Below, in pieces: positions 1-64,000 of a DNA stretch of 64,000 nucleotides (position 1 is its first letter; each line of letters opens with the position of its first letter). The stretch covers positions 312,001 through 376,000 of the forward strand of contig JAHBXW010000003.1 of assembly GCA_019636235.1 (NCBI GenBank). Direction: 5' to 3'. Position numbers and translations under genes: made by a program. Origin of the DNA: Planctomyces sp. (GTDB lineage Bacteria > Planctomycetota > Planctomycetia > Planctomycetales > Planctomycetaceae). Below the pieces are notes generated by a model. It was not told the DNA's origin, did not search any database, and was given only the letters and a program-made list of their open reading frames with translations.

Positions 1-572
1 TTGATCCGGCGGCCCAGGTTGTCCAGCCCCTGCGGCGTCGTCCACGCCGCGAAGCTTCCCGCGCGGACCGCGTTCTTCGGCAGGTTGAAAAACCCATCCT
101 CCGCGCCGAGTCCTCCGCTGCCCGATCCCTCAATCGAGCCCAGCCCCTCCGCCGCCACATCCAGCGGAGCATCCGCCAGCGCCGTCAGCGGGGAGTGCAA
201 AGTGCTGACGTCGGCCGTCGGCAACAGCGGCGTCAGATCGACGGAGATCATCTCTCCCACGCCGGCGCCGCCGTCGTCGCCGGTCTGCACCAATGTGTCG
301 ATGGCCGATTCCGAGCGTCCCCCGCCGACAATGTGCAGCGCGAAAATCGCCAGCAGGACGCAGTGCGCCAGCAGCGAGGCCGCCAGCGCCATGCCACGGC
401 TCGGCGACCTGGAATCAGCACTCGCCACGGTTTGGGCGGGCGGAGCTGAGGCGCCGTTCGCGGGCAGTGGCGCCGCCGCTGGCGGAATGGACGGAGTGCG
501 AGCGCCGAGGAGGCTGCTGATGGCGGCAGCCGTCGGGACGATGGGTTCTCGAAGCTGTGGAACTCGCGACAT
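1..572 (-). CDS. Membrane-anchored protein, N-terminal part (runs off left edge)
   Basis: An open minus-strand frame starts at the ATG at 572 and continues without a stop past base 1, giving about 190 residues. The first 58 residues are Pro/Ala/Ser-rich and presumably cytoplasmic. One strongly hydrophobic segment follows (about residues 60-83, MALAASLLAHCVLLAIFALH), then a Gly/Asp-rich exported part containing VDLTPLLPTADV and FFNLPKNAVRAGSFAAWTTP. This one-pass layout is common in planctomycete proteins that carry a periplasmic VWA or TonB-like domain, but that domain would lie outside the window, so no function is assigned. It is divergent from the gene at 779, with about 200 bp between them. 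The plus-strand frame over the same bases is less protein-like. Confidence 0.6.
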   Translation of the reverse strand, partial: MSRVPQLREPIVPTAAAISSLLGARTPSIPPAAAPLPANGASAPPAQTVASADSRSPSRGMALAASLLAHCVLLAIFALHIVGGGRSESAIDTLVQTGDDGGAGVGEMISVDLTPLLPTADVSTLHSPLTALADAPLDVAAEGLGSIEGSGSGGLGAEDGFFNLPKNAVRAGSFAAWTTPQGLDNLGRRI

Positions 573-778
573 GCGGCCTGCCCCGAACGGGGATCATCCC
601 AACTATAGCGGCGTCCGGCCCATCGCAGTAGAGGGGTCGTGCGGTCGATGGGAAATCGACAACTGACCAGTTCGTTCCGCAGCGTCGTGAATTCCCGCCG
701 GACGAATCGAGTCCGCATCCTCCTGCGTCTGCCTGGGGACGCGAACTCTCCCGATCGCCGCTACAAAAGTTCCCACGC

Positions 779-1342
779 ATGTTGACGGGGGCGGACGTTC
801 CGATATCATCGGGGCTGCTGACTGGTCGGGTCAGGCAAAGTCTGCGCGAGGCCTTGCGCAGCGGGTTCGTCAGTTTTGTGCCCCAACGCCTGATCATCTT
901 CGTCCTGTGCGTCGCGTATGGCCTGCCGGCCGTCGTGGGTCAGGGTCTGCACGGGCTGCTGCACAGTCTATCCGTTCCGTGCGGCGGTTGCGCGCACGGT
1001 CATTGCGAAGACGCTGTCGCCCCCCCAGCCGATCGATCCGCCGGCCGCATCGCTGCACACAGCTGCGGTCACGAGCATGACCATTCGCACGATTGCGCGA
1101 CGCGGACTGCCGAGGAGACAGCGAAGCCGCAGTTTCCAACAGGCCACCGGGTTCATCGTCCGCTGCATGACCCGCATGCGTGCGCGGTCTGCAAGTACCA
1201 GCGTTCCGCCCAATCGCCCGCGCCGCCGCCCGCCGAACTCGCGGGGGCGATGCTCGCCCTGGGCGTCTCGAACGTGTCTCCCGCCGCGCCGCCGCAGCGA
1301 TGCCTGCGGTGGTTCGATACGCGCGGCCCTCCTCCGGGGTGA
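779..1342 (+). CDS. His/Cys-rich exported protein of unknown function
   Basis: The 187-aa product has a basic N-terminus and one hydrophobic segment (about residues 38-58, RLIIFVLCVAYGLPAVVGQG) that could be a signal anchor. The rest is dense in possible metal ligands: CGGCAHGHCED, HSCGHEHDHSHDC and DPHACAVCKYQ. The last motif resembles the Cys pair of small DUF2946-like exported proteins that often accompany heavy-metal or copper genes, but similarity is too weak to name a family. The clustering of His and Cys suggests metal binding (inference). It stands alone, divergent from the gene to its left and followed by about 420 bp without a gene. I see no strong ribosome-binding site before the ATG. 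Confidence 0.6.
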   Translation: MLTGADVPISSGLLTGRVRQSLREALRSGFVSFVPQRLIIFVLCVAYGLPAVVGQGLHGLLHSLSVPCGGCAHGHCEDAVAPPADRSAGRIAAHSCGHEHDHSHDCATRTAEETAKPQFPTGHRVHRPLHDPHACAVCKYQRSAQSPAPPPAELAGAMLALGVSNVSPAAPPQRCLRWFDTRGPPPG

Positions 1343-1764
1343 ATCCGCCCGCCGGCACGCGCCGCAGTCCATGCGCGGCTGAGAACGACGACGCCCGTCT
1401 GACGCCCGGAGACTGAACCCTCCTGGCGATAACGCGGTCGGCCGCTCCTCAGCCGTCGCCTGCCGCATCGCTCGCCGGCCAGGGGAAGCGGCTTGCCCGC
1501 GCGCTGCCCGACGGACGCTCTGCGCCGCGGCCCGGAACGCTGGAGTTCGCTTCGCCCGGAACATTCACGCCCTGTCGCGCGCCTCAACCGCGCGCACGAA
1601 GACCCCCGTTGCGGTCAGATCCTTCGGCAATCTGACCCGACCAGTCGGTGGCCGGATCGGCCGCAGCGGGTTCTTGACGTCCAGCGGCAGCTGCGCTCCC
1701 GGTCTGCGCCGGCGGCGCCGCGCGCCCGCACTTCATCGCACACCCGACCCGAAAGGGGACGCTC
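1343..1764. other. Intergenic region without a convincing gene
   Basis: These 422 bp lie between the His/Cys-rich gene and the DUF1559 gene. Short open frames exist on both strands, but they are Arg/Pro/Gly-rich frames typical of non-coding high-GC DNA. The only clear element is the ribosome-binding site AAAGGGGA at the right end, six bases before the ATG at 1765. It presumably holds the promoter of the DUF1559 gene, which I could not locate with confidence. Confidence 0.5.
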
Positions 1765-2802
1765 ATGACGCTTCAGAACCTCCTGCAGAAACTGGCGCCG
1801 CCGCGCCGCCGCGGTTTCACGCTCATCGAACTGCTTGTCGTCATCGCCATCATCGCCATCCTGGTATCGCTGCTGCTGCCGGCCGTTCAGCAGGCCCGCG
1901 AAGCCGCGCGCCGCACGCAGTGCAAGAACCATCTCAAGCAGCTCGGCCTGGCGCTGCACAACTACGAAAGCACGTATCGCTGCCTGCCCGGCCTGGGAAC
2001 CCCTTCGACATTCAACTTCTCCGTTCAGGCCAAGCTGCTGCCCTACATGGAGCAGGCCAACCTGCAGCGGCTGATCGATTTCAATGTTCCGCTGCTCACG
2101 GGCAGCGGGCCCAGCCAGGTTCTGAATCCGGTCCAGGCCTTCGCGGCGGACACGCTCGTGCCGGTGTTCCTGTGCCCCAGCGACGGCGGCCCGGAGAACT
2201 ACTCCGGGGGCTACGCCGGGCTGAACTACATGGTCAGTTCGGGCTCCGGCATGCAGACCTTTTACGACGCCCGCTGGCGGACCGACGGCATCGCCTGGTA
2301 CGGCTCCTCGGTCCGGTTCCGGGACGTCACCGATGGCACGTCGAACACCGCCTTCATGGCGGAGACGATTCGCGGCACGGGCGCCACGACGGCCGGCAGC
2401 ACGCCGGCCAACAGGCTCCGGCAAATGGCCAGCGTGGGCAGCCAGTGGAGCCCGGTGTCCACATCCCCCGGAGGCGTCCATTCCGGAGGCACGACCATCA
2501 TCGAGCCGAATCTCGCGGTGGTCCTGCCCAGCGTGAATTCCTGGTCGGGAGACCGCGGCAAGGGATGGATTCGCGGCCTGGAGACCTACACGATGGTCAA
2601 CGGCTATCTGACTCCCAACAGCCCTATTCCGGACTTCACCGCGCATGGCCGGACGTGGTCCGGACCGCGCAGCCTGCACACTGGCGGAGCGCACGTGCTG
2701 TTCGGCGATGGACACGTCCGGTTCATCAGCGACAGCGTCGATCTCGCCACGTTCCGGGCGGTCTTCACCCTGGCCGGCGGCGAAGTCGTGTCGGACTTTT
2801 AA
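1765..2802 (+). CDS. DUF1559 family pseudopilin-like protein
   Basis: The 345-aa product starts with a short basic leader and a textbook type IV prepilin signal ([20 protein letters not shown], residues 17-36), with Gly-Phe at the predicted peptidase site and Glu at +5. LLPAVQQAREAARR and KNHLKQLGLALHNY follow, the conserved N-terminal helix of DUF1559. The C-terminus carries the family's H-x-G-G-x-H-V-L-F-G-D-G-H-V-R-F signature near residues 309-324. DUF1559 proteins are greatly expanded in Planctomycetes and are thought to be exported through a type II secretion or pilus-like apparatus; individual roles are unknown. Start choice is supported by AAAGGGGA six bases upstream. This is one of three family members in the window (also 8573 and 31438). 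Confidence 0.93.
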   Translation: MTLQNLLQKLAPPRRRGFTLIELLVVIAIIAILVSLLLPAVQQAREAARRTQCKNHLKQLGLALHNYESTYRCLPGLGTPSTFNFSVQAKLLPYMEQANLQRLIDFNVPLLTGSGPSQVLNPVQAFAADTLVPVFLCPSDGGPENYSGGYAGLNYMVSSGSGMQTFYDARWRTDGIAWYGSSVRFRDVTDGTSNTAFMAETIRGTGATTAGSTPANRLRQMASVGSQWSPVSTSPGGVHSGGTTIIEPNLAVVLPSVNSWSGDRGKGWIRGLETYTMVNGYLTPNSPIPDFTAHGRTWSGPRSLHTGGAHVLFGDGHVRFISDSVDLATFRAVFTLAGGEVVSDF

Positions 2803-2899
2803 CCATCTCCTGCGGCGAAACGTCTCCCCGGCCGGCGGCAGTCAGCCGGCAAGGGACGAACGCCGCTGGTCTCTCCACATCCAATCAGGCTCCACCGCC

Positions 2900-4177
2900 A
2901 TGGTCGTACCCAGTTCCCTGTTTCACTGCTGTCTGATGGCCGCGCTGTGCGGCAGTCCGGATGAGCCTGATCCCGACGTCTGGCCCGGATTCCGCGGCCG
3001 CGGCGACAGCGTTTCGATGTCGCGGAACCTCCCCGTCAGCTGGCCAGCCCGCGGCGGCCGGCGCGGAGGATGGACCGTCCGCCTTCCCGGCTACGGACAA
3101 TCCAGCCCCGTCGTCTGGCGCGACCAGACGTATGTGACAGCCGTTTCCGGCGAAGAGAAGGAGCGTCTGCATGTGATCTGCGTCGGGCTCGACGACGGCG
3201 CCCGCCGCTGGGAGTGCGAGTTCCCCGCGACGCAGCGGATGCCTGACAGCGACTCGGTCAGTCGCGGGGCGCCGACGCCCGTCGTCGCTGCGGAGGCCGT
3301 GTTCGTGATGTTCGAGAGCGGCGACCTGTTCGCCCTCACGCACGAGGGCGACGAACTCTGGCGACGGTCGCTCGTCGCCGAGTTCGGCGAGTTCAAAGGG
3401 CCGCACGGATACGCGAGCTCGCCCGTGCTGGCCGGCGGCTTCGTCGTTCTGCAGGTCTGTCATTCCGGACCTTCGTACGTGCTCGCGCTCGATCCGAAGT
3501 CCGGCGACACGGCCTGGAGAACCGATCATCCGTCCCAGACGGGCTGGAGCACTCCGGCGGTCGTTTCCAGCGACGACGGCGAACTGGTGATCGTTTCGTC
3601 CGCTGGCAGCGTGCGTGCGTACGACGCCCGGGACGGCCGCGAACAGTGGTTTGTCGTTGGCCTGGCCGGGAACAGCACGGCATCGCCATCGGTCGCCGGC
3701 GACCTGGTGCTGATCGGCGCCAGCCAACGCGAAGCGGCCAGCCCGGCGAACAGCCTGGGCATCCGGCTGGGCGGGGCGGGGGACGTCACCGAATCGCACG
3801 TGGTCTGGCGGTCGCCGCGCGCGTCGACGGGGTATTCGTCTCCCGTCGCTGCGCACGGACTGGCCTGGTTCGTGAACAAGTCCGGCGTCGCCGCCTGCGT
3901 GGATGTCGCGACCGGCGAGGTTCTCTGGACGGTTCGGCTGCCGGGCGAGTGCTGGGCATCTCCCGCGGCGTTCGACGACAAAGTGGCGTTCTTCTGCAAG
4001 GGGGGCGACGTCGTCGTTTATCGCGCCGCGCCCGAAGAGGAACTGCTCGGCGAAAGCAGCGTTTCCGCGACAGACATCGTGTATGGCATCGCCGCCGTCG
4101 ACGCGGCGTGGCTGGTCCGCACCGGCCGCAGTCTGATCAAGGTCGCGGCCGATCCCGGAACCGCCAATGCGCCCTGA
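2900..4177 (+). CDS. PQQ-like beta-propeller (outer membrane protein assembly BamB-like) protein
   Basis: The 425-aa product is built of repeated blades with the PQQ-propeller pattern of a hydrophobic strand, a G-D-x-x-W turn and 'W' anchors: DDGARRWECEFP, HEGDELWRRSLV, SGDTAWRTDH, RDGREQWFVV, ATGEVLWTVRLP. The opening PDVWPGFRGRGDSVS is the W-P-x-F-R-G-x-x-G motif common at the start of exported planctomycete PQQ-repeat proteins. The ATG at 2900 gives a short hydrophobic leader (MVVPSSLFHCCLMAALCG), so export is likely. The open frame continues upstream to 2645, but that part overlaps the DUF1559 gene and looks like a shadow. It is probably a scaffold or binding protein; the dehydrogenase-type PQQ ligands cannot be judged by eye. 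Confidence 0.85.
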   Translation: MVVPSSLFHCCLMAALCGSPDEPDPDVWPGFRGRGDSVSMSRNLPVSWPARGGRRGGWTVRLPGYGQSSPVVWRDQTYVTAVSGEEKERLHVICVGLDDGARRWECEFPATQRMPDSDSVSRGAPTPVVAAEAVFVMFESGDLFALTHEGDELWRRSLVAEFGEFKGPHGYASSPVLAGGFVVLQVCHSGPSYVLALDPKSGDTAWRTDHPSQTGWSTPAVVSSDDGELVIVSSAGSVRAYDARDGREQWFVVGLAGNSTASPSVAGDLVLIGASQREAASPANSLGIRLGGAGDVTESHVVWRSPRASTGYSSPVAAHGLAWFVNKSGVAACVDVATGEVLWTVRLPGECWASPAAFDDKVAFFCKGGDVVVYRAAPEEELLGESSVSATDIVYGIAAVDAAWLVRTGRSLIKVAADPGTANAP

Positions 4178-4232
4178 CCATTCCCGGGTCCCTTCAGTGA
4201 ATTCCTGCAACTCCTTCGAAAGTCATCGATCC

Positions 4233-5693
4233 ATGTCACGTATGAAGAAGTTCCCCTGGCTGCTCGCGATGTTGACCGGCTTCGGGCCGTTCAGCCTCGG
4301 CTGCGGGTCCGCATCCAACGCCGCGCCGCCGCCCGCCGTCGAAACGACATCCAGCACGCCGACCACCACACCCGCCGCCCAGCGAACCGCTCGGCCCCGA
4401 CCGCTGACGCGCCTGTTCTTCGAAGATCACGCGACGCAGCAGCTTCGCTGGGCAACGGTCCTGATCGACGGCGACAAGACGTTGACGCTCGAGTCTCCCG
4501 CGGCCGTCCCGGGAGTCCCGCCGCTGGACGCCGAACGGCAGAAGCTCGTCCAGATGCGGCAGACCGACCGTTACATCGTTCTGGGCATCCGCGATGACGA
4601 TGGCGGACAGTTCGCCAGCGGCTGGACGCTCGTCGATTCCGGCGTCAGCTATCGCGATCACGGAGATCACGGCCACTGGTCGTTCCGCGACGCACCCTCC
4701 GTCCTCGCCAGCCAGGTCGACGCACAGCAGGGCAACCCGGCGCACGTCTACGAGTACGATGGCCGCGTGTACGTCGCCAATGACCAGAAGGGCGGCTACA
4801 CCCGAATCGATCCGCTGTCGCTCGAGCCCGGCCAGCCGGTCTCGCCGGCCGGCGTTTCGAAGTTCATTGAAGGGGGCGGCAACCACATCACGCTGGCGGT
4901 TGTCGACGACAAGGTCGGGTATTCGTGCTGGATCGACGGCGGCGGCCCCAGGAAGGGTCAAGTCGATGTGACGCTGCTGTCGGCCGATCCGCCGAAGCCC
5001 GCATACTCGCTGGCGCTGCCGACCGGAGGCATTCACGGCGCGATCGCCAACTCGGGCAAGGTGTTCTTCGCTCCGTCGGACGGCATCTGCTGGGTCGAAG
5101 CGGACCTGACCGCCTCGCAAAAGCCGGAGGACGTGACGATCCGCCACATCTCGCTGGGCAGCGCGGACGGCAAGCCGCGTCGGACGGGCGCGTTCGTCAG
5201 CCACGGCCGGTATGTGATTTTCGTGACGGGCAAGGGCGCCGACACGCACCTGGCGATCGTGGACGCCGCGGTCGACGAGCCGTCCGTGAAGCTGGTCCCG
5301 CTCAGCGTCAAGGACGGTGGCAAGGCCGTGACGCCGGCCATCGCAACCACGCCGCAGGGAGCGCCGCTGGCGTTCGTCTTCCATGACCATGACGCGGACC
5401 TCGACATCCAGGACCAACTGGAGATCGTGGAGCTTGATCCAAATGGCGACGGCGATTGCCGCGACCTCAGGGTCCTGAAGTCGCTGGCGATCGGCCCCAG
5501 CGCCGTGGAGGGACACAACGGCCATCACGCGATCACATTCGACGCCGACCGCAGGTTCGGGTTCTTCACGAACCCGGGCGACGGCACGATCACGGCCCTG
5601 TCGCTGTTGACGCTCGAGCCGGCGGCGACATTCCCGGTCGGCGGCAAGCCCACGGCCATCATCGCCCGCGGCAGCCGGGACATTCCGGACTGA
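4233..5693 (+). CDS. Secreted lipoprotein, probable beta-propeller, unknown function
   Basis: The 486-aa product begins MSRMKKFPWLLAMLTGF and reaches a lipobox-like SLGCG at about residues 24-28, so it should be a lipid-anchored exported protein. The Ala/Thr/Pro-rich linker after the Cys is typical of such lipoproteins. The body has repeated short beta-strand blocks and ends with GYNGHH-like and DGTITALSLLTLEPAATFPVGGKPTAII. That end resembles the YVTN/NHL-type propeller repeats of surface proteins. The ATG at 4233 is preferred over the one at 4167 because it places the basic and hydrophobic parts of the signal correctly; 4242 is also possible. It follows the PQQ propeller at 55 bp and may be cotranscribed with it. 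Confidence 0.75.
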   Translation: MSRMKKFPWLLAMLTGFGPFSLGCGSASNAAPPPAVETTSSTPTTTPAAQRTARPRPLTRLFFEDHATQQLRWATVLIDGDKTLTLESPAAVPGVPPLDAERQKLVQMRQTDRYIVLGIRDDDGGQFASGWTLVDSGVSYRDHGDHGHWSFRDAPSVLASQVDAQQGNPAHVYEYDGRVYVANDQKGGYTRIDPLSLEPGQPVSPAGVSKFIEGGGNHITLAVVDDKVGYSCWIDGGGPRKGQVDVTLLSADPPKPAYSLALPTGGIHGAIANSGKVFFAPSDGICWVEADLTASQKPEDVTIRHISLGSADGKPRRTGAFVSHGRYVIFVTGKGADTHLAIVDAAVDEPSVKLVPLSVKDGGKAVTPAIATTPQGAPLAFVFHDHDADLDIQDQLEIVELDPNGDGDCRDLRVLKSLAIGPSAVEGHNGHHAITFDADRRFGFFTNPGDGTITALSLLTLEPAATFPVGGKPTAIIARGSRDIPD

Positions 5694-5716
5694 CGTCCCG
5701 CGATTGAGATGCGACT

Positions 5717-5757
5717 GTCGCGACGGGAGGCGGATCGGAGTCCCCTCCCGCCGCGAC
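5717..5757. terminator. Bidirectional terminator hairpin
   Basis: A 14-bp stem with a single mismatch (left arm 5717-5730, right arm 5744-5757, GTCGCGACGGGAGG against CCTCCCGCCGCGAC) encloses a 13-nt loop. It lies between the converging stops of the lipoprotein gene (5693) and hemW (5789), where a shared terminator is expected. No T-tract follows on either strand, so termination efficiency is uncertain. Confidence 0.6.
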
Positions 5758-5788
5758 GTCTTGGGGCTCATGGGTTCGGCGAATCCCT

Positions 5789-6976
5789 TCACAGCGGACT
5801 GAGAAACTCCATCAGCACCGTGTCCGCCACGCATCGCCCCTCGCGCGTCAGCCTCAGCCAGCCCGACGATTCCTCCAGCCAGCCCGCGGAAACCAGCCGC
5901 TCAAACGCCGCGCCCGCCAGGGATCGCGGCGCCGCCCCGAAACGACGCTCGAACGCCGCACTGTCGATGCCCCGCGTCCGACGCAGCCCCAGCATGGCGG
6001 CCTCCCGCGCGCGATCCTCTGGCGACAACTCCTCGACGAGCGCCGGCGGGGCGACTTCGCGGGTCAAAGTCCGCGCGATCCAGGTTGTCGTGCTGCGATG
6101 ATTCTGTCGCCGTACGCCTCCCAGATACGAAGCCGCTCCCGGACCGAACGCCCAGCACGACCGCGCGTCCCAGTAGGTCTCATTGTGCCGACACTCGAAC
6201 CCCGGCCGCGCGAAGTTCGAAATCTCATACTGCGGGACTCCAGCGGCGGGCAGTTGCTCCATCGCCAGCTCGTACATCTCCCGCTCCAGGTCCTCCGGCG
6301 ACTGCCGCAGCGCGCCGCGCTCCCGGCGCGACCAGAACGACGTCCCCTTCTCGAACGTCAGCCCGTAGGTCGACACATGCGCCGGCTCCAACGCCAGGCA
6401 CGCCTCCAGACTGGCGCTCCAGTCCGCCAGCGACTGCCCGGGCGTCCCGAAGATCAGGTCGACGCCGACGTTCGGAATCGCCCGCCGCACGCGCCGCACG
6501 GCGTCCCGGGCCTCAATCCCGGTGTGATCGCGCTCCAGCAGCCGCAGCTCTCCCGGCTGAAAACTCTGCACGCCGATGCTGACGCGGTTGACGCCCGCCT
6601 GAACGAGCGCCGCCAGCCGCTCGTTATCCAGATCCAGCGGGTTCGCCTCGATCGAACACTCGCCTTCCGGAACCAGCGAAATGCGGGACCCGACAATGCC
6701 GAACAGCCGGGCCAACTGATCCGGCGACAGATGCGACGGCGTTCCGCCTCCGAAGAACAGCGTGTCGACCTCGACCGGCCCGGGCAGTTCCCGCTCGATC
6801 TCCAGCGCCAGCGCGTCGAGATACCGGTCGATCAGGTCGTCCCGCCCGGCGATCAGCGTGAAATCGCAATACCCGCAGCGGTGCCGGCAGAAGGGGACAT
6901 GCACGTACGCGGCCCGCGGCGGCCCCCAGGGGGCAATGGCCGGTTCGACCGCGCGGGGAGATTCCGATCGCGACAT
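5789..6976 (-). CDS. hemW: HemW-like radical SAM protein (coproporphyrinogen III oxidase-like)
   Basis: The 395-aa product carries the radical-SAM iron-sulfur motif of the HemN/HemW family, C30-RHR-C34-GY-C37, in the context YVHVPFCRHRCGYCDF. The SAM-binding GGGTPSHL follows, then the conserved blocks EANPLD, NRVSIGVQSF and DLIFGTPGQS. The C-terminal HemN_C region (EEMLGLR-like, here REAAMLGLRRTRGID) is present. HemW-type proteins bind and transfer heme rather than oxidise coproporphyrinogen; the absence of the extra N-terminal region of true HemN favours HemW. The start at 6976 lies 11 bp after the stop of the histidine kinase gene, making it the last gene of a four-gene leftward operon. Confidence 0.92.
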   Translation of the reverse strand: MSRSESPRAVEPAIAPWGPPRAAYVHVPFCRHRCGYCDFTLIAGRDDLIDRYLDALALEIERELPGPVEVDTLFFGGGTPSHLSPDQLARLFGIVGSRISLVPEGECSIEANPLDLDNERLAALVQAGVNRVSIGVQSFQPGELRLLERDHTGIEARDAVRRVRRAIPNVGVDLIFGTPGQSLADWSASLEACLALEPAHVSTYGLTFEKGTSFWSRRERGALRQSPEDLEREMYELAMEQLPAAGVPQYEISNFARPGFECRHNETYWDARSCWAFGPGAASYLGGVRRQNHRSTTTWIARTLTREVAPPALVEELSPEDRAREAAMLGLRRTRGIDSAAFERRFGAAPRSLAGAAFERLVSAGWLEESSGWLRLTREGRCVADTVLMEFLSPL

Positions 6977-6987
6977 CGTCCGACGCC

Positions 6988-7833
6988 TCACCACCAGGAG
7001 CGCGTCGCCGGCAGCGACACCGTGAACCGCGTGCCGCGACCCGGTTCGCTGTCGCACTCGATCGTCCCGTTGTGCGCCTCGACGATCTTGCGGACCGTCG
7101 GCAGGCCCAGCCCGCTGCCGTTGGGCTTCGTCGAGAAGAACACGTCGAACAGCCGGAGCCGCACGGCTTCCGGCATCCCCTGCCCGCTGTCGATGACCTG
7201 CAGCAGGACGCGGCCGTCGCGGGCCAGCGTCTGGATTTCGAGCTGGCCGCCGTCGGGCATCGCCTCCTGCGCGTTCCGCGCGAGATTCATCAGCACCAGC
7301 CGCAACAGGTTCGGATCGACGCGGACCGGCGGCAGGCTGGCCGAGAGGTGCGGCGACAGCTCGATCCGGCAGGCCCGCGCCTCCGGCTGATAGAAGTCGA
7401 TGAACTCCGCCACCAGCCGGCTGAGGTCCCGCTCCTGAAGGTCCGGTTCGCCGGCGCGGGCGAACTGCAGAAAGTCCCCCAGCAGGTCCTGCAGCCGCGA
7501 GCATTCGTGGCGGATGGTGTCCAATTTCCGGCCGATCCGCTGCTGCCGCGGATCGTCCCCCAACTGGAGGTCCTCGCACAGCAGGTCGAGATTCATGCGG
7601 ATGGTGGACAATGGGTTGCGGAGTTCATGGGCGAGTCCTCCGGCGAGCGTGGCGATCTCGGTGTACTGGCGGCGGAAGCGTTCGGAATCGTCGCTGGCGG
7701 CGGCGGAAGTGTCCGCCGGTTCCGGAGCAGTGTCGGTGGGCGCGGGCTGGCCGTTGCGGCGCGCACGCTCGGCGGTCGGCGGAACCATTTCCTCCGCGGT
7801 CGACGGGTTCGCTCGGTAGCCGCTGCTGCTCAT
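6988..7833 (-). CDS. Soluble sensor histidine kinase (NtrB-like)
   Basis: The 281-aa product has a disordered Pro/Ala/Thr-rich N-terminus of about 50 residues, no transmembrane segment and no recognisable PAS domain. The dimerisation/phosphoacceptor helix follows, with H69 in GGLAHELRNPLSTIRMNL. The ATP-binding domain shows the N box NLARNAQEAMP, the G1 box DSGQGMP and the G2 box GSGLGLPTVRKIVEAHNG. It is therefore a cytoplasmic kinase of the NtrB type. No response regulator is adjacent; the NtrC-class protein encoded at 38799 is the only obvious regulator in the window and could be a partner (inference). The ATG at 7833 is used; an ATG at 7887 would add 18 residues. Confidence 0.9.
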   Translation of the reverse strand: MSSSGYRANPSTAEEMVPPTAERARRNGQPAPTDTAPEPADTSAAASDDSERFRRQYTEIATLAGGLAHELRNPLSTIRMNLDLLCEDLQLGDDPRQQRIGRKLDTIRHECSRLQDLLGDFLQFARAGEPDLQERDLSRLVAEFIDFYQPEARACRIELSPHLSASLPPVRVDPNLLRLVLMNLARNAQEAMPDGGQLEIQTLARDGRVLLQVIDSGQGMPEAVRLRLFDVFFSTKPNGSGLGLPTVRKIVEAHNGTIECDSEPGRGTRFTVSLPATRSWW

Positions 7834-7922
7834 GAATTCGACGTGGACACCGACTCGGGCTGGTACCCGATCATCGTAGCAGGCCACCGGCGTTCGCGGC
7901 GCTCGATCTCAGGCGGCGCGGC

Positions 7923-8576
7923 TCACTCAATCACGATCACTCGCGTCGCCCGCAGCAGGTGCATCGGCAACGGCTCCGGGTATTCGAACCCGCTGTCGCC
8001 ATGCGGCGGAACCTCGACGAGGACGATCCACAGGTCGTATTCGCCGGCTTGCAGCGGTGCGTTGACCGTCTCGCGGAATGACATCCGGCCGTCAGAAGAC
8101 TGCTCAGGGATGAATTCCCGGTAGGACTTCGTCGTTCCGGTGCGATCATCGCCGCTATGGATTCTCCAGACGGCGCGAACGACGGGGTACGCCTTGCCGG
8201 CGTGGCGCGCCATCCAGTCGTTGTACCCCGAGTAAATCGGCGACCACATCGGCCGCCTGCCGGGCGGCATCCACCGACTCGGATCGCTGGTGAATTTCCC
8301 GGCGACGGAGAATGCCTCCTTGACGCGCACGGTCCGCACATCCGGGGATGGATCGCCGTCGCCTGTCAGAACCGCCACCGACTCGACGTCCGCGACATCG
8401 CCCGCCACGAGTCCCGGCCGCTCCCGGGGCGGCGTCGGCGTCGGCTCTCCTCGTCCTCCGTACAGCCAGATGCCGACGGAAACAAACAGCAGGAACACAA
8501 TCGCCCAGCCTGCCGCCCGAACCGAGACGCGTCTCTGCTGCACCGTGCTCCCTCCGCGAAATCCCCTCGGAATCAC
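7923..8576 (-). CDS. Single-pass membrane protein of unknown function
   Basis: The 217-aa product has one N-terminal membrane segment (about residues 23-40, AGWAIVFLLFVSVGIWLYGG) after a positively charged tail. An extracytoplasmic part of about 175 residues follows, rich in beta-prone sequence such as KAYPVVRAVWRIHSG and AGEYDLWIVLVEVPPHG, suggesting an immunoglobulin-like sandwich. I do not recognise a family. Its ATG overlaps the stop of the upstream DUF1559 gene (ATGA at 8573-8576), so the two are translationally coupled and may work together. The histidine kinase gene follows at 89 bp. Confidence 0.72.
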   Translation of the reverse strand: MIPRGFRGGSTVQQRRVSVRAAGWAIVFLLFVSVGIWLYGGRGEPTPTPPRERPGLVAGDVADVESVAVLTGDGDPSPDVRTVRVKEAFSVAGKFTSDPSRWMPPGRRPMWSPIYSGYNDWMARHAGKAYPVVRAVWRIHSGDDRTGTTKSYREFIPEQSSDGRMSFRETVNAPLQAGEYDLWIVLVEVPPHGDSGFEYPEPLPMHLLRATRVIVIE

Positions 8577-9577
8577 AGCGACGAGACGGCCTCGTTCCCG
8601 GCCCGCGACCCCAGGGCCCGCCAGATCCGCCGGTCGACGCCGTCCGCGATGAACCGGACGCTGCCGTCGCAGAAGACGACATTCACGCCTCCCGGATGCA
8701 GGCTCGTGGCGGGCGCCGACGCCGAACCCCCGGTGTCATTGGGAAACGGGCCTCCCCGAAAACAGCCGATCCGGTTCGGCGGCAGCATGTGGTCGTAGCC
8801 GTTGGACGGTCCGGTGACGCAGTAATAACACCACATTCCGCTGTCGGCGTGATTCGCTCCTCCGAGATGCGTCAGATGATGATCGGGATTCAGGCAGTGC
8901 TCGGCGAACTCCTCCTCGCGGCCGCGTTCGAAGAAATCCCGGTCGATATAGAACTGAAACCGGATCGGCTCTCGTTGCGACACGGGAATCCGCTCCGCCG
9001 ACAGCAGCCGCGAATAGACCGCGAGCCGCTCGGCGAACAACGCCGTCTGTGATAACCCGTCAGTGATCTCCGAGAACTTCAGATTCCGCCCCCCCTTCCG
9101 AATGCCGTTGCCGTAATAGCGGGGAAACGCCGAACCGGCGTTGATGAGATACTGACACGGCCCGATTCCGGAATTCGAGTACACCCGCCAGTTGTCCGAC
9201 GGGCAGACGTAGACCGGCAGATGCCGTGGCGCCAGCTGGTCCAACCGCTGCCGATCCCCACCGGGGCCGCTCGACTCTCGAATCAAGTCCGCGAGCGCTG
9301 CCTGATCGAGAAACGGCAGCAGCGCAATATTGTATTCATCACTGTCGGGGAGCGACTTATGCGTCTCATGGAATGCCTGAGCCGCCAGCCCCATCTGCTT
9401 CAGATTCGACTTGCACAGCACATTCCGGGACGACTCGCGGCTGTGCTGGACAGCGGGCAGCAGCAGCGCCGCGAGCAATCCCAGAATGCCGATCGCGACC
9501 AGCACCTCCAGCACACTGTGTCCCAGGCGCCGAGTCGCGTCCGCGCCATCATTTCCATGAGGCCGCTTGTTCCGCAT
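8573..9577 (-). CDS. DUF1559 family protein with atypical prepilin signal
   Basis: The 334-aa product is a DUF1559 protein by its body and C-terminus: LLPAVQHSRESSRN, KSNLKQMGLAAQAFH, VYVCPSD, FSEITDGLSQTALFAER and HPGGVNVVFCDGSVRFIADG. The N-terminal methylation motif deviates from the usual [14 protein letters not shown]: here it is GHSVLEVLVAIGILGLL (from about residue 18). It keeps Gly at the cleavage site and Glu at +5 but lacks Phe at +1. The protein probably still exports as a pseudopilin. The start at 9577 puts a short basic leader before the signal; an ATG at 9610 would add 11 residues. It is the first gene of the leftward operon that ends with hemW. Confidence 0.88.
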   Translation of the reverse strand: MRNKRPHGNDGADATRRLGHSVLEVLVAIGILGLLAALLLPAVQHSRESSRNVLCKSNLKQMGLAAQAFHETHKSLPDSDEYNIALLPFLDQAALADLIRESSGPGGDRQRLDQLAPRHLPVYVCPSDNWRVYSNSGIGPCQYLINAGSAFPRYYGNGIRKGGRNLKFSEITDGLSQTALFAERLAVYSRLLSAERIPVSQREPIRFQFYIDRDFFERGREEEFAEHCLNPDHHLTHLGGANHADSGMWCYYCVTGPSNGYDHMLPPNRIGCFRGGPFPNDTGGSASAPATSLHPGGVNVVFCDGSVRFIADGVDRRIWRALGSRAGNEAVSSL

Positions 9578-9808
9578 GAAAAGTCCGATCCGTCTGAGGC
9601 CGACGATCAAGGGCGAGTCATTTGAAGTTGTCGCGACACTCAGGCTACGAACCGCCTGGCGACACTATTGGAGGAATCCGCGGATTTCACTCAACGAATA
9701 GCGGCAAGTCGCAGCGGGTCGAACGACGCGACGCCTCTGCTTGAGACGACCGTTCCCATCGGCCTAAGATGGCCCCGTCCGCCATGGCCCCTGTCAGGGA
9801 ATGCGCTC

Positions 9809-10654
9809 ATGCTCCGAGGGATCTCGTCCTGTGTCCTGGCCGCGCTGTTCGTTCTGGCCGGCCAATCGTCCGTCTCCCGCGCGGAAGAAGCGGGAGAGAA
9901 CTGGGTCTCCCTGTTCAACGGCAAAGACCTGGACGGCTGGACGCCCAAGATTCGCCATCACCCCCTGGGCGAGAACTACGGCAACACGTTTCGCGTCGAG
10001 GACGGGCTGCTCAAGGTCGCCTACGATCGCGACGCCTATCCGACGTTCGACGAACGCTTCGGCCACCTGTTCTATCAGCACCCCTACGGCCATTACCGCC
10101 TGCGGGTCGAGTACCGCTTCACCGGCGAGCAGTGCCCCGGCGGGCCCGGCTGGGCCTTCCGCAACAGCGGCATCATGATCCATGGCGAGCCCCCCGAGAA
10201 CATGACGCTCGACCAGGACTTCCCCGCGTCGATCGAAGTCCAGCTCCTCGGCGGCGACGGCCGCAACGCCCGCACCACGGCCAACCTCTGCACGCCCGGC
10301 ACGAATGTCGTCATGGACGGCAAGCTGATCCTCCAGCACTGCACGTCCGCGAAGACGAAGACGTATCATGGCGACCGGTGGGTGACGGTCGAGGTCGAGG
10401 CCCGCGGCGATGAGGTCATCCGGCACCTGATCGACGGCGAGGTCGTCCTCGAATACGAAAAGCCCCAGTGGGACGAACGGGACGCCCACGCCCGGGAGCT
10501 GGCGCAGAAGCACGGCCTGCTGATCCAGCGGGGCAGCATTTCGCTGCAGTCGGAGAGCCACCCGGTGGAGTTCCGGAAGGTGGAAATCCTGTTGCTGGAC
10601 GCAGAAACGGCGACCGCGAAGGAATCGGAGGGGCCGGCCGGGAACTCGGATTGA
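9809..10654 (+). CDS. Secreted DUF1080 (3-keto-disaccharide hydrolase-like) protein
   Basis: The 281-aa product has a signal peptide (MLRGISSCVLAALFVLAGQ, cut near AEEA). It continues with the DUF1080 opening WVSLFNGKDLDGWTPK, then FRVEDGLLKVAY, YRLRVEYRF, WAFRNSGIMIHG and SIEVQLLGG. The fold is a concanavalin-like jelly roll. Members are abundant in Planctomycetes, and some hydrolyse 3-keto-glycosides; substrate cannot be predicted here. The ATG at 9809 is chosen because it begins the signal peptide; the frame is open upstream to 9668. A second DUF1080 protein is encoded at 33084. It is 55 bp before the permease gene and may be cotranscribed with it. Confidence 0.9.
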   Translation: MLRGISSCVLAALFVLAGQSSVSRAEEAGENWVSLFNGKDLDGWTPKIRHHPLGENYGNTFRVEDGLLKVAYDRDAYPTFDERFGHLFYQHPYGHYRLRVEYRFTGEQCPGGPGWAFRNSGIMIHGEPPENMTLDQDFPASIEVQLLGGDGRNARTTANLCTPGTNVVMDGKLILQHCTSAKTKTYHGDRWVTVEVEARGDEVIRHLIDGEVVLEYEKPQWDERDAHARELAQKHGLLIQRGSISLQSESHPVEFRKVEILLLDAETATAKESEGPAGNSD

Positions 10655-10709
10655 CGCCGGGCCGTGAGCGGACGTGTAATCCCGCTCCGCTCCCGTCCCG
10701 CGGTTCCCG

Positions 10710-11918
10710 TTGCGCTGCGCCGTGTTCACGACGTTCGACCGCTATCTGTTCAGCCGCTTCGCCTTCGCGTTCGTGGCACTGTTTGTGGCGTCGGTCGGCC
10801 TGTTCGCCGTCGTGGACGGGTTCATGAACCTCGACGCCTTCCAACAGGCGGCGCGGAAGGACACGGTCAGCCGCAAGGACCCGGCCCAGGGGGATCGCAA
10901 AGAGGCGGCGGCCCAGGGGCGGGCCTCGGAACCGCCGCCGACCGCCATCCTGTTTCGGATGGCCCGCCACTACGTGCTGCAGTCGAGTTCCCTGCTGGAT
11001 TTGCTCGGTCCCACGGCCGCGGTGCTGGCGGTCCTGACGACGATGGCGCTGCTCGTCAAACACGGGGAGCTGCACCCGCTGCTGGCGGCGGGGATTCCCA
11101 CGTATCGGCTGGCGACGCCATTCGTCCTGGGCGTGCTGGCCGTGAACGGTCTGATGGCCGTCAACCAGGAGCTGATCATGCCGCAGATCGCCTCCGAACT
11201 GCAGGGCGCGCACGGGGCCGATTCGGGCGGCGCCCAGCCGGTCGAGGCGCAGTATGACCCGCTGACCTACATCTACCTGACCGCGGAATCGCTGCAGCCG
11301 GCCGAACGGACGCTCCGCAACCCGGAGTTCCTGCTGCAGACTCCTGCGCATGCGATGGATTCGACCAAGCTGTCGGCGGAGTCGGCGAAGTTCTATCCGG
11401 CGCGCGGCGATCAGCCGGCCGGCTGGCTGTTGAAGGCCCCCCAGCCGGCGTATCGATCGTTGCGGCTGACCGAGGAAGGCCGACGGCTGATTCTTCCGCA
11501 GCGCAAGACCGACGACGTGTTCATTGTGTCGAGCCTGTCGGCGGACCAGTTGGCGCATCGCGGCGGGGGCTATCGGTTCCTGACGACGCCCGAACTGCTG
11601 CGGCGGATTCGCCTGCCGGCGGGGAGCCTGTCGTCATTCCGGGCGCACGTGATGCATCTGCACAGCCGTCTGACGCGTCCGATCCTGTGCCTGATCGGCG
11701 TGTTTCTGGTGCTGCCGCTGATCGCCCGCAGGGAGCGGATGAGTCAGGTCCAAAACATCGCCGCGTGCATGGCGGCGCTGTCGCTGGTGTACGGTTTGAC
11801 GATCGGCGGCGGGCTGCTGGGCCAGGCGGCGGTGATGCGTCCGGAGCTCGCGGTGTGGGGGCCCCTGACGTTTGGGGCGGCATTCAGCGCGTGGCTGTCG
11901 GGCGGCGTGCGGACGTAG
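10710..11918 (+). CDS. LptF/LptG-family permease
   Basis: The 402-aa product matches the YjgP/YjgQ (LptF/LptG) layout. An N-terminal amphipathic stretch (FDRYLFSRFAFAFVALFVAS) leads into membrane helix 1; helices 2 and 3 follow near residues 93-150 (LLDLLGPTAAVLAVLTTMALLVKHGELHPLLAAGIP). A long periplasmic domain comes next, then three C-terminal helices containing LTRPILCLIGVFLVLPLIARRER. In LPS export, LptF and LptG pair with the LptB ATPase. Only one such gene is here and LptB is absent nearby, so the partner must be elsewhere. The start is uncertain: TTG at 10710 or GTG at 10722, neither with a clear ribosome-binding site. Confidence 0.82.
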   Translation: MRCAVFTTFDRYLFSRFAFAFVALFVASVGLFAVVDGFMNLDAFQQAARKDTVSRKDPAQGDRKEAAAQGRASEPPPTAILFRMARHYVLQSSSLLDLLGPTAAVLAVLTTMALLVKHGELHPLLAAGIPTYRLATPFVLGVLAVNGLMAVNQELIMPQIASELQGAHGADSGGAQPVEAQYDPLTYIYLTAESLQPAERTLRNPEFLLQTPAHAMDSTKLSAESAKFYPARGDQPAGWLLKAPQPAYRSLRLTEEGRRLILPQRKTDDVFIVSSLSADQLAHRGGGYRFLTTPELLRRIRLPAGSLSSFRAHVMHLHSRLTRPILCLIGVFLVLPLIARRERMSQVQNIAACMAALSLVYGLTIGGGLLGQAAVMRPELAVWGPLTFGAAFSAWLSGGVRT

Positions 11919-12081
11919 GTCGTTGCGAGAGCGGCGACGGGCGGAGCGCGGACCGGGACTCGCCGAATCGCCTCGCGGCGGCCGACCGTCACGCTGAGGA
12001 AAAGCTCATCTGCGGGGACGTTCGGGCGGCGCGCGCGATGGACGCGGATGCCCCCGGCGGTAGAATCGGGCGAGTGCGCGC

Positions 12082-14787
12082 TTGTTCCTTTGGCGAAGGG
12101 AGTGTGGCCCGTTGGGCGATTCCGCCAGGATTCTGTGTGTCGCCGGTTCCCGGCGGAGTGTGCGCCGGGCGTCTCTTCGGACCGGCCTTCTCAGTCTCGC
12201 CATTCTGACTGCGGTCGCCCCCGCTGTCGCGCAGCCGACGCCGGACGACGCGGCCCGGCTGTTCCGTCGCGGACAGTACCCCGAGAGCGCTGCGGCAGCG
12301 GCGACGGCGCTGGAACGGTCCCCGTTCAATGAGAGCCTGTGGGTCCTGAAGATCCGCGCGGAACTCGAGCAGGGCAGACACGCCGACGCGCTCGCCTCGT
12401 TGAACGCCGGAATGCGGGCCGCCCCCAGCAGCGTGCAGCTCCGCTGGATCGGCCGGGACGTGCACCGGTTCAACGGCGATCCGGAACAGGCTTTGAAACT
12501 CGACGAGGAGATCGGCAACCTCGCGCGGCAGTCCCCCTGGCGCTACAGCGATTCTCCCAACCAGGTGACCATCGGCCGGTTCCTGCTGTCGCACGGCGTC
12601 GATCCCCGGCGCGTCCTCTCGGAAGTGTTCGGGCTGGTCAAGCGGCGGAATGCCGCGTTCACCGACGTGTACCTTGCCAGCGGCGAACTGGCGCTTGAGA
12701 AGCACGACTACGCGCTGGCGGCGAAGGAGTTCGAGCAGGCGGCGACGCTGCAGCCCGACGATCCGGACGCCCAGTTCGGCCTGGTCCGCGCGTTCGCCGA
12801 AAGCGATGAGCAGCGGACGCAGGCGGCCTACGCGAAGACTCTCGAGTTGAATCCGCGGCATGTCCGTGCGTTGCTGTGGATGGCCGATCGGCACATCGAC
12901 GCGGAACGCTACGTGGAAGCGGAAGCTCTGCTCGCCGAGGTCGCTCGCGTGAACCCCAGGCAGCCGCTGGCAGCCGCGTACCGCGCGGTGCTCGCGCACC
13001 TGAAGTACGACCTGGACGCCGAGCGCCAGCTGCGCGAGGAGGCGCTCCGGGACTGGTCGACGAATCCCGAGGTCGATCACCTGATCGGCCGGAAGCTGTC
13101 GCAGAAATACCGGTTCGCGGAAGGCGCGGAGTCGCAGCGGCGCGCCCTGCGGATGGATCCCGGCCATGTGCCCGCGAAGCTGCAGCTCGCGCAGGACCTC
13201 CTGCGGCTCGGGCGCGAAGAAGGCTGGGCGCTGGCGGCCGAGGTCAATTCCGCGGACGAGTACAACATTGTCGCCCACAACCTGGTGACGCTGCAGGAGA
13301 GCATCGCCGGGTTCCGCACGCTGGAATCGGACGGGCTGATTCTGCGGATGGACGCCCGCGAGGCGGACATCTACGGGGGGCAGGTGCTGGACCTCCTGCA
13401 GCGCGCCCGGGCCGAATTGTGCGAACGATACGAGGTCGAACTCGAGGGGCCGATCATCGTCGAGATGTTCCCCCGCCAGCAGGACTTCGCGATCCGGACG
13501 TTCGGCCTTCCGGGGGGCGCGGGTTTTCTGGGCGTGTGCTTCGGCGCCGTGATCACGGCGAACAGCCCGGCCGCGCTGGGCGAGATCACGGCCTCCTGGG
13601 AGGCGACCCTGTGGCATGAGTTCTGCCATGTCGTGACGCTCAACAAGACCCGCAACCGGATGCCCCGCTGGCTCAGCGAAGGCATCTCCGTTTACGAGGA
13701 AACACGGAAAGACCGGACCTGGGGGCAGGCCCTGACGCCGCAATACCGGCAGATGCTTCTGGGCGACGACTTCGTGCCGCTGACCGGTCTGAGCGGCGCG
13801 TTCCTGCAGGCCCGCTCGTCGCAGCACCTGCAGTTCGCGTATTTCGAATCGGCGCTGGCGGTGGAGTTTCTGGTCGAGCGGTTCGGGCTGGAGGCGCTCA
13901 AGCAGGTGCTGGACGATCTGGGGAACGGGCTGTCGATCAACGACGCCCTGGAACGCCGGGGGGGACCACTGGAGGCGCTGGACGCGGAGTTTGCGGCGTA
14001 CGCGCGGGAGCGGGCGAATTCGCTGGCCCCCGGGGCGGACTGGTCGGAGCCGGAACTGCCGCGGCGGGCGGACCTGGCGGCGGTGGAGGCCTGGGTGCGA
14101 GACCATCCCGCGAATTACAGAGGACTGCAGCGGCTGGCGCGGGAGCGGATCGCCGCTGGCGACTGGGTCGGCGCGAAGGAGCCGTTGGAGCGGATGCGGG
14201 AGCTGTTCCCCGCGGACGCTTCGGCGGAGGGTCCGTATCCGCTGCTGGCCCGTGTTTTCCGCGAGTTGGGGGAGAACCCGTCGGAGCGGGAGGTGTTAGA
14301 GAGTCTGCTGGCGCTGACGTCGAGCCAGGTGGGAGTGTTTGCGCGCCTGTCCGAAATGGCGGCCGCCGAGGGGGACTGGGAGTTGTGCCGGACAATCGCG
14401 AGGCGGTGGCTGGCCGTCAATCCGCTGCAGCCGGCGCCGCATCGTCTGGCGATCCGCGCCGCGGACGCGCTGCTGGATGACGAACTGGCGGCGAACAGTT
14501 GTCGGGCGCTGCTGGCGCTGGAAGCGATCGATTCCGCCGGGTTGCGGCTGCGTCTGGCATCGGCGCTGGAACGCTCCGGCCAGTTGCCAGCGGCTCGCCG
14601 CGAGGTGCTGCTGGCGCTGGAGGAGGCGCCTCGCGACCGCGCGGCCTATCGCCAGTTGAATTCGATTCTCGAACAGTTGCACGCCCCCGCCAGCCAATCG
14701 ACGGCGGAGCCCGCCGCAGAGCAGGGATTGTCTCCCCCGCCGCCCCCGCTGCCCGTTCTGCCCTCCCGTTCCCGCGCCGATTTTTAG
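12082..14787 (+). CDS. Exported TPR protein with gluzincin (HExxH) peptidase domain
   Basis: The product is up to 901 aa. A signal peptide (RTGLLSLAILTAVAPAVAQP) is followed by tandem TPR-like helices, for example AARLFRRGQYPESAAAAATALE and LAAKEFEQAATLQPDDPDAQFGLVRAF. A peptidase-MA-like domain carries the zinc motif H512-E513-F-C-H516 with the third ligand E533 in PRWLSEGISVYEE. More TPR-like repeats occupy the C-terminal 250 residues. This architecture implies an envelope metalloprotease held in a repeat scaffold; substrates are unknown. The outermost start is TTG at 12082. TTG at 12112 or GTG at 12160 would fit the signal peptide better. It lies 12 bp before the DUF4159 gene, so it belongs to the same operon. 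Confidence 0.82.
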   Translation: MFLWRRECGPLGDSARILCVAGSRRSVRRASLRTGLLSLAILTAVAPAVAQPTPDDAARLFRRGQYPESAAAAATALERSPFNESLWVLKIRAELEQGRHADALASLNAGMRAAPSSVQLRWIGRDVHRFNGDPEQALKLDEEIGNLARQSPWRYSDSPNQVTIGRFLLSHGVDPRRVLSEVFGLVKRRNAAFTDVYLASGELALEKHDYALAAKEFEQAATLQPDDPDAQFGLVRAFAESDEQRTQAAYAKTLELNPRHVRALLWMADRHIDAERYVEAEALLAEVARVNPRQPLAAAYRAVLAHLKYDLDAERQLREEALRDWSTNPEVDHLIGRKLSQKYRFAEGAESQRRALRMDPGHVPAKLQLAQDLLRLGREEGWALAAEVNSADEYNIVAHNLVTLQESIAGFRTLESDGLILRMDAREADIYGGQVLDLLQRARAELCERYEVELEGPIIVEMFPRQQDFAIRTFGLPGGAGFLGVCFGAVITANSPAALGEITASWEATLWHEFCHVVTLNKTRNRMPRWLSEGISVYEETRKDRTWGQALTPQYRQMLLGDDFVPLTGLSGAFLQARSSQHLQFAYFESALAVEFLVERFGLEALKQVLDDLGNGLSINDALERRGGPLEALDAEFAAYARERANSLAPGADWSEPELPRRADLAAVEAWVRDHPANYRGLQRLARERIAAGDWVGAKEPLERMRELFPADASAEGPYPLLARVFRELGENPSEREVLESLLALTSSQVGVFARLSEMAAAEGDWELCRTIARRWLAVNPLQPAPHRLAIRAADALLDDELAANSCRALLALEAIDSAGLRLRLASALERSGQLPAARREVLLALEEAPRDRAAYRQLNSILEQLHAPASQSTAEPAAEQGLSPPPPPLPVLPSRSRADF

Positions 14788-14799
14788 GAGCGTCCCGCC

Positions 14800-15633
14800 A
14801 TGCATCGCCATCGCCTGCTCCGAACCGTGCTGGTGTGCGCGGCGATCGGCGCGCTGGCCGTCGCGGCGTTCGCACAGCGCGGTCGCTGGCGGCGCGAATC
14901 CCGCGGGGGCGAGTTCGACACGCGGCTGGTCGATCGCGGCGGCGTCCCCGAATGGAAGAACGACGAACAGTTCGCCGACGACGTCTTCACGTTCGTCCGC
15001 ATCCGCTACAGCTCCTACGGCAACTGGGGCAAATGGGCGACCGACTACCCCGACAGCGACCTCAACTTCCCCTACCGGCTGCACCAGCTGACGTCCCTGG
15101 AAACCGACCCCTACGGACGCATTCTGGAACTCACCGACGACGAGCTGTTCGACTACCCGTTCATCTATCTCATCGAGCCGGGCGATCTGATCTTCAACGA
15201 GGCTGAGGTCGTGGCCCTGAGAAAATACCTGCTGAACGGCGGGTTCCTGATGGTCGACGACTTCTGGGGCGTCGCGGAGTGGGAGAACTTCTACCGCGAG
15301 ATCAAGCGCGTGTTCCCCGATCGCGAGCCGATCGAACTTCCGCTGGAACACGAGATCTTCCACATCGTGTACGACCTCAAGGAGAAGCCGCAGATTCCCA
15401 GCATCAATGCCTGGGAGGCGGGCCGGACGACCGAGCGCTGGGACGCGCCCGAGGCCTACTACAAAGGCATCTTCGACGACAACGGGCGGATGATGGCGAT
15501 CATCTGCCACAACACCGACGTCGGCGACGGCTGGGAGCGCGAGGGCATGAGTCCCGGTTACTTCAAGGAAATGTCCGAGAAGTGGTCGTACCCGCTGGGC
15601 ATCAACATCGTGACCTACGCGATGACGCATTGA
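14800..15633 (+). CDS. DUF4159 domain exported protein
   Basis: The 277-aa product has a clear signal peptide (LLRTVLVCAAIGALAVAAFAQ), then a DUF4159 domain: FTFVRIRYSS, DYPDSDLNFPYRLHQLTSLE, LTDDELFDYPFIYLIEPGD, and EVVALRKYLLNGGFLMVDDF. The domain resembles the class I glutamine-amidotransferase/ThuA fold, but the usual catalytic residues are not evident. In Planctomycetes and Bacteroidetes it commonly sits beside MoxR, DUF58 and VWA genes, as here. The ribosome-binding site AGGAG lies nine bases before the ATG. The MoxR gene follows at 61 bp. Confidence 0.9.
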   Translation: MHRHRLLRTVLVCAAIGALAVAAFAQRGRWRRESRGGEFDTRLVDRGGVPEWKNDEQFADDVFTFVRIRYSSYGNWGKWATDYPDSDLNFPYRLHQLTSLETDPYGRILELTDDELFDYPFIYLIEPGDLIFNEAEVVALRKYLLNGGFLMVDDFWGVAEWENFYREIKRVFPDREPIELPLEHEIFHIVYDLKEKPQIPSINAWEAGRTTERWDAPEAYYKGIFDDNGRMMAIICHNTDVGDGWEREGMSPGYFKEMSEKWSYPLGINIVTYAMTH

Positions 15634-15694
15634 TCCCGGCCGGACGGAGCGTCATCCCGCATCGACAGGCAACCAGGCAGAGGAAGGCAGCGGC

Positions 15695-16713
<1,019 letters not shown>

Positions 16714-16717
<4 letters not shown>

Positions 16718-17715
16718 GTCGACTGCCGCACCGCACCGGGACCGTGCGCGGGGAGCGTGATGGCGCGTCCGCCGGCCGCGCCGCGTCGATCGACCCCGCG
16801 GCGCTGATGCGCATCCGCAACCTCGAGTTCCGCGCCAAGGCCGTCGTCGAAGGCTTTCTCAGCGGACTGCACCGCAGCCCGTACCACGGGTTCTCCGTCG
16901 AGTTCACCGAGTACCGCCCCTATGTCCCGGGAGACGATCTCCGCTATCTCGACTGGCGACGGCTGGCCCGCAGCGACCGCCAGTACATCAAGCGTTTCGA
17001 GGACGAAACCAACCTCCGCTGCTGGCTGCTCGTGGATCTCAGCCGGTCGATGGGCTACACGTCGCTGGAATATGACAAGGCCGACTACGCGCGGACCGTG
17101 GCCGCCACGATCGCCTATTTTCTGATGCTGCAGCGGGACGCCGTCGGACTGATCACGTTCGACGCCGCCGTCCGCGACTACCTCCCGCCGCGGTATCGCC
17201 CCGGCCACATGCATCGCCTGATGCTGCTGCTGGAACAGGCCACGGCCGGCGCCAGCACCGATCTGGCCGGCCCCCTGGAGCAGGTGGCCCGCGTGACAAG
17301 CAAACGCGGCCTGGTCGTCCTCCTGTCCGACATGCTCGCCCCCGCCGCCGTGCTGGAACAGCAGCTGGGCTATGTCCGGTCCCGCGGCCATGAAGTCATC
17401 ATCCTCCGCGTGCTCGATCCCGCCGAAACGGAATTCCCCTTTCAGCAGGCGGCGATGTTTCACGATGTCGAGAGCGGCCGCGACCTGTTCGTCGATCCGC
17501 AGCTCGTCCGCGAGCAGTACGCGCGGAAGTTCGGCGAACATCGCCGCGACCTTGTGAAGCTGTGTTCGTCGCTGGGCGCGGACCTGTACGAGCTGTCGAC
17601 GCGCGATCCGCTGGACCGCGCGCTGTTCGACCTGCTGAGCGCCCGGCTGCGACGCGGTCGCAGCGTGGCCCGCGCGCAGGGAACTGCGCGGAGCGCCGCG
17701 CGGGGAGGCGGATGA
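16714..17715 (+). CDS. DUF58 domain protein
   Basis: The 333-aa product contains the DUF58 core, with FSVEFTEYRPYVPGDDLRYL and DWRRLARSDRQYIKRFEDE (about residues 62-100), followed by a VWA-like domain (LLVDLSRSMGY, with D-x-S-x-S). There is no membrane segment, so this is the soluble partner usually encoded directly after MoxR. The C-terminal region is Arg-rich. Both ends overlap neighbours by four bases (ATGA), so synthesis is coupled to MoxR and the following VWA protein. The DUF58-MoxR association is established for the family; its client here is unknown. Confidence 0.95.
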
Positions 17716-19811
17716 TGGGCGTCCTCGCGCCGATCTTTCTGACGGGCCTGGCCGCCCTGTCGATCCCGCTGCTCCTGCACCTGGTGCGGCGGACGCCCCG
17801 CGGACGTCAGGAGTTCAGCTCGTTGATGTTTCTGTCGCCGACGCCCCCGCGGCTGACGCGGCGCAGCCGGCTCGACCAGATCCTGCTGCTGCTTTTGCGG
17901 CTGGGCGTGCTGGGGCTGGTCGCGTTTGCGTTCGCGCGGCCGTTTCTGCGCGAGGCGGCGGCGCTGACCGTCAGCGACCTCGCGGGACGCCGCGTCGCCC
18001 TGCTCATCGACGTCAGCGCCAGCCTCCGCCGGGGCGACCTGTGGACGCAGGCGCTGGCTCACGCCGAGCAGGAACTTCAGCAACTGGGCCCGAACGATGA
18101 TGTCGCCCTGTACGCCTTCAGCGATCGCGTCCGCCGCCTCGTCGAGTTCGAATCCGAATCCTTCGCGGCGCCGGCCGTCAAAGCCGAGCGCGTCCGCCAG
18201 GCCCTCGCCGCCCTGCGGCCCGACTGGGGCGGCACGAATCTCGCCGACGCGCTCAGCGCCATCGCTGGAGAAATGGAGACCACCGGCGACGTCAACCAGT
18301 CCGCTCTCAACCCGCAGATCATCCTGATCAGCGACTTCCAATCCGGCAGCCGCTTCGACGCCCTGCAGTCGTACGACTGGCCCGCAGCGATCCGGCTGAT
18401 CCCGCGGCCGGTGCTCCCCGCGGACCCCACCAACGCCGTCGTCCAGTTGCTGACCAGCGATGAGGACGCCCCCGATGCCGTCCCACGCGTCCGCCTGTCG
18501 TCCGCCCGGGATTCGACGAGCGACGAATTCCAGGTTCGCTGGGAAACCGCGACAACTCCGCCGTCCGCCGTCGGAGCGATGGCCGTCTACGTCCCGCCCG
18601 GTCAAAGCCGCGTTGTCCGGCTGGCCCGCCCCGCCGATGCCGCCGAAGCGGACCGGCTGACGCTCCGCGGCGATGCGGCCGAGTTCGACAATCAGTTTTT
18701 CGTGGCCCCGCTGCGACGCCAGTCGCTGCGCGTGGGCTATCTCGGGGAGGACGCCGACGACGACGCGCGGGGCGTGCAGTATTACCTGCGGCTCGCCGTG
18801 GGGGTCGATCCGCTGCGGCAGGTCGACGTCGTTCCGCTCGATGGTTCGGAACTGTCCCCCGCGGCGCTTCCGCTGATCGTCGTCTCATCAATGCCGGATG
18901 AGTCGCGCCAGGCGGCGCTCAAGACCTATCTGCAGGGGGGCGGAATCGTCCTGCAGATTCCGGCGACGCCGGCCGCCGTCCCGGGGCTCGCGGCGCTCAA
19001 CGACGAACTGCTGGCCGAAGCCCCGCCGGAGCAGGCGGAGCTTCCAGACGATCAATACCTGATGCTGGGCGAAATCGACTTCTCGCATCCGCTGTTCACG
19101 GGCCTCGCGAATCCGCGCTACAGCGATTTCACCCGCATTCGGTTCTGGACGGCATGGCCGGCCCGGCTGCGGGAATCGGCCGACACGCGGATCGTCGCCC
19201 GGTTCGACAACGCGGCCCCCGCGCTGCTCGAACGGCGGCTCGGCGAGGGACGGCTGCTGCAGCTGTTGACCAGTTGGAGCCCCGACGACAGCCAGCTCGC
19301 GCTGTCCAACAAGTTCGTGCCGCTGATGGGGGGCCTGCTGGACCTCGCGACCGGCGGCGGCGGGGCGCTGCCGGCGACGATCGTTCATCAGCCCGTCGAA
19401 CTGCCGGAGTCCTGGCGGGCCGCCGGGACGACCATCACCGGGCCGGACGGAACGGAAACGGCATTGCCCCCCGGGACGTCCCGCTTCGAGCAGACGACGC
19501 TGCCCGGCATTTACCTGGCCCGCTCGGGAACGGAAGATGGGGTGTTCGCCGTCAACGTGGCGCCGGCTGAAAGCGACACCGCGCCGTTCGATCCTCAACA
19601 TCTCGAACAGTTCGGAGTCCGCCTGGGGGCCGACCTGACGCAGACCGAACGCCTGGACCACATGCGGCAGCAGCGAGACACGGAACTCGAAGGCCGACAG
19701 AAGGTCTGGCAATGGCTGATCCTGGGCGCCCTGGGGCTGCTGTTGCTGGAAATGTGGTGGGCCGATCACGCCCGCCGCCGGAGCACGCGAACCGCGGAGG
19801 CCGTCACATGA
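17712..19811 (+). CDS. BatA-type membrane protein with VWA domain
   Basis: The 699-aa product starts with the BatA N-terminal module: a first membrane helix (FLTGLAALSIPLLLHLVRR), then RGRQEFSSLMFL, and a second helix (ILLLLLRLGVLGLVAFAFARP). A VWA domain follows with an intact metal site: D100-V-S102-A-S104, Thr in WGGTNLADAL, and Asp in ILISDFQSG. The long middle part is beta-rich and exported-looking. The protein ends with a third helix (WQWLILGALGLLLLEMWWAD). It should sit in the inner membrane as the adhesive partner of the MoxR/DUF58 pair. ATG at 17712 overlaps the DUF58 stop and is followed by a second ATG at 17715. Confidence 0.93.
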   Translation: MMGVLAPIFLTGLAALSIPLLLHLVRRTPRGRQEFSSLMFLSPTPPRLTRRSRLDQILLLLLRLGVLGLVAFAFARPFLREAAALTVSDLAGRRVALLIDVSASLRRGDLWTQALAHAEQELQQLGPNDDVALYAFSDRVRRLVEFESESFAAPAVKAERVRQALAALRPDWGGTNLADALSAIAGEMETTGDVNQSALNPQIILISDFQSGSRFDALQSYDWPAAIRLIPRPVLPADPTNAVVQLLTSDEDAPDAVPRVRLSSARDSTSDEFQVRWETATTPPSAVGAMAVYVPPGQSRVVRLARPADAAEADRLTLRGDAAEFDNQFFVAPLRRQSLRVGYLGEDADDDARGVQYYLRLAVGVDPLRQVDVVPLDGSELSPAALPLIVVSSMPDESRQAALKTYLQGGGIVLQIPATPAAVPGLAALNDELLAEAPPEQAELPDDQYLMLGEIDFSHPLFTGLANPRYSDFTRIRFWTAWPARLRESADTRIVARFDNAAPALLERRLGEGRLLQLLTSWSPDDSQLALSNKFVPLMGGLLDLATGGGGALPATIVHQPVELPESWRAAGTTITGPDGTETALPPGTSRFEQTTLPGIYLARSGTEDGVFAVNVAPAESDTAPFDPQHLEQFGVRLGADLTQTERLDHMRQQRDTELEGRQKVWQWLILGALGLLLLEMWWADHARRRSTRTAEAVT

Positions 19812-22800
19812 TTCAGCGGCGACTGCAGGACGAACTCGAACAGGTGGCCCGCCGATACCGGCGGCTGTGGCTGTGGACGTCGCTGTCGGCGGCGTGGCTG
19901 TTCGCCGCGGGACTGGGGGCCGTGCTGGTCGCCGCGGGTCGCGGCGGCCGGGAAACGTTCTTCGCTCTGGCGGCGCTCGCTGCCGGGTTGTCGTTCGTCG
20001 CGGGGTGGATCGCGCTGCGCGCGGCGGGCAGCCGACTGTGGGTCGCGCGGCGGGTCGAAGCCCGCTGGCCGGAACTCGATTCTCGCTTGCTGACGGCCGT
20101 CGAACAGCAGCCCCTGCAGTCCGGCGGGCGGCTGGGCTACCTGCAATCGCATGTCGTGCAGGAGGCGCTCGCGCACGCCCGCCGTCACGGCTGGACGACC
20201 ATCGTCCCCGGCCGGCGGATCGCATCCGCCATGCTCGGCTCGCTGGCGTCGCTGGCCCTGCTGACGGCCGTTCTCGTCGCGGCACAGCGGACGCCGCCGC
20301 TCATCGCCGGCGGGCCAGACGCTCCGCAACTCGCTCGGGGCGAAGACGCGGGCGCCGACTTCAGCGTGACGGTCGAACCCGGCGACACCGAGGTGGAACT
20401 CGGGACCAGCCTGCTCGTCCTGGCCCGGATCGCCGGCGAGGTCCCCCCTGAGGCACGGCTCGAATGGCGACTTGAGGACGGCACGGAAGCGCAGGCCGCC
20501 ATGGCCCGCAGCCTCAACGACCCCGTGTTCGCCGCCCGCATCAACGACGTCCGCCAGGCCCTGCAGTACCGCGTCGAAACCGGCGGGGAAATCACCCCCT
20601 GGCATCGAGCCACCGTCTTCGAATACCCCCGTCTTGAACGCGCGGATGCGCGGATCGCCTACCCGGCCTATGCGGGGCTGGAGGAACGACTCGTCCAGGA
20701 TGTGCGGACCCTGTCCGCCCCCGAGGGCAGCCGCGTCACGCTGCTGTGTCGGCTGAACAAGCCCGTCGCGACCGCCCGGCTGACCAGCCAGCACGACGAG
20801 GAATTCTCGCTCGCGGCCGACGATGCCGATCCCCTGCAGCGGCAGGTGGAGATTCCCTGCGACCGCTCGCGGCAACTGTCGCTGCACCTCATCGATGCCG
20901 ATGGCCGCGCGAATGTGAAGCCCATCACGTTTCGGATCAACATGCTGCCGAATCAGCCGGTGGTCCTGAAGCCCGTGTTCCCCGCGCGGGACATGGAAGC
21001 CTCGCCGCTGGAGGAACTGGACGTCCGCGCGACCGCCTGGGACGACTATGGCGTCGCCCGCTATGGCGTGCTGTACGCGCTGGCCGGACGCGAGCCGGTC
21101 GAAGTCGTGCTGGGCGAACAGGGGCCGGGCAAGCAGCGACTGGAACTTAAGGAGCTCATCAAGCTCGAGGAACTCGACGCCGCGCCGGACGAACTGCTGT
21201 CGTACCACTGGTGGGCGGAGGATCTCGATCTCGAGGGCCAGCCCCGACGGATCGAAAGCGACATGTACTTCGCCGAGGTCCGTCACTTCGAGGAGATTTT
21301 CCGCGAAGGCCAGCCCCCCGCCGGAGGCGAGCAGCAGTCGCAGCCCCGCCAGCCGGGCCAACCGGGAGCCGGCCAGAATGCCCAGGCCGCCCAGGAACTG
21401 GCCCAACTGCAGAAGGACATCATCAACGCCACCTGGAAGGTCATTCGCCGGGAGACGTCCGGTCCGCTCAGCGACAGCTTCACGCCCGACGTCGAACAGA
21501 TCGCCTCTTCCCAGTCCCAGGCGCTCGGTCAGGCCGCCGCGCTCGGCGAACAACTGCAGGATGACGAATCCCGCGGACACCTGATCGACGTCCTGGACGC
21601 CATGACGGTCGCCCGCGATGAGCTCGAAGCCGCCGGCGCCGCACACAGCCGCGAACGGCTCAGCGCCGCGCTCGCCGCCGAACAGTCCGCCTACCAGGCG
21701 CTGCTCAAGCTCCGCGCGCGCGAACACCGCGTCATGCAGCAGCAGAGTCAGCAACAGCAGTCCGGCAGCTCGAGTTCCAGCAGCAGCCGCTCTCAGCAAC
21801 AGCAGCAACAGCTGCAGCAATTGAACCTCGAGAACCAGCGGAATCCCTACGAAAGCCAGCGGCTCGCCCAGTCGCAAACGGAGGAATCGGCGGAAGACCG
21901 CGAGAACCGGCAGGTCCTCAATCGGCTCCGCGAACTCGCCCGCCGCCAGCACGACCTGAACGAGCGGCTCAAAGAGCTGCAGGCCGCCCTCGACGAAGCG
22001 CCCGACGACCAGCAAGCCGAGGAAATCCGCCGTCAGTTGAAACGGCTCCAGGAGGAGCAGCAGCAGATTCTCCAGGACACCGACGAATTGCAGTCCCGCA
22101 TGGACTCGTCGGAGAACCAGGAGCGCATGGCCGAGGAGCGGCAGCAACTGGAGCAGGCCCGCGAACAGGTCCGGCGATCCGCCGAGGCGCTCGAACAGGA
22201 GATGACGCCGCAGGCCGCCGCCTCCGGAACCCGCGCGGAACGCGAGTTCGAGGAGCTGCGAAACGAGTTCCGCCGCCGCGCGTCAAACCGATTCTCGGAA
22301 GAGCTGCGCGATCTCCGGGACGCCGCGCGCGACATCTCCGAACGCGAGGAGCGGATCGCCCGCGAACTCGATCCCGCCGCCCCGCGCGAACCCTCCGAAG
22401 GGCCTCGCTCGCTGGCGCCGGAGACGCCGGACCGCGAACGGCTGGCCGATGAAATGGCTGATCAGCGGCAACGGCTGGCCGACGTTCAGGAACGCGTCCG
22501 CAACACCATCGCCGAGGCCGAGGCCACCGAACCGCTGTTGACCGAGCGGCTGTACGATGCGGCCCGCGGGCTTGAGGAGCAACAGGCCGAACGAGCGCTG
22601 CAGGCGGCGGAATCGTCGCTGCGGCGCGGCTTCCAGTCGGACGCGCAGGCCCAGGAGCGAATCGCCGGCGAAGGCATCCAGCGGTTCCGAGAGGGCATCG
22701 AACGCGCCGCGGAGAGCGTGCTGGGGGACGAGACCGAAGCGCTCCGCCGGGCGCGGGAACAACTTCAGGAGCTGACCCGGCAGTTGAATCGGGAGATCGC

Positions 22801-24001
22801 CGAGAATCGTCCCGACCTCGCCGCCGACGACGAGTCGCGGGCCGGGCGGGGGCGGTCCGGCGATCCGTCCGACGATCCGCGCGGCGATGAGAGCGAGCGC
22901 GAGCGCTCAGGCCGCGGCCGTGGGCGTGAGCCCGACGGGGATCAGAGTGAAGAGGACGCCTCCGGCGAGCGGCGCCAGCGCGGTTCGGGAGACGCGGAGT
23001 CTCCGGAGGACGCGGACGAGTCGCAGCCGGGAGAGGGCCGATCCCGCAGCGGCCGTCGCTCCGAAAATGACGACTCCGAGGAGCGTGAAACCGGCGGGCG
23101 AGGCGGCCGCGGCGAACCGCGGGACTCCCAGGAGGATGACGCGCAGTCGGACGGCGACCAGCAGAGCGAAGGCCGTCGCCGCGGCGAACGTTCCAACGGC
23201 CGCTCCGACCGCGAGGACGACGAAGAACGCGCAGACGAGAACGCTGCTGGCGAACAACAGCGCGGCCAGCAGCCCGGCGGCCGATCCGGACAACGGGAGA
23301 ACGACGACCCGTCGCTGGACGAGCGCCAGCGCGGTCAGCGTCAATCCGGCGAACAGCAGCGGGGCGACCAGCCAGGAGGACGCCAGCCCGGCGGGCAGCA
23401 ACCGGGTGAACCACAAGACGGAGAGCCCGACGGAGAACGGCAGGCTGGCGAGCGTCAGAACGGCGAACGGCAGCCGGGTGGCCAGCGGAACGGCGGAAAC
23501 GGTCAGCGAGGCGGGCCGCGGAGTCTCGCCGAAGAGGCTGGCGACCGGCAGGACGGGGACTGGCAGTTTACCGAGAACCCGGGAGGCCCGGACCGCACGA
23601 ACCGGCCGCTCACCGGCGAGAGCTTCCGCGAGTGGTCCGACCGCCTGCGGGATGTCGAGGAAATGGTCGACGATCCCGAGCTGCGCGCCGAAGCGGCCCG
23701 CATCCGCGAGCGAGCCCGCAGCATCCGCGCGGAGTTCCGACGGCATTCGACCGAGCCGCAGTGGGACATCGTTCAGGAGGAGGTCGCCGAGCCGCTGATC
23801 CTGCTGCGGGACCGCATCGCCGATGAAGTCATCCGCCGCTCGTCGAAGCGGGCGATCGTGCCGCTGGATCGCGACCCGGCGCCGCCGGCGTACGCGGAGA
23901 AGATCCGCCTGTACTACGAGCGTCTCGGCGCCGGGACGGTCAGCGAACGATCCGGCGAGAACCGGTATGCCGGAGAAGCGGCCGCGAGGGGCGGCCCATG
24001 A
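19808..24001 (+). CDS. Giant coiled-coil membrane protein (DUF4175-like) with low-complexity tail
   Basis: The 1397-aa product has two membrane helices near residues 19-70 and a third near 140-158, with ARRVEARWPELDSRLLTAVEQ between them. This layout is seen in DUF4175-like proteins next to MoxR operons. An exported beta-rich region runs to about 500, followed by several hundred residues of Gln/Glu/Arg-rich coiled coil. A poly-Ser/Gln run lies at about 643-671 and a hydrophilic Gly/Asp/Glu/Arg/Gln-rich tract at about 1010-1250. A folded C-terminal domain (about 1270-1380) contains WSDRLRDVEEMVDDPELRAE. It overlaps both neighbours by ATGA. It may act as a scaffold, but the role is unknown. The tract reads in frame without stops, so it is translated rather than a broken gene. 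Confidence 0.88.
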   Translation: MIQRRLQDELEQVARRYRRLWLWTSLSAAWLFAAGLGAVLVAAGRGGRETFFALAALAAGLSFVAGWIALRAAGSRLWVARRVEARWPELDSRLLTAVEQQPLQSGGRLGYLQSHVVQEALAHARRHGWTTIVPGRRIASAMLGSLASLALLTAVLVAAQRTPPLIAGGPDAPQLARGEDAGADFSVTVEPGDTEVELGTSLLVLARIAGEVPPEARLEWRLEDGTEAQAAMARSLNDPVFAARINDVRQALQYRVETGGEITPWHRATVFEYPRLERADARIAYPAYAGLEERLVQDVRTLSAPEGSRVTLLCRLNKPVATARLTSQHDEEFSLAADDADPLQRQVEIPCDRSRQLSLHLIDADGRANVKPITFRINMLPNQPVVLKPVFPARDMEASPLEELDVRATAWDDYGVARYGVLYALAGREPVEVVLGEQGPGKQRLELKELIKLEELDAAPDELLSYHWWAEDLDLEGQPRRIESDMYFAEVRHFEEIFREGQPPAGGEQQSQPRQPGQPGAGQNAQAAQELAQLQKDIINATWKVIRRETSGPLSDSFTPDVEQIASSQSQALGQAAALGEQLQDDESRGHLIDVLDAMTVARDELEAAGAAHSRERLSAALAAEQSAYQALLKLRAREHRVMQQQSQQQQSGSSSSSSSRSQQQQQQLQQLNLENQRNPYESQRLAQSQTEESAEDRENRQVLNRLRELARRQHDLNERLKELQAALDEAPDDQQAEEIRRQLKRLQEEQQQILQDTDELQSRMDSSENQERMAEERQQLEQAREQVRRSAEALEQEMTPQAAASGTRAEREFEELRNEFRRRASNRFSEELRDLRDAARDISEREERIARELDPAAPREPSEGPRSLAPETPDRERLADEMADQRQRLADVQERVRNTIAEAEATEPLLTERLYDAARGLEEQQAERALQAAESSLRRGFQSDAQAQERIAGEGIQRFREGIERAAESVLGDETEALRRAREQLQELTRQLNREIAENRPDLAADDESRAGRGRSGDPSDDPRGDESERERSGRGRGREPDGDQSEEDASGERRQRGSGDAESPEDADESQPGEGRSRSGRRSENDDSEERETGGRGGRGEPRDSQEDDAQSDGDQQSEGRRRGERSNGRSDREDDEERADENAAGEQQRGQQPGGRSGQRENDDPSLDERQRGQRQSGEQQRGDQPGGRQPGGQQPGEPQDGEPDGERQAGERQNGERQPGGQRNGGNGQRGGPRSLAEEAGDRQDGDWQFTENPGGPDRTNRPLTGESFREWSDRLRDVEEMVDDPELRAEAARIRERARSIRAEFRRHSTEPQWDIVQEEVAEPLILLRDRIADEVIRRSSKRAIVPLDRDPAPPAYAEKIRLYYERLGAGTVSERSGENRYAGEAAARGGP

Positions 24002-26337
24002 TTCTGGCGGACCTGCTGCTCGGCAGCCGGCAATGGGCGCCCTGGGCGGTCGTCGCAATGACGGCCGGACTGGCGCTGATGGCCTGGTCGTACCTGCGAG
24101 CCGAAGGGCCGCTGTGGGTGCGGTTGACGGCCGCCGGCCTGCGGGCGATCGCCCTGTGTGCGCTGGCCGCCTGCCTGGTCGAGCCGCTGTGGACCGGCAC
24201 GCGGCCCCGGCCCGGCAGCAACGTGTTCATCATTGCCGCCGACAACAGCCGCAGCCTGCAGCTTTCCGACGGAGCCCGCGGCAGCCGCACCCGGGGTCAG
24301 CTGCTGGCTGAAGCGCTCGGGGAATCCGGCGACTGGTCGACCCGGCTGGGGCAGGACTTCGACGTCCGCCGCTACCGGTTCGACGCCGGTCTCGCCCCGG
24401 TGCGATCGTTCGACGGCGCGCTCGACTTCGAAGGTCAGGCGTCGTCCATCGCCGGCGCGCTGACGTCGCTGCGGGAACGGTTCCGCGACCAGCCGGTCGC
24501 CGGCATCCTGCTGCTCACCGACGGCAACGCGACGGACAGCGATGCCCTGCCCGCGAGCTGGGACGGCATGCCCCCCGTATATCCGGTGGCGCTCGGCGAT
24601 GATCGGGGCCTCGTGGATCTCGCGGTCAGCCGCGTCACGGTCAGCCAGACGAACTTCGACGCCGCCCCCGTCACGCTGGTCGCCGAACTCAACGGCCGCG
24701 GTCTGGCCGATCGCAAGGTCGTGCTGCGCGTCCTCGAAGACGGCAAAGAGGTCGAACGGCGGACGATCAACCGCATCGACGAGGGGCAGGCGCACAGCGA
24801 GCGGTTCCTGCTCCGGCCGGAACGCGCGGGCGTCAGCTTCTTCTCGGTTCAGGCCCGCCTGGAGGGAGAGGACGTCGCGAAGGACACGACACTGGAGGCG
24901 ACGCTGGCGAACAATTCCCGCTGGGCGGTCGTCGATCGCGGCGGCGGGCCGTACCGCGTGCTGTACGTCTCGGGCCGTCCCAACTGGGAGTTCAAGTTCC
25001 TTCGTCGGGCGCTGGCCGAGGACGACGAAGTCCGCCTCACCGGGCTGATTCGGATCGCCCGCAAAGAGCCGCGATTCGCCTTCCTGGGCCGCGCTGGCGA
25101 ACGGACGAATCCGCTGTTTCGGGGCTTTGACGCCGAAGAGGAAGCGGCCGAACAGTACGACGAACCCGTGCTGATCCGGCTCACGGATGATCCGGAGGAG
25201 CTGCGGGGCGGCTTTCCCAAGGCGGCCGAGGAACTGTACCGCTATCACGCGATCGTGCTGGACGACATGGAGGCGGCGTTCTTCACGCAGGACCAGATGT
25301 CGCTCGTCCAGCAGTTCGTTGGCCGTCGCGGCGGCGGCCTGTTGATGCTGGGAGGCAAGGAATCCTTCGCCGAGGGCGGATTCCAGCGGACGCCCATCGG
25401 CGAGCTGTTGCCCGTGTACCTCGACCGGCCGGAGTCCGCCGTCGCCGACCGCTACCGGCTGAAGCTGACGCGCGAAGGCTGGCTGCAGCCCTGGGTGCGG
25501 GTCCGCACGACCGAGCCGGATGAGGAGCAGCGGCTGGCCGACATGCCGTCGTTCCGGACGGCGAACCGCATCTCGGCCATCAAGCCGGGGGCCACGGTGC
25601 TGTCGGAGATCGAGGGGCGGGACGGGACGGCATTTCCCGCGCTGGTCGTCCAGTCCTTTGGTCGCGGCCAATCCGCGGCGCTCCTGATCGGCGACCTGTG
25701 GCGCTGGGACCTTCGCCGCGAAGAAGTCAGTCAGAGCGATCTGGGCAAGGCCTGGCGGCAGACGATCCGCTGGCTGGTGTCGGACGTTCCCAAGTCGGTC
25801 GAAGTCGACGCCCGCACGGTCGCCGGGGGTTCGCTGCCCGCTGTGGAACTGGGGGTCCGCGTCCGCGACCCGAAATTCGAACCGCTGGACAATGCGGCCG
25901 TCGCCGTGCAGGTCCAACTGCCGGACAAGCGGACCGTGGAACTCACGGCCGAGCCGGACGGCCGAACCGCCGGCCTGTACCGCACGACGTTCCTGCCCCG
26001 CGATCCGGGGGTCTACAAGGCGTCAATTCAGGCGCTCGCCGACGACGGCAGCGAAGTCGGCCGCCGCGAGGTCGGGTGGGCCGTCGAACCGGAGACCGAG
26101 GAATTCGCCAGCCTCGCGCCGAACCGCGCGCTGCTGGAGGACATCGCCAGCCGGACGGGGGGCGAGATGCTGTCGCTCGGGGATCTCGACGCGTTCGTGT
26201 CCGGGCTGCCGAACCGGAAGATTCCCATCACGGAGTCCTGGACGTATCCGCTGTGGCATCGCTGGGGCGTGTTCGCGCTCGTCGCGATGTGCCTGCTGCT
26301 GGAATGGGGACTGCGACGCTGGAAAGGACTGCCATGA
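23998..26337 (+). CDS. Membrane protein with VWA and glutamine-amidotransferase-like domains
   Basis: The 779-aa product opens with two membrane helices (VVAMTAGLALMAWSYLRAEG and GLRAIALCALAACLVEPLW). A VWA-like domain follows with the metal motif D-N-S-R-S (FIIAADNSRSLQL) and the strand GILLLTDGNATD. Next is the class I amidotransferase-like region: VLYVSGRPNWEFKFLRRAL and GGGLLMLGGKESFAEGGFQ, where a catalytic Cys is not visible. A final helix near the end (RWGVFALVAMCLLLEWGLRR) anchors the C-terminus. This is the usual last VWA partner in planctomycete MoxR operons. It overlaps its neighbours by four bases on both sides. Confidence 0.92.
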   Translation: MILADLLLGSRQWAPWAVVAMTAGLALMAWSYLRAEGPLWVRLTAAGLRAIALCALAACLVEPLWTGTRPRPGSNVFIIAADNSRSLQLSDGARGSRTRGQLLAEALGESGDWSTRLGQDFDVRRYRFDAGLAPVRSFDGALDFEGQASSIAGALTSLRERFRDQPVAGILLLTDGNATDSDALPASWDGMPPVYPVALGDDRGLVDLAVSRVTVSQTNFDAAPVTLVAELNGRGLADRKVVLRVLEDGKEVERRTINRIDEGQAHSERFLLRPERAGVSFFSVQARLEGEDVAKDTTLEATLANNSRWAVVDRGGGPYRVLYVSGRPNWEFKFLRRALAEDDEVRLTGLIRIARKEPRFAFLGRAGERTNPLFRGFDAEEEAAEQYDEPVLIRLTDDPEELRGGFPKAAEELYRYHAIVLDDMEAAFFTQDQMSLVQQFVGRRGGGLLMLGGKESFAEGGFQRTPIGELLPVYLDRPESAVADRYRLKLTREGWLQPWVRVRTTEPDEEQRLADMPSFRTANRISAIKPGATVLSEIEGRDGTAFPALVVQSFGRGQSAALLIGDLWRWDLRREEVSQSDLGKAWRQTIRWLVSDVPKSVEVDARTVAGGSLPAVELGVRVRDPKFEPLDNAAVAVQVQLPDKRTVELTAEPDGRTAGLYRTTFLPRDPGVYKASIQALADDGSEVGRREVGWAVEPETEEFASLAPNRALLEDIASRTGGEMLSLGDLDAFVSGLPNRKIPITESWTYPLWHRWGVFALVAMCLLLEWGLRRWKGLP

Positions 26338-27506
26338 CCGGCCGCATTGTCCGGCCCGCGCGTCGGCCGCCGATCCGCGCCGCGCTGGGCGCCCTCCTGT
26401 TCGTATGCTCGTTCGCCCTGGCGACTTCCGGCCCTACGGCCCGAGCCAGCGTGCCGCGCGAACGCCCGCTGCTGATCGTCGTCGTGGGAGCGCCGGGCAC
26501 GGAGGAATACGATGCGGCGTTTCGCGTCTGGTCCGAACGCTGGCAGGCCGCGGCCGACGCCGCCGGCGCGGAATTCGTTTCCATCGGACTCGATTCCTCT
26601 CCGGCCGCCGAGGACCGCGAAACGCTTCAGCAGCGGCTGGCGGACGCCCCGAGGTCGAGCGAACCGCTGTGGCTGGTGCTGATCGGCCATGGGACATTCG
26701 ACGGCAAAACGGCGAAGTTCAATCTGCGCGGGCCGGACATTTCTCCAGAGGAACTCGCAGGCTGGCTGGAACCGATCGAACGACCGACCGTGGTCATCAA
26801 TGCGGCGTCCAGCAGCGGCCCGTTCCTGCCCGCTCTGTCCCGCCGCGACCGCGTTGTGATCACCGCCACGCGCAGCGGCCATGAGTACAACTTCTCGCGT
26901 CTTGGCGATCACCTCTCGCAGGCCATCACCGATCCCCAGGCGGACCTTGATCGGGACGGGCAAATCTCGCTGCTGGAAGCGTTCCTGCTCGCCAGTTCTC
27001 GCGTGCGCGAGTTCTACGCCGCTGAGACGCGCCTCGCGACCGAGCACTCGCTGAACGACGACAACGGAGATGGTCTGGGCACGCCGGCGGAATGGTTCCG
27101 GGGCGTGCGGGCGACGAAATCCGCCCGGGACGGCGCCCCGCTCGACGGCGCCCGGGCCGCCCGGATCGTCCTGATTCCCAGCCCCGAGGAGCTGGCGCTG
27201 TCCCCCGAGATTCGCGCCCGGCGGGATGAACTCGAACACGAACTCGATGCCCTGCGCCTGCTGCGCCGGCGGCTCGACGAGGCTGAGTACCTCACGCGCC
27301 TCGAGCCGCTGCTCATCGAGCTGGGTCGCCTGTATGGCGAATTCCCGGCCGGGGCGCCGGGCGGCGGTTCGGACTCGCCCACCCCCTCCTTGAGGCCTCC
27401 CGCGGGCGGCCCCGGCGGAGCCGGCCCCGGGGGACCCAACCCTGCGGCCTCGTCAGACGGGCCGCCAGCCTCGCCTCTCGCAGCTCCCCCAGCGGACTCG
27501 GATTGA
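26334..27506 (+). CDS. Exported caspase/legumain-fold protein lacking catalytic Cys, with EF-hand loops
   Basis: The 390-aa product has a signal peptide (ALGALLFVCSFALATSG). A C13/C14-like core follows: LWLVLIGHGTF with the His-Gly pair at H119, then the strand TVVINAASSSG at about 152-162. In active family members that strand reads D-A-C-x-S-G; here Ala/Ser stand where the nucleophilic Cys would be, so peptidase activity is unlikely. Two calcium-loop-like motifs follow: DLDRDGQISLLE (204-215, EF-hand) and NDDNGDGLG (241-249). The C-terminus has a charged helical part and a Gly/Pro-rich tail. ATGA overlap couples it to the upstream VWA gene; it ends the operon. Family placement is by motif and needs structural confirmation. 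Confidence 0.78.
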   Translation: MTGRIVRPARRPPIRAALGALLFVCSFALATSGPTARASVPRERPLLIVVVGAPGTEEYDAAFRVWSERWQAAADAAGAEFVSIGLDSSPAAEDRETLQQRLADAPRSSEPLWLVLIGHGTFDGKTAKFNLRGPDISPEELAGWLEPIERPTVVINAASSSGPFLPALSRRDRVVITATRSGHEYNFSRLGDHLSQAITDPQADLDRDGQISLLEAFLLASSRVREFYAAETRLATEHSLNDDNGDGLGTPAEWFRGVRATKSARDGAPLDGARAARIVLIPSPEELALSPEIRARRDELEHELDALRLLRRRLDEAEYLTRLEPLLIELGRLYGEFPAGAPGGGSDSPTPSLRPPAGGPGGAGPGGPNPAASSDGPPASPLAAPPADSD

Positions 27507-27522
27507 CCCGTTTTTCCGGGTC
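27505..27522 (+). terminator. Weak terminator-like hairpin after the MoxR operon
   Basis: A 6-bp stem, GACCCG against CGGGTC, encloses the loop TTTTTC directly at the stop codon of the caspase-fold gene. It lies about 75 bp before fliO. The stem is short and no T-tract follows it, so some read-through into the flagellar genes is possible. Confidence 0.3.
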
Positions 27523-27596
27523 GCCGTATAGTCCCCGCCGCCTCGCGCCGCTGCGGCGCCGCGCGGCCAGGGCGTTCACGTGCAAGGGGGTGCTGG

Positions 27597-28373
27597 ATGA
27601 CAGGGATGTCGCCAGCGGATCGGCCGACCGTCACATTCGGCGCGACGTTTGAAGTCACCGTCATTGAACGGTTGTGGGTGCGGCTAATCGCGGCCGCGCT
27701 CTGCCTGTTCACCGGCACGTCTGCTGTCCTCGCTCAGATCGGCGATCCCGTTCCCCCGTCGGAGCTGATGCGCCCCGCGCGGGATCTCGGCCTCCTGGAA
27801 GCTCCGTCCAACGAGGCGGGCGCGATCGTGGCGCCGTCGACCTCCCCGGCGACCGACTCCTCGAAGACTCCCATCCGCCGCACGGGCGACGCGCGCTCCG
27901 GCCTCGCGCCGGAAGACCGCGCGACCTCGCCTCTCTGGCCCGTCCTGTTCGCCGCGGTCGTCATCACCGGCGGCTTCTCCCTCTGGTCCCGAAGGCGGCC
28001 CGGCGCCGCGGCCGGCCAGCTCCCCGCGGACGTATTCCAGGTGTTGGGACGGCAGTCCGTTCTGGCGGGGCAGTCCGTGTTCCTCGCACGGCTGGGCGAT
28101 CGACTGTTGTTGATCGGCAGCAGCTCGGAGGGACTGCGAACATTGGCGGAAGTCAGCGATCCGGGTGATGCCGCACGGCTCACGGCCGAATGCCTGGCCG
28201 GCGCGCAGCGGCCCGTGCCCCTGTCGTTCGGGCGCTCTCCCACCAGGCCCCCGGCCGCAAATCCGAGATTCGCCGTCATCCAGGAGCCCGAACCGCGGCC
28301 CGCGGATCCGCCACCCGGACGCAGTACGTCGCCCGCGCCGTTTCGGGCTCCCGCGGAGCGACACCATGCCTGA
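27597..28373 (+). CDS. fliO: Flagellar export protein FliO
   Basis: The 258-aa product is recognised as FliO by position and by its conserved core after the membrane helix. A cleavable-looking leader (LIAAALCLFTGTSAVLAQ) is followed by a Pro/Ser/Thr-rich linker and one membrane segment (LWPVLFAAVVITGGFSLWSRR). The beta-rich cytoplasmic part is FQVLGRQSVLAGQSVFLARL, GDRLLLIGSS and TLAEVSDP. FliO helps assemble the FliP ring of the flagellar type III export gate. AAGGGGG six bases before the ATG supports the start. The stop overlaps the fliP start by eight bases. Confidence 0.85.
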   Translation: MTGMSPADRPTVTFGATFEVTVIERLWVRLIAAALCLFTGTSAVLAQIGDPVPPSELMRPARDLGLLEAPSNEAGAIVAPSTSPATDSSKTPIRRTGDARSGLAPEDRATSPLWPVLFAAVVITGGFSLWSRRRPGAAAGQLPADVFQVLGRQSVLAGQSVFLARLGDRLLLIGSSSEGLRTLAEVSDPGDAARLTAECLAGAQRPVPLSFGRSPTRPPAANPRFAVIQEPEPRPADPPPGRSTSPAPFRAPAERHHA

Positions 28374-29100
28374 CGCCGCCGCACTCGCCGGGCCTCTGAT
28401 CGGCTCGTCGGAATCCTCGCTGAACATGCTCCGCTGGATGCTCATCGGCGGCGTTCTCAGCCTGGCGCCGGCGCTGGCCATCATGACGACCAGCTTCGTC
28501 CGCATCGCGGTCGTGTTGGGCATCCTCCGGCAGGGCTTCGGCGGCGGACAGTTCCTGCCCACTCAGGTCACGACGGCGCTCAGCCTGTTCCTCACAATCG
28601 GCGTCATGACGCCCGTCTGGACGACCGCCTGGAACGCCGGCCTGGCCGCATACGCGCCCGCCGAAGACGCCACCGACGCCGAACGCCGCGCCCAGTTGAC
28701 CGACGCCCTCGCCCGCTCCGTCGAGCCTTTGCGACGATTCATGGCGCTGCAGGTCGAGGCCTCCGGAAACACGGCCGCGGTCGACCTGCTCCTCGATTAC
28801 CAGGCGCAGTGGAACGTCTCGAGTTCGCCGCCGCAGTTCTACGAAGACCTGCCGATCTCGGTGCTGCTCCCCGCGTATGTGCTCAGCGAACTCAAGGTCG
28901 CGTTCGTCATCGGCTTCCAGTTGCTGCTGCCGTTCGTGGTCATCGACATCCTGACCGCCAGCGTCATCAACTCGCTGGGCGCAACGTCGCTGCCGGCCGC
29001 GTGGGTCGCGTTCCCGCTCAAGCTGCTGCTGTTCGTGCTGATTGACGGCTGGTTCCTGACGGCGGAGACGCTGTTGGCCAGCATTCGCCCGTTCACATGA
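28366..29100 (+). CDS. fliP: Flagellar export gate protein FliP
   Basis: The 244-aa product matches FliP in length and in its two signatures: IMTTSFVRIAVVLGILRQGF near the N-terminus, and ISVLLPAYVLSELKVAFVIGFQLLLPFVVIDI in the second half. Four membrane helices are visible. FliP forms a pentamer in the export gate together with FliQ and FliR. The N-terminal signal sequence found in many FliP proteins is short or missing here. The start at 28366 lies eight bases inside fliO; fliQ follows after 18 bp. Confidence 0.95.
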   Translation: MPDAAALAGPLIGSSESSLNMLRWMLIGGVLSLAPALAIMTTSFVRIAVVLGILRQGFGGGQFLPTQVTTALSLFLTIGVMTPVWTTAWNAGLAAYAPAEDATDAERRAQLTDALARSVEPLRRFMALQVEASGNTAAVDLLLDYQAQWNVSSSPPQFYEDLPISVLLPAYVLSELKVAFVIGFQLLLPFVVIDILTASVINSLGATSLPAAWVAFPLKLLLFVLIDGWFLTAETLLASIRPFT

Positions 29101-29118
29101 CCCCGAGGAGCCGCCCGG

Positions 29119-29385
29119 ATGTCGACCTCCGTCGCCATCGATCTGCTGCAGTCGGCCGCCTCGACGACGATCGTCCTGGCGGCGCCGATTCTGGCCGTGC
29201 TGGTCGCCATCGCGCTGGTCGTGAATGTGCTGCAGACGCTCACCCAGCTCCACGATCAGACGCTGGCCTTCGTGCCCCGGCTGGTCGGATCGGTGCTGGT
29301 GATTCTGCTGCTCCTGCCGTGGCTGCTGGGCCGACTGTCCGACTACGCGATCGACGTGTACCGGCAGGCTCCGCTGGCGTCGTGA
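29119..29385 (+). CDS. fliQ: Flagellar export gate protein FliQ
   Basis: The 88-aa product has the two long hydrophobic hairpin helices of FliQ, with the conserved TIVLAAPILAVLVAIALVVN, VLQTLTQLHDQTLAFVPRL and the second helix VGSVLVILLLLPWLLGRL. Four FliQ copies assemble on the FliP-FliR core. The length is normal for the family. The ribosome-binding site GAGGAG sits eight bases before the ATG. fliR follows after 19 bp. Confidence 0.95.
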   Translation: MSTSVAIDLLQSAASTTIVLAAPILAVLVAIALVVNVLQTLTQLHDQTLAFVPRLVGSVLVILLLLPWLLGRLSDYAIDVYRQAPLAS

Positions 29386-29404
29386 GGCTTGGGAGCGCCG
29401 CCGC

Positions 29405-30199
29405 ATGAGCATCATCGACGCCCTGGTTTCCGGCTGGCTGAAGGCATACGGGCCGTGGCTGTTCGCCGCGGCGCTGGCCGCGCTGCGGCTGATCGGGTTC
29501 TTCGTCTTTGCTCCCGCGCTGGCCGGCGCCGTTCCGTGGCGGTTCCGCGTGGGGCTGGCGCTGCTTCTGGGAGGGCTGGCCGCGTCCGGTCCGGCCCCTG
29601 CGACGGCGCCCTCGATCGCCGGCTGGTCCGCAGCGATCGCCGAGTTCGCCATGGGCGCCGCGACCGGCATCGGCGTCGGTCTGTTCATCGCCGGAATGCG
29701 ATTCGCCGGCGAACAGCTGGATCGCCAGCTGGGCCTCGAAGAGGCGGCTGAACCCGATCCCTTCAGCGGCGGAGAAGCGCAGCCGTTCGGTCCGGCGACG
29801 CGGCTCCTGGGCGGACTGGCCGTGTTGACGCTTCTATTCGGCGCGTCAGCGACCGGCCGGATGCCGATTGTGGAGGGGTTGCTGCAGACGTTCTCGCGCA
29901 TTCCGCCTGGCGGGGCGCGGCTGGAGGACCTGGCCGGTGGTTGGCTGACATCGGCGCTCGCACAATCCTGCGAGTTGTCGCTGCGGGTCGCGCTGCCGCT
30001 GCTGTCCGCGCTGGCGATCGTGCACTGGGCGCAGGCGCTGGCAGCCCGCGCCGCGCCGCTGGCGCCGGGATCGGTCATCGCCCACGCGGTCCGCCCGCTG
30101 CTGGGACTGTGCGTGCTGGCGGCGACGTTCGGCGGCGTGGACGAGCTGGCCGCCGACAGATTGTCCCGCTGGTGGACAGCCTTCCCGCGTCCGTTCTGA
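29405..30199 (+). CDS. fliR: Flagellar export gate protein FliR
   Basis: The 264-aa product is a multi-helix membrane protein with FliR features: AALAALRLIGFFVFAPALAGA at the N-terminus, RFRVGLALLLGGLAA, EFAMGAATGIGVGLFIAGMRFAGEQLDRQLG in the middle, and LSLRVALPLLSALAIVHWAQA later. FliR supplies one subunit of the P5Q4R1 export gate. The next genes usually expected (flhB, flhA) are not here; the cluster ends against dprA on the other strand. The whole fliOPQR run is in phase with normal flagellar motility. Confidence 0.92.
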   Translation: MSIIDALVSGWLKAYGPWLFAAALAALRLIGFFVFAPALAGAVPWRFRVGLALLLGGLAASGPAPATAPSIAGWSAAIAEFAMGAATGIGVGLFIAGMRFAGEQLDRQLGLEEAAEPDPFSGGEAQPFGPATRLLGGLAVLTLLFGASATGRMPIVEGLLQTFSRIPPGGARLEDLAGGWLTSALAQSCELSLRVALPLLSALAIVHWAQALAARAAPLAPGSVIAHAVRPLLGLCVLAATFGGVDELAADRLSRWWTAFPRPF

Positions 30200-30224
30200 A
30201 CGGGCGCCCGCAGGAAGATGTCGC

Positions 30225-31340
30225 TCAATACGGGGCCCGGCAGACGTAGCCCCCCGGCAGTCGCCGCACCAGCCGCTTCATCTCCAGGACCGTCAGCGTC
30301 GCCAGCAGTTGCGACGGCTCGAGCCCATCCACCGGCAACAGCGCGTCGACGTGCTCCGGCTCGGAGGTCAGGCGGTTCAGCACGACCCGTTCGATGTCGT
30401 TCAACAACAGTTCCCGGGGGGATGAAACCGTCTCTCCCGTTTGCACGGCGACCGGCTGCATCAGCGGCCCCAGCGATTCGAGAATGTCGTCGACGCCGCG
30501 GATCAGCGTGACGCCGTCGCGGATCAGGTCGTGGCAGCCCTGGCTGGCGAGGCTGTCGATGCGCCCGGGGACGGCGAACACATCCCGCCCCTGCTCCATG
30601 GCATGTCGGGCCGTGTGGAGCGCGCCGCTGCGGCGTCCCGCCTCGACGATGATCACCGCGACCGACATGCCGCTGATGATCCGGTTCCGCTGCGGGAACA
30701 GCCCGGGCCGCGGTTCGCGGTCCAGCGGCGACTCGCTGAGCAGCGCGCCGGACGCCGCGACTTCATCCGCCAGGCCAGCGTGCTCCGGCGGATAGATCGT
30801 GCCGAGGCCCGGCGCGCAGACGGCGATCGTCCGGCCTCCCGCGGCCAGCGCGCCGCGATGTGCGGCCGCATCAATGCCCCGCGCCAGCCCGCTGACGATC
30901 GTCAACCCGGCCAGCGCCAGGCCCCGCGCCAGCCGCTCGGCCGTCTGCGTCCCGTACAGCGTGCACTGCCGCGAGCCGACGAGGGCGATGGCCAGATTGT
31001 CCCGGGGCTGCAGGTCGCCCCGGCAGTAGAACAGCGACGGCGGATCGGGAATCTCGCGCAGCGCGCGGGGATACAGTTCGTCGGGCTGCCCTACCAGCGA
31101 AACGCCGACCGCCTGGCAGGCCTGCCATTCTTCTTCAGCGGCGCGGCTGTGTCGCGCTTCCAGAATCGCGTCGGGCAAGGACTTCTTGCCGACGACTTCC
31201 CGCAGCTCCGCGCCGCTGGCCGCGAACACCGCCGTCGCCGAGCCAAACCGGTTCAACAGGTCAGCCGAATGCCGCGGCCCCAGCCCCGGGATCAGGCCCA
31301 GCCGCAGGCGGTTGAGAAGTTCCGGATCGGGAGCGGTCAT
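30225..31340 (-). CDS. dprA: DNA-processing protein DprA (DNA uptake, RecA loader)
   Basis: The 371-aa product has the three-part DprA layout: an N-terminal helix-hairpin region (LIPGLGPRHSADLLNRFGSA), the DprA/LOG Rossmann domain with ALVGSRQCTLYGTQ and IVSGLARGIDAAAHRGAL, the motif QRNRIISGMS and EAGRRSGALHTARHA, and a C-terminal winged-helix-like region ending LPGGYVCR. DprA loads RecA on incoming single-stranded DNA during natural transformation. ATG at 31340 is used; an in-frame ATG at 31382 would add 14 residues. It converges with fliR, 25 bp apart. Confidence 0.95.
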   Translation of the reverse strand: MTAPDPELLNRLRLGLIPGLGPRHSADLLNRFGSATAVFAASGAELREVVGKKSLPDAILEARHSRAAEEEWQACQAVGVSLVGQPDELYPRALREIPDPPSLFYCRGDLQPRDNLAIALVGSRQCTLYGTQTAERLARGLALAGLTIVSGLARGIDAAAHRGALAAGGRTIAVCAPGLGTIYPPEHAGLADEVAASGALLSESPLDREPRPGLFPQRNRIISGMSVAVIIVEAGRRSGALHTARHAMEQGRDVFAVPGRIDSLASQGCHDLIRDGVTLIRGVDDILESLGPLMQPVAVQTGETVSSPRELLLNDIERVVLNRLTSEPEHVDALLPVDGLEPSQLLATLTVLEMKRLVRRLPGGYVCRAPY

Positions 31341-31384
31341 CAGCGCCTCGGCTCGCAGAGGCGGCCCGGGGGCCGGAAACAAAG

Positions 31385-31412
31385 GCAGCCCGGCAGATCG
31401 ACGCCGGGCTGC
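31385..31412 (-). terminator. Terminator hairpin after the DUF1559 gene
   Basis: A perfect 10-bp stem (GCAGCCCGGC at 31385-31394 against 31403-31412) with an 8-nt loop lies 25 bp beyond the stop of the leftward DUF1559 gene at 31438. It is 44 bp before the start of dprA. There is no T-tract. It probably separates the two minus-strand transcripts. Confidence 0.55.
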
Positions 31413-31437
31413 GGTCCACAGGGAAGACGGGAAGTCC

Positions 31438-32409
31438 TCAGAACTTGATGTCGATCGGCTCTCGTCCGTTGCGCGTGCACAGCGCCCGGAACACGTTCGT
31501 GTCGAGATTCTTGGCGACCGACCGGGACGAGCCGTCCGCCAGGGTGAAGTTCAGAATGTCGCCATGAAAGCTGCCAAAGCCGAAGAAGTGAATCGTGTTT
31601 GGCGGCTGCGGGCAGTTCGTGCCGGTCGACGCGTTCCAATAGGTGTCGAAGTTGAGCATCGCCCCCGACGGCGCCTGGATGTCGTCGCGGGCCCGGGCGC
31701 AGCAGGCGTAGTTGTCCGCCCAGAAGCCGCCGAACAGCGACTCGCCGAAGAGGATCGTATTGCTCATCCCGTCCGTGAAGTCGCGGTCCGCGATGCTGCT
31801 GTTGCGATAGAACACGCCGTTGTTGAGCGGCGCATTGGGATCGGCCTGAGACCACCAGCCCATGTTGCCGCGGTAGCTGGTGTAACCCAGGTTGGCCGGC
31901 CGGGACGACGGCAGGCTCGCACTCGGGCAGACGTATGTTTCAATCGGCACCTGGGCCATCCGCCAGTTGTTCGCGTCGTGCTTCCGCAGCATGTAGTCGA
32001 TCTGGATCGTCAGCTGGTCCATCTGCGGCAACATCAGGGCATGCCAGCCCCAGTAGGGGCCCATCGCCCAGTCCCGGATTTCAACGCGCTGGTTCGCCGA
32101 CAGGTTGATGCTCACCGGCTCGGTGAACGGAGTGACGTCCAGATCGCACAGCGGCGTGGCGTCGTCCTCGACCCAGCCCGAAGGAAACACGCGGTGCGCA
32201 TCCAGGTAGTTGTGCGACGCCAGCCCCAGCTGCTTCATGTTGTTCAGGCAGGCGTTTCGGCGGGCGGCTTCGCGAGCCCGCTGCACCGCCGGCATCAACA
32301 GCGACACCAGCAGACCGATGATGGCGATCACCACCAACAGTTCGATCAGCGTGAACCCACGGCGGCCCGAAACGCCCGAGACCGGCCCAGCAGCGCGAAC
32401 AGGAACCAT
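31438..32409 (-). CDS. DUF1559 family pseudopilin-like protein
   Basis: The 323-aa product has the canonical prepilin signal ([20 protein letters not shown] from about residue 16) followed by [21 protein letters not shown] and [15 protein letters not shown]. The body shows ETYVCPSA and [20 protein letters not shown]. The C-terminus departs from the usual GGxHVxFxDGSVRF form; it reads [20 protein letters not shown] and [20 protein letters not shown]. The start is supported by AGGAG six bases upstream. It stands alone, ends at a 10-bp-stem terminator and is not in an operon with the other two DUF1559 genes of the window. Confidence 0.92.
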
Positions 32410-32519
32410 CAGAGACTCCTCGGATCGAGGCGGCCAGAGACTTTGCGTCAGTTCCCGAATCCTAGCACCGGTTCCCTACGGCCGCCAAGTCCGGCAAATC
32501 GGCGTGCGAGTTTCGGTAG

Positions 32520-32906
32520 TGGGTCAGTTTAATCCAAATTGGTCAAATCGCAGCGAGGAATGATCGAATGGAAAGCAAGGACCGGCCCGCGGGCTACCCC
32601 CGGCCCCGGTTGTGCGGCAGAATGGGGCGATGGAGCGGCCAAGCATGCCAGCGTGGATTCTCTGGACGTGGATAGCGTCCTTCGGGCTCTCGTCGGTCAT
32701 GGTCGCTTATCTGGCCCTTGCAATGCTCAACGGCGTTCCCGTCCTGGAATGGATAGTGGCGGTGTGCGTCGCGACATCACTGATCCTGTTTCGTATCGCT
32801 GGCGGCGCGGCGAAGCGGCATATCGCCAAACTGGAAGCGGTCGGCGTCACGCTGGACGTCGTAAATGCCGGGCAGACGAACCAACCGTCCGATTCAAACT
32901 GACCCA
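32520..32906. repeat. Inverted-repeat pair flanking a small gene
   Basis: TGGGTCAGTTT at 32520-32530 is repeated in inverse orientation at 32896-32906. Allowing one inserted base, the match extends to about 15 bp on the inner side (AATC). The right copy overlaps the stop codon of the 90-aa membrane protein gene. The unit is 387 bp long and has no transposase. It could be a small non-autonomous element or a cassette end, or a chance pair (inference). Confidence 0.4.
32630..32902 (+). CDS. Small two-helix membrane protein, unknown function
   Basis: The 90-aa product has two hydrophobic helices (ILWTWIASFGLSSVMVAYLALAML and LEWIVAVCVATSLILFRIAGG) and a short polar tail ending VNAGQTNQPSDSN. I do not recognise a family. 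ATG at 32630 is used; a GTG at 32612 and an ATG at 32645 are in frame. Isolation between two leftward genes and the inverted repeats at both ends suggest it may have moved as a unit. No ribosome-binding site stands out. Confidence 0.5.
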   Translation: MERPSMPAWILWTWIASFGLSSVMVAYLALAMLNGVPVLEWIVAVCVATSLILFRIAGGAAKRHIAKLEAVGVTLDVVNAGQTNQPSDSN

Positions 32907-33083
32907 ATAGCCGAGTTTCACTCGCCGGGCCGCGTCCGGATCGCCCGGTTTCCCGGACGCGCCGATCGTTCGATGCGGTTGTCGGGCCGATGGCGGGCGC
33001 GGTTTCAACGACCGCGCCGATCCTGACGCCCCACCACGCGCTCCGCGCCGCGTTTGTCCAAGCGTGGGCGCCGCCTCGGCCGC

Positions 33084-33812
33084 TCAGGGAAGCTCGCGAA
33101 TCCGCAGATTGCGGAACACGACCGGCGCCCCCTCCGACTCCAGGCACAGGAACCCGGTCGCCGGCTGGCAGTCCCGTCCGCCAGACACCTCCTCGCCGTT
33201 GACCCACAACCGGACCTCGCCGTTGATGGCCCGCACGTAGTAGTGGTTCCATTCTCCAACGCCCCGGCTCAGCTCCTTGCGGGGAAAGCTCCGATCGCCT
33301 CCCGGAGCCTTGGGTTCGAACGGAACCATCTTCGATGCCCCCACTGGGAACACGTCTCCGTGGCTGGTGAACCAGTCCGCCTTCTTGCCCGTCGCCTTCT
33401 CGTACTGTTCGGTGTAACCGTGATCGAGCACCTGCACTTCGATCCCGCCCGGCGGCAGTTGCCCCTCTTTCAGGCCGGTCAGCGCCTCGGGGGACGCCCA
33501 CAGAAAGATCCCGCTGTTGCCGCCGGAGGACAGGTGCTTCCACTCGGCGACGAGTTCGAAGTTGGTGAACGGTCGGCGAGTCTTGATGACTCCGACCGGC
33601 TGGCCCGTGCACTCGACGGTCCCGCCATCCCAAGTCCAGGTCTCCGGGCGGCAGTTGACGTTCTCGAAGTCCGCTTCCGAAAGCGCGGCCCAGCCCGGCC
33701 CCTGGCCGTCGATGAAGGCTCGGGGCATCGCGGCCTTTTCATCCGCGGCTGCCGACATCGCCAAGAGGGCGCACAACAGGACGGCCAGCGCTGCAGTCCG
33801 CGAAATCGACAT
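33084..33812 (-). CDS. Secreted DUF1080 protein
   Basis: The 242-aa product has a signal peptide (SRTAALAVLLCALLAMSAAA, cut near ADE). The DUF1080 jelly roll follows: WTWDGGTVECTGQPVGVIKT, NFELVAEWKH, GGNSGIFLWASP, GIEVQVLDHGY and the C-terminal GFLCLESEGAPVVFRNLRIREL. Proteins of this type are secreted by Planctomycetes and some act on glycosides. GGGAG seven bases before the ATG at 33812 decides the start over 33830. It is 48 bp downstream of the next gene on the same strand. Confidence 0.9.
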   Translation of the reverse strand: MSISRTAALAVLLCALLAMSAAADEKAAMPRAFIDGQGPGWAALSEADFENVNCRPETWTWDGGTVECTGQPVGVIKTRRPFTNFELVAEWKHLSSGGNSGIFLWASPEALTGLKEGQLPPGGIEVQVLDHGYTEQYEKATGKKADWFTSHGDVFPVGASKMVPFEPKAPGGDRSFPRKELSRGVGEWNHYYVRAINGEVRLWVNGEEVSGGRDCQPATGFLCLESEGAPVVFRNLRIRELP

Positions 33813-33860
33813 CACACGCTCCCGGGGCAAGGCGTCTTCGCCGAGCGGCCCCGGAGTGTG

Positions 33861-34163
33861 TCAGTACCCCGGATCCCGCCGCTCGAGTTCGTCGAGCTGG
33901 GACTTCAACTGGTCCCGCTCCTTCCGCGTCACGTCAAGATCGAACATCAGGTACTTGATGTCCAGCCGCAGCTCAGCGAGCGCTTCCTGAACAAGAGCCA
34001 GCAGCCGGCGGCGGCGATGCACGCAATCGACGACCTGGTTGAAGGCCGCTTCGACGTCCCGGGACAGGCCCGGCGGCAGCGCGGCGATCTTCCGCCCCAG
34101 GTCGATTACTTCGCGGGGAAGTTCCGGGCGGGCGGCTTCGGGAAAGTCTTCGGTCGATCGCAT
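33861..34163 (-). CDS. Small conserved helical protein, unknown function
   Basis: The 100-aa product is entirely helical in appearance, with an amphipathic core (VEAAFNQVVDCVHRRRRLLA) and a charged coiled-coil end (LDVTRKERDQLKSQLDELER). It has no membrane segment or enzyme motif. The ATG at 34163 begins the charged, conserved-looking part; the open frame continues to 34352 but that part is low-complexity. It is probably a lineage-specific regulatory or structural protein; no function is assigned. The divergent 951-aa gene starts 368 bp away. Confidence 0.6.
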   Translation of the reverse strand: MRSTEDFPEAARPELPREVIDLGRKIAALPPGLSRDVEAAFNQVVDCVHRRRRLLALVQEALAELRLDIKYLMFDLDVTRKERDQLKSQLDELERRDPGY

Positions 34164-34531
34164 CGGCTGTGTGTCGTTCGGCGGGGGGACGCAGCAACCT
34201 CGAACTTTCGATTCTGCACGCTGCTGGAGGCGAAAGCAACACGCCGCTTCAAAGTCTGACAAGAACGCGGGTTGCGCGCGATTCTGGCGCGCTGAGCGGC
34301 TTGCGCCGGGCACTTCGCCGCACCCCGCGTTCGTCTTGGCTGACGATCGCAAGTTGTGTTAGATTCCGAACTTGCTGGCGACGAGGCGGGGGAGGCTCGG
34401 AACGCGGCCCTGGCAATCCGGCTCTGAGGCGACTCTCCCGCGCCGCGTCCGTTTTCCGGCATTTCCCGTCGCGACCTGACGACCACAGACTTTGGGGAAC
34501 CCTGCGACTTCGCGGTCTCCCTGACAATTCC
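34164..34531. other. Divergent intergenic region
   Basis: These 368 bp separate two divergent genes. The only element I can point to is the promoter-like pair at 34336-34365, described separately. No convincing gene or RNA was seen; the open frames running through it on both strands are extensions of the flanking reading frames. Confidence 0.5.
34336..34365 (+). promoter_or_regulatory. Possible sigma-70 promoter of the 951-aa gene
   Basis: TTGGCT at 34336-34341 and TAGATT at 34360-34365 are separated by 18 bp. Both hexamers match the consensus only in part (-10: four of six). The location, about 165 bp before the ATG at 34532 and in a relatively AT-richer patch, makes it plausible. Confidence 0.3.
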
Positions 34532-37387
34532 ATGGATGGGATTGAGCCTGCCTTCGATGGATCGAGGCCGCGCGCCGTGCGTCGCGCCCCGGGTCGCGCC
34601 GCGCTCATCTGGGCCGCAGTCCTTCTCGCCGCCGCCGGATCCGCACTGGCCGGCCCGCCCTTCACCGAAGACTTTGAAAGCCCCGAACCCTCGTGGGCCA
34701 TCGATCACTCCGCGCCGGGCATCGTTGTCGAGTCCCATCGCCGCCAGCAGCGATTCTTCCACTCCGGAGAAGCCGCTGAAGAACTCAAATTCCGCAGCAC
34801 CGAGGCGGCGCGCGAACTCAACCTGTTCCGCAGCACTCCGCCCGCGCGGATTCTGGACGACTTCAAGGCCTCGCTGTGGATCCGCACCCGGCTCTCCGAC
34901 GTCCGCCTGGCGCTTGTCGTCACCTATCCCCGACAAATCGATCCGCGCACCAACGCCCCGCTGGTCGTGATGCTGACCGGCGAACCGGCCGCCGGATCGG
35001 GCGCCTGGGAGCGGCTCGAATGCGGCTCCGATCCCCGCAACGTCGCGCAGCTTCAGGTCCGCGTGCGGAGCTATCTGTCCCGCTGGGTCGATTCCCGGAA
35101 GATCGACTTCCGCGATCCCTATGTGGATCGCATTCTGCTGCGCATTCCGACCACCAAGGGCACGGGCGAACTGCAGTTCGACGATCTTGAGGCAGGCCCG
35201 ATCGTCGAGCCAGCGACCGACGCCGACTCCGCCTCGCCGACGGACCGCCGTTCCGGACCGCGGCTGTCCTGGGCTGACGACCGCCTGCTGCGGGACGGAC
35301 GGCCCGTCCTGTCGCGGTTCGTGACGTGGCAGGGAGAGTCGGCCGAGTCCGTCGCCGCTTCGGGCTTCGACACCGTTTGGATCCGGCAGCCGGACGACGC
35401 GGCATTGCTGCAGTCGCTGTCGAGCGCGGGGCTGTCCGTCTTCGCCACGCCGCCGCAGCCGCCGAATTCGCTGGGTCCCCGGCAGGCCTCGATGACCCCC
35501 TTCTCTCCGGCGACGTCGGCCGTGGACTGCTGGATGCTGGGACGCGTCGCCCCCGCCGACCTGAAGCTCGTCGCCAGCTGGTCCGAACTGATCCAGGACG
35601 CCGACCGCCAGTACGGGCGGTTGCTGCTGGCGGACGTCACCGGCCGCGTCCGCGATTACCACCGGCATCTGCCTTTGCTGGGCATCAGCCGCCATATCCC
35701 GCACACGACTGTTTCTCCATTGGATTACTCGGAGTTTCTTGATCAGGGCCGTCTGCAGGCGCTCCCTGGCCGGCCGCTGTGCACGATTCTCCCCACCGAG
35801 CCGGATGAGGCCCTGCTCACGGGGCGCGACGACAGCGGCGCGCTGCCGGTCGTCGAGCCCGAGCTGATCCGGATGTGCGCGGCGACGGCCGTCGCCGGAG
35901 GCTACAAGCTGCTGGGCTTCTGGACGCACAGCCCGCTGGACGACGATCGCCCCGGCGCGGACGAGCGGCGGCTGATGCTGCGGCTGATCAACCTCGAAAT
36001 GCAGGTGCTGGAACCCTGGCTGGCCACCGGCAAGGTCATGCGGACGACGGAAGTCCGGCATGGCGAATCGGCGCAGCCCAAAGCCCGCAAGCTGCGGCAG
36101 TTCAATCCCTTCGCCTCCGCCTGGGACCGGGACGCCTCGTCCGCGTCGCCCAGCGAAGCCCCGCTGCGCGCGACGATCCTCCGCGCCGATCACGCGCTGC
36201 TGATTCTCGTCGACTGGCTCGAACCGGATGCGCAGTTTCAGCCCGGCGCGCTGACGGCCGACAGCCTGCGGTTCGTAACGCCGGCGTTCGACGACGCCGC
36301 GCAGGCCTTCGAAATCTCCACCACACGCGTCCGGCAGATTCCCCTCGATCTCCAGCCTGTCGCCGGCGGCCTCGAAATCCGCCTCGATCGGTTCGACCAG
36401 CATGCCGCTATTCTGATGACGAATAGCGCCGTCCTCATTCAGGAACTCGAACGGAATGTGCAGGCGGTCCGCCCGCAGGCCGCTGAAACCTGGGTGGCGC
36501 TGGCCACGGCGAAGCTGAATCGCGTCGAGAAAGTGCACGGCGAACTGCAGTCGCTGGTCCCGCGCGATCCCGGCGCCGCGCAGCCGCTGCAGACCGCGCG
36601 ACGCTACCTCCAGAGGGCCGAACAGGAGCAACAGGCCGGCCGACACGACGACGCCCGCCAGTGGAGTCAGAAGGTTCTGGAACTGACGCGCGTCGCCCAG
36701 CACGCCTACTGGCAGCAGGCCGTTTCCCGTCTCAGCTCCCCCGTCAGCACGCCATACGCCGTGTCGTTTCAGACGCTCCCCGACCACTGGCGGCTGATGG
36801 AGCGCCTTCGCGAAAACCCCACGTCGGGGGAAAACCTGCTGCACAGCGGCGACTTCGAGGATGAAGCGGCCGTCGCGACGCAGTGGCGGTTCGAATCCCC
36901 GTGCGTGCGGGTCGACAGCGAGTTTCAGGCGGAGATCGGCCTGCGGACGGACGCCGCGCAGGGGCGCTACCGGCTGCACCTCGCGGCGCGGCCGACCCGC
37001 GGCGATCGCCCGCCCCCGATCGAAGAGCCACTGATCTCCGGGCACTCGCCGCCGATTCCGGTCTACAGCGGGCAGGTCGTGCGAATCACCGGCAAGGTCC
37101 GGCTGCCGCAGGCGCTGGCGGGCACGGTCGACGGGCTGATGATCTACGACACCCTGCAGGGCAGCATCGGCGCTCACCGGTTCCGGAAGGCCAGCCCGAA
37201 CGGGCAATGGCAGAGCTTCGAGATCATTCGCGAGGTCCGCCAGTCGGACGACTTCCAGTTGATCCTCGAGCTTCGCGGCGTGGGCGAGGCGTGGATCGAC
37301 GACGTGCGGGTCCACGTGCAGAATCCAGCGGACCCGAACCGCGTGCAGCCCGCGAACGCCGCGGCCGCCGCCGCGCCCGGCGCATGA
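34532..37387 (+). CDS. Large exported protein of unknown function
   Basis: The 951-aa product has a signal peptide (RAALIWAAVLLAAAGSALAG) and is otherwise soluble. The first 250 residues are beta-rich, with FTEDFESPEPSWAID and GTGELQFDDLEAGPI, as in carbohydrate-binding-like sandwich domains. A central part (about 260-560) has TIM-barrel-like alternation, with FDTVWIRQPDDAALLQSLSS and CDRLLLADVTGR-like strands. A helical segment follows (TAKLNRVEKVHGELQSLV), and a final jelly-roll-like domain ends in AWIDDVRVHVQ. The shape suggests a glycan-binding or hydrolase-like surface protein, but no catalytic signature is clear. ATG at 34532 is chosen for the signal peptide; the frame opens at 34169. 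Confidence 0.75.
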   Translation: MDGIEPAFDGSRPRAVRRAPGRAALIWAAVLLAAAGSALAGPPFTEDFESPEPSWAIDHSAPGIVVESHRRQQRFFHSGEAAEELKFRSTEAARELNLFRSTPPARILDDFKASLWIRTRLSDVRLALVVTYPRQIDPRTNAPLVVMLTGEPAAGSGAWERLECGSDPRNVAQLQVRVRSYLSRWVDSRKIDFRDPYVDRILLRIPTTKGTGELQFDDLEAGPIVEPATDADSASPTDRRSGPRLSWADDRLLRDGRPVLSRFVTWQGESAESVAASGFDTVWIRQPDDAALLQSLSSAGLSVFATPPQPPNSLGPRQASMTPFSPATSAVDCWMLGRVAPADLKLVASWSELIQDADRQYGRLLLADVTGRVRDYHRHLPLLGISRHIPHTTVSPLDYSEFLDQGRLQALPGRPLCTILPTEPDEALLTGRDDSGALPVVEPELIRMCAATAVAGGYKLLGFWTHSPLDDDRPGADERRLMLRLINLEMQVLEPWLATGKVMRTTEVRHGESAQPKARKLRQFNPFASAWDRDASSASPSEAPLRATILRADHALLILVDWLEPDAQFQPGALTADSLRFVTPAFDDAAQAFEISTTRVRQIPLDLQPVAGGLEIRLDRFDQHAAILMTNSAVLIQELERNVQAVRPQAAETWVALATAKLNRVEKVHGELQSLVPRDPGAAQPLQTARRYLQRAEQEQQAGRHDDARQWSQKVLELTRVAQHAYWQQAVSRLSSPVSTPYAVSFQTLPDHWRLMERLRENPTSGENLLHSGDFEDEAAVATQWRFESPCVRVDSEFQAEIGLRTDAAQGRYRLHLAARPTRGDRPPPIEEPLISGHSPPIPVYSGQVVRITGKVRLPQALAGTVDGLMIYDTLQGSIGAHRFRKASPNGQWQSFEIIREVRQSDDFQLILELRGVGEAWIDDVRVHVQNPADPNRVQPANAAAAAAPGA

Positions 37388-37389
37388 AC

Positions 37390-37416
37390 AAGGCCGAGCG
37401 GATACCGCTCGGCCTT
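37390..37416. terminator. Bidirectional terminator hairpin
   Basis: A perfect 12-bp stem (AAGGCCGAGCGG at 37390-37401 against 37405-37416) with a 3-nt loop lies three bases after the stop of the 951-aa gene. It is about 50 bp beyond the stop of the converging mini-histone gene. The A-rich left and T-rich right edges help termination on either strand. Confidence 0.7.
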
Positions 37417-37468
37417 GGTGTTCGAGAGGCCCCGGCGATTGCTCAGCGGGACCAACGTCGACGGAGGC

Positions 37469-37567
37469 TTACTTGCCCTTCTTGGTCGTCTTGGCAGCTC
37501 CGGTCTTGGCCTTGGTCGACTTCTTCGCGGTCGCCTTGGCAGTGGTCTTCTTGGCGGTCTTGGCCAT
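37469..37567 (-). CDS. Lys/Ala-rich histone-H1-like mini-protein
   Basis: The frame from ATG 37567 to TAA 37469 encodes only 32 residues, almost all Lys, Ala and Thr: it starts MAKTAKKTTAKATAKKSTKA and ends TTKKGK. The repeated A-K-K/T-K pattern is that of histone H1 tails and of the DNA-binding tails of HU-like proteins in high-GC bacteria. The ribosome-binding site AAGGAG lies ten bases upstream. A good terminator follows. It probably binds DNA or RNA non-specifically (inference). Other frames over these bases encode implausible Arg/Pro-rich sequence. Confidence 0.75.
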   Translation of the reverse strand: MAKTAKKTTAKATAKKSTKAKTGAAKTTKKGK

Positions 37568-38001
37568 GTGAGTGACGCTCCTTCATCGACGTTGGAAGGA
37601 CGCCTGGTGATGCGTGCAAGGTCGGGCGTCCCACTCGACCTCGACGGAGGGGGGAACGGCGTCACCACGGTGAACGATCCGCTCCCTGGAGCCGTTCGCG
37701 TCTCGCTGGAACGTTGAGGTTCTCGGGAGTTCGCGTCGGCTCCGCGCCTGGCGTCCGCCACGCGTGAATTCGCGTCAGCAGGACCAGACGGCGATTTTTG
37801 TAAATCTTCTCGGAGATTTGATCAATTAGAATTTAGGAAATCTGAACGGATTCTGCCGAGACTGCCGGTGAGGGGGAACTGGCGGGGGCGGCGCTCAAAC
37901 GCCATCGAGGCAGGCAGGGACGGACGCGCATGCTGCGCGCGGCGCAGAAAAACAGCCCGACGTCGCTGCCGACCCCGGGCTGTTGCGGGCTCCCGTTCTG
38001 G
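37568..38001. other. Leader and promoter region of the mini-histone gene
   Basis: These 434 bp hold no convincing gene. The part next to the mini-histone (37568-37796) would be a long untranslated leader if the promoter at 37797-37825 is right. The segment 37794-37850 is strikingly AT-rich for this genome. The rest, up to the superoxide dismutase stop, is ordinary GC-rich spacer. Confidence 0.5.
37797..37825 (-). promoter_or_regulatory. Probable sigma-70 promoter upstream of the mini-histone gene
   Basis: On the minus strand TTGATC (37825-37820) and TACAAA (37802-37797) are 17 bp apart, each matching four of six consensus bases. They lie in the most AT-rich patch of the region. Transcription from here would give a leader of about 220 nt before the mini-histone ATG, long enough for post-transcriptional control. 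Confidence 0.45.
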
Positions 38002-38610
38002 TCACTTCGCCGCGGCGAACCGCCTGGCCACTTCCGGCCAGTTCACGACGTTCCAGAACGCCGTGATGTAGTCCGGACGACGGTTCTGGTAGTGCAGGTA
38101 GTACGCGTGCTCCCAGACGTCGAGGCCCAGGACGGGCGTCCGACCTTCGGACAGCGGCGTGTCCTGGTTGGCCGAGCTCTCCACGACCAGCTTGCCGTTG
38201 TCGACCGACAGCCAGGCCCAGCCGCTGCCGAACCGCGTCGTCGCGGCCTGGTTGAACTGGGTCTTGAAGTTGTCGAAGCTGCCGAACGCGCCGTTGATCG
38301 CGTCGGCCACCTCGCCCGTCGGCTGGCCGCCGGCGTTCGGCGCCAGCACCGTCCAGAACAGCGAGTGGTTCGAGTGCCCGCCCCCGTTGTTCCGCACGGC
38401 CGTCCGGATCGCTTCCGGCACCGACGACAGCCCCCGCATCAGGTCGTCGATCGGCTTGGCCGCCAGATCCGGGTGCCCCTCCAGCGCCTTGTTGACGTTG
38501 GTGATGTACGCCTGGTGATGCTTCGTGTGGTGGATCTCCATCGTCCGCGCATCGAAGTGCGGCTCGAGGGCATGGTAGGTGTACGGCAGAGGGGGAAGTT
38601 CATACGCCAT
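38002..38610 (-). CDS. sod: Manganese/iron superoxide dismutase
   Basis: The 202-aa product is a complete Fe/Mn superoxide dismutase. Metal ligands are H27 ([12 protein letters not shown]), H82 ([10 protein letters not shown]), D164 and H168 (DVWEHAYY). The second-sphere Gln is contributed late, at Q149 in SSANQDTPL, and G77 lies in the GGGHSNH loop; both favour the manganese form. It detoxifies superoxide in the cytoplasm, as no signal peptide is present. It is a single-gene unit on the minus strand, with the NtrC gene 188 bp upstream of its start, separated by a terminator. Confidence 0.96.
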
Positions 38611-38738
38611 TGGAATCCGCTCCTATCGTGTGGCGGGACTGCGCAGCCCGACCGCGTCCGGAAAGGGTGATCAGCCCACAAGGCTGCGTCGATTTTAGTC
38701 GACCGCATCCGCGCCACAACCCCCGGCCCGCAAAGCGG

Positions 38739-38768
38739 CGAACCCGGTCGAAATTGCGGCCGGGTTCG
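38739..38768 (-). terminator. Terminator hairpin after the NtrC-class gene
   Basis: A perfect 9-bp stem (CGAACCCGG at 38739-38747 against 38760-38768) with a 12-nt loop lies 30 bp beyond the stop of the sigma-54 activator gene. It separates that gene from the superoxide dismutase transcript on the same strand. Confidence 0.5.
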
Positions 38769-38798
38769 TTCGTTCTCCCCTTGCACGACGCGCAGCCG

Positions 38799-40190
38799 CT
38801 ACAGCTGCACCTGGTGCTCGAAGTCGATCTCCAGCCGCTTCATCTTCTTGTACAGAGTGGTCCGGTTGATCCCCAGCGCCCGGGCCGTCTCCTGACGATT
38901 CCAGCCGTTCGACTCCAGCGCCTCCACGATCAACTGCCGCTCCGGGTTCACCAGCGCCGCCTTCAGCGAGCCATTGCCGAACCGACCGCCCAGCGACACC
39001 GATTCCCGCGATTCCTGCCGCAGTGCCTCCGGCAGATCGCCCGCTGAAATCAGGTCCGATTTCGACAGCACGACCGACCGCTCGACCACGTTCACAAGTT
39101 CCCGCACGTTCCCCGGCCAGGCGTACTTCTGCAGCAGCCGCATTGCCGAATCGTCGAACCCGCGAACCCGCTTGCCCGTCTGCTCGTTGAACTCCCTGAG
39201 GTAGTGCTCGATCAACAGCGGGATGTCGCCGATCCGCTCCCGCAGCGGCGGCTGGGTGATCGACACCACATTGATCCGGTAGAACAGATCCTGCCGGAAT
39301 TCGCCGCGACGCACCCGGTCCTCCAGGTCGTCGTTCGTCGCCAGCACCAGCCGCACGTCCACCTTGTGCGTCTTCGTGCCGCCCACCGCCTCGAATTCCC
39401 GGTTCTGCAGAACCCGCAGCAGCTTGACCTGCAGGCTGGGCGAGGCCGTTCCGATTTCGTCCAGGAACAGCGTGCCTCCGTCGGCCTGCAGGAACTTGCC
39501 CGGCTTGTCATGCGTGGCGCCGGTGAAGGCCCCCGCCACGTGTCCGAACAGCTCGCTTTCGAGCAGCGTTTCCGGAAGCGCTCCGCAGGCCACCTCGATG
39601 AAGGGCTGGTCGCGACGCGAACTCAACTGGTGGATGGCCCGCGCGGTGATCGTCTTGCCCGTGCCGTTCTCTCCCAGGATCAGGACCGTCGTGCGGGTGT
39701 CCGAGACGCTCTCGATGAGGTCGAACATCCGCGACATCTTGTAGTCCCGCCCGACGATGTTCGACACGCCGAACTTCTGGTCGAGCTGCTGCTTGAGCTT
39801 GCGGTTCTCCTCCAGAATCTTCTTCTGCCCCAGCGCCCGCTGGATCGCGAGGTTGAGTTCGTCGTCGATGACGGGCTTGGTGAGGTAGTCGAAGGCCCCC
39901 CCCTGGATGGCTTCGACAGCGCTTTCGATTGTCCCGTACCCCGTCAGCAGCACGACGGCCGTCTCGGGACGGTTCCGCGTCGTCCATTCCAGCACGGCGA
40001 ATCCGTCCTGGTCGGGCAGGCAGACATCGCAGATGACGACGTCGAAGTTGAAGTCCCGGATGCGGGTCAGCGCTTCCTTGCAGGTCATCGCCGTCTCCGT
40101 GCGGTGGCCCAGGCCGCGGAGATAGTCGGCCATGGCTTCGCAGATGTGACGGTCGTCGTCGACGACCAGCAGATTTCCCTGGTTGTTCAT
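38799..40190 (-). CDS. NtrC-class sigma-54-dependent response regulator
   Basis: The 463-aa product has three domains. The receiver (residues 5-120) has the phosphoacceptor D55 in [13 protein letters not shown], the acidic pair D11-D12 and K105 in LTKP. The AAA+ domain has Walker A at 173-180 (GENGTGKT), the sigma-54 contact motif GAFTGA at 220-225 and Walker B in [10 protein letters not shown]. The Fis-type helix-turn-helix reads [20 protein letters not shown]. The intact GAFTGA means it should activate sigma-54 promoters. No kinase is adjacent; the soluble kinase at 6988 is a possible partner (inference). ATG at 40190 is used; the longer frame upstream is not protein-like. Confidence 0.95.
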
Positions 40191-40650
40191 CGGTGGCTCT
40201 GACAGCTGTTTGGCAGGTCGGCGACGGCCGGGGAACGGCCGCGTCGACGGGGACGGCCGGCGGAGCGCGACGCTCCCGGAGGGCGCGGAAAGACTCCGCG
40301 GCCCGCCGCGAGGCGGAACGTCGACGGGCGGCGCATTCCGCGCCGCCGGCTCAACCGGCACGACTGGTCGGCATCAACGCACGTGCGGCCAGCGAACTCC
40401 TGTCGCTGACCACGGTGCCGGGAGCTGTGTTGCAGAGGGTCCGCAAACCTACGCCATGGTTGCCGGACGTCAACACGTTTTGGTCGCATTCCGGCAACGC
40501 GGCGAAACGCGTTGAGTTTTCGGAGCGTTCCGGACCGGAACGGCGTCGGCGCCGCGCCCGCGCGACCGGGGACTTGCGGCCTCCACGCCCTTCTGATCTT
40601 CTGATTTGGCTGGCCCTTAGTTTCGACGTCCTCACCCCGCCCCGCCCCGG
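40191..40650. other. Divergent intergenic region with a dyad
   Basis: These 460 bp lie between the divergent NtrC-class gene and the 144-aa gene. The one marked element is an 8-bp inverted repeat around a single base at 40526-40542 (CGTTCCGG A CCGGAACG), which could be an operator. I see no convincing gene; the frames that cross it are Arg/Gly-rich. Confidence 0.45.
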
Positions 40651-41085
40651 ATGCCCTCGACGAAGCCCCAGACCGAACTCGACCTGTCCCTCGCCGACCG
40701 GATCGTCTCCCAGATCGAGGAGTTGATCCTCGACGCCGAGCAGGCCCAGAAGCCGCTCGAACTCGAACCCTACCGGTCCCGGCTGTTCGAACTGTTCGTG
40801 ACGGCCGAAGGCGCCGGCTACCTCGCCGACGACGCCCGGCCCGACCTCACCGCCGACGGCCTCTGCCAGACGCTCGCCGACCGCTGGGGGCTGCGGACCG
40901 CCGCTCAGGACTCTGTCCGCGAACAGGCCCGCATCCCGGCCGAACACATGGCCCGCATGCGCAGTCTGTGGTCCATGATGCGGCTGTGGATGGAATGGAC
41001 CTATGCGTGGAGCCGCTGGGAGGAGTTCCATCAGGGTCGCGCCGCCGGCGCCACGGGAACGTCCGGCCAGCCCGACGCCGGCTGA
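40651..41085 (+). CDS. Small conserved protein, unknown function
   Basis: The 144-aa product is acidic and helical, with LADRIVSQIEELILDAEQAQ near the N-terminus and MRSLWSMMRLWMEWTYAWSR near residues 103-122, and a flexible Gly/Ala tail. It has no membrane segment and no motif I can place. The coding character is good, with normal amino-acid composition unlike the antisense frame. The ATG at 40651 lacks a clear ribosome-binding site. It precedes the amino-acid permease gene by 136 bp, but I see no reason to link their functions. Confidence 0.7.
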   Translation: MPSTKPQTELDLSLADRIVSQIEELILDAEQAQKPLELEPYRSRLFELFVTAEGAGYLADDARPDLTADGLCQTLADRWGLRTAAQDSVREQARIPAEHMARMRSLWSMMRLWMEWTYAWSRWEEFHQGRAAGATGTSGQPDAG

Positions 41086-41221
41086 TCGGCGCCCGAGTTT
41101 TTCCCGCACGGCTTCGCCGCGGTTGCATGTTGACGCCCTGCGGCCAGAATGACGCCTGCTGAACGACGCCTTCGCGCCGGGGACGCTCCCCGCTCTGAGG
41201 AACACCGCAGCAGGAGCCACG

Positions 41222-42670
41222 ATGGATCCCGCACGTCCGGAAGCCTCTTCGGGGGAGATCGCGGCTCATGCGATCCTCCCCCAGACTCTCCGACTCCGCG
41301 ACGCGGTCGCCGTCGTCGTCGGCTCGATGATCGGGTCCGGCATCTTCATGAAAGAGCCGACGATCGCCGGACAGGTCGGAGCCTTCGGCCCCATCCTGGG
41401 AATCTGGCTGGCCGTCGGCATTCTCACGTGGTGCGGAGCGCTGGCGATCGGCGAACTGGCCGCCATGATGCCGCAGGCCGGCGGACCCTATGTCTATCTC
41501 CGCGAGGCCTACGGCCGCCTGCCCGCCTTTCTGTGGGGCTGGACCGAATTCTGGATCATCCGCACGGCCTCCATCGGCTCGCTGGCCTGTGCGACCGTGA
41601 TCTACCTCGAAGCGCTGATGATCCGCACGGGCGAAAGCGCCTCGGGCCTCAGCCACTCGCAACAGGCGCTGATCGCCTGCGGCGTCGTTTTGCTTCTGGC
41701 CGCCGTCAACGCCCGCGGCGCACGCTGGGGGGCCGTCGTGCAGAACAGCACGACGCTCATCAAGACGGGCTTTCTGGGGATGCTGATCGTCATGCCCTGG
41801 GTGCTGGGCCGGGCCGATCCCGCCCACCTGGCGCCGCTCGCGCCCGATAATGTCGGCATCGATTTCTGGCGCAGCGTGGGCCTGGCGATGATCGCCGTCA
41901 AATGGCCTTACGATGGCTGGGTCAACGTGGGTTTCATCGCCGAGGAGATCGAACGCCCGCAGCGGAATGTGCCGCTGGCGCTGTCGCTGGGGCTGGGCGC
42001 CATCGTGCTGCTGTATCTGCTGACGACCATCAGCTATCACCTGGTGCTGCCGTTCAATGAGGTCGTCGGTTCGAAGCGCATCGCAGCGGACGTCAGCCAG
42101 TCGCTGTTCGGTCCCGCAGGGGCGACGCTGGCCGCGGTGGGCGTGATGATTTCAACGCTGGGGGCCTGCAACTCGAACATGCTGACGGGTCCGCGGATTT
42201 ATTTCGCGCTGGCCCGGGACGGCCTGCTGCCCCGCGCCGTGAGCGCGCTGCATCCCACCTACCGGACGCCGGCGAACGCCATCTGGCTGCAGACGGTCTG
42301 GGCGGTGGTTCTGGTGGTCGCCGCATTCGCCTGGAAATCCGGGCCAGGAGACAGCGTGGCGGACGCGTTCGACGAACTGACGGACTTTGTGATCTTCGGC
42401 GGCGAGATGTTCTATGCGATGACGGTCGCCGCCGTGTTTGTGCTGCGCGGGAAATACCCGGATCGGGCGCGGCCGTATCGGACCTGGGGGTATCCGTTCA
42501 CGCCGCTGATTTACCTGGCGGGATTTGCGGCCGTTCTGACCAGTCTGCTGATGAACAAGCCGGTGCAGACGGTCGCGGGGAGCGTGCTGATCCTGGCGGG
42601 TGTGGGTTGGTATTACGCGGTGAAGCTGTCGACTGGCCGGCAGGGGCAGCCTTTGGGGAACGAGGATTGA
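41222..42670 (+). CDS. APC-superfamily amino acid permease
   Basis: The 482-aa product has about 12 membrane helices and the APC signature in helix 1: AVAVVVGSMIGSGIFMKEP, with the unwound G-S-G-I-F segment that binds the amino-acid backbone. It continues GALAIGELAAMMPQAGGPYV, typical of the LAT and related amino acid transporter groups. WPYDGWVNVGFIAEEIERPQ between helices 5 and 6 is also conserved. It should import or exchange amino acids across the inner membrane; substrate is not predictable. AGGAG five bases before the ATG confirms the start. Codon use is like its neighbours. Confidence 0.93.
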   Translation: MDPARPEASSGEIAAHAILPQTLRLRDAVAVVVGSMIGSGIFMKEPTIAGQVGAFGPILGIWLAVGILTWCGALAIGELAAMMPQAGGPYVYLREAYGRLPAFLWGWTEFWIIRTASIGSLACATVIYLEALMIRTGESASGLSHSQQALIACGVVLLLAAVNARGARWGAVVQNSTTLIKTGFLGMLIVMPWVLGRADPAHLAPLAPDNVGIDFWRSVGLAMIAVKWPYDGWVNVGFIAEEIERPQRNVPLALSLGLGAIVLLYLLTTISYHLVLPFNEVVGSKRIAADVSQSLFGPAGATLAAVGVMISTLGACNSNMLTGPRIYFALARDGLLPRAVSALHPTYRTPANAIWLQTVWAVVLVVAAFAWKSGPGDSVADAFDELTDFVIFGGEMFYAMTVAAVFVLRGKYPDRARPYRTWGYPFTPLIYLAGFAAVLTSLLMNKPVQTVAGSVLILAGVGWYYAVKLSTGRQGQPLGNED

Positions 42671-42827
42671 ATCGCCATTCGCAGTTGAGTTGGCCGGGTC
42701 TCGGGCGATGGCCGTACGTCGCGTCGCCGTAGGGTGCGGTCGCATGACGAGCCCGCCGGCGAGTCAAAGACCCACCAGTTCCGTCGGCAGGGTGTTGACG
42801 TGTTGCCCCGGCGAGCCGTAGCGGACG

Positions 42828-42869
42828 GAGCCTTAACAAGGGGCCTGAGGCTCTGAATGCTCGTTAAGG
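42828..42869. repeat. Nested inverted repeats
   Basis: CCTTAAC at 42831-42837 pairs with GTTAAGG at 42863-42869, and GAGCCT at 42828-42833 can alternatively pair with AGGCTC at 42848-42853. Two competing stems downstream of the permease gene could mark a terminator or a small mobile repeat. No T-tract is present. Confidence 0.35.
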
Positions 42870-42872
42870 GGT

Positions 42873-43010
42873 CCAAGGCCCAGCCTGCGAATCGGCAGCA
42901 TCGGGAAGGTGGGTCAGCGCAGGCTTGACCCTCCCTACCGCTTGTTGAAGCGACCGATGTGAGTATGGTCGCTGATTCCCAAAAGAACTCGCTGGGCCAA
43001 GGCCCGGCCT
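42873..43010. repeat. Direct repeat of a 14-base GC-rich motif
   Basis: CCAAGGCCCAGCCT at 42873-42886 recurs with one change at 42997-43010 (CCAAGGCCCGGCCT). The second copy lies in GCTGGGCCAAGGCCCGGCCT, which can fold on itself. The form suggests an intergenic dispersed repeat, but only genome-wide counts can tell. Confidence 0.35.
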
Positions 43011-43467
43011 ACAAAACTACAGCTCTCAGATGACCGGAAAGACGAACCACATCACGTAAACGACCGACGCCGCCACCACGATGCCGCACGCAGCTCGCTC
43101 GCGGGTCGACAGCCGGCGTCCAATCGCGAGCAGCACCACGACCGCAGCCGCGCCGACGGCCAGTGCCGCGAGCCCACAGCAGATAATCAACTGCACCCCT
43201 CGAAGTGGCTACACGGCTTCCGCAAGAAGGACGACGAGACAGCCCGTGGAGCGCCCAGACGATGCTGCCGGCGCAGCCCCCGTGACAGCGTCCCGAAAGC
43301 CAGCGGAAGGCGGCGATGGGAAGCCCCGCCGCCGACAAGCCAATCGCGGTTCGCATCGCAAAGCCGAACATCGAATCCAGAATGAGCGCGTGAACCGCTC
43401 CCATGCACAGCATCGCAATGACCATGTCGCCCAGAGATCGCCACTGCGGATCAGCCGAGTCGGTCAT
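43009..43467 (-). CDS. Small membrane protein, 3' end uncertain
   Basis: From ATG 43467 the first 60 residues look like a real protein: MTDSADPQWRSLGDMVIAML followed by hydrophobic helices up to about residue 55. After that (left of about 43300) the frame becomes Arg/Gly/Cys-rich and shadow-like, and it runs out of frame over the 54-aa gene to 43009. The true C-terminus may therefore lie in another frame because of a frameshift, or the gene overprints its neighbour. It starts two bases after the DUF485 stop, so the two are coupled. Function unknown. Confidence 0.45.
   Translation of the reverse strand: MTDSADPQWRSLGDMVIAMLCMGAVHALILDSMFGFAMRTAIGLSAAGLPIAAFRWLSGRCHGGCAGSIVWALHGLSRRPSCGSRVATSRGAVDYLLWARGTGRRRGCGRGAARDWTPAVDPRASCVRHRGGGVGRLRDVVRLSGHLRAVVL
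43026..43190 (-). CDS. Two-helix mini membrane protein with TTG start
   Basis: From TTG 43190 to TGA 43026 the frame encodes 54 residues forming two membrane helices: IICCGLAALAVGAAAVVVLL, then a basic loop (GRRLSTRERAA), then CGIVVAASVVYVMWFVFPVI. Composition is clearly that of a real membrane protein. AGGGG lies five bases before the TTG; a GTG at 43196 is in frame but overlaps that site. It is the third gene in a leftward run after DUF485 and the 43467 gene. Function unknown. Confidence 0.6.
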   Translation of the reverse strand: MIICCGLAALAVGAAAVVVLLAIGRRLSTRERAACGIVVAASVVYVMWFVFPVI

Positions 43468-43469
43468 CG

Positions 43470-43715
43470 TCAGTCGCGGCCGTTCTGACTCAACTCCTCC
43501 GAACGCGGGCGGCCGCAGCGCACGGCGTACAGCACCGCCAGGGCAAACGCGCCGACAATCAACGCCATCCCCGATGTGACCGCCAGATTCACCCCCGCCC
43601 AGACTTCCCGCCGCATCACTTCCGGCCAGAACGCGTTCACGCCCACGAACGCCCCATAGGCGATCAGGTAAACCAGAAACAGCGTCAATCCGGTGCGGCG
43701 GGCGGCGGCGCTCAT
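43470..43715 (-). CDS. DUF485-like membrane protein
   Basis: The 81-aa product has the DUF485 two-helix pattern: LTLFLVYLIAYGAFVGVNAF, WPEVM, and GVNLAVTSGMALIVGAFALAVLYAV. DUF485 proteins (YjcH type) normally sit directly upstream of a sodium:solute symporter such as the acetate permease ActP. No symporter follows here; instead two tiny membrane genes do. The ATG at 43715 is chosen as it begins the conserved part; the frame is open to 43919 over the sulfatase. It is divergent from the sulfatase gene by 103 bp. Confidence 0.8.
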   Translation of the reverse strand: MSAAARRTGLTLFLVYLIAYGAFVGVNAFWPEVMRREVWAGVNLAVTSGMALIVGAFALAVLYAVRCGRPRSEELSQNGRD

Positions 43716-43818
43716 TGGTCCCGGTGTCCCTGGGGAATGTCCCACGCGTTCCCGTACTGTCGTCCGGCGATAGACTACACGCCGTTGCCGCACGACACGA
43801 GTCGGGAGACCGGGGACG

Positions 43819-45396
43819 ATGGCTGCATTTCCGAGGAACTTCAACACGCTTCTGTTCGCCCTGGCGGTGCTCGGCGCCGCGAGTCCTCTCCCGGCGGCGG
43901 ATCGGCCGAATATCGTCATCGTGCTCTGCGACGACCTGGGCTATGGAGACGTCGGCCGCCTCAACCCCGACGGCAAGATCCCCACGCCCCGGATGGACGC
44001 GCTGGCGGCCGCCGGGCGAACGTTCACAGACGCCCACTCCGGCTCGAGCGTCTGCAGTCCGACGCGCTATGGCCTGATGACCGGACGCTACGCCTGGCGG
44101 ACGCCGCTGCAGCAAGGGGTATTGGGCGGGCTGTCCCCGCTGATGATCGAGCCCGGGCGGCTGACGCTGGCTTCGCTGCTGAAGCAGCACGGATACCGGA
44201 CGGCCTGCATCGGGAAGTGGCACCTCGGTTTGAACTGGGTCCGCCAGCCGGGCAAGGAGGTGTCCGACTGGAGCATCGAGACGCCCGAGCAGGTGTGGAA
44301 CGTCGATTACTCGCAGCCGTTCGACGGCGGACCGCTGACGGTCGGCTTCGATGAGTTCTTCGGGATCGCCGGTTCGCTGGACATGGTCCCGTACACATTC
44401 CTGAAGAATGATCGCGTCGACGTTCCGCCGACCCTCGAACGGCAGTTTGAAATGATGCACGCGAACCCCGCGCAGCTGACCCGGCTGGGTCCCGCGGCGC
44501 CCGGCTTCGAGGCCGACCAGGTGCTGCCCAGGCTGACCGGGGAAGCGGTCGCGTTCGTCCAGCGGCAGGCGGAAGCCGCTCGCAGCGGCGAACCGTTCTG
44601 CCTGTATCTGCCGCTGGCGTCGCCGCATACGCCGATCGCGCCGACGTCCGAATGGCTGGGGCGGAGCGGCATCAACCCGTATGCGGACTTCGTGATGCAG
44701 ACGGACGACTGCATCGGCCGGCTGATCGACGAAATTGACCGGTTGGGGCTCGGCGACAACACGCTGGTGATCGTCACCAGCGACAATGGTTGTTCGCCGC
44801 TGGCCGACCTGAAAGCGCTCCAGGCGCTGGGCCACGAGCCCAGCGCGATGCTGCGCGGCTATAAGTCGGACGCGTTCGATGGCGGACACCGTGTGCCGTT
44901 TCTGGCGCGCTGGCCGGCCCGCATCCCCGCCGGATCGACGAGCGCCCAGCTCATCGGCCTGTTTGACATTCTCGCGACGTGCGCGGACGTGCTCGACTCG
45001 CCGCTGGCGGAAGACGCGGCCGAGGACAGCCTCAGTTTCCTTCCCGCGCTGCTCGGCGACGACGGGAGCGGCGCCCGGGAATCGATTGTTCATCATTCGG
45101 TGAACGGCACGTTCGTGATCCGCGAGGGGAACTGGAAATTGATCCTCGCGCCGGATTCCGGCGGCTGGAGCGAACCACGCCCCAACACGCCGCAGGCCCG
45201 GGAACTCCCGTCCGTTCAGCTGTACGATCTGGCCAGCGACATCGCCGAGCAGCACAACCTCGCGGAGCAGCAGCCGGAACGTGTCGCACGCCTGACGGGA
45301 ATCCTGCAGGAGCTGGTCGACTCCGGGCGCAGCACGCCCGGCGCGCCGCAGAAGAACGCCGTCGAAATCGATCTCCTGAAGCGGTCCCGGCGTTGA
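43819..45396 (+). CDS. Secreted arylsulfatase-type sulfatase
   Basis: The 525-aa product has a signal peptide (FNTLLFALAVLGAASPLPAA) and a complete sulfatase domain. Metal-binding D38 and D39 are in RPNIVIVLCDDLGYGD. The formylglycine motif C79-S-P81-T-R83 is intact in SGSSVCSPTRYGLMTGRYAW. YRTACIGKWHLG and LVIVTSDNG follow, with the second pair of metal ligands. Activity needs conversion of C79 to formylglycine, by a maturase encoded elsewhere. Planctomycetes use such enzymes on sulfated algal polysaccharides. The length is normal. The next gene, a thioredoxin-like lipoprotein, follows after 44 bp. Confidence 0.95.
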   Translation: MAAFPRNFNTLLFALAVLGAASPLPAADRPNIVIVLCDDLGYGDVGRLNPDGKIPTPRMDALAAAGRTFTDAHSGSSVCSPTRYGLMTGRYAWRTPLQQGVLGGLSPLMIEPGRLTLASLLKQHGYRTACIGKWHLGLNWVRQPGKEVSDWSIETPEQVWNVDYSQPFDGGPLTVGFDEFFGIAGSLDMVPYTFLKNDRVDVPPTLERQFEMMHANPAQLTRLGPAAPGFEADQVLPRLTGEAVAFVQRQAEAARSGEPFCLYLPLASPHTPIAPTSEWLGRSGINPYADFVMQTDDCIGRLIDEIDRLGLGDNTLVIVTSDNGCSPLADLKALQALGHEPSAMLRGYKSDAFDGGHRVPFLARWPARIPAGSTSAQLIGLFDILATCADVLDSPLAEDAAEDSLSFLPALLGDDGSGARESIVHHSVNGTFVIREGNWKLILAPDSGGWSEPRPNTPQARELPSVQLYDLASDIAEQHNLAEQQPERVARLTGILQELVDSGRSTPGAPQKNAVEIDLLKRSRR

Positions 45397-45440
45397 TCCG
45401 GTTCCGCCTGTCGCCTTTCCGCACACACGAGGCTTCGCCC

Positions 45441-46112
45441 ATGCGTCCGATCATCCGCCCGCGACTCCGTTCGCTGCTCCTGGGTCTGGCCGCGCCGCTG
45501 GCCGGATGCGGCGCAGTGATCGATCCTCCGGCGGCGCAACCGAAGCCGCTTCCAACGGCCGAAGCGGGGGCGGTGGAGGCTCCCGCCGAGTCGGAGTGGA
45601 CGCTTTCCGCGGAAGCCGCGCCCGCGGCGGAACCGGCCACGGCGCTGCAGCCGCCGCCGCGAGAACCGATCTACATCGAAGAGGCCAACGGCGAGGCCCT
45701 GATCGCCGCCGCCCTCAACCGGGCGCAGGCCGGAAACAAGCGCGTGCTGATCGAATGGGGCGGCAACTGGTGCGGCTGGTGCTACCGGCTGCACGACACC
45801 TTCCATCAGGATGCCCTGGTGCGGCCGGTGCTGGAGTCGTCCTACGAGCTGGTGCTGATCGACTCCGGACCGAACCGCGACCTGATGAAGCACTACGGCG
45901 GCAACGACCGCCAGTACAGCTATCCGCACCTGACGGTGCTGAACTCCCAGGGGGAAGTGCTGACGAACCAGAACACAGAGCCGCTCGAGCAGGGAAAGGG
46001 TCACAGCGGCGAGCGGGTCGCAGAGTTCCTGCGAACCTGGGCGCCGGGGGCGGAGGAGGCGTCGCCGCCCTCGACGTCCGGCGAATCGTCAACGCCGGCG
46101 CCGGGGTCGTGA
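45441..46112 (+). CDS. Thioredoxin-like lipoprotein
   Basis: The 223-aa product has a lipoprotein signal with lipobox L20-A-G-C23 (LLLGLAAPLAGCG), a Pro/Ala-rich linker of about 55 residues, and a thioredoxin-fold domain. The redox motif is C111-G-W-C114 in VLIEWGGNWCGWCYRLHDTF; the strand YPHLTVLNSQGEVL carries the family cis-Pro. It ends in a disordered Ser/Pro tail. It is related to the thioredoxin_7/DUF255 type of exported thiol proteins and should act in the envelope, as a disulfide reductase or chaperone. ATG at 45441 is the start that gives the lipobox. It follows the sulfatase and may be cotranscribed. Confidence 0.88.
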   Translation: MRPIIRPRLRSLLLGLAAPLAGCGAVIDPPAAQPKPLPTAEAGAVEAPAESEWTLSAEAAPAAEPATALQPPPREPIYIEEANGEALIAAALNRAQAGNKRVLIEWGGNWCGWCYRLHDTFHQDALVRPVLESSYELVLIDSGPNRDLMKHYGGNDRQYSYPHLTVLNSQGEVLTNQNTEPLEQGKGHSGERVAEFLRTWAPGAEEASPPSTSGESSTPAPGS

Positions 46113-46209
46113 CGGTGCGAGGAACGGCGCAGTTCTCCGCGGGATACGCCGGGCGCGGGCTCCGCTGGCGCATCGCGCGCGAAGACGCGGGCCGCATTCG
46201 ACCGTCGGA

Positions 46210-48057
46210 TCAGACGGCCGGATGAACGGCAGGCGCCTGCCGGCGTCCCAGCACGATGGGGCCGACAATCAACAGCACGCACAGGCTGGAGCACAGCACG
46301 CCGAACCAGTCGCCCAGCTTTGTATACAGGCTGGTCCGCGAGTCGAGCGGCACGTCCGCGATGAACGCTGCGTTCCACTGCTTGTGGAACTTCCCGGTCT
46401 CCGGGTCGCGGATCGACGTCCGCAGCTTCTGCTCGCGGTTGAGCATGGCGTCGAGGTCGATGACCGTGTTGGGTTCGCGGACCTGTCCATTGCCGTCGAT
46501 GAAGGCCGAGATGCCCGTGTTGACCGCGCGGACCATCGGCGTGCGGTTCTCAATGCAGCGGAAGGTCGCCGTGATCAGGTGCTGCTCGAGTTCGCTCGAT
46601 CCGTGAAACCAGCCGTCGTTGGTGAGGTTCACCAGGACGTCGACGGGCCTTTCGGCGGCGGCCGTCCGTTCCATCGAGCGCACCAGGTGCGGCACCGTGT
46701 CCTCGAAACAGATCAACGGCAGAAACGTCCAGTCCTGGTGACGGAACACATGCACCGCGTCGCCCGCCGCGATGCCGAAGTCGTCCCCGAAGGGAGTCAG
46801 CGACCGCAGAAACGGCAGCGTTTCCCGCAGCGGGATGTACTCGCCGAACGGGACGCGGTGAATCTTGTCATAGCGGCCGGACAGCCCGTCTTCCGGCTTC
46901 ACGAACGCCGCCGAATTGTAGTGGCTGTAGGCGTCCCCCTCGGCGATCAGGGCGTCGATGCCGATGATGAGCGCCGCATTGGCCTCGGACGACAGCCGCC
47001 GCAGGTCCTCGGACACGGCGGGGTCCCGCCAGCGTTCGGCCGGGACGTTGGGCAGCAGCCGATCGAGCTGTTCGTCGGTGGAGGCTCCCGCCTGGAACAG
47101 CGGCATGCGGTACATGGTTTCCGGCCAGACGATGACGTCGGGCTGGTGCGGCACGGACATGCCGGTCAGTGCGCGGTGCTTGGAGTAAATGTCCGACCAG
47201 GCCTGCGGATCGTGTTTCAGCGAGGTCGTGAAGTTGCCCTGGATCAGGGCGATGCGCGGCCCTGCTTTGAAATCCGACTGGCCGATTCGGACGTAGCCAT
47301 AGGTCACGCTGGCCGCGAGCAGGACGACCGCGACGCCCACGCCCCAGCCGAGTTCGCGGCGGCCGGTCGTCGTTGCGAGCGCCGCCGGCCGGTCGTCGGG
47401 AACCACCATGCCCAGGCGGACCAGCCAGTTTGGCGGCACGAAGCCCGCAATCGCGGCGCTGGCCATGACAACCACAAAGCTGACCCCGTACGCCCCGACC
47501 AGGTCGCTGATCTGCACGAGAGCCGTCCAGCGGTATTGCGTGTGTCCCAGCAGGTACCAGCCAAAGCCGGTGAACAAGTGGGCCCGCAGGAACTCAAGTC
47601 CGACCCACACCGCCGGCGCGGCGGCGATCAACGGAAACTGGAATCGCCGGCAGGCGATCCGGCAAATCCCCACGAACGCCGGAAACGTGAGGGCCAGGTA
47701 CGCGGCCAGTGCGAACCACGCGAGGTACATCGACGGGTCGCCCAGACGCATCCACTGCAATGCGGGAAACGTGAACGCGCACCCGCCCAGCCAGGCGCCC
47801 AGGTACGCGCGCCGCGTCATCCGCGGCAGCCGCACGAGCTGCAGCAGCGGAACCAGCGCGATCCAGCCCAGGAATCCGAAATCCAGGGGCGCGAAGCTGG
47901 CCCACATCAGGCCGCCGGAAAGCAGCGCGGGGATTGCGGCGCCTCGGACCGTCGCCGGGCGGCGGCGGGCGGACGAAATGATGTCGTCAATCGAGCGGTC
48001 GCGCGACACGTGAGATCGGGATCTGCGAACAGGCGCGTCCGCCAGGGCCGTCGACAT
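46210..48057 (-). CDS. lnt: Apolipoprotein N-acyltransferase
   Basis: The 615-aa product has an N-terminal set of about seven membrane helices and a nitrilase-like catalytic domain. The triad is E313 (VIVWPETMYRMP), K398 (SGRYDKIHRVPFGEYIPLRE) and C450 (FLPLICFEDTVPH). A final helix near residues 588-604 anchors the C-terminus. It adds the third acyl chain to lipoproteins; several lipoproteins are encoded nearby (45441, 49440). Start at 48057 follows 38 residues of basic, disordered N-terminus before the first helix, longer than in E. coli. It converges with the thioredoxin lipoprotein gene. Confidence 0.95.
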   Translation of the reverse strand: MSTALADAPVRRSRSHVSRDRSIDDIISSARRRPATVRGAAIPALLSGGLMWASFAPLDFGFLGWIALVPLLQLVRLPRMTRRAYLGAWLGGCAFTFPALQWMRLGDPSMYLAWFALAAYLALTFPAFVGICRIACRRFQFPLIAAAPAVWVGLEFLRAHLFTGFGWYLLGHTQYRWTALVQISDLVGAYGVSFVVVMASAAIAGFVPPNWLVRLGMVVPDDRPAALATTTGRRELGWGVGVAVVLLAASVTYGYVRIGQSDFKAGPRIALIQGNFTTSLKHDPQAWSDIYSKHRALTGMSVPHQPDVIVWPETMYRMPLFQAGASTDEQLDRLLPNVPAERWRDPAVSEDLRRLSSEANAALIIGIDALIAEGDAYSHYNSAAFVKPEDGLSGRYDKIHRVPFGEYIPLRETLPFLRSLTPFGDDFGIAAGDAVHVFRHQDWTFLPLICFEDTVPHLVRSMERTAAAERPVDVLVNLTNDGWFHGSSELEQHLITATFRCIENRTPMVRAVNTGISAFIDGNGQVREPNTVIDLDAMLNREQKLRTSIRDPETGKFHKQWNAAFIADVPLDSRTSLYTKLGDWFGVLCSSLCVLLIVGPIVLGRRQAPAVHPAV

Positions 48058-48132
48058 GTGCGTTCCTCCCTGAACGCCGAATACCGCAGGCTGTCCTTCG
48101 GCGCGCCGCGGTTCCAGCGGACAATCGCCGGA

Positions 48133-49356
48133 TCAGCCAAGCGGGAGCGCCGCCACGCGTTCTCCGGCCGCGAAGGTCCGCGGTTCGGAAAACAGAATCA
48201 GGCCGTTGGCCCGGGCGGTCGCCTGCAGGTCGAACGAGCCCCGCCAGTCCAGGGGACTCGCGCAAAGATCGTCTGACGCGCCGGACAACAGCGCCGGAAA
48301 GTAGGTCGGCCGCGAATCTTTCGACACGTGGTCCGACGTCAGACGGGCGCTCAGCAACTCAGGCGCTGCCGCGGCAATTCCCATCCGCCGACGGAGAGCT
48401 GTCCGTACGAACAGCTCGAAGCAAACCATACTGCTGACAGGATTTCCGGGCAACCCGAAGATCCAGCGGGGCTGGCCGTCGGCACTGCGTTCCGCTGGCA
48501 GCCGACCGAACCACACCGGCTTGCCCGGCTTCAACCGGCAGCCGTGAAAGACTTCCGTGACGCCCGCCCCCGCCAGGACGTCCGGAACCAGATCCCGAGT
48601 CCCGGCCGAAACGCCCCCCGTCAAACACAGAAAGTCGGCATCGAGCCCCTGCGCCACGCGGGATTCCAGCTCCTCGCGGCGATCCCGCGCGATCCCCAGC
48701 GGAACCGCGTCGGCCCCTGCCGCGGACGCCTGGAGCACCAGCATCAGCTCGTTGGAATTGCGAATCTGTCCGGGTCCCGGTTCCGTGTCGAACGGGACCA
48801 GCTCGTCGCCGGTCGCGAGAATCGCAATGCGCGGCCGGGGATGGACGCGCACTTCGGTTCGCCCCATCTCCGCCAAAGCGCCGAGCTGAACGGCACCGAG
48901 CCGCGCTCCGGGAGACAAGATCAGGCTGCCGGCCCGTACGGACGCCCCGCGTCGCGCCAGATTGGCGCCCGGCCGCAGCGCTTCGGCGGGCAGGCGAACG
49001 CTCGCGCCGTCGGCCTGCTCCAGCGCCTGCTCGAACGGAATGACGCAGTCCGCGCCCTCCGGCAGGGTCGCGCCTGTCATGATGCGGACCACCCGGCCGC
49101 TCCCGACGGGAAACGTCTCCGTCGAGCCGGCCGTGATTTCTCCAATCACAGCGAAGTCCGCGATCCGGGCCTCCCGATCCGCCGACGTCGCGGCATATCC
49201 ATCCATCAGCGCCTTATCAAACGGCGGCGAATCACCCGAGGCGCGGACCTCCTCGGCGAGGACGAGCCCGGAGGCCTCGCGTAGCGGCGCGAGGGCCGTC
49301 GGCGCCGGTTCGACCGACTCGCAGATCGCCTGAATGGCCTGTTCGACGGACAGCAT
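48133..49356 (-). CDS. moeA: Molybdopterin molybdenumtransferase MoeA
   Basis: The 407-aa product shows the MoeA blocks in order: PPFDKALMDGYAATSADRE, GRVVRIMTGATLPEGADCVI, RPRIAILATGDELV, the NSNELMLVL motif, CLTGGVSAGTRD and FGLPGNPVSSMVCFELFV. It inserts molybdate into adenylated molybdopterin to form the molybdenum cofactor. ATG at 49356 starts with LSVEQAIQAICE, as in other MoeA; an in-frame start at 49458 adds 34 low-complexity residues. No other moa/mob gene is in the window. It is divergent from the lipoprotein gene at 49440. Confidence 0.96.
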   Translation of the reverse strand: MLSVEQAIQAICESVEPAPTALAPLREASGLVLAEEVRASGDSPPFDKALMDGYAATSADREARIADFAVIGEITAGSTETFPVGSGRVVRIMTGATLPEGADCVIPFEQALEQADGASVRLPAEALRPGANLARRGASVRAGSLILSPGARLGAVQLGALAEMGRTEVRVHPRPRIAILATGDELVPFDTEPGPGQIRNSNELMLVLQASAAGADAVPLGIARDRREELESRVAQGLDADFLCLTGGVSAGTRDLVPDVLAGAGVTEVFHGCRLKPGKPVWFGRLPAERSADGQPRWIFGLPGNPVSSMVCFELFVRTALRRRMGIAAAAPELLSARLTSDHVSKDSRPTYFPALLSGASDDLCASPLDWRGSFDLQATARANGLILFSEPRTFAAGERVAALPLG

Positions 49357-49439
49357 GACTTCGGATTGACGAGGGGATGCTCCGCGACGTAACGAGCGGG
49401 GACCGGGCAACAACGCCGCGGGCCGGTAAAGCCTAATCT

Positions 49440-50309
49440 GTGACGCATGTGACGCCAAGGATTGCAGTTGCGATCGGCGTCGGGGTGGTTCTCGCCATCG
49501 CGACGACGGGCTGTGACATATTTGGCACCGCGAGCCGACGTGATTCCGGGCTGACGGACCGGCAGTTCCTGCCGTCGGTCCCCGCTCCCAGGGACGTCAT
49601 CAACCTGGAAGTCATCCTCATCGACCGCACTCCGGGAGACCCCCTCACCGGAGATTCGCTGTGGCGATCATTGAACCAGGCGGCCGGCTCGCTTTCGAAC
49701 CGCGTCCAGCTTAAGGAAGCCGGTCTGCAGTACGGCATCGCCCCCAGCACGCCCCCCTTCGCGCTGCAGGCGCTGCTGAACACCGATCGCTCGGCGGGCA
49801 GCGGGCCCACGCAGCGGCATGCCGTGCCGATCCCCACGGGCGGGTCGACGATGATCACCACGGGGCAACTCGCCGGGGCTCGCACCATTGCCGGAGCCGA
49901 CAAGTCGCGACCCCGGGCCATTGAAGTCGCCGACGCCCACTGCATCTTCCAGGTCGCCGCCGAACGCGTACAGGACGGCTGGGTGCGAATCACGCTGTTG
50001 CCCGAGATCCACCACGGCACGCAAAAGCTGAGGCCCCGGGCGAACGATCGGGACTGGGTCCCCGCCAACACCCGCGAGATCGAGCCCTACCTCGATCGCC
50101 AGTTCTCCGTGGAACTGAACACCGGCGAATACGTCGTCGTCGGCCCCGCGGGCACGGATCCGAACTCGCTGGGCACGCTGTTCTTCCGCGGTGGCGATCT
50201 CGAGTCCCGCCAGCAGCGACTGATGATCGTGCGGCTGATCGGGATGCATGAGGTGCAGCCCGTCCGCACCTCCCCCCCGACGTCGACGTTCGGGGCCCGC
50301 GCCAATTGA
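49440..50309 (+). CDS. Lipoprotein of unknown function
   Basis: The 289-aa product starts MTHVTPRIAVAIGVGVVLAI and has the lipobox-like TTGC at about residues 22-25, so it should be exported and lipid-anchored. The mature part contains beta-rich stretches such as AHCIFQVAAERVQDGWVRITLLPEIHHGTQ and NTGEYVVVGP, and the conserved-looking IARTIAGAD-type loop. I do not recognise a family. Start is GTG at 49440; GTG at 49449 is also in frame. It shares an 83-bp divergent region with moeA. Confidence 0.72.
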   Translation: MTHVTPRIAVAIGVGVVLAIATTGCDIFGTASRRDSGLTDRQFLPSVPAPRDVINLEVILIDRTPGDPLTGDSLWRSLNQAAGSLSNRVQLKEAGLQYGIAPSTPPFALQALLNTDRSAGSGPTQRHAVPIPTGGSTMITTGQLAGARTIAGADKSRPRAIEVADAHCIFQVAAERVQDGWVRITLLPEIHHGTQKLRPRANDRDWVPANTREIEPYLDRQFSVELNTGEYVVVGPAGTDPNSLGTLFFRGGDLESRQQRLMIVRLIGMHEVQPVRTSPPTSTFGARAN

Positions 50310-50596
50310 TGCCCCGCGGTCCGGCCGGCGTCCCTGCGGCACGGCAGCCCTGCAGGCCGAAATTCCCGATGTTGACGCGCGGCGATTCCCGCGCCCCCGA
50401 TTCTCGACGCGCGCGGCGGCATGCCCTATTCTCCGCCCAGCGTTCCGTCGGCGGGGGGCGAAACCCAGCTTCTGGTGAGCGTCCGCCGCCGGGCAGATGA
50501 AGGCAGGAACCTTGGCGTTCCGGGACTTGCGCTGGATGTGGCCGCGCCGCTGGGCGGGCGCCGCGCCCGGCTGAACTCGACAGAAAACCCGCCTGG

Positions 50597-51073
50597 ATGT
50601 CCCCCAATCTCGATCCCAACCTCGCGATCGCCGCGGTCCTGTTCGTGCTGGGCGCCGCTGGCGTCCTGATGCGCCGCAATCTGATCGTGATCGTGCTGTC
50701 CACCGAGCTGATGCTGCACGGCGTGTCGCTGACGCTGGTGACGTTTTCGCGGATGCATGGCAACAACCTGGGTCAGGTGTTCACGATTTTCGTGTTGACG
50801 GTCTCGGCCTGCGAAGCGGGTCTGGCCCTGGCGCTGGTGCTCACGCTGTACCAGCGCACGAAGTCGCTGGACGTCAATCTGTGGTCGGCGATCCGCGAGC
50901 CGGACCTGCCGGGGCCGCCTCCGGACGACCCGATGCGGATCGACCCCATGGACATCCGCGACATGCCGCGGCTGACTCCGGCGGGCAAGCTGCCCGATCT
51001 CGGCGGCGGCGACCGGACGTTGCTCGCCAGCGGCCCGGACGCGCTGCGGCCCGGATCCCGCGGTCAGGTGTGA
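50597..51073 (+). CDS. nuoK: NADH-quinone oxidoreductase subunit K
   Basis: The 158-aa product has three membrane helices and the NuoK glutamates needed for proton transfer, E37 (NLIVIVLSTELMLHGVSL) and E73 (LTVSACEAGLALALVLTLYQR). The family is normally about 100 aa; here about 60 residues of Pro/Asp-rich hydrophilic tail (from EPDLPGPPPDDP) are added. Upstream, 287 bp contain no nuoJ or other complex I gene, so the cluster starts abruptly. nuoL follows after 76 bp. It belongs to the membrane arm of complex I. Confidence 0.95.
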   Translation: MSPNLDPNLAIAAVLFVLGAAGVLMRRNLIVIVLSTELMLHGVSLTLVTFSRMHGNNLGQVFTIFVLTVSACEAGLALALVLTLYQRTKSLDVNLWSAIREPDLPGPPPDDPMRIDPMDIRDMPRLTPAGKLPDLGGGDRTLLASGPDALRPGSRGQV

Positions 51074-51149
51074 TGGATGCGGCGGAAGTCCGTTCGACGG
51101 GGAACGCCCCGGCGGCAAGCGTGTTCGGTTCCAGTGATCCAAGAGTCCC

Positions 51150-53129
51150 ATGTCTGAATCGGTGCAGCAGTTGCTGATGTGGCTGATCCCGGGCGCACCG
51201 CTCACGGCCGCGATCCTGATCGCGCTGTTCGGGCCGAAGGTTCTCCGCGGGCAGTCGCACTGGCTGTGCTGGCTGGGAATCGCAACGGCTTTCGGCTGCT
51301 CGCTGGCGCTGCTCACGAGCATCACGCCGGAAGGCTTCGCCGTCGATCCGTCGCAGCCGGCCGTGGTGATCGGCTACGAGTGGATCAAGGTCGGCAGCCT
51401 GGACATCCGGATCGATCTCCGCGCCGACGCCATGACGTCGATCATGCTGTCGATGGTCACGGGGGTCAGTCTGCTCGTGGCCATTTTCGGCTCGGGCTAC
51501 ATGCATCACGATCCCGGGTATCCGCGGTTCTTCGCGGCCGTGTCGCTGTTCGTGTTCTCAATGTGCATGCTGGTCCTGGCGGGCAGCTTCCTGATGCTGT
51601 TCGTGTTCTGGGAAGCGGTGGGCCTGTGCAGTTACCTGCTGATCGGCTTCTGGTTCCGCAAACCCAGCGCCGCGGCGGCCGCCAAGAAAGCCTTCGTCGT
51701 CAACCGCATCGGCGACTTCGGCCTGCTGATGGCGATGTTTCTCATCTGGCGGACGTTCGGCAGCCTGGATTTCGACTGGGTGCTGAACAGCGGCTCCACG
51801 GAATGGCAGATGATCATCGGCGCGAATCGCGAGACGATCACGCTGATCTGCCTGTGCCTGTTCCTGGGAGCGATGGGCAAGTCGGCCCAGTTCCCGCTGC
51901 ACGTCTGGTTGCCGGACGCGATGGAAGGCCCCACGCCCGTCAGCGCCCTGATCCACGCGGCCACGATGGTCACCGCGGGCGTGTACCTCGTCGCCCGCTG
52001 CACGCCGCTGTTCGTGTGGGCTCCGACGGCCCAGCTCGTGGTGGCGGGAGTCGGCGCGGCCACAGCCCTGATCGCCGCCCTCACCGCGCTGATGCAGTAC
52101 GACCTCAAACGCGTCATGGCCTACTCCACGGTCAGCCAGTTGGGATTCATGTTCATGGCCCTGGGGGCCGCCGCCGCCGGGCCGGAATACGTCACCCCCG
52201 CCGTCACCGCGGCCATGTTTCACCTGTTCACCCATGCCTTCTTCAAGGCGCTGTTGTTCCTCGGCTCGGGCAGCGTGATGCACTCGATGGGGGACGTCAT
52301 CGACATGCGGCGGTTCAGCGGCCTGCGGCGGGTCATGCCGACCACGCACTGGACCTTCCTGGCGGGCGCCGCGGCGCTGGCCGGCGTGCCTCCGCTGTCC
52401 GGGTTCTTCAGCAAGGACGACATCCTCGCCTCGCTGTCCGCCGGCATGACGCATGGCGACCACCGCCTGTACTTTGCGATCATCTTCCTGGTTGCCGTTC
52501 TGACGGCCGTGCTGACGGCCTTCTACACGTTCCGCGCATACTTCATGACGTTCTGGGGGCCGGAGAAATTTCCGGAAGAGGCCGGCGCGCATCCGCACGA
52601 GGCCTCCCCCGTGATGGCCATTCCGCTGCAGATCCTCGCGCTGCTGGCGATCAGCATCGGCTTCATCGTCGGCCCGCTGACGCACCGTTTCTCAAGTTAT
52701 CTCGCCCATACCATGGGCCTTTCGGAAACCCACCCGCACCTGCACTGGGGACTGATGCTGCTCAGCACGGCGATCGCGGCGTCCGGCATTTATGCCGCGT
52801 TCGTGATGTACGTGCGGTCGCCGGCGAAGGCCGAGGAGGCGCGGCTGCGGTCGGGCCGGCTGTACGACCTGTCGCAGAACAAGTTTTACTTCGATGAAAT
52901 TCTGACCACGCTGGTCGTCGCCCCCCTGCGGCGGCTCGCGGCGTTGTCCGTGTCATTCGACCGGACAGTGATCGATGGCGCGGTCGACGCCGTCGGTCGG
53001 CTGCCCAGACTGCTCAGCCAGGCGCCCGCAAGGCTGCATGGCGGAGTGGTTGGAAATTACGCCCTGGTAATGCTGCTGGCGGCCACGGCGGCGGTCGTGT
53101 TCGTCGTGCAGGCGCTGGGCCGTCAATGA
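51150..53129 (+). CDS. nuoL: NADH-quinone oxidoreductase subunit L
   Basis: The 659-aa product is a full-length NuoL-type antiporter-like subunit. It has the proton-channel core GAMGKSAQFPLHVWLPDAME and GPTPVSALIHAATMVTAGVYL, then LKRVMAYSTVSQLGFMFMA, and about 15 helices. The C-terminal lateral-helix region has LYDLSQNKFYFDEI, typical of NuoL. It translocates protons coupled to quinone reduction. A short His/Glu-containing loop lies near residue 475. nuoM follows after 55 bp. Confidence 0.97.
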   Translation: MSESVQQLLMWLIPGAPLTAAILIALFGPKVLRGQSHWLCWLGIATAFGCSLALLTSITPEGFAVDPSQPAVVIGYEWIKVGSLDIRIDLRADAMTSIMLSMVTGVSLLVAIFGSGYMHHDPGYPRFFAAVSLFVFSMCMLVLAGSFLMLFVFWEAVGLCSYLLIGFWFRKPSAAAAAKKAFVVNRIGDFGLLMAMFLIWRTFGSLDFDWVLNSGSTEWQMIIGANRETITLICLCLFLGAMGKSAQFPLHVWLPDAMEGPTPVSALIHAATMVTAGVYLVARCTPLFVWAPTAQLVVAGVGAATALIAALTALMQYDLKRVMAYSTVSQLGFMFMALGAAAAGPEYVTPAVTAAMFHLFTHAFFKALLFLGSGSVMHSMGDVIDMRRFSGLRRVMPTTHWTFLAGAAALAGVPPLSGFFSKDDILASLSAGMTHGDHRLYFAIIFLVAVLTAVLTAFYTFRAYFMTFWGPEKFPEEAGAHPHEASPVMAIPLQILALLAISIGFIVGPLTHRFSSYLAHTMGLSETHPHLHWGLMLLSTAIAASGIYAAFVMYVRSPAKAEEARLRSGRLYDLSQNKFYFDEILTTLVVAPLRRLAALSVSFDRTVIDGAVDAVGRLPRLLSQAPARLHGGVVGNYALVMLLAATAAVVFVVQALGRQ

Positions 53130-53184
53130 CGGACGGCCCGCCCGCATCCAGCCCCCAGGCCGCGAAAGTCGAGACCCCCGGGAC

Positions 53185-54993
53185 ATGAACATCGAGAACT
53201 GGATTCCGCTGCTGATCGCCCTGCCCGCGCTCGCCGCAGTGCTGACGCTGCTGGTGCGTTCGCAGCCGGCGCTGGTGCGGATCGTGGCGCTGGGCGGCGG
53301 CCTGGCCAGCCTGCTCGTCAGCCTGGCGTTCGCGGGAGCGTATTACCGGTTCGTCACCGATCCCGCGGCGCTGCAGGCGGCTGCCGCCGCGACCGCCGTC
53401 AGCGGCGGGGAACTCCGCCCCGTGCAGCCGCGCATGGAGCTCCGCACTCTCTGGCTGGACCTCGCCGGCGCCCCGCAATCCGAGCAGGCCAGCCGTCCCT
53501 TTCGACTGGAGTTCTATCTGGGACTGGACGGCATCAGCATCAGCCTGATTGTGCTGACCGCGATACTGATCGTCTCCAGCATTCTCATCTCATGGACGTC
53601 CGTGACCGAGCACGTCGCCGGCTACCATGCCTGCCTGCTGGTCCTGCAGGCCGGGCTGGTCGGCGTGTTCTGCGCTTTCGACCTGCTGCTGTTCTATGTG
53701 TTCTTTGAATTCACGCTGATCCCGCTGTTCTTCCTGGTGGGCATCTGGGGGGGGCCGGAGCGCCGGCGGGCGGCGGTGAAGCTGTTCCTGTACACGTTCG
53801 CGGGGGGCCTCATCACACTGGTCGGCCTGGCGGCCCTGGTGGTGACGGTCTGGAACCGTGCCGACCTGCTGAACCCGTTCTCGATTCCCGACCTCGCCCG
53901 TTCGTTGGCCAATTATCCGCTGCCCGCGGCGATGCAGGCGGCATTGTTCCTGGCGATCGCGGCTGGTTTCTTCGTCAAGGTGCCGCTGTTCCCGTTCCAC
54001 ACCTGGCTGCCGTTGGCGCACGTCGAGGCGCCCACCGCGGGCAGCGTGCTGCTGGCGGGCGTCCTGCTGAAGCTGGGCACGTACGGATTCCTGCGGCTCT
54101 GCCTGCCGCTGTTTCCGGACGCCTGCGTCGTGTGGGGCGTGCCCCTCATCGGCAGCCTGTCGGTCGTGGGCATCGTCTATGGCTCGCTGTGCTCGCTGGC
54201 GCAACGGGACATCAAGAAGCTGATCGCCTATTCCAGCGTGGCCCACCTCGGATTTTCCATGCTCGGCCTGTTCGCACTGAACCGCGAAGGCATCACGGGC
54301 GGCGTCCTGCAGATGCTCAACCACGGCCTGTCCACCGGAGCGCTGTTCCTCCTCGTCGGCATGGTGTACGAGCGCTACCACACCCGGCAGCTCGATGACC
54401 TGGGCGGACTCGCCCAGCGGCTCCCGCTGCTCGCCTGCTGCATGGTTTTCATTTCGATGGCCAGCATCGGCCTCCCGGGCTTGAATGGGTTCGTCGGCGA
54501 GTTCCTGGGCCTGCTGGGGATGTTCGCCCGCAGCCCGATCTACGCGGTCATCGGGGCCACCGGCGTGATCCTCGGCGCATGGTACCTGCTGACGATGCTG
54601 CAGCACGCCTTCTTCGGCCCGCTGAAGGAGCCGAACGTCGGCCACCACGGAGTCGCCGGCCACGCGCCCGCCGCCGAACCTCACAGCCCTGCCCACCCTG
54701 CGGGGCACGGCACGGCCCACGACGCTCACGGGCACGGCGGTCACGGCCATGGCCACGCCGCCCCGCCCCTCCCTGACAACGGCATCCGAGACATCAACGC
54801 CCGCGAGTGGCTGGCCCTGTTTCCGCTGGCGGCCCTCTGCCTGGCCCTCGGCGTGTATCCGCAGCCGCTCCTCGATACGATCAAGCCCGACATCGACGCG
54901 GTGGCCGCGGTCTACGACCACAGCCATCCCGACAGCGGCGCTTCCCGGACCCGCGCCACGGCCTTCCGCTCCGCGGTCGACCCGGCTCGTTGA
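53185..54993 (+). CDS. nuoM: NADH-quinone oxidoreductase subunit M
   Basis: The 602-aa product is NuoM by its core: VPLFPFHTWLPLAHVEAPTAG, SVLLAGVLLKLGTYGFLRL, IKKLIAYSSVAHLGFSMLG and the E-containing helix FFEFTLIPLFFLVGIWGG. It is longer than usual by about 80-100 residues, partly because a His/Ala/Gly-rich insert (about residues 486-530, with HAHGHGGHGHGHA-like repeats) precedes the last helix. The insert could bind metals or be a flexible loop. It ends the nuoK-L-M run; nuoN is not seen next to it. Confidence 0.96.
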   Translation: MNIENWIPLLIALPALAAVLTLLVRSQPALVRIVALGGGLASLLVSLAFAGAYYRFVTDPAALQAAAAATAVSGGELRPVQPRMELRTLWLDLAGAPQSEQASRPFRLEFYLGLDGISISLIVLTAILIVSSILISWTSVTEHVAGYHACLLVLQAGLVGVFCAFDLLLFYVFFEFTLIPLFFLVGIWGGPERRRAAVKLFLYTFAGGLITLVGLAALVVTVWNRADLLNPFSIPDLARSLANYPLPAAMQAALFLAIAAGFFVKVPLFPFHTWLPLAHVEAPTAGSVLLAGVLLKLGTYGFLRLCLPLFPDACVVWGVPLIGSLSVVGIVYGSLCSLAQRDIKKLIAYSSVAHLGFSMLGLFALNREGITGGVLQMLNHGLSTGALFLLVGMVYERYHTRQLDDLGGLAQRLPLLACCMVFISMASIGLPGLNGFVGEFLGLLGMFARSPIYAVIGATGVILGAWYLLTMLQHAFFGPLKEPNVGHHGVAGHAPAAEPHSPAHPAGHGTAHDAHGHGGHGHGHAAPPLPDNGIRDINAREWLALFPLAALCLALGVYPQPLLDTIKPDIDAVAAVYDHSHPDSGASRTRATAFRSAVDPAR

Positions 54994-55052
54994 CGCCATC
55001 CGGCGAACCCGCGCCGCATCCCCGATCCCTGCGATTCCCCACGAGGTCTCCG

Positions 55053-55571
55053 TTGTCCACCGCCGTCGCCCCCCAGCCCATCGCCGGTGTCTCGCCCAGC
55101 CAGGAACGCGCGATTGAAGTCGTGTACCCGTCGATCGCGTCGCTCGGGTCCGGACGGTTGATCGGCAGCATTCTGGAGTCGATTCCCGCGAGCATCGGCG
55201 GGGTGAAACTGTCGCACATGCTGTTCGCGCTGCCGCTGGCGCCGCTGGGCCTGGCCTTGTACCTCGTCCGGGGCATCTTCGGCCTGCGATACGCCATCAA
55301 CAGTCGGTCGGTCGCCATTCTCAATTCAGGCGGCCGCGTCGAACGCAAAGTCTCGCTCAGCGACGTGCGGGACATCGTCGTCGACCAGCAGCCCGGTCAG
55401 GAGTTCTACCACGCCGCGGACGTCGTCCTGGTCGGTACGGATGGATCGGAACTGATGCGGATGGCCGGCATCTCGCGTCCCGAGCGCGTCCGGCGGCTGT
55501 TGATCGATTCGCGGGACGCCTATGTGCAGAACGCAGAAGCTCTGACGGCCATCGGAAAACGGTCGTCCTGA
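55053..55571 (+). CDS. PH-like domain membrane protein
   Basis: The 172-aa product has one or two membrane segments (LSHMLFALPLAPLGLALYLV), then a bacterial PH-like beta domain: YAINSRSVAILNSGGRVERK, VSLSDVRDIVVDQQPGQEFYH, and AADVVLVGTDGSELMRMAGI. It ends with a helical RPERVRRLLIDSRDAYVQ. The TTG at 55053, with GAGG six bases upstream, is the likely start; no in-frame ATG exists before the membrane segment. Its role is unknown. It is 59 bp downstream of nuoM, possibly in the same transcript. Confidence 0.72.
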   Translation: MSTAVAPQPIAGVSPSQERAIEVVYPSIASLGSGRLIGSILESIPASIGGVKLSHMLFALPLAPLGLALYLVRGIFGLRYAINSRSVAILNSGGRVERKVSLSDVRDIVVDQQPGQEFYHAADVVLVGTDGSELMRMAGISRPERVRRLLIDSRDAYVQNAEALTAIGKRSS

Positions 55572-55642
55572 GCAATCATTTGATTCGCGGCGCGGGCCGT
55601 TGCTTGTCGCGCGAAGCGTGGAGCCTCTGGCGGCGGCTGCGT

Positions 55643-56425
55643 TCAGATCCGCAGCGCCACGCCTGTCGCCGCCTGCAGAATGTGGGCGCAGAACGTCACC
55701 TGCTCCCGGCTCAGCCGCTGGCTGCGGCCGCTGTCCCAGCACACCGCGGAGCGCACGCCGATGACGTCCACCGGCAGATCGCGCAGCACCAGCAGGTCTT
55801 CGATCCGCAGCCGCCCGGCGACCGCCAGGAACAGACCCGCCTCGTGAACCGTCTCCGCCAGTTCGGCGATGCCATCCAATGTCAGCCGGTCCAGCAGTCG
55901 TCCGGCCCGCTTGTCGAACGTGTCGACCAGCAGCCCGCGGCAGTCCGCGGAAATGGCCGCCTCGACAACCTCGTCCAGCGCCGGCGATGCGGCGGCGACC
56001 TCATCGGCATAGGCCACGGCGACCCAGCCCAGCTCGCGCCCGGCCGCGGCGTCGAACCGGCTCCGCAGTTCGGACCATTCGTCGCGCCAGTCGGCCCGGT
56101 CCCGCAGTCCAGCCAGCCCCAGTTTGCAGAAGTCAACATTGCCGGGCATCCGCCAGGGCCGCATCCGCCGCGCGTCCCGCAGCTCGCCCAGCGCGACGCT
56201 GACGGGCCGGCGATGTTCGGGGGAGGCGAGCAAACCGGCGACGTCATCGATCGCCTGCACGTCCGCGCGGCCCAGCGCGCCGCGCAGCGGTTCTTTGAGA
56301 TCGATAATGTCGGCCCCGCCGGCGGCGGCCTTGGCCGCTTCGAGCGGATCGCGCACGCTGACAAGGAGGGCGGGCCCTCGGGCGCCGCGCTCCGTCGCGG
56401 GCGATTTCCAATCCAGACTGATCAT
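55643..56425 (-). CDS. mfnB: MfnB-like (5-formylfuran-3-yl)methyl phosphate synthase
   Basis: The 260-aa product belongs to the DUF556/MfnB family. It shows LLVSVRDPLEAAKAAAGGAD, IIDLKEPLRGALG and NVDFCKLGL, with catalytic lysines K44 and K101 by comparison with archaeal MfnB, in a TIM-barrel. Archaeal MfnB makes the furan precursor of methanofuran from glyceraldehyde-3-phosphate. Planctomycetes have a tetrahydromethanopterin/methanofuran C1 pathway, and this gene fits there. ATG at 56425 follows AGGA by five bases; ATG at 56428 is also possible. No other C1 genes are adjacent. Confidence 0.88.
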   Translation of the reverse strand: MISLDWKSPATERGARGPALLVSVRDPLEAAKAAAGGADIIDLKEPLRGALGRADVQAIDDVAGLLASPEHRRPVSVALGELRDARRMRPWRMPGNVDFCKLGLAGLRDRADWRDEWSELRSRFDAAAGRELGWVAVAYADEVAAASPALDEVVEAAISADCRGLLVDTFDKRAGRLLDRLTLDGIAELAETVHEAGLFLAVAGRLRIEDLLVLRDLPVDVIGVRSAVCWDSGRSQRLSREQVTFCAHILQAATGVALRI

Positions 56426-56728
56426 CATTTCCTGAATCGTGTCCCGGCCCGGCTGCCGAATGAGGCGGGGGCCTGTTTGGGGAGGCAGTGTCGGGGAATC
56501 GCGGTCGGGACGCAACGATTCGCGTCTCCGCCGGAAGGAGCGGGGGACGCCCGGCGTGCTGGCCCGGCCGGCATCCTCTCCGCCTGACAGGGACCGCGGA
56601 GCCGCATTGGCTGGTCCCGGAAACCTGGAGCGGCGGCCGACCGTCGCCAGTCTGCCGCCGCGGGTGAGTAACTGATTGTACGCGGCCGCCGGACCCCTGT
56701 TGGCAGGAATCCGGCGGCAATTCGCCGA
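56426..56728. other. Intergenic region between mfnB-like and sigma factor genes
   Basis: About 300 bp separate the start of the mfnB-like gene from the stop of the sigma factor gene, both on the minus strand. It should contain the promoter of the former and the terminator of the latter, but I find neither clearly. No convincing gene was seen. Confidence 0.4.
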
Positions 56729-58396
56729 TTAAACGCCCGGAATGTCGAGCTTGTCCTCGGTCGCGATCTTCCGCAACTTCTGGAGCGCCCGGGCCTCAAT
56801 CTGCCGGATCCGCTCCTTGGTCACGCCGAACCGCGAACCGACCTGCTCCAGAGTCAGCGGCTCGGTCCCCTGCTGCAGTCCGTAACGGTGCATCAGGATC
56901 GACCGCTCGCGCTCTTCGAGCTGGTGCAGGATCGACATCAGCGCCTGTCGCTGACGGGAGTTCGTCGACTCGTCCTGCGACTGCGTTCCGCGGTCGTCCG
57001 GCGAGGCGTGGAACACCTCGTCGTTGCCGGTGCGGAACCGGTCGCGCTGCGTATGCTCCGCGGGAATCGAACGGGCAAAGTTCTTCATGATCGCCCAGGT
57101 GGCGTACGTGGAGAACTTGTTCCCCTTCGTGTAGTCGAACTTCTCGATCGCCCGCATCAGGGACATGTTCCCGTCGCTGACCATCTCGAAGAAGTTCATC
57201 CCCGGCTGCAGATGCCGCTTGGCGATCGAGACTACCAGCCGCAGATTGCTGCGGATCAGGAAGTTCTTGACGCGCGAGGCGTCCGCCACAAGTCGCTCGA
57301 GCTCATCGAGTTCGGCGGCCCGGGGGCGCTCGCGGTTGATCTTCTGCTGCAGCTGCGCGGCGCGGAACTTCAGGAAGTTCATCTTCCGGAAGTAATGCAC
57401 CTCCTCCTCGCGGGTCAGCAGCGGCATCGAGTACAGGCTGGCCAGGTATGCGGGCAGACCCGGGGGAGGCTTGAGCCGCCCCTGCTTCCGATCCACTTCC
57501 GGCGCCGGACCCAGAATCAACCGGTCCGCGTTCGGACGGTGGAATTCGGGGCTGTCCATGTACGCAATCGGTTCGTCGCACAGCTTCTGGGCGCGAACGT
57601 CCGCGATGATCCGGTACACGGCGGTGCGCGTCCGGCAATAATCCTTCGCAAGCGTGTCGACTGGAGTTCCTTTCAGGTAACGCTGATACAAATCTTCGCG
57701 GCGCTCGGGCGACAACGTGTCAGAGCTGCCAGGAAACACACGGCTGTCCGGGTTGGCCGTGTCGTGCTGCTTGAGGGTGTAGCGGATCGTCTCCGGGGAA
57801 CGCTGGAACGTCCCCGACAACTGCCGGCTGACTTCCGACGGGCAGGTCCCGAACCGGGCCAGGCGACGCGCCTTGTCCACGATCTCCTGCCGCTCGGATT
57901 CCGACAGCTGGCGGAACCGGCTGCCCCGGGCGACTTCGCTCTCGTTCTCGGTGACGAAACGCTCAACCGAGGACTCAAGGAACCCGACCCGCGACCGGTT
58001 TCCGAATTGGAACTTCCGGCTCACCAGGCCGCGCTTCCGCCAGCGATCCACGGTCTTGGTCGACACGTTGAAGCGGCGGCTGACTTCATCCACGGTCAGC
58101 ACCGGCTCGCCGGCGCGTTCCGCGGGCAGATTCACGCTGGCCGACAGGTCCTCGACGAACAGCCGCAGATCATGGGCCGCATCGGCGCCGTCGATCATCA
58201 GATCGGGGTAGGCCTGAGGCCGGAACGCGGTGACCTGTTCGCACAGATCCTGGTAGCGATATGTGCGGGACGGATCGAGCGAGGCCAGCACCTCTTCCGC
58301 GCGGTCCATCTGTTCCAGGCGCTTGTCGACAGGCGCGTAACGCACCTGCTGATCGGCAAGCTGCCTGAGTGCAGGGTTGTGGTAACGAGTCGTCAT
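56729..58396 (-). CDS. Sigma-70 family factor with N-terminal helix-turn-helix units
   Basis: The 555-aa product has a MerR/excisionase-like helix-turn-helix (about 98-128, LTVDEVSRRFNVSTKTVDRW) followed by two more HTH-like helices (about 178-210 and 236-268). A sigma core follows: region 1.2 (312-345, SLYSMPLLTREEEVHYFRKM), region 2 (375-450, with FDYTKGNKFSTYATWAIMKN), and region 4 (490-545, with EQVGSRFGVTKERIRQIEAR). Region 3 is missing; a 40-residue linker joins 2 to 4. The N-terminal HTH units suggest extra DNA contacts or a fused regulator. GAGAGGGGG before the ATG at 58396 decides the start. Target promoters are unknown. Confidence 0.93.
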   Translation of the reverse strand: MTTRYHNPALRQLADQQVRYAPVDKRLEQMDRAEEVLASLDPSRTYRYQDLCEQVTAFRPQAYPDLMIDGADAAHDLRLFVEDLSASVNLPAERAGEPVLTVDEVSRRFNVSTKTVDRWRKRGLVSRKFQFGNRSRVGFLESSVERFVTENESEVARGSRFRQLSESERQEIVDKARRLARFGTCPSEVSRQLSGTFQRSPETIRYTLKQHDTANPDSRVFPGSSDTLSPERREDLYQRYLKGTPVDTLAKDYCRTRTAVYRIIADVRAQKLCDEPIAYMDSPEFHRPNADRLILGPAPEVDRKQGRLKPPPGLPAYLASLYSMPLLTREEEVHYFRKMNFLKFRAAQLQQKINRERPRAAELDELERLVADASRVKNFLIRSNLRLVVSIAKRHLQPGMNFFEMVSDGNMSLMRAIEKFDYTKGNKFSTYATWAIMKNFARSIPAEHTQRDRFRTGNDEVFHASPDDRGTQSQDESTNSRQRQALMSILHQLEERERSILMHRYGLQQGTEPLTLEQVGSRFGVTKERIRQIEARALQKLRKIATEDKLDIPGV

Positions 58397-58929
58397 TGGT
58401 GTTCCCCCTCTCTCCATCTCGCGTCCACCGACCATCGTGACGGTGGGGCGCGGGGAATGTCGGGCGACGTCCGGGCACGGTGGAAAGCCGTGTGCCGCCT
58501 CGTGAATGTCTGAATGCAGTACGCAAATTGGACGGATGTCTGATCAAAAAAGTTCGCATGCGAAGCATTTTTTCCCAAACTTCTCGCCGCCGAGCAGGAC
58601 ACGCACTCCCTATGCCGCGGTCTCCGGATTCTTCGCGGCACTTCCTACGGTATTCGCAAGATGCCATGCCAATTGACCTTGCGCAGATAAACTGGCCTTC
58701 ATCGATGGGCCGTTTGCGCGCCGACTGGCTCTCTTCAGGTCAAATCGAGAATCCGGCTCGGCGAGGCCGATTCCGCCCACAACGGCCCCAAACAGCGGCT
58801 GCCAATCCGGCACCAAGGGGGCATGGGTGCCAAAGTGGCGTCAGATCGATGCATGGATTCACCGCATTGACGACGCATGGCGGGGCAGCGCGTCCCGACG
58901 CAGGCCGGGCAGGCGCGTGCCCACGCGGA
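58397..58929. other. Leader and promoter region of the sigma factor gene
   Basis: These 533 bp hold no convincing gene. The piece 58540-58580 is AT-rich and contains the palindrome described separately. Further right, weak open frames cross on both strands but have unnatural composition. A long 5' region for a sigma factor gene would fit complex regulation. Confidence 0.45.
58553..58564. promoter_or_regulatory. 12-bp palindrome flanked by A and T tracts
   Basis: TTCGCATGCGAA is a perfect palindrome, with A6 just left (58546-58551) and T6 just right (58568-58573). It lies 157 bp upstream of the sigma factor ATG. It could be an operator dyad for a dimeric regulator or the core of a short bidirectional terminator. 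The TTCG-N4-CGAA form is not a LexA site that I recognise. Confidence 0.45.
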
Positions 58930-59175
58930 TCAGTCGACTGGCGCGGGACTTTTCGGCGATTTGGTCGAGCGCCCGCAGAACGGGCAAAGGTTCGGCACGC
59001 CGTCAAAACGCCCGGGAATGCCGAGCGTCTCCTCGACATGGCCGCAATCGGGGTTCGCGCAAATGTACCGAAAATTGTCCCAGGCATCGCCGAATCCGGA
59101 CCAGGAAGATTCGCAGGTCACGGTCGACTCTCCGCATTGAGGGCAAGTCAGCCCGGCTTGTGTATGGCCTGACAT
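58930..59175 (-). CDS. Small zinc-ribbon protein
   Basis: The 81-aa product carries three Cys-containing knuckles: LTCPQCGESTVTC, YICANPDCGHVEE and NLCPFCGRST. Together they give seven or eight zinc ligands in two ribbons. The protein is small and hydrophilic, and may act as a transcription or RNA accessory factor (inference). GGGAG six bases before the ATG at 59175 sets the start over an upstream one at 59208. It is isolated between two other minus-strand genes. Confidence 0.72.
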   Translation of the reverse strand: MSGHTQAGLTCPQCGESTVTCESSWSGFGDAWDNFRYICANPDCGHVEETLGIPGRFDGVPNLCPFCGRSTKSPKSPAPVD

Positions 59176-59246
59176 CCGCTGCTCCCGGCCGATCCGCTCG
59201 GCGGTCATACATCAACGAAATCCCGCAACATGTCGAATGGCACTGG

Positions 59247-59999
59247 TCACCGGCCGACTCGCGGACGCAGCTTTGACCAGGCGGCGATCGCCGCGCCGCC
59301 TGTCGCGCCCGCGATCACCGGGACAAAGAACAACGCCGTCGCGACAGGGTTCCCGGTCGCATGAATCAGCCGTGGACGTGATTCGCCGCGAGGTTGCTCC
59401 GCCCGCGTGTCTCGCTCCACCTTGACCGCCGGTTGCGACCCGGCCGGTAGAAACGGGCTGTAGGCCAGCGAGAACCAGAACAGCAGCAACGTCCCGCCCA
59501 GCATCGCACCGAGGAATCCGAACCCGACCGCGCCGGCGGCCGCCGCACCCAGCGTCGACTCCGGCGACCGATAGGCAGCCAGTCTCGCCGTGCGACGAGC
59601 CTGTCGGTCGAGGTCCGCCGCGTGGCCGGTCATCTCCCCGCGTCTCGAACTCCGCAGCGCGCGAACCGCTCCGGCCACCAGGGCCAGCGCCGCGCCGGCG
59701 ATCCAGCCTGCGTGAATCCAGCGTCGATGCGTCTCCGGCGCGGCGGCTCGCTGGTTGTCGGCGAACAGGTGTTCGCCGAGGCCGGGCATCAACCCGGCGA
59801 GGTTCGCGCCGAGAAATCCGCTCACGGCCACCGCCAGCAACAGCGCATAGCAATGCCACAGAATTGAGGCCATGGAGGCGGGCGATGCGGAATTCGTTCG
59901 AGCCGCCACGAATGACTCCCTTCGGTGAATTGGCGCCAAGCCAGTGATCAGTCCAAATGCCCAGCCGGCCAGGAGTCCCGGCCGAACCGCTAATGACAT
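59247..59999 (-). CDS. Multi-pass membrane protein, unknown function
   Basis: The 250-aa product has about four to five hydrophobic helices: ILWHCYALLLAVAVSGFLGAN, HAGWIAGAALALVAGAVRAL, AAGAVGFGFLGAMLGGTLLLFW and FFVPVIAGATGGAAIAAW. Between them is a basic loop (RSSRRGEMTGHAADLDRQARRTARL). No motif links it to a known transporter or enzyme. The start at 59999 adds an extra N-terminal helix (LLAGWAFGLITGLAP); ATG 59873 is the alternative. It is divergent from the MocA gene at 60244. Confidence 0.6.
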   Translation of the reverse strand: MSLAVRPGLLAGWAFGLITGLAPIHRRESFVAARTNSASPASMASILWHCYALLLAVAVSGFLGANLAGLMPGLGEHLFADNQRAAAPETHRRWIHAGWIAGAALALVAGAVRALRSSRRGEMTGHAADLDRQARRTARLAAYRSPESTLGAAAAGAVGFGFLGAMLGGTLLLFWFSLAYSPFLPAGSQPAVKVERDTRAEQPRGESRPRLIHATGNPVATALFFVPVIAGATGGAAIAAWSKLRPRVGR

Positions 60000-60048
60000 T
60001 CTACTGCTGTGTTGGAGGCGCCGCAGGGTCGAAAGCCAAGCTCCGTGT

Positions 60049-60067
60049 CCCGGCTCTGTGAGCCGGG
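60049..60067. terminator. Hairpin in the divergent region
   Basis: A perfect 8-bp stem CCCGGCTC / GAGCCGGG with loop TGT occupies 60049-60067, between the divergent membrane-protein and oxidoreductase genes. It may act as an attenuator or operator as easily as a terminator; no T-tract follows directly, but T6 lies about 45 bp to the right. Confidence 0.3.
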
Positions 60068-60243
60068 GATTCTCCCGCGGCTGGAAACCCCAGAGGGACT
60101 GGATTCGCCTCGTTTTTTGAGCGGTGTTTGCGCATTCGGGGCGATTCGATATTCTCGTCGGATTGCGGCCGCCGGACGTGCGCGACCCCGTCTGAGCGGC
60201 ATGGCCCGCGCGTCCAACTCCCTGGTTCCTGTTCGGTTGTTGC

Positions 60244-61290
60244 ATGTCCTCACAGCGTGTTCGGATCGGAATCGTCGGCGCGGGCGCCAACACGCGGCTG
60301 CGCCACATCCCTGGCTTTCGGGCCATTTCAGACGTCGAAATCACGGCGGTCGCCAACCGGACGCCCGCATCAACGGCTCGGGCCGCTGACGAACTCGGCA
60401 TCCCGCATCGCTTTGACGACTGGCGACGGCTGGTCGAATCCCCGGATGTCGACGCCGTGATGATCGGCACGTGGCCGAACCTGCATTGCGAGGCCACGCT
60501 GGCCGCGCTTGAAGCCGGCAAGCACGTGCTGACGGAAGCCCGCATGGCCCGCAACCTGGAGGAAGCCCGGCGGATGCAGGCGGCGGCCCAGTCGCATCCT
60601 GACCTGGTCGCGCAGGTCGTGCCCAGCCCGTTCGGCCTGGAATGCGGACCGGCCGTCGCCCGGCTGCTGAATTCACACTACCTGGGGACGCTGCGGGAGG
60701 TCGTCGTGATTGGGATCGACGATCAGTTCTGGGATTACAGCCGTCCGCTGCACTGGCGTCAGAATGCCGAGATCAGCGGCCGCAACGTGCTGTCGCTGGG
60801 CATTCTGCATGAGACCCTGATGCGCTGGGTCGGCCCGCCCGAGCAGGTGTATGCCCAGTCGACGGTGTTCGAGGCGCTGCGTCCGGTGCCGGAGGAGGCT
60901 CGGGACGCGGAGGTGGAAGTGCCAGACAGCGTGCACATTTTGGCGCGTCTGGCGGAAGGGGTCCGGGCGATCTACCACATGAGCGGCGTCGCCCTGTTCG
61001 GTCCCGGCAAGCAGATTCACATGTACGGCAGCCGCGGCAGCATCCGCGTGTTGTTCCGCGCGACGGAAGAAGTCTGGATCGGCCATTCGGGGGAGACCGA
61101 GATGCACCGGATCGACGTCCCGGCCGAACTGCGTGGCCGCTGGCGCGTCGAGGAGGAGTTCATCGGCGCGATCCGGGGCTTGGAGCCCGTCAAGCTGAAC
61201 GATTTCTCCACGGGCGTGGCCTACATGGAATTCACCGAGGCGGTCGCACTCAGCGCCGAACGCAACGCTCCCGTGTCGCTGCCGCTGTAG
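60244..61290 (+). CDS. Gfo/Idh/MocA-family oxidoreductase
   Basis: The 348-aa product has a Rossmann NAD(P)-binding motif (VRIGIVGAGANTRLRHIPGF), DAVMIGTWPNLHCEATLAAL, and the C-terminal alpha/beta domain typical of the family. The usual catalytic E-K-P of loop 4 is replaced: the sequence is LTEARMARNLEEA, with E98-A99-R100, a variant seen in some myo-inositol-dehydrogenase-like members. Without the Lys, activity may be altered. It probably acts on a sugar or inositol; the substrate is unknown. Start at ATG 60244. Confidence 0.92.
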   Translation: MSSQRVRIGIVGAGANTRLRHIPGFRAISDVEITAVANRTPASTARAADELGIPHRFDDWRRLVESPDVDAVMIGTWPNLHCEATLAALEAGKHVLTEARMARNLEEARRMQAAAQSHPDLVAQVVPSPFGLECGPAVARLLNSHYLGTLREVVVIGIDDQFWDYSRPLHWRQNAEISGRNVLSLGILHETLMRWVGPPEQVYAQSTVFEALRPVPEEARDAEVEVPDSVHILARLAEGVRAIYHMSGVALFGPGKQIHMYGSRGSIRVLFRATEEVWIGHSGETEMHRIDVPAELRGRWRVEEEFIGAIRGLEPVKLNDFSTGVAYMEFTEAVALSAERNAPVSLPL

Positions 61291-61305
61291 CCCCCGCCGC
61301 GGCCC

Positions 61306-61695
61306 TCAGTCCGGCGGCATGCGTTCGACGCTGACGAGATCGTCGATCGACAGCCGCGCCGGCGCGCCATCCAGCCGCAGCAGCGACAACTCGCCCCGCT
61401 CGCTGCCGCGGTTTTCCGGGTAGCCCTCGAGCGTCTCGCCGGACGCCAGCGTCACCCGCACCGGAAAGCTCTCTTCCAGCCCCCCCAGTCCCTCGACGTA
61501 GAGGCAGGGAAAGCGGCTCCACGCCCACAGCCACAGGCTTCGCTCCGGGGCCACACGGCCGGCAATGTCGGCCCAGTCCTGTTCCGCGCGGCGCAGATCG
61601 GCCCGGGAGGCGCGGCGGCACCAGGGGATCAAGACGGAGTCGATCCACTCCCGGCGGGAGGCGACGAGCGCATCGAATGTGAACAACTCGGACAT
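61306..61695 (-). CDS. Small conserved protein, unknown function
   Basis: The 129-aa product begins MSELFTFDALVASRREWIDS and contains WCRRASRADLRRAEQDWADI and VRVTLASGETLEGYPENRG. The latter looks like a small beta-barrel (Sm-like or SH3-like) module and is followed by LSIDDLVSVERMP. A nucleic-acid or regulatory role is possible but not shown. The ATG at 61695 is preferred to 61797 because the extra part is low-complexity. It converges with the MocA gene and is divergent from mfd. Confidence 0.65.
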   Translation of the reverse strand: MSELFTFDALVASRREWIDSVLIPWCRRASRADLRRAEQDWADIAGRVAPERSLWLWAWSRFPCLYVEGLGGLEESFPVRVTLASGETLEGYPENRGSERGELSLLRLDGAPARLSIDDLVSVERMPPD

Positions 61696-61947
61696 GGCGG
61701 CCGGGGAAGGTCGGAAACGGTCCCGGAAGAATGTTTGCAGCGCCGCGGCGACGGCGCGCGACGCGGGCATTGTGGCGGGACGGCCGCCGCGAAGCACCCC
61801 GTCGCGACCCGGAATCGACGGTTTGCCGCGACTGAGAGCCGCGGGGAACCGGGCGCCGTCCCCGGCCAGAAATCAGCCGCGCGGCGCGGCCGATCGCTCC
61901 GCCCCCCTCGTCGGTCCCGCGATCGCCTGCTATTGTCTGTCCGGCCG

Positions 61948-64000
61948 ATGAGTGAGCCTGCCGAGGTGACTGAAATCCGGTCGCTTCCCGACCTGATTCC
62001 GCGCATCCGCCGCATCGAGTCGTTCACCGCCGTCGTTGAGGCCCTGGGCCGTGGCGAGAGCGGGACGATTGATGGGGCGTGGGGGTCATCGTCTGCGCTG
62101 GCGGCGGCGGCAATTGCCCGGGCGCTCCGGGAGAAGTCCGGCCCCGGCCGCACGCTGCTGGTCGTGCTGCCCCGAATCAGCGACGTTGACGACTTCGCGG
62201 CGGATGTGGCCGCGCTGCTCGACGAGCCGCCGCTGCTGTTTCCGGCGTGGGAAACGCTGCCGCAGGAACACGCGGTGTCCGACGCGGTGTTCGGCGCCCG
62301 GCTGCAGTCGGTGCAGGCTATCGAATCCGAGTCCCCGCCCGCGGTCGTCGTGACGTGTCTGCCCGCCCTGCTGCAGCCCGTTCCCAGCCGCGCCGAACGG
62401 GAGCAGGCGACACGGCGGCTGAGCGTCGGCCAGAACCTCGATCTCGACGAATTCCTGCACTGGCTGGTCGCGGGGGGCTTCGAGCGGCAGTCCGCGCTCG
62501 AGCGTCCGGGCGAGTTCAGCGTGCACGGCGGCATCCTCGACGTCTTTCCTCCCGGGGCGACCGATCCTGTCCGCATCGAACTGTTCGGCGATGAAATCGA
62601 ATCGATTCGCCCGTTCGATGTGGAGACCCAGCGGCGGATCGGCGAGGAAACCTCCTGCGTCGTGACGGCCGTCAGCGTCGCCGGCGGGGCGAGCGCCAGC
62701 GGCGAGCGGATGTCCGACGCCTCCGCGCAGTTCGTCGATCAGCTCCCGGCCGGCAGTTGGGTCGTCCTGCTCGAACCGCAGGAGCTCGTCGACGAAGGGC
62801 GGCATTACCTGGCCCGGCTGAACAATCCCCGCGGGCTGTTCAGCGTGCCGTCGGCGATAGAACGCTGCACGCGCCGGCCCAGCGTGACGATCGCGGCACT
62901 CAGCGGCGGCAGCCTGGAGACGACGGGCCGTCTGCAGGTGGAATCAATCGAACGGTTCGGCGGTCCGCGGTCCGAGGTGCTGCAGGAGCTGGCGACCGTT
63001 GTGGGCCGCGAAGAGACGGTGCTGATCGCCTGCCACAACGAAGGGGAGCAGGAGCGTCTGCGGGAACTGCTGGCCGAGACGGCTCCGGGCCTGGCGCCGC
63101 AGGTGCGGCTGTGCCTGGGAACGGTGACGCGCGGTTATCGGCTGGTTCGCGAACGGGTCGTCGTCCTCAGCGACAACGAGCTGTTCAGCCGGACTGACGT
63201 CCGCCGCGTCGCGCGAAAGAAACGACTGGAATCGCGGGCGATCGACACCTTTCTCGATCTCAACGAAGGGGACCTCGTCGTCCATCTGTCGCATGGGATC
63301 GGCCGGTATCGGGGCATGCAGCTCGTCGAGCAGGATGGCCGACGGGAGGAGCACCTGGCGCTGGAGTTCCGGGACGGCGTGCGGATCTGGGTCCCCGTCT
63401 CGCTGATTCACCTGGTCCAGAAGTACATCGGGGCCGTCAAGGCGAACCCCACGCTGTCCAAGATCGGCGGCGGCGTGTGGTCGCGCAGCAAGGCCAAGGT
63501 CCAGCAGGCCGTGTCGGACATGGCGGTCGACATGCTGCGGCTGCAGGCGCAGCGTGAATCGCTGCCGGGATTCTCCTGCCCGCCCGATTCGCATCTGCAG
63601 AAGGAGTTCGAGGCCGCGTTTCCATACGTCGAAACGGCCGACCAGCTCTCGGCGATCGAGGCCGCCAGACGGGACCTGGAACGCCCCCGCCCCATGGACC
63701 GGCTGTTGTGCGGCGACGTCGGGTTCGGCAAAACGGAAGTCGCCATGCGGGCCGTGTTCAAGGCCGTCGACGCCGGGCGGCAGGTGGCCGTCCTGGTGCC
63801 GACGACCGTCCTGGCCGAACAGCACTTCCGGACGTTCTGCGAGCGGATGGCCGAGTTCCCGGTGACGATCGAGGTCCTGTCCCGATTCAAGACGAAAGGC
63901 GAACAGCGGGAGATTCTGGAACGCGCGGCCGAGGGGCGGGTGGACGTGCTGATTGGCACGCACCGACTCGTGCAGGCCGACGTGCGGTTCAAGGATCTGG
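61948..64000 (+). CDS. mfd: Transcription-repair coupling factor Mfd, N-terminal two thirds (runs off right edge)
   Basis: The frame is open from ATG 61948 to the window end, giving about 684 residues. The UvrB-like N-terminal domains (with PLLFPAWETLPQEHAVSDAV and GEFSVHGGILDVFPPGATDP) are followed by the RNA-polymerase-interaction module (LNEGDLVVHLSHGIGRYRGM) and the start of the translocase. The Walker A motif is in LLCGDVGFGKTEVAMRAVFK, and motif Ia in VLVPTTVLAEQHF. Mfd removes stalled RNA polymerase and recruits UvrA. The remaining helicase motifs and C-terminal domain lie beyond the window. Confidence 0.96.
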   Translation, partial: MSEPAEVTEIRSLPDLIPRIRRIESFTAVVEALGRGESGTIDGAWGSSSALAAAAIARALREKSGPGRTLLVVLPRISDVDDFAADVAALLDEPPLLFPAWETLPQEHAVSDAVFGARLQSVQAIESESPPAVVVTCLPALLQPVPSRAEREQATRRLSVGQNLDLDEFLHWLVAGGFERQSALERPGEFSVHGGILDVFPPGATDPVRIELFGDEIESIRPFDVETQRRIGEETSCVVTAVSVAGGASASGERMSDASAQFVDQLPAGSWVVLLEPQELVDEGRHYLARLNNPRGLFSVPSAIERCTRRPSVTIAALSGGSLETTGRLQVESIERFGGPRSEVLQELATVVGREETVLIACHNEGEQERLRELLAETAPGLAPQVRLCLGTVTRGYRLVRERVVVLSDNELFSRTDVRRVARKKRLESRAIDTFLDLNEGDLVVHLSHGIGRYRGMQLVEQDGRREEHLALEFRDGVRIWVPVSLIHLVQKYIGAVKANPTLSKIGGGVWSRSKAKVQQAVSDMAVDMLRLQAQRESLPGFSCPPDSHLQKEFEAAFPYVETADQLSAIEAARRDLERPRPMDRLLCGDVGFGKTEVAMRAVFKAVDAGRQVAVLVPTTVLAEQHFRTFCERMAEFPVTIEVLSRFKTKGEQREILERAAEGRVDVLIGTHRLVQADVRFKDL

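Follow-up and report, generated by a model that had tools for sequence, protein, structure and literature searches.

Sigma factors normally read the −10, the extended −10 and the −35 elements only, and separate activators are needed for more. ECF sigmas consist of regions 2 and 4 and lack region 1.2. As described in PMC4598750, these group 4 factors measure about 20 kDa and group 3 factors usually comprise regions 2, 3 and 4. Non-ECF factors with a lost or divergent region 3 are reported in vibrios, RpoX and RpoQ; RpoX is presented there as RpoS-like, and the accessible portion of that text mentions no HTH array (PMC6134601). In R. baltica, RB12251 is listed as a 567 aa “RNA polymerase specialized sigma factor” and is apparently among the genes repressed by heat, cold and salt, according to PMC2754498; it fits the protein discussed below by length alone. 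We found no description of the architecture of that protein in the literature searched, most subscription papers being outside its scope, nor in the portions available of PMC2754498, PMC8567305, PMC4598750, PMC8999054, PMC6134601 and PMC11119718.

The window, i.e. the whole stretch of 64,000 nucleotides of Planctomyces sp. that was analysed, carries on its minus strand an open frame at 56729-58396; translating the plus strand of this interval gives the wrong protein. The ATG at 58396 yields 555 aa and an alternative upstream ATG, at 58435, would yield 568 aa, but similarity among orthologs sets in at the 58396 start and not at 58435. With moderate confidence, we read this gene as encoding an alternative, non-ECF sigma-70 factor of Planctomycetota provided with its own array of predicted DNA-binding units. 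The gene and its sigma regions are placed as follows:

56729-58396, minus strand: sigma-70 family gene, 555 aa plus stop, with an extra N-terminal HTH array and without region 3
57362-57463, minus strand: region 1.2, residues 312-345, from alignment to PDB SigA chains
57062-57271, minus strand: region 2, residues 376-445, Pfam Sigma70_r2, 81% mean identity inside the window's class
56954-57061, minus strand: linker at the place expected for region 3, residues 446-481, containing DRFRTG.DE.F, pLDDT below 50 over most of it
56753-56953, minus strand: region 4, residues 482-548, Pfam Sigma70_r4, hhalign 99.4

The two regions that define the sigma-70 family are both present above the Pfam cut-offs, Sigma70_r4 at residues 490-543 (1.8e-21, 75.8 bits) and Sigma70_r2 at residues 380-438 (5.4e-14, 52.2 bits), and region 4 compares with that of SigA-type and group 3 sequences at an hhalign value of 99.4. 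Region 1.2 gives only a weak Pfam match (E 0.09), while residues from 312 onward align with PDB SigA chains. Pfam detects no region 3 in the protein: the stretch between regions 2 and 4 amounts to about 36 residues, and residues 443-475 have a pLDDT below 50 in the AlphaFold2 model. A region-3 profile found five places in the own genome, none of them in this sigma gene, which is one of the 35 places found there with region 2; likewise, two other genomes of the family, G024 and G048, have four region-3 matches each and none at the ortholog of the sigma gene. The initial annotation had proposed that region 1.2 is present and that region 2 joins region 4 through a short linker without region 3, and both points hold. 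In the window's class, F428, Y431, W434, R529, R531 and Q532 are invariant in 41 of 41 sequences and T430 is kept in 40 of 41; we take the region 2 aromatics and the region 4 arginines and glutamine to be the residues acting in melting and in contacting the −35 element. Given such constancy of its core residues, the sigma part of proteins in the window's class seems functional, and a core sigma function is likely there.

About 300 extra residues precede the sigma regions, and they divide into the following pieces:

58121-58396, minus strand: N-terminal domain, residues 1-92, with helices 8-20 and 23-39 and strand-helix units 45-56 and 67-88, AlphaFold2 pLDDT around 90 from residue 11
57941-58108, minus strand: HTH1, residues 97-152, winged HTH of MerR/BldC/excisionase type, from Pfam HTH_17/HTH_23, the model and a BldC match
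57743-57910, minus strand: HTH2, residues 163-218, tri-helical, from the model and its hhalign likeness to HTH3
57569-57721, minus strand: HTH3, residues 226-276, tri-helical, from weak Pfam Mor/HTH_7 matches, the model and hhalign
57497-57568, minus strand: conserved segment ..MDSPEF.., residues 277-300, behind the last HTH3 helix and, together with that helix, common to short paralogs (hhalign 97.0)

HTH1 is clear from the sequence, HTH2 and HTH3 only with the help of structure prediction and family profiles. HTH_23 exceeds its Pfam cut-off (best stretch 100-122), HTH_17 at 99-151 falls slightly under it (26.5 against 27), and Mor and HTH_7 match weakly around 221-272. Since 63 of 68 orthologs match HTH_17, and equally many HTH_23, counted anywhere in the protein, the HTH reading is not the chance of one sequence. 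Two AlphaFold2 models, built on 5-7 sequences, predicted the domains individually and not their mutual placement: one of the full-length protein with the orthologs L001-L006 (mean pLDDT 77.5, pTM 0.40) and one of residues 1-299 with four relatives (mean pLDDT 82.9, pTM 0.55). Both show a domain covering 1-88, then a winged HTH spanning about 97-152, followed by two tri-helical units, 166-214 and 230-274; region 2 is poorly modelled (pLDDT about 55-67 at 391-440). In HTH1, the predicted order strand-helix-helix-strand-strand-helix is that of the winged HTH fold.

Structural comparison of the N-terminal model with PDB gave nothing under E 0.001 by Foldseek. VIA-align, all of whose Z values stay under 8 and could mirror a common arrangement only, placed residues 98-152 on the winged HTHs of small terminase, BldC and excisionase, phage Xis included (Z 6.5-7.3), residues 163-218 on POU homeodomains and others (Z about 6), and residues 230-286 or so on the C-terminal part of sigma chains (Z about 6), presumably their region 4. 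For BldC (6amk) the match to HTH1 is middling, with Z 6.6, rmsd 2.0 and 34% identity over 50 aligned residues; BldC is also the top PDB sequence match of the N-terminal profile (E 0.009), in agreement with the structure match. The predicted fold of residues 97-152 is thus common to BldC/MerR proteins, but BldC is a DNA-binding protein in its own right, small with about 70 residues, whereas HTH1 forms a single module within a sigma factor. VIA-align rows hardly extend over residues 1-92; we leave the fold of that domain without assignment and claim no novelty for it. A MerR/excisionase-like HTH followed by two HTH-like segments had been noticed beforehand from the sequence, with structure prediction named as the check, and all three are indeed predicted as HTH folds, with good confidence in the AlphaFold2 models and with VIA-align matches to DNA-binding domains of solved structures. 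Compared with each other, HTH2 and HTH3 score hhalign probabilities of 84.5 and 88.6 in the two directions, so that by profile they are copies of one another.

A displaced region 3 within the array was also considered and rejected: HTH1, HTH2 and HTH3 compare with region 3 at hhalign values of only 0.4, 0.5 and 3.3, against 99.4 for the control, the protein's own region 4 compared with that of other sigmas. HTH1 reached 44.6 and 68.8 with the family's own region 4, which we read as a general HTH likeness.

How such a protein might work can be proposed from the general roles of the sigma regions at the −10, the discriminator and the −35 and in the sigma finger. Region 2, together with region 1.2, would melt the −10/discriminator stretch and recognise it, while the −35 element would be recognised by region 4; the protein, deprived of region 3, would not read an extended −10, and the short linker between regions 2 and 4 would replace the sigma finger. 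HTH folds sometimes bind protein rather than DNA. Here the array would tether the holoenzyme to its own promoter set by having its winged HTH and its tandem HTH pair contact additional DNA close to the promoter, so that a single chain would serve as both activator and sigma factor. Three points are our extrapolation: that the array binds DNA, that it tethers the holoenzyme and that the linker has this role. That the array reads promoter DNA beyond the −10 and −35, as the initial annotation had thought possible, and so steers the holoenzyme, is suggested by the predicted fold, the conserved residues and the independent conservation of the array.

This independent conservation appears when the orthologs are compared. 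The 91 orthologs found were reduced to 71 by an 82% identity filter and, L053, L057 and L071 being left out, 68 were aligned. Eleven of the 68, spread over four families of the phylum, have a sigma half that diverged further than the rest. Pfam was run on ten of these sigma-decayed orthologs: region 2 is above the cut-off in none (a weak match in L096) and region 4 is above it, at the C-terminus, in four; the eleventh, L098, was assigned from the alignment. With the 41 sequences of the window's class as reference (L001 and L002 placed there by likeness), the mean identity of the 11 decayed orthologs can be set beside that of the 16 other intact ones. It drops from 50% to 19% in region 2, from 38% to 17% in region 4 and from 36% to 19% in region 1.2, whereas it moves only from 38% to 33% in HTH1, from 27% to 32% in HTH2 and from 28% to 29% in HTH3, and stays at 28% in the N-terminal domain. 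In the array, T115, R118, G123, L124, R205 and R262 are kept in all 11 decayed orthologs and in 12 to 16 of the 16 other intact ones; D408, in region 2, is kept in none of the 11. As the array is conserved where the sigma half diverged, its function is probably separable from sigma activity. Profile comparison still recognises the C-terminal halves of decayed orthologs as homologues of the intact sigma part (99.6 and 99.7), so that this is decay and not another fusion.

Substitution rates could be read, roughly (dS above 1.5), for one close decayed pair, L084/L091 (70% identical), where dN/dS is 0.14 for the array and 0.13 for the former sigma part. In six other decayed pairs, 33-42% identical, the array gave 0.26-0.80 and the former sigma part 0.37-0.90; these values are untrustworthy, as are those of the distant intact pair L067/L079 (0.76 and 0.54). 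From L084/L091, a single pair, the C-terminal part of decayed orthologs may be repurposed rather than dead. A short paralog is listed for 10 of the 11 genomes with a decayed long gene (in G342 a second match was counted).

These short sigma paralogs, also deprived of region 3, carry the end of HTH3 and, ahead of region 1.2, a conserved F motif (hhalign 97.0), while the N-terminal domain, HTH1, HTH2 and the first two HTH3 helices are absent from them (hhalign 0.1 for HTH1, 0.1 for HTH2 and 0.5 for the HTH3 helices). In the own genome, the short paralog at C4:62488-63372 resembles the window protein in regions 2 and 4, lacks region 3 and possesses the HTH3 end with the F motif. Their derivation from the long form by truncation fits this pattern, and the opposite order, the long form arising from a short one, would be allowed as well. 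Across the phylum such paralogs (L009, L111-L124) fall into two or more groups of the tree described below. One group of seven (support 100) includes copies from G111, G303, G368 and G384, whose long gene is decayed.

We propose, tentatively, that the long proteins form a phylum-wide sigma class with a built-in activator, each combining an operator-reading HTH array with a sigma core devoid of region 3, and that elsewhere in the phylum the jobs have been split, the long protein, no longer competent as a sigma, serving as transcription factor and a separate short paralog keeping the sigma core. If true, one would see here, preserved in nature, the conversion of a sigma factor into a transcription factor; a decayed sigma half beside an intact array suggests at least that the two functions can come apart.

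The same comparisons bear on two other readings. The array could be a regulatory lid that folds onto regions 2 and 4 and blocks RNA polymerase until a ligand, a partner or DNA is bound. Regulatory N- and C-terminal extensions are described for ECF sigmas (PMC8999054), and the domain 1-92, whose fold is unassigned, could be a sensor; however, the array is conserved where regions 2 and 4 decayed or were lost, and a pure lid should decay too, so that we judge this reading unlikely. Alternatively the protein could be mainly a promoter-bound transcription factor, its sigma activity being secondary even in the window's genome. Orthologs with region 2 under the Pfam cut-off do survive as open frames, and the dN/dS of 0.13 in the C-terminal part of the single close decayed pair goes in the same direction. 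Against this, region 2 is the most conserved piece within the window's class (81%, against 64% for HTH1) and its core residues are near-invariant, which makes such a role quite improbable there.

The relation of the window protein to the described groups was evaluated with a tree of regions 2 and 4, the phylogeny that the initial annotation had called for, comprising 81 sequences and four ECFs of the own genome over 131 columns only. All 20 SigA-type sequences form one clade (support 100) that contains no long or short member of the family; the four ECFs, on which the root was placed, stand apart. The shorter sigmas with region 3 take two placements, six beside SigA (support 94) and seven farther out (99). 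The long orthologs are not monophyletic (node support 42), and seven short paralogs of other classes group with 14 long orthologs (support 95); the branch there is long (1.23), and this grouping may be an artefact. Since the branching among them is poorly resolved, we did not use the tree to order the long and short forms.

With SigA/RpoD of groups 1 and 2 the window protein shares regions 1.2, 2 and 4, and its region 4 helix motif is close to that of SigA; it differs at the end of region 2 (TWAIMKNFARS against TWWIRQAITRA in SigA), by the absent region 3, by the extra N-terminal array and by its place outside the SigA clade. The absence of region 3 also separates it from group 3, in which regions 2, 3 and 4 are usually combined. 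It has in common with the ECF sigmas of group 4 the absent region 3 and the short linker between regions 2 and 4, but differs from them by its aligned region 1.2, its 555 aa and its long N-terminal array. Because region 1.2 is present and region 3 absent, the protein lies outside groups 1-4 as usually described (PMC4598750). The earlier claim that it is neither a standard group 1-3 sigma nor a simple ECF factor is therefore upheld: it does not group with the housekeeping sigma, and no region 3 can be recognised in it. One could still see in it a usual sigma of group 2 or 3 whose region 3 has diverged and whose extension is of no importance, following the vibrio examples of RpoX without region 3 and RpoQ with a divergent one (PMC6134601). 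This seems very unlikely: Pfam finds no region 3, the linker has only about 36 residues, the extension is conserved across the aligned orthologs and no SigA-type sequence groups with the protein.

Searching with the whole protein (1e-25) gave matches in 97 of 101 genomes of the family and in 82 of the 83 better ones, a few of the 97 being partial or concerning a short paralog only (e.g. G404, G440, G469). Among 392 genomes drawn evenly from the phylum, 90 match, those with only a short paralog included. For the window's class, 40 genomes (the own, genus, family and class rows of this draw) comprise 39 with a full-length match, and G339, where the match is split between contigs. Full-length orthologs were found in other classes too. 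A sigma factor with three HTH units, present in nearly all genomes of the family, would unite activator and sigma factor in such a way that tethered promoter choice becomes directly testable. Among 60 phage and 245 plasmid records with a match, none covers 80% of the protein in one place. A low-sensitivity scan of the chromosomes of other phyla returned seven loci, six planctomycete-named and one in another bacterial record, whose match covers 372-542; a restriction to Planctomycetota is likely. In G429, G453 and G471, which belong to one genus, and in L005 and L006/L101, the N-terminal part is shortened and mostly matches from HTH3 on; because of the three genomes of that genus, the full array appears not always needed.

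A role in defence or on a mobile element, like that of MzaA, the sigma factor of the MZA anti-phage system, is hardly credible: MzaA is also a long sigma-70 protein, whose region 2 stretch aligns with the window protein, and it is the best match both in NCBIfam (164.9 bits) and in PADLOC (112.2 bits), but those 164.9 bits stand far under the family cut-off of 800 with the best stretch in the sigma part, six nearby proteins scanned gave no PADLOC family match at E 0.001, and the distribution just described, near-general in the family and without such coverage in phage or plasmid records, speaks against it.

Two elements were noted in the DNA upstream of the sigma gene:

58531-58555, minus strand: promoter-like motif GAACTTTTTT...CGTC, upstream of the sigma gene, a looser pattern of which occurs in about a third of the ortholog upstream stretches
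58553-58564, no strand assigned: perfect 12-bp palindrome TTCGCATGCGAA, overlapping the GAAC box

The looser pattern, GAAC followed by two A/T positions, a spacer of 11-16 bases and CGTC, is present upstream of orthologs in 31 of 91 stretches, a figure to which the window and its copy L008 each contribute; in 200 dinucleotide shuffles the number was 0.6 on average and at most 4. This contrast is only descriptive, since the pattern was drawn from the same stretches and relatives count repeatedly. It is limited to the window's family and L001-L004 and absent from the 60 other stretches. GAAC...CGTC resembles ECF-type promoters; it could mark either autoregulation or control by an ECF sigma. No consensus TTGACA/TATAAT site was found at 58300-58900.

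In ten genomes searched with GAACTTTN{13,14}CGTC, a site lies at the sigma gene in nine, the tenth, G087 of the same genus, having GAACTTATTTT there. There are 4-11 matches per strand and genome, and 1-15 for reversed-pattern controls; besides the own gene the ten genomes show scattered sites only, with no conserved target set, and of 14 other T-rich sites inspected 11 are inside frames of at least 90 codons and three are not. For the palindrome, 113 sites are distributed over 54 of the 101 genomes, and at least 14 sites lie 5' of the sigma gene. Neither motif nor palindrome sites were taken as a regulon, and no operator emerged from these searches. At other sigma genes (19 further ones, 15 of which are short paralogs, and 30 with region 3), single motif matches are scattered at L121, L010 and L170, and the palindrome is present at L012. 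The only other perfect TTCGCATGCGAA of the own genome, at G000:C42:60506-60517 (L206), is upstream of a region-3 sigma gene, which could be chance; two further palindrome sites of G087 have no sigma gene alongside. G181 contains 22 copies of the palindrome, against 0-5 in the other 100 genomes searched.

The gene neighbourhood is a weak clue to the function of the sigma factor. Among 20 loci with long flanks, 12 (L128-L130, L133-L138, L140, L143, L144) have the sigma gene preceding, on the same strand, a run of tRNA-Thr-Tyr-Gly-Thr...tRNA-Trp-secE-rplK; the run is missing after the gene in the other eight, that of the same-genus G087 included. In the window, the sigma gene is followed downstream by an mfnB-like gene at 55643-56515 (minus strand), whose product scores about a quarter to a third of the cut-off of (5-formylfuran-3-yl)methyl phosphate synthase models. 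In 11 loci (L072, L073, L075, L082-L084, L091, L092, L094, L096, L098) a same-strand gene stands directly 5' of the long gene, which from its sequence we take to be mqnA-like (menaquinone synthesis). In other loci the long gene is followed by a gene that, again named from sequence, is presumably proC-like, at 63 bases or less in four of them and at 2.4 kb in a fifth.
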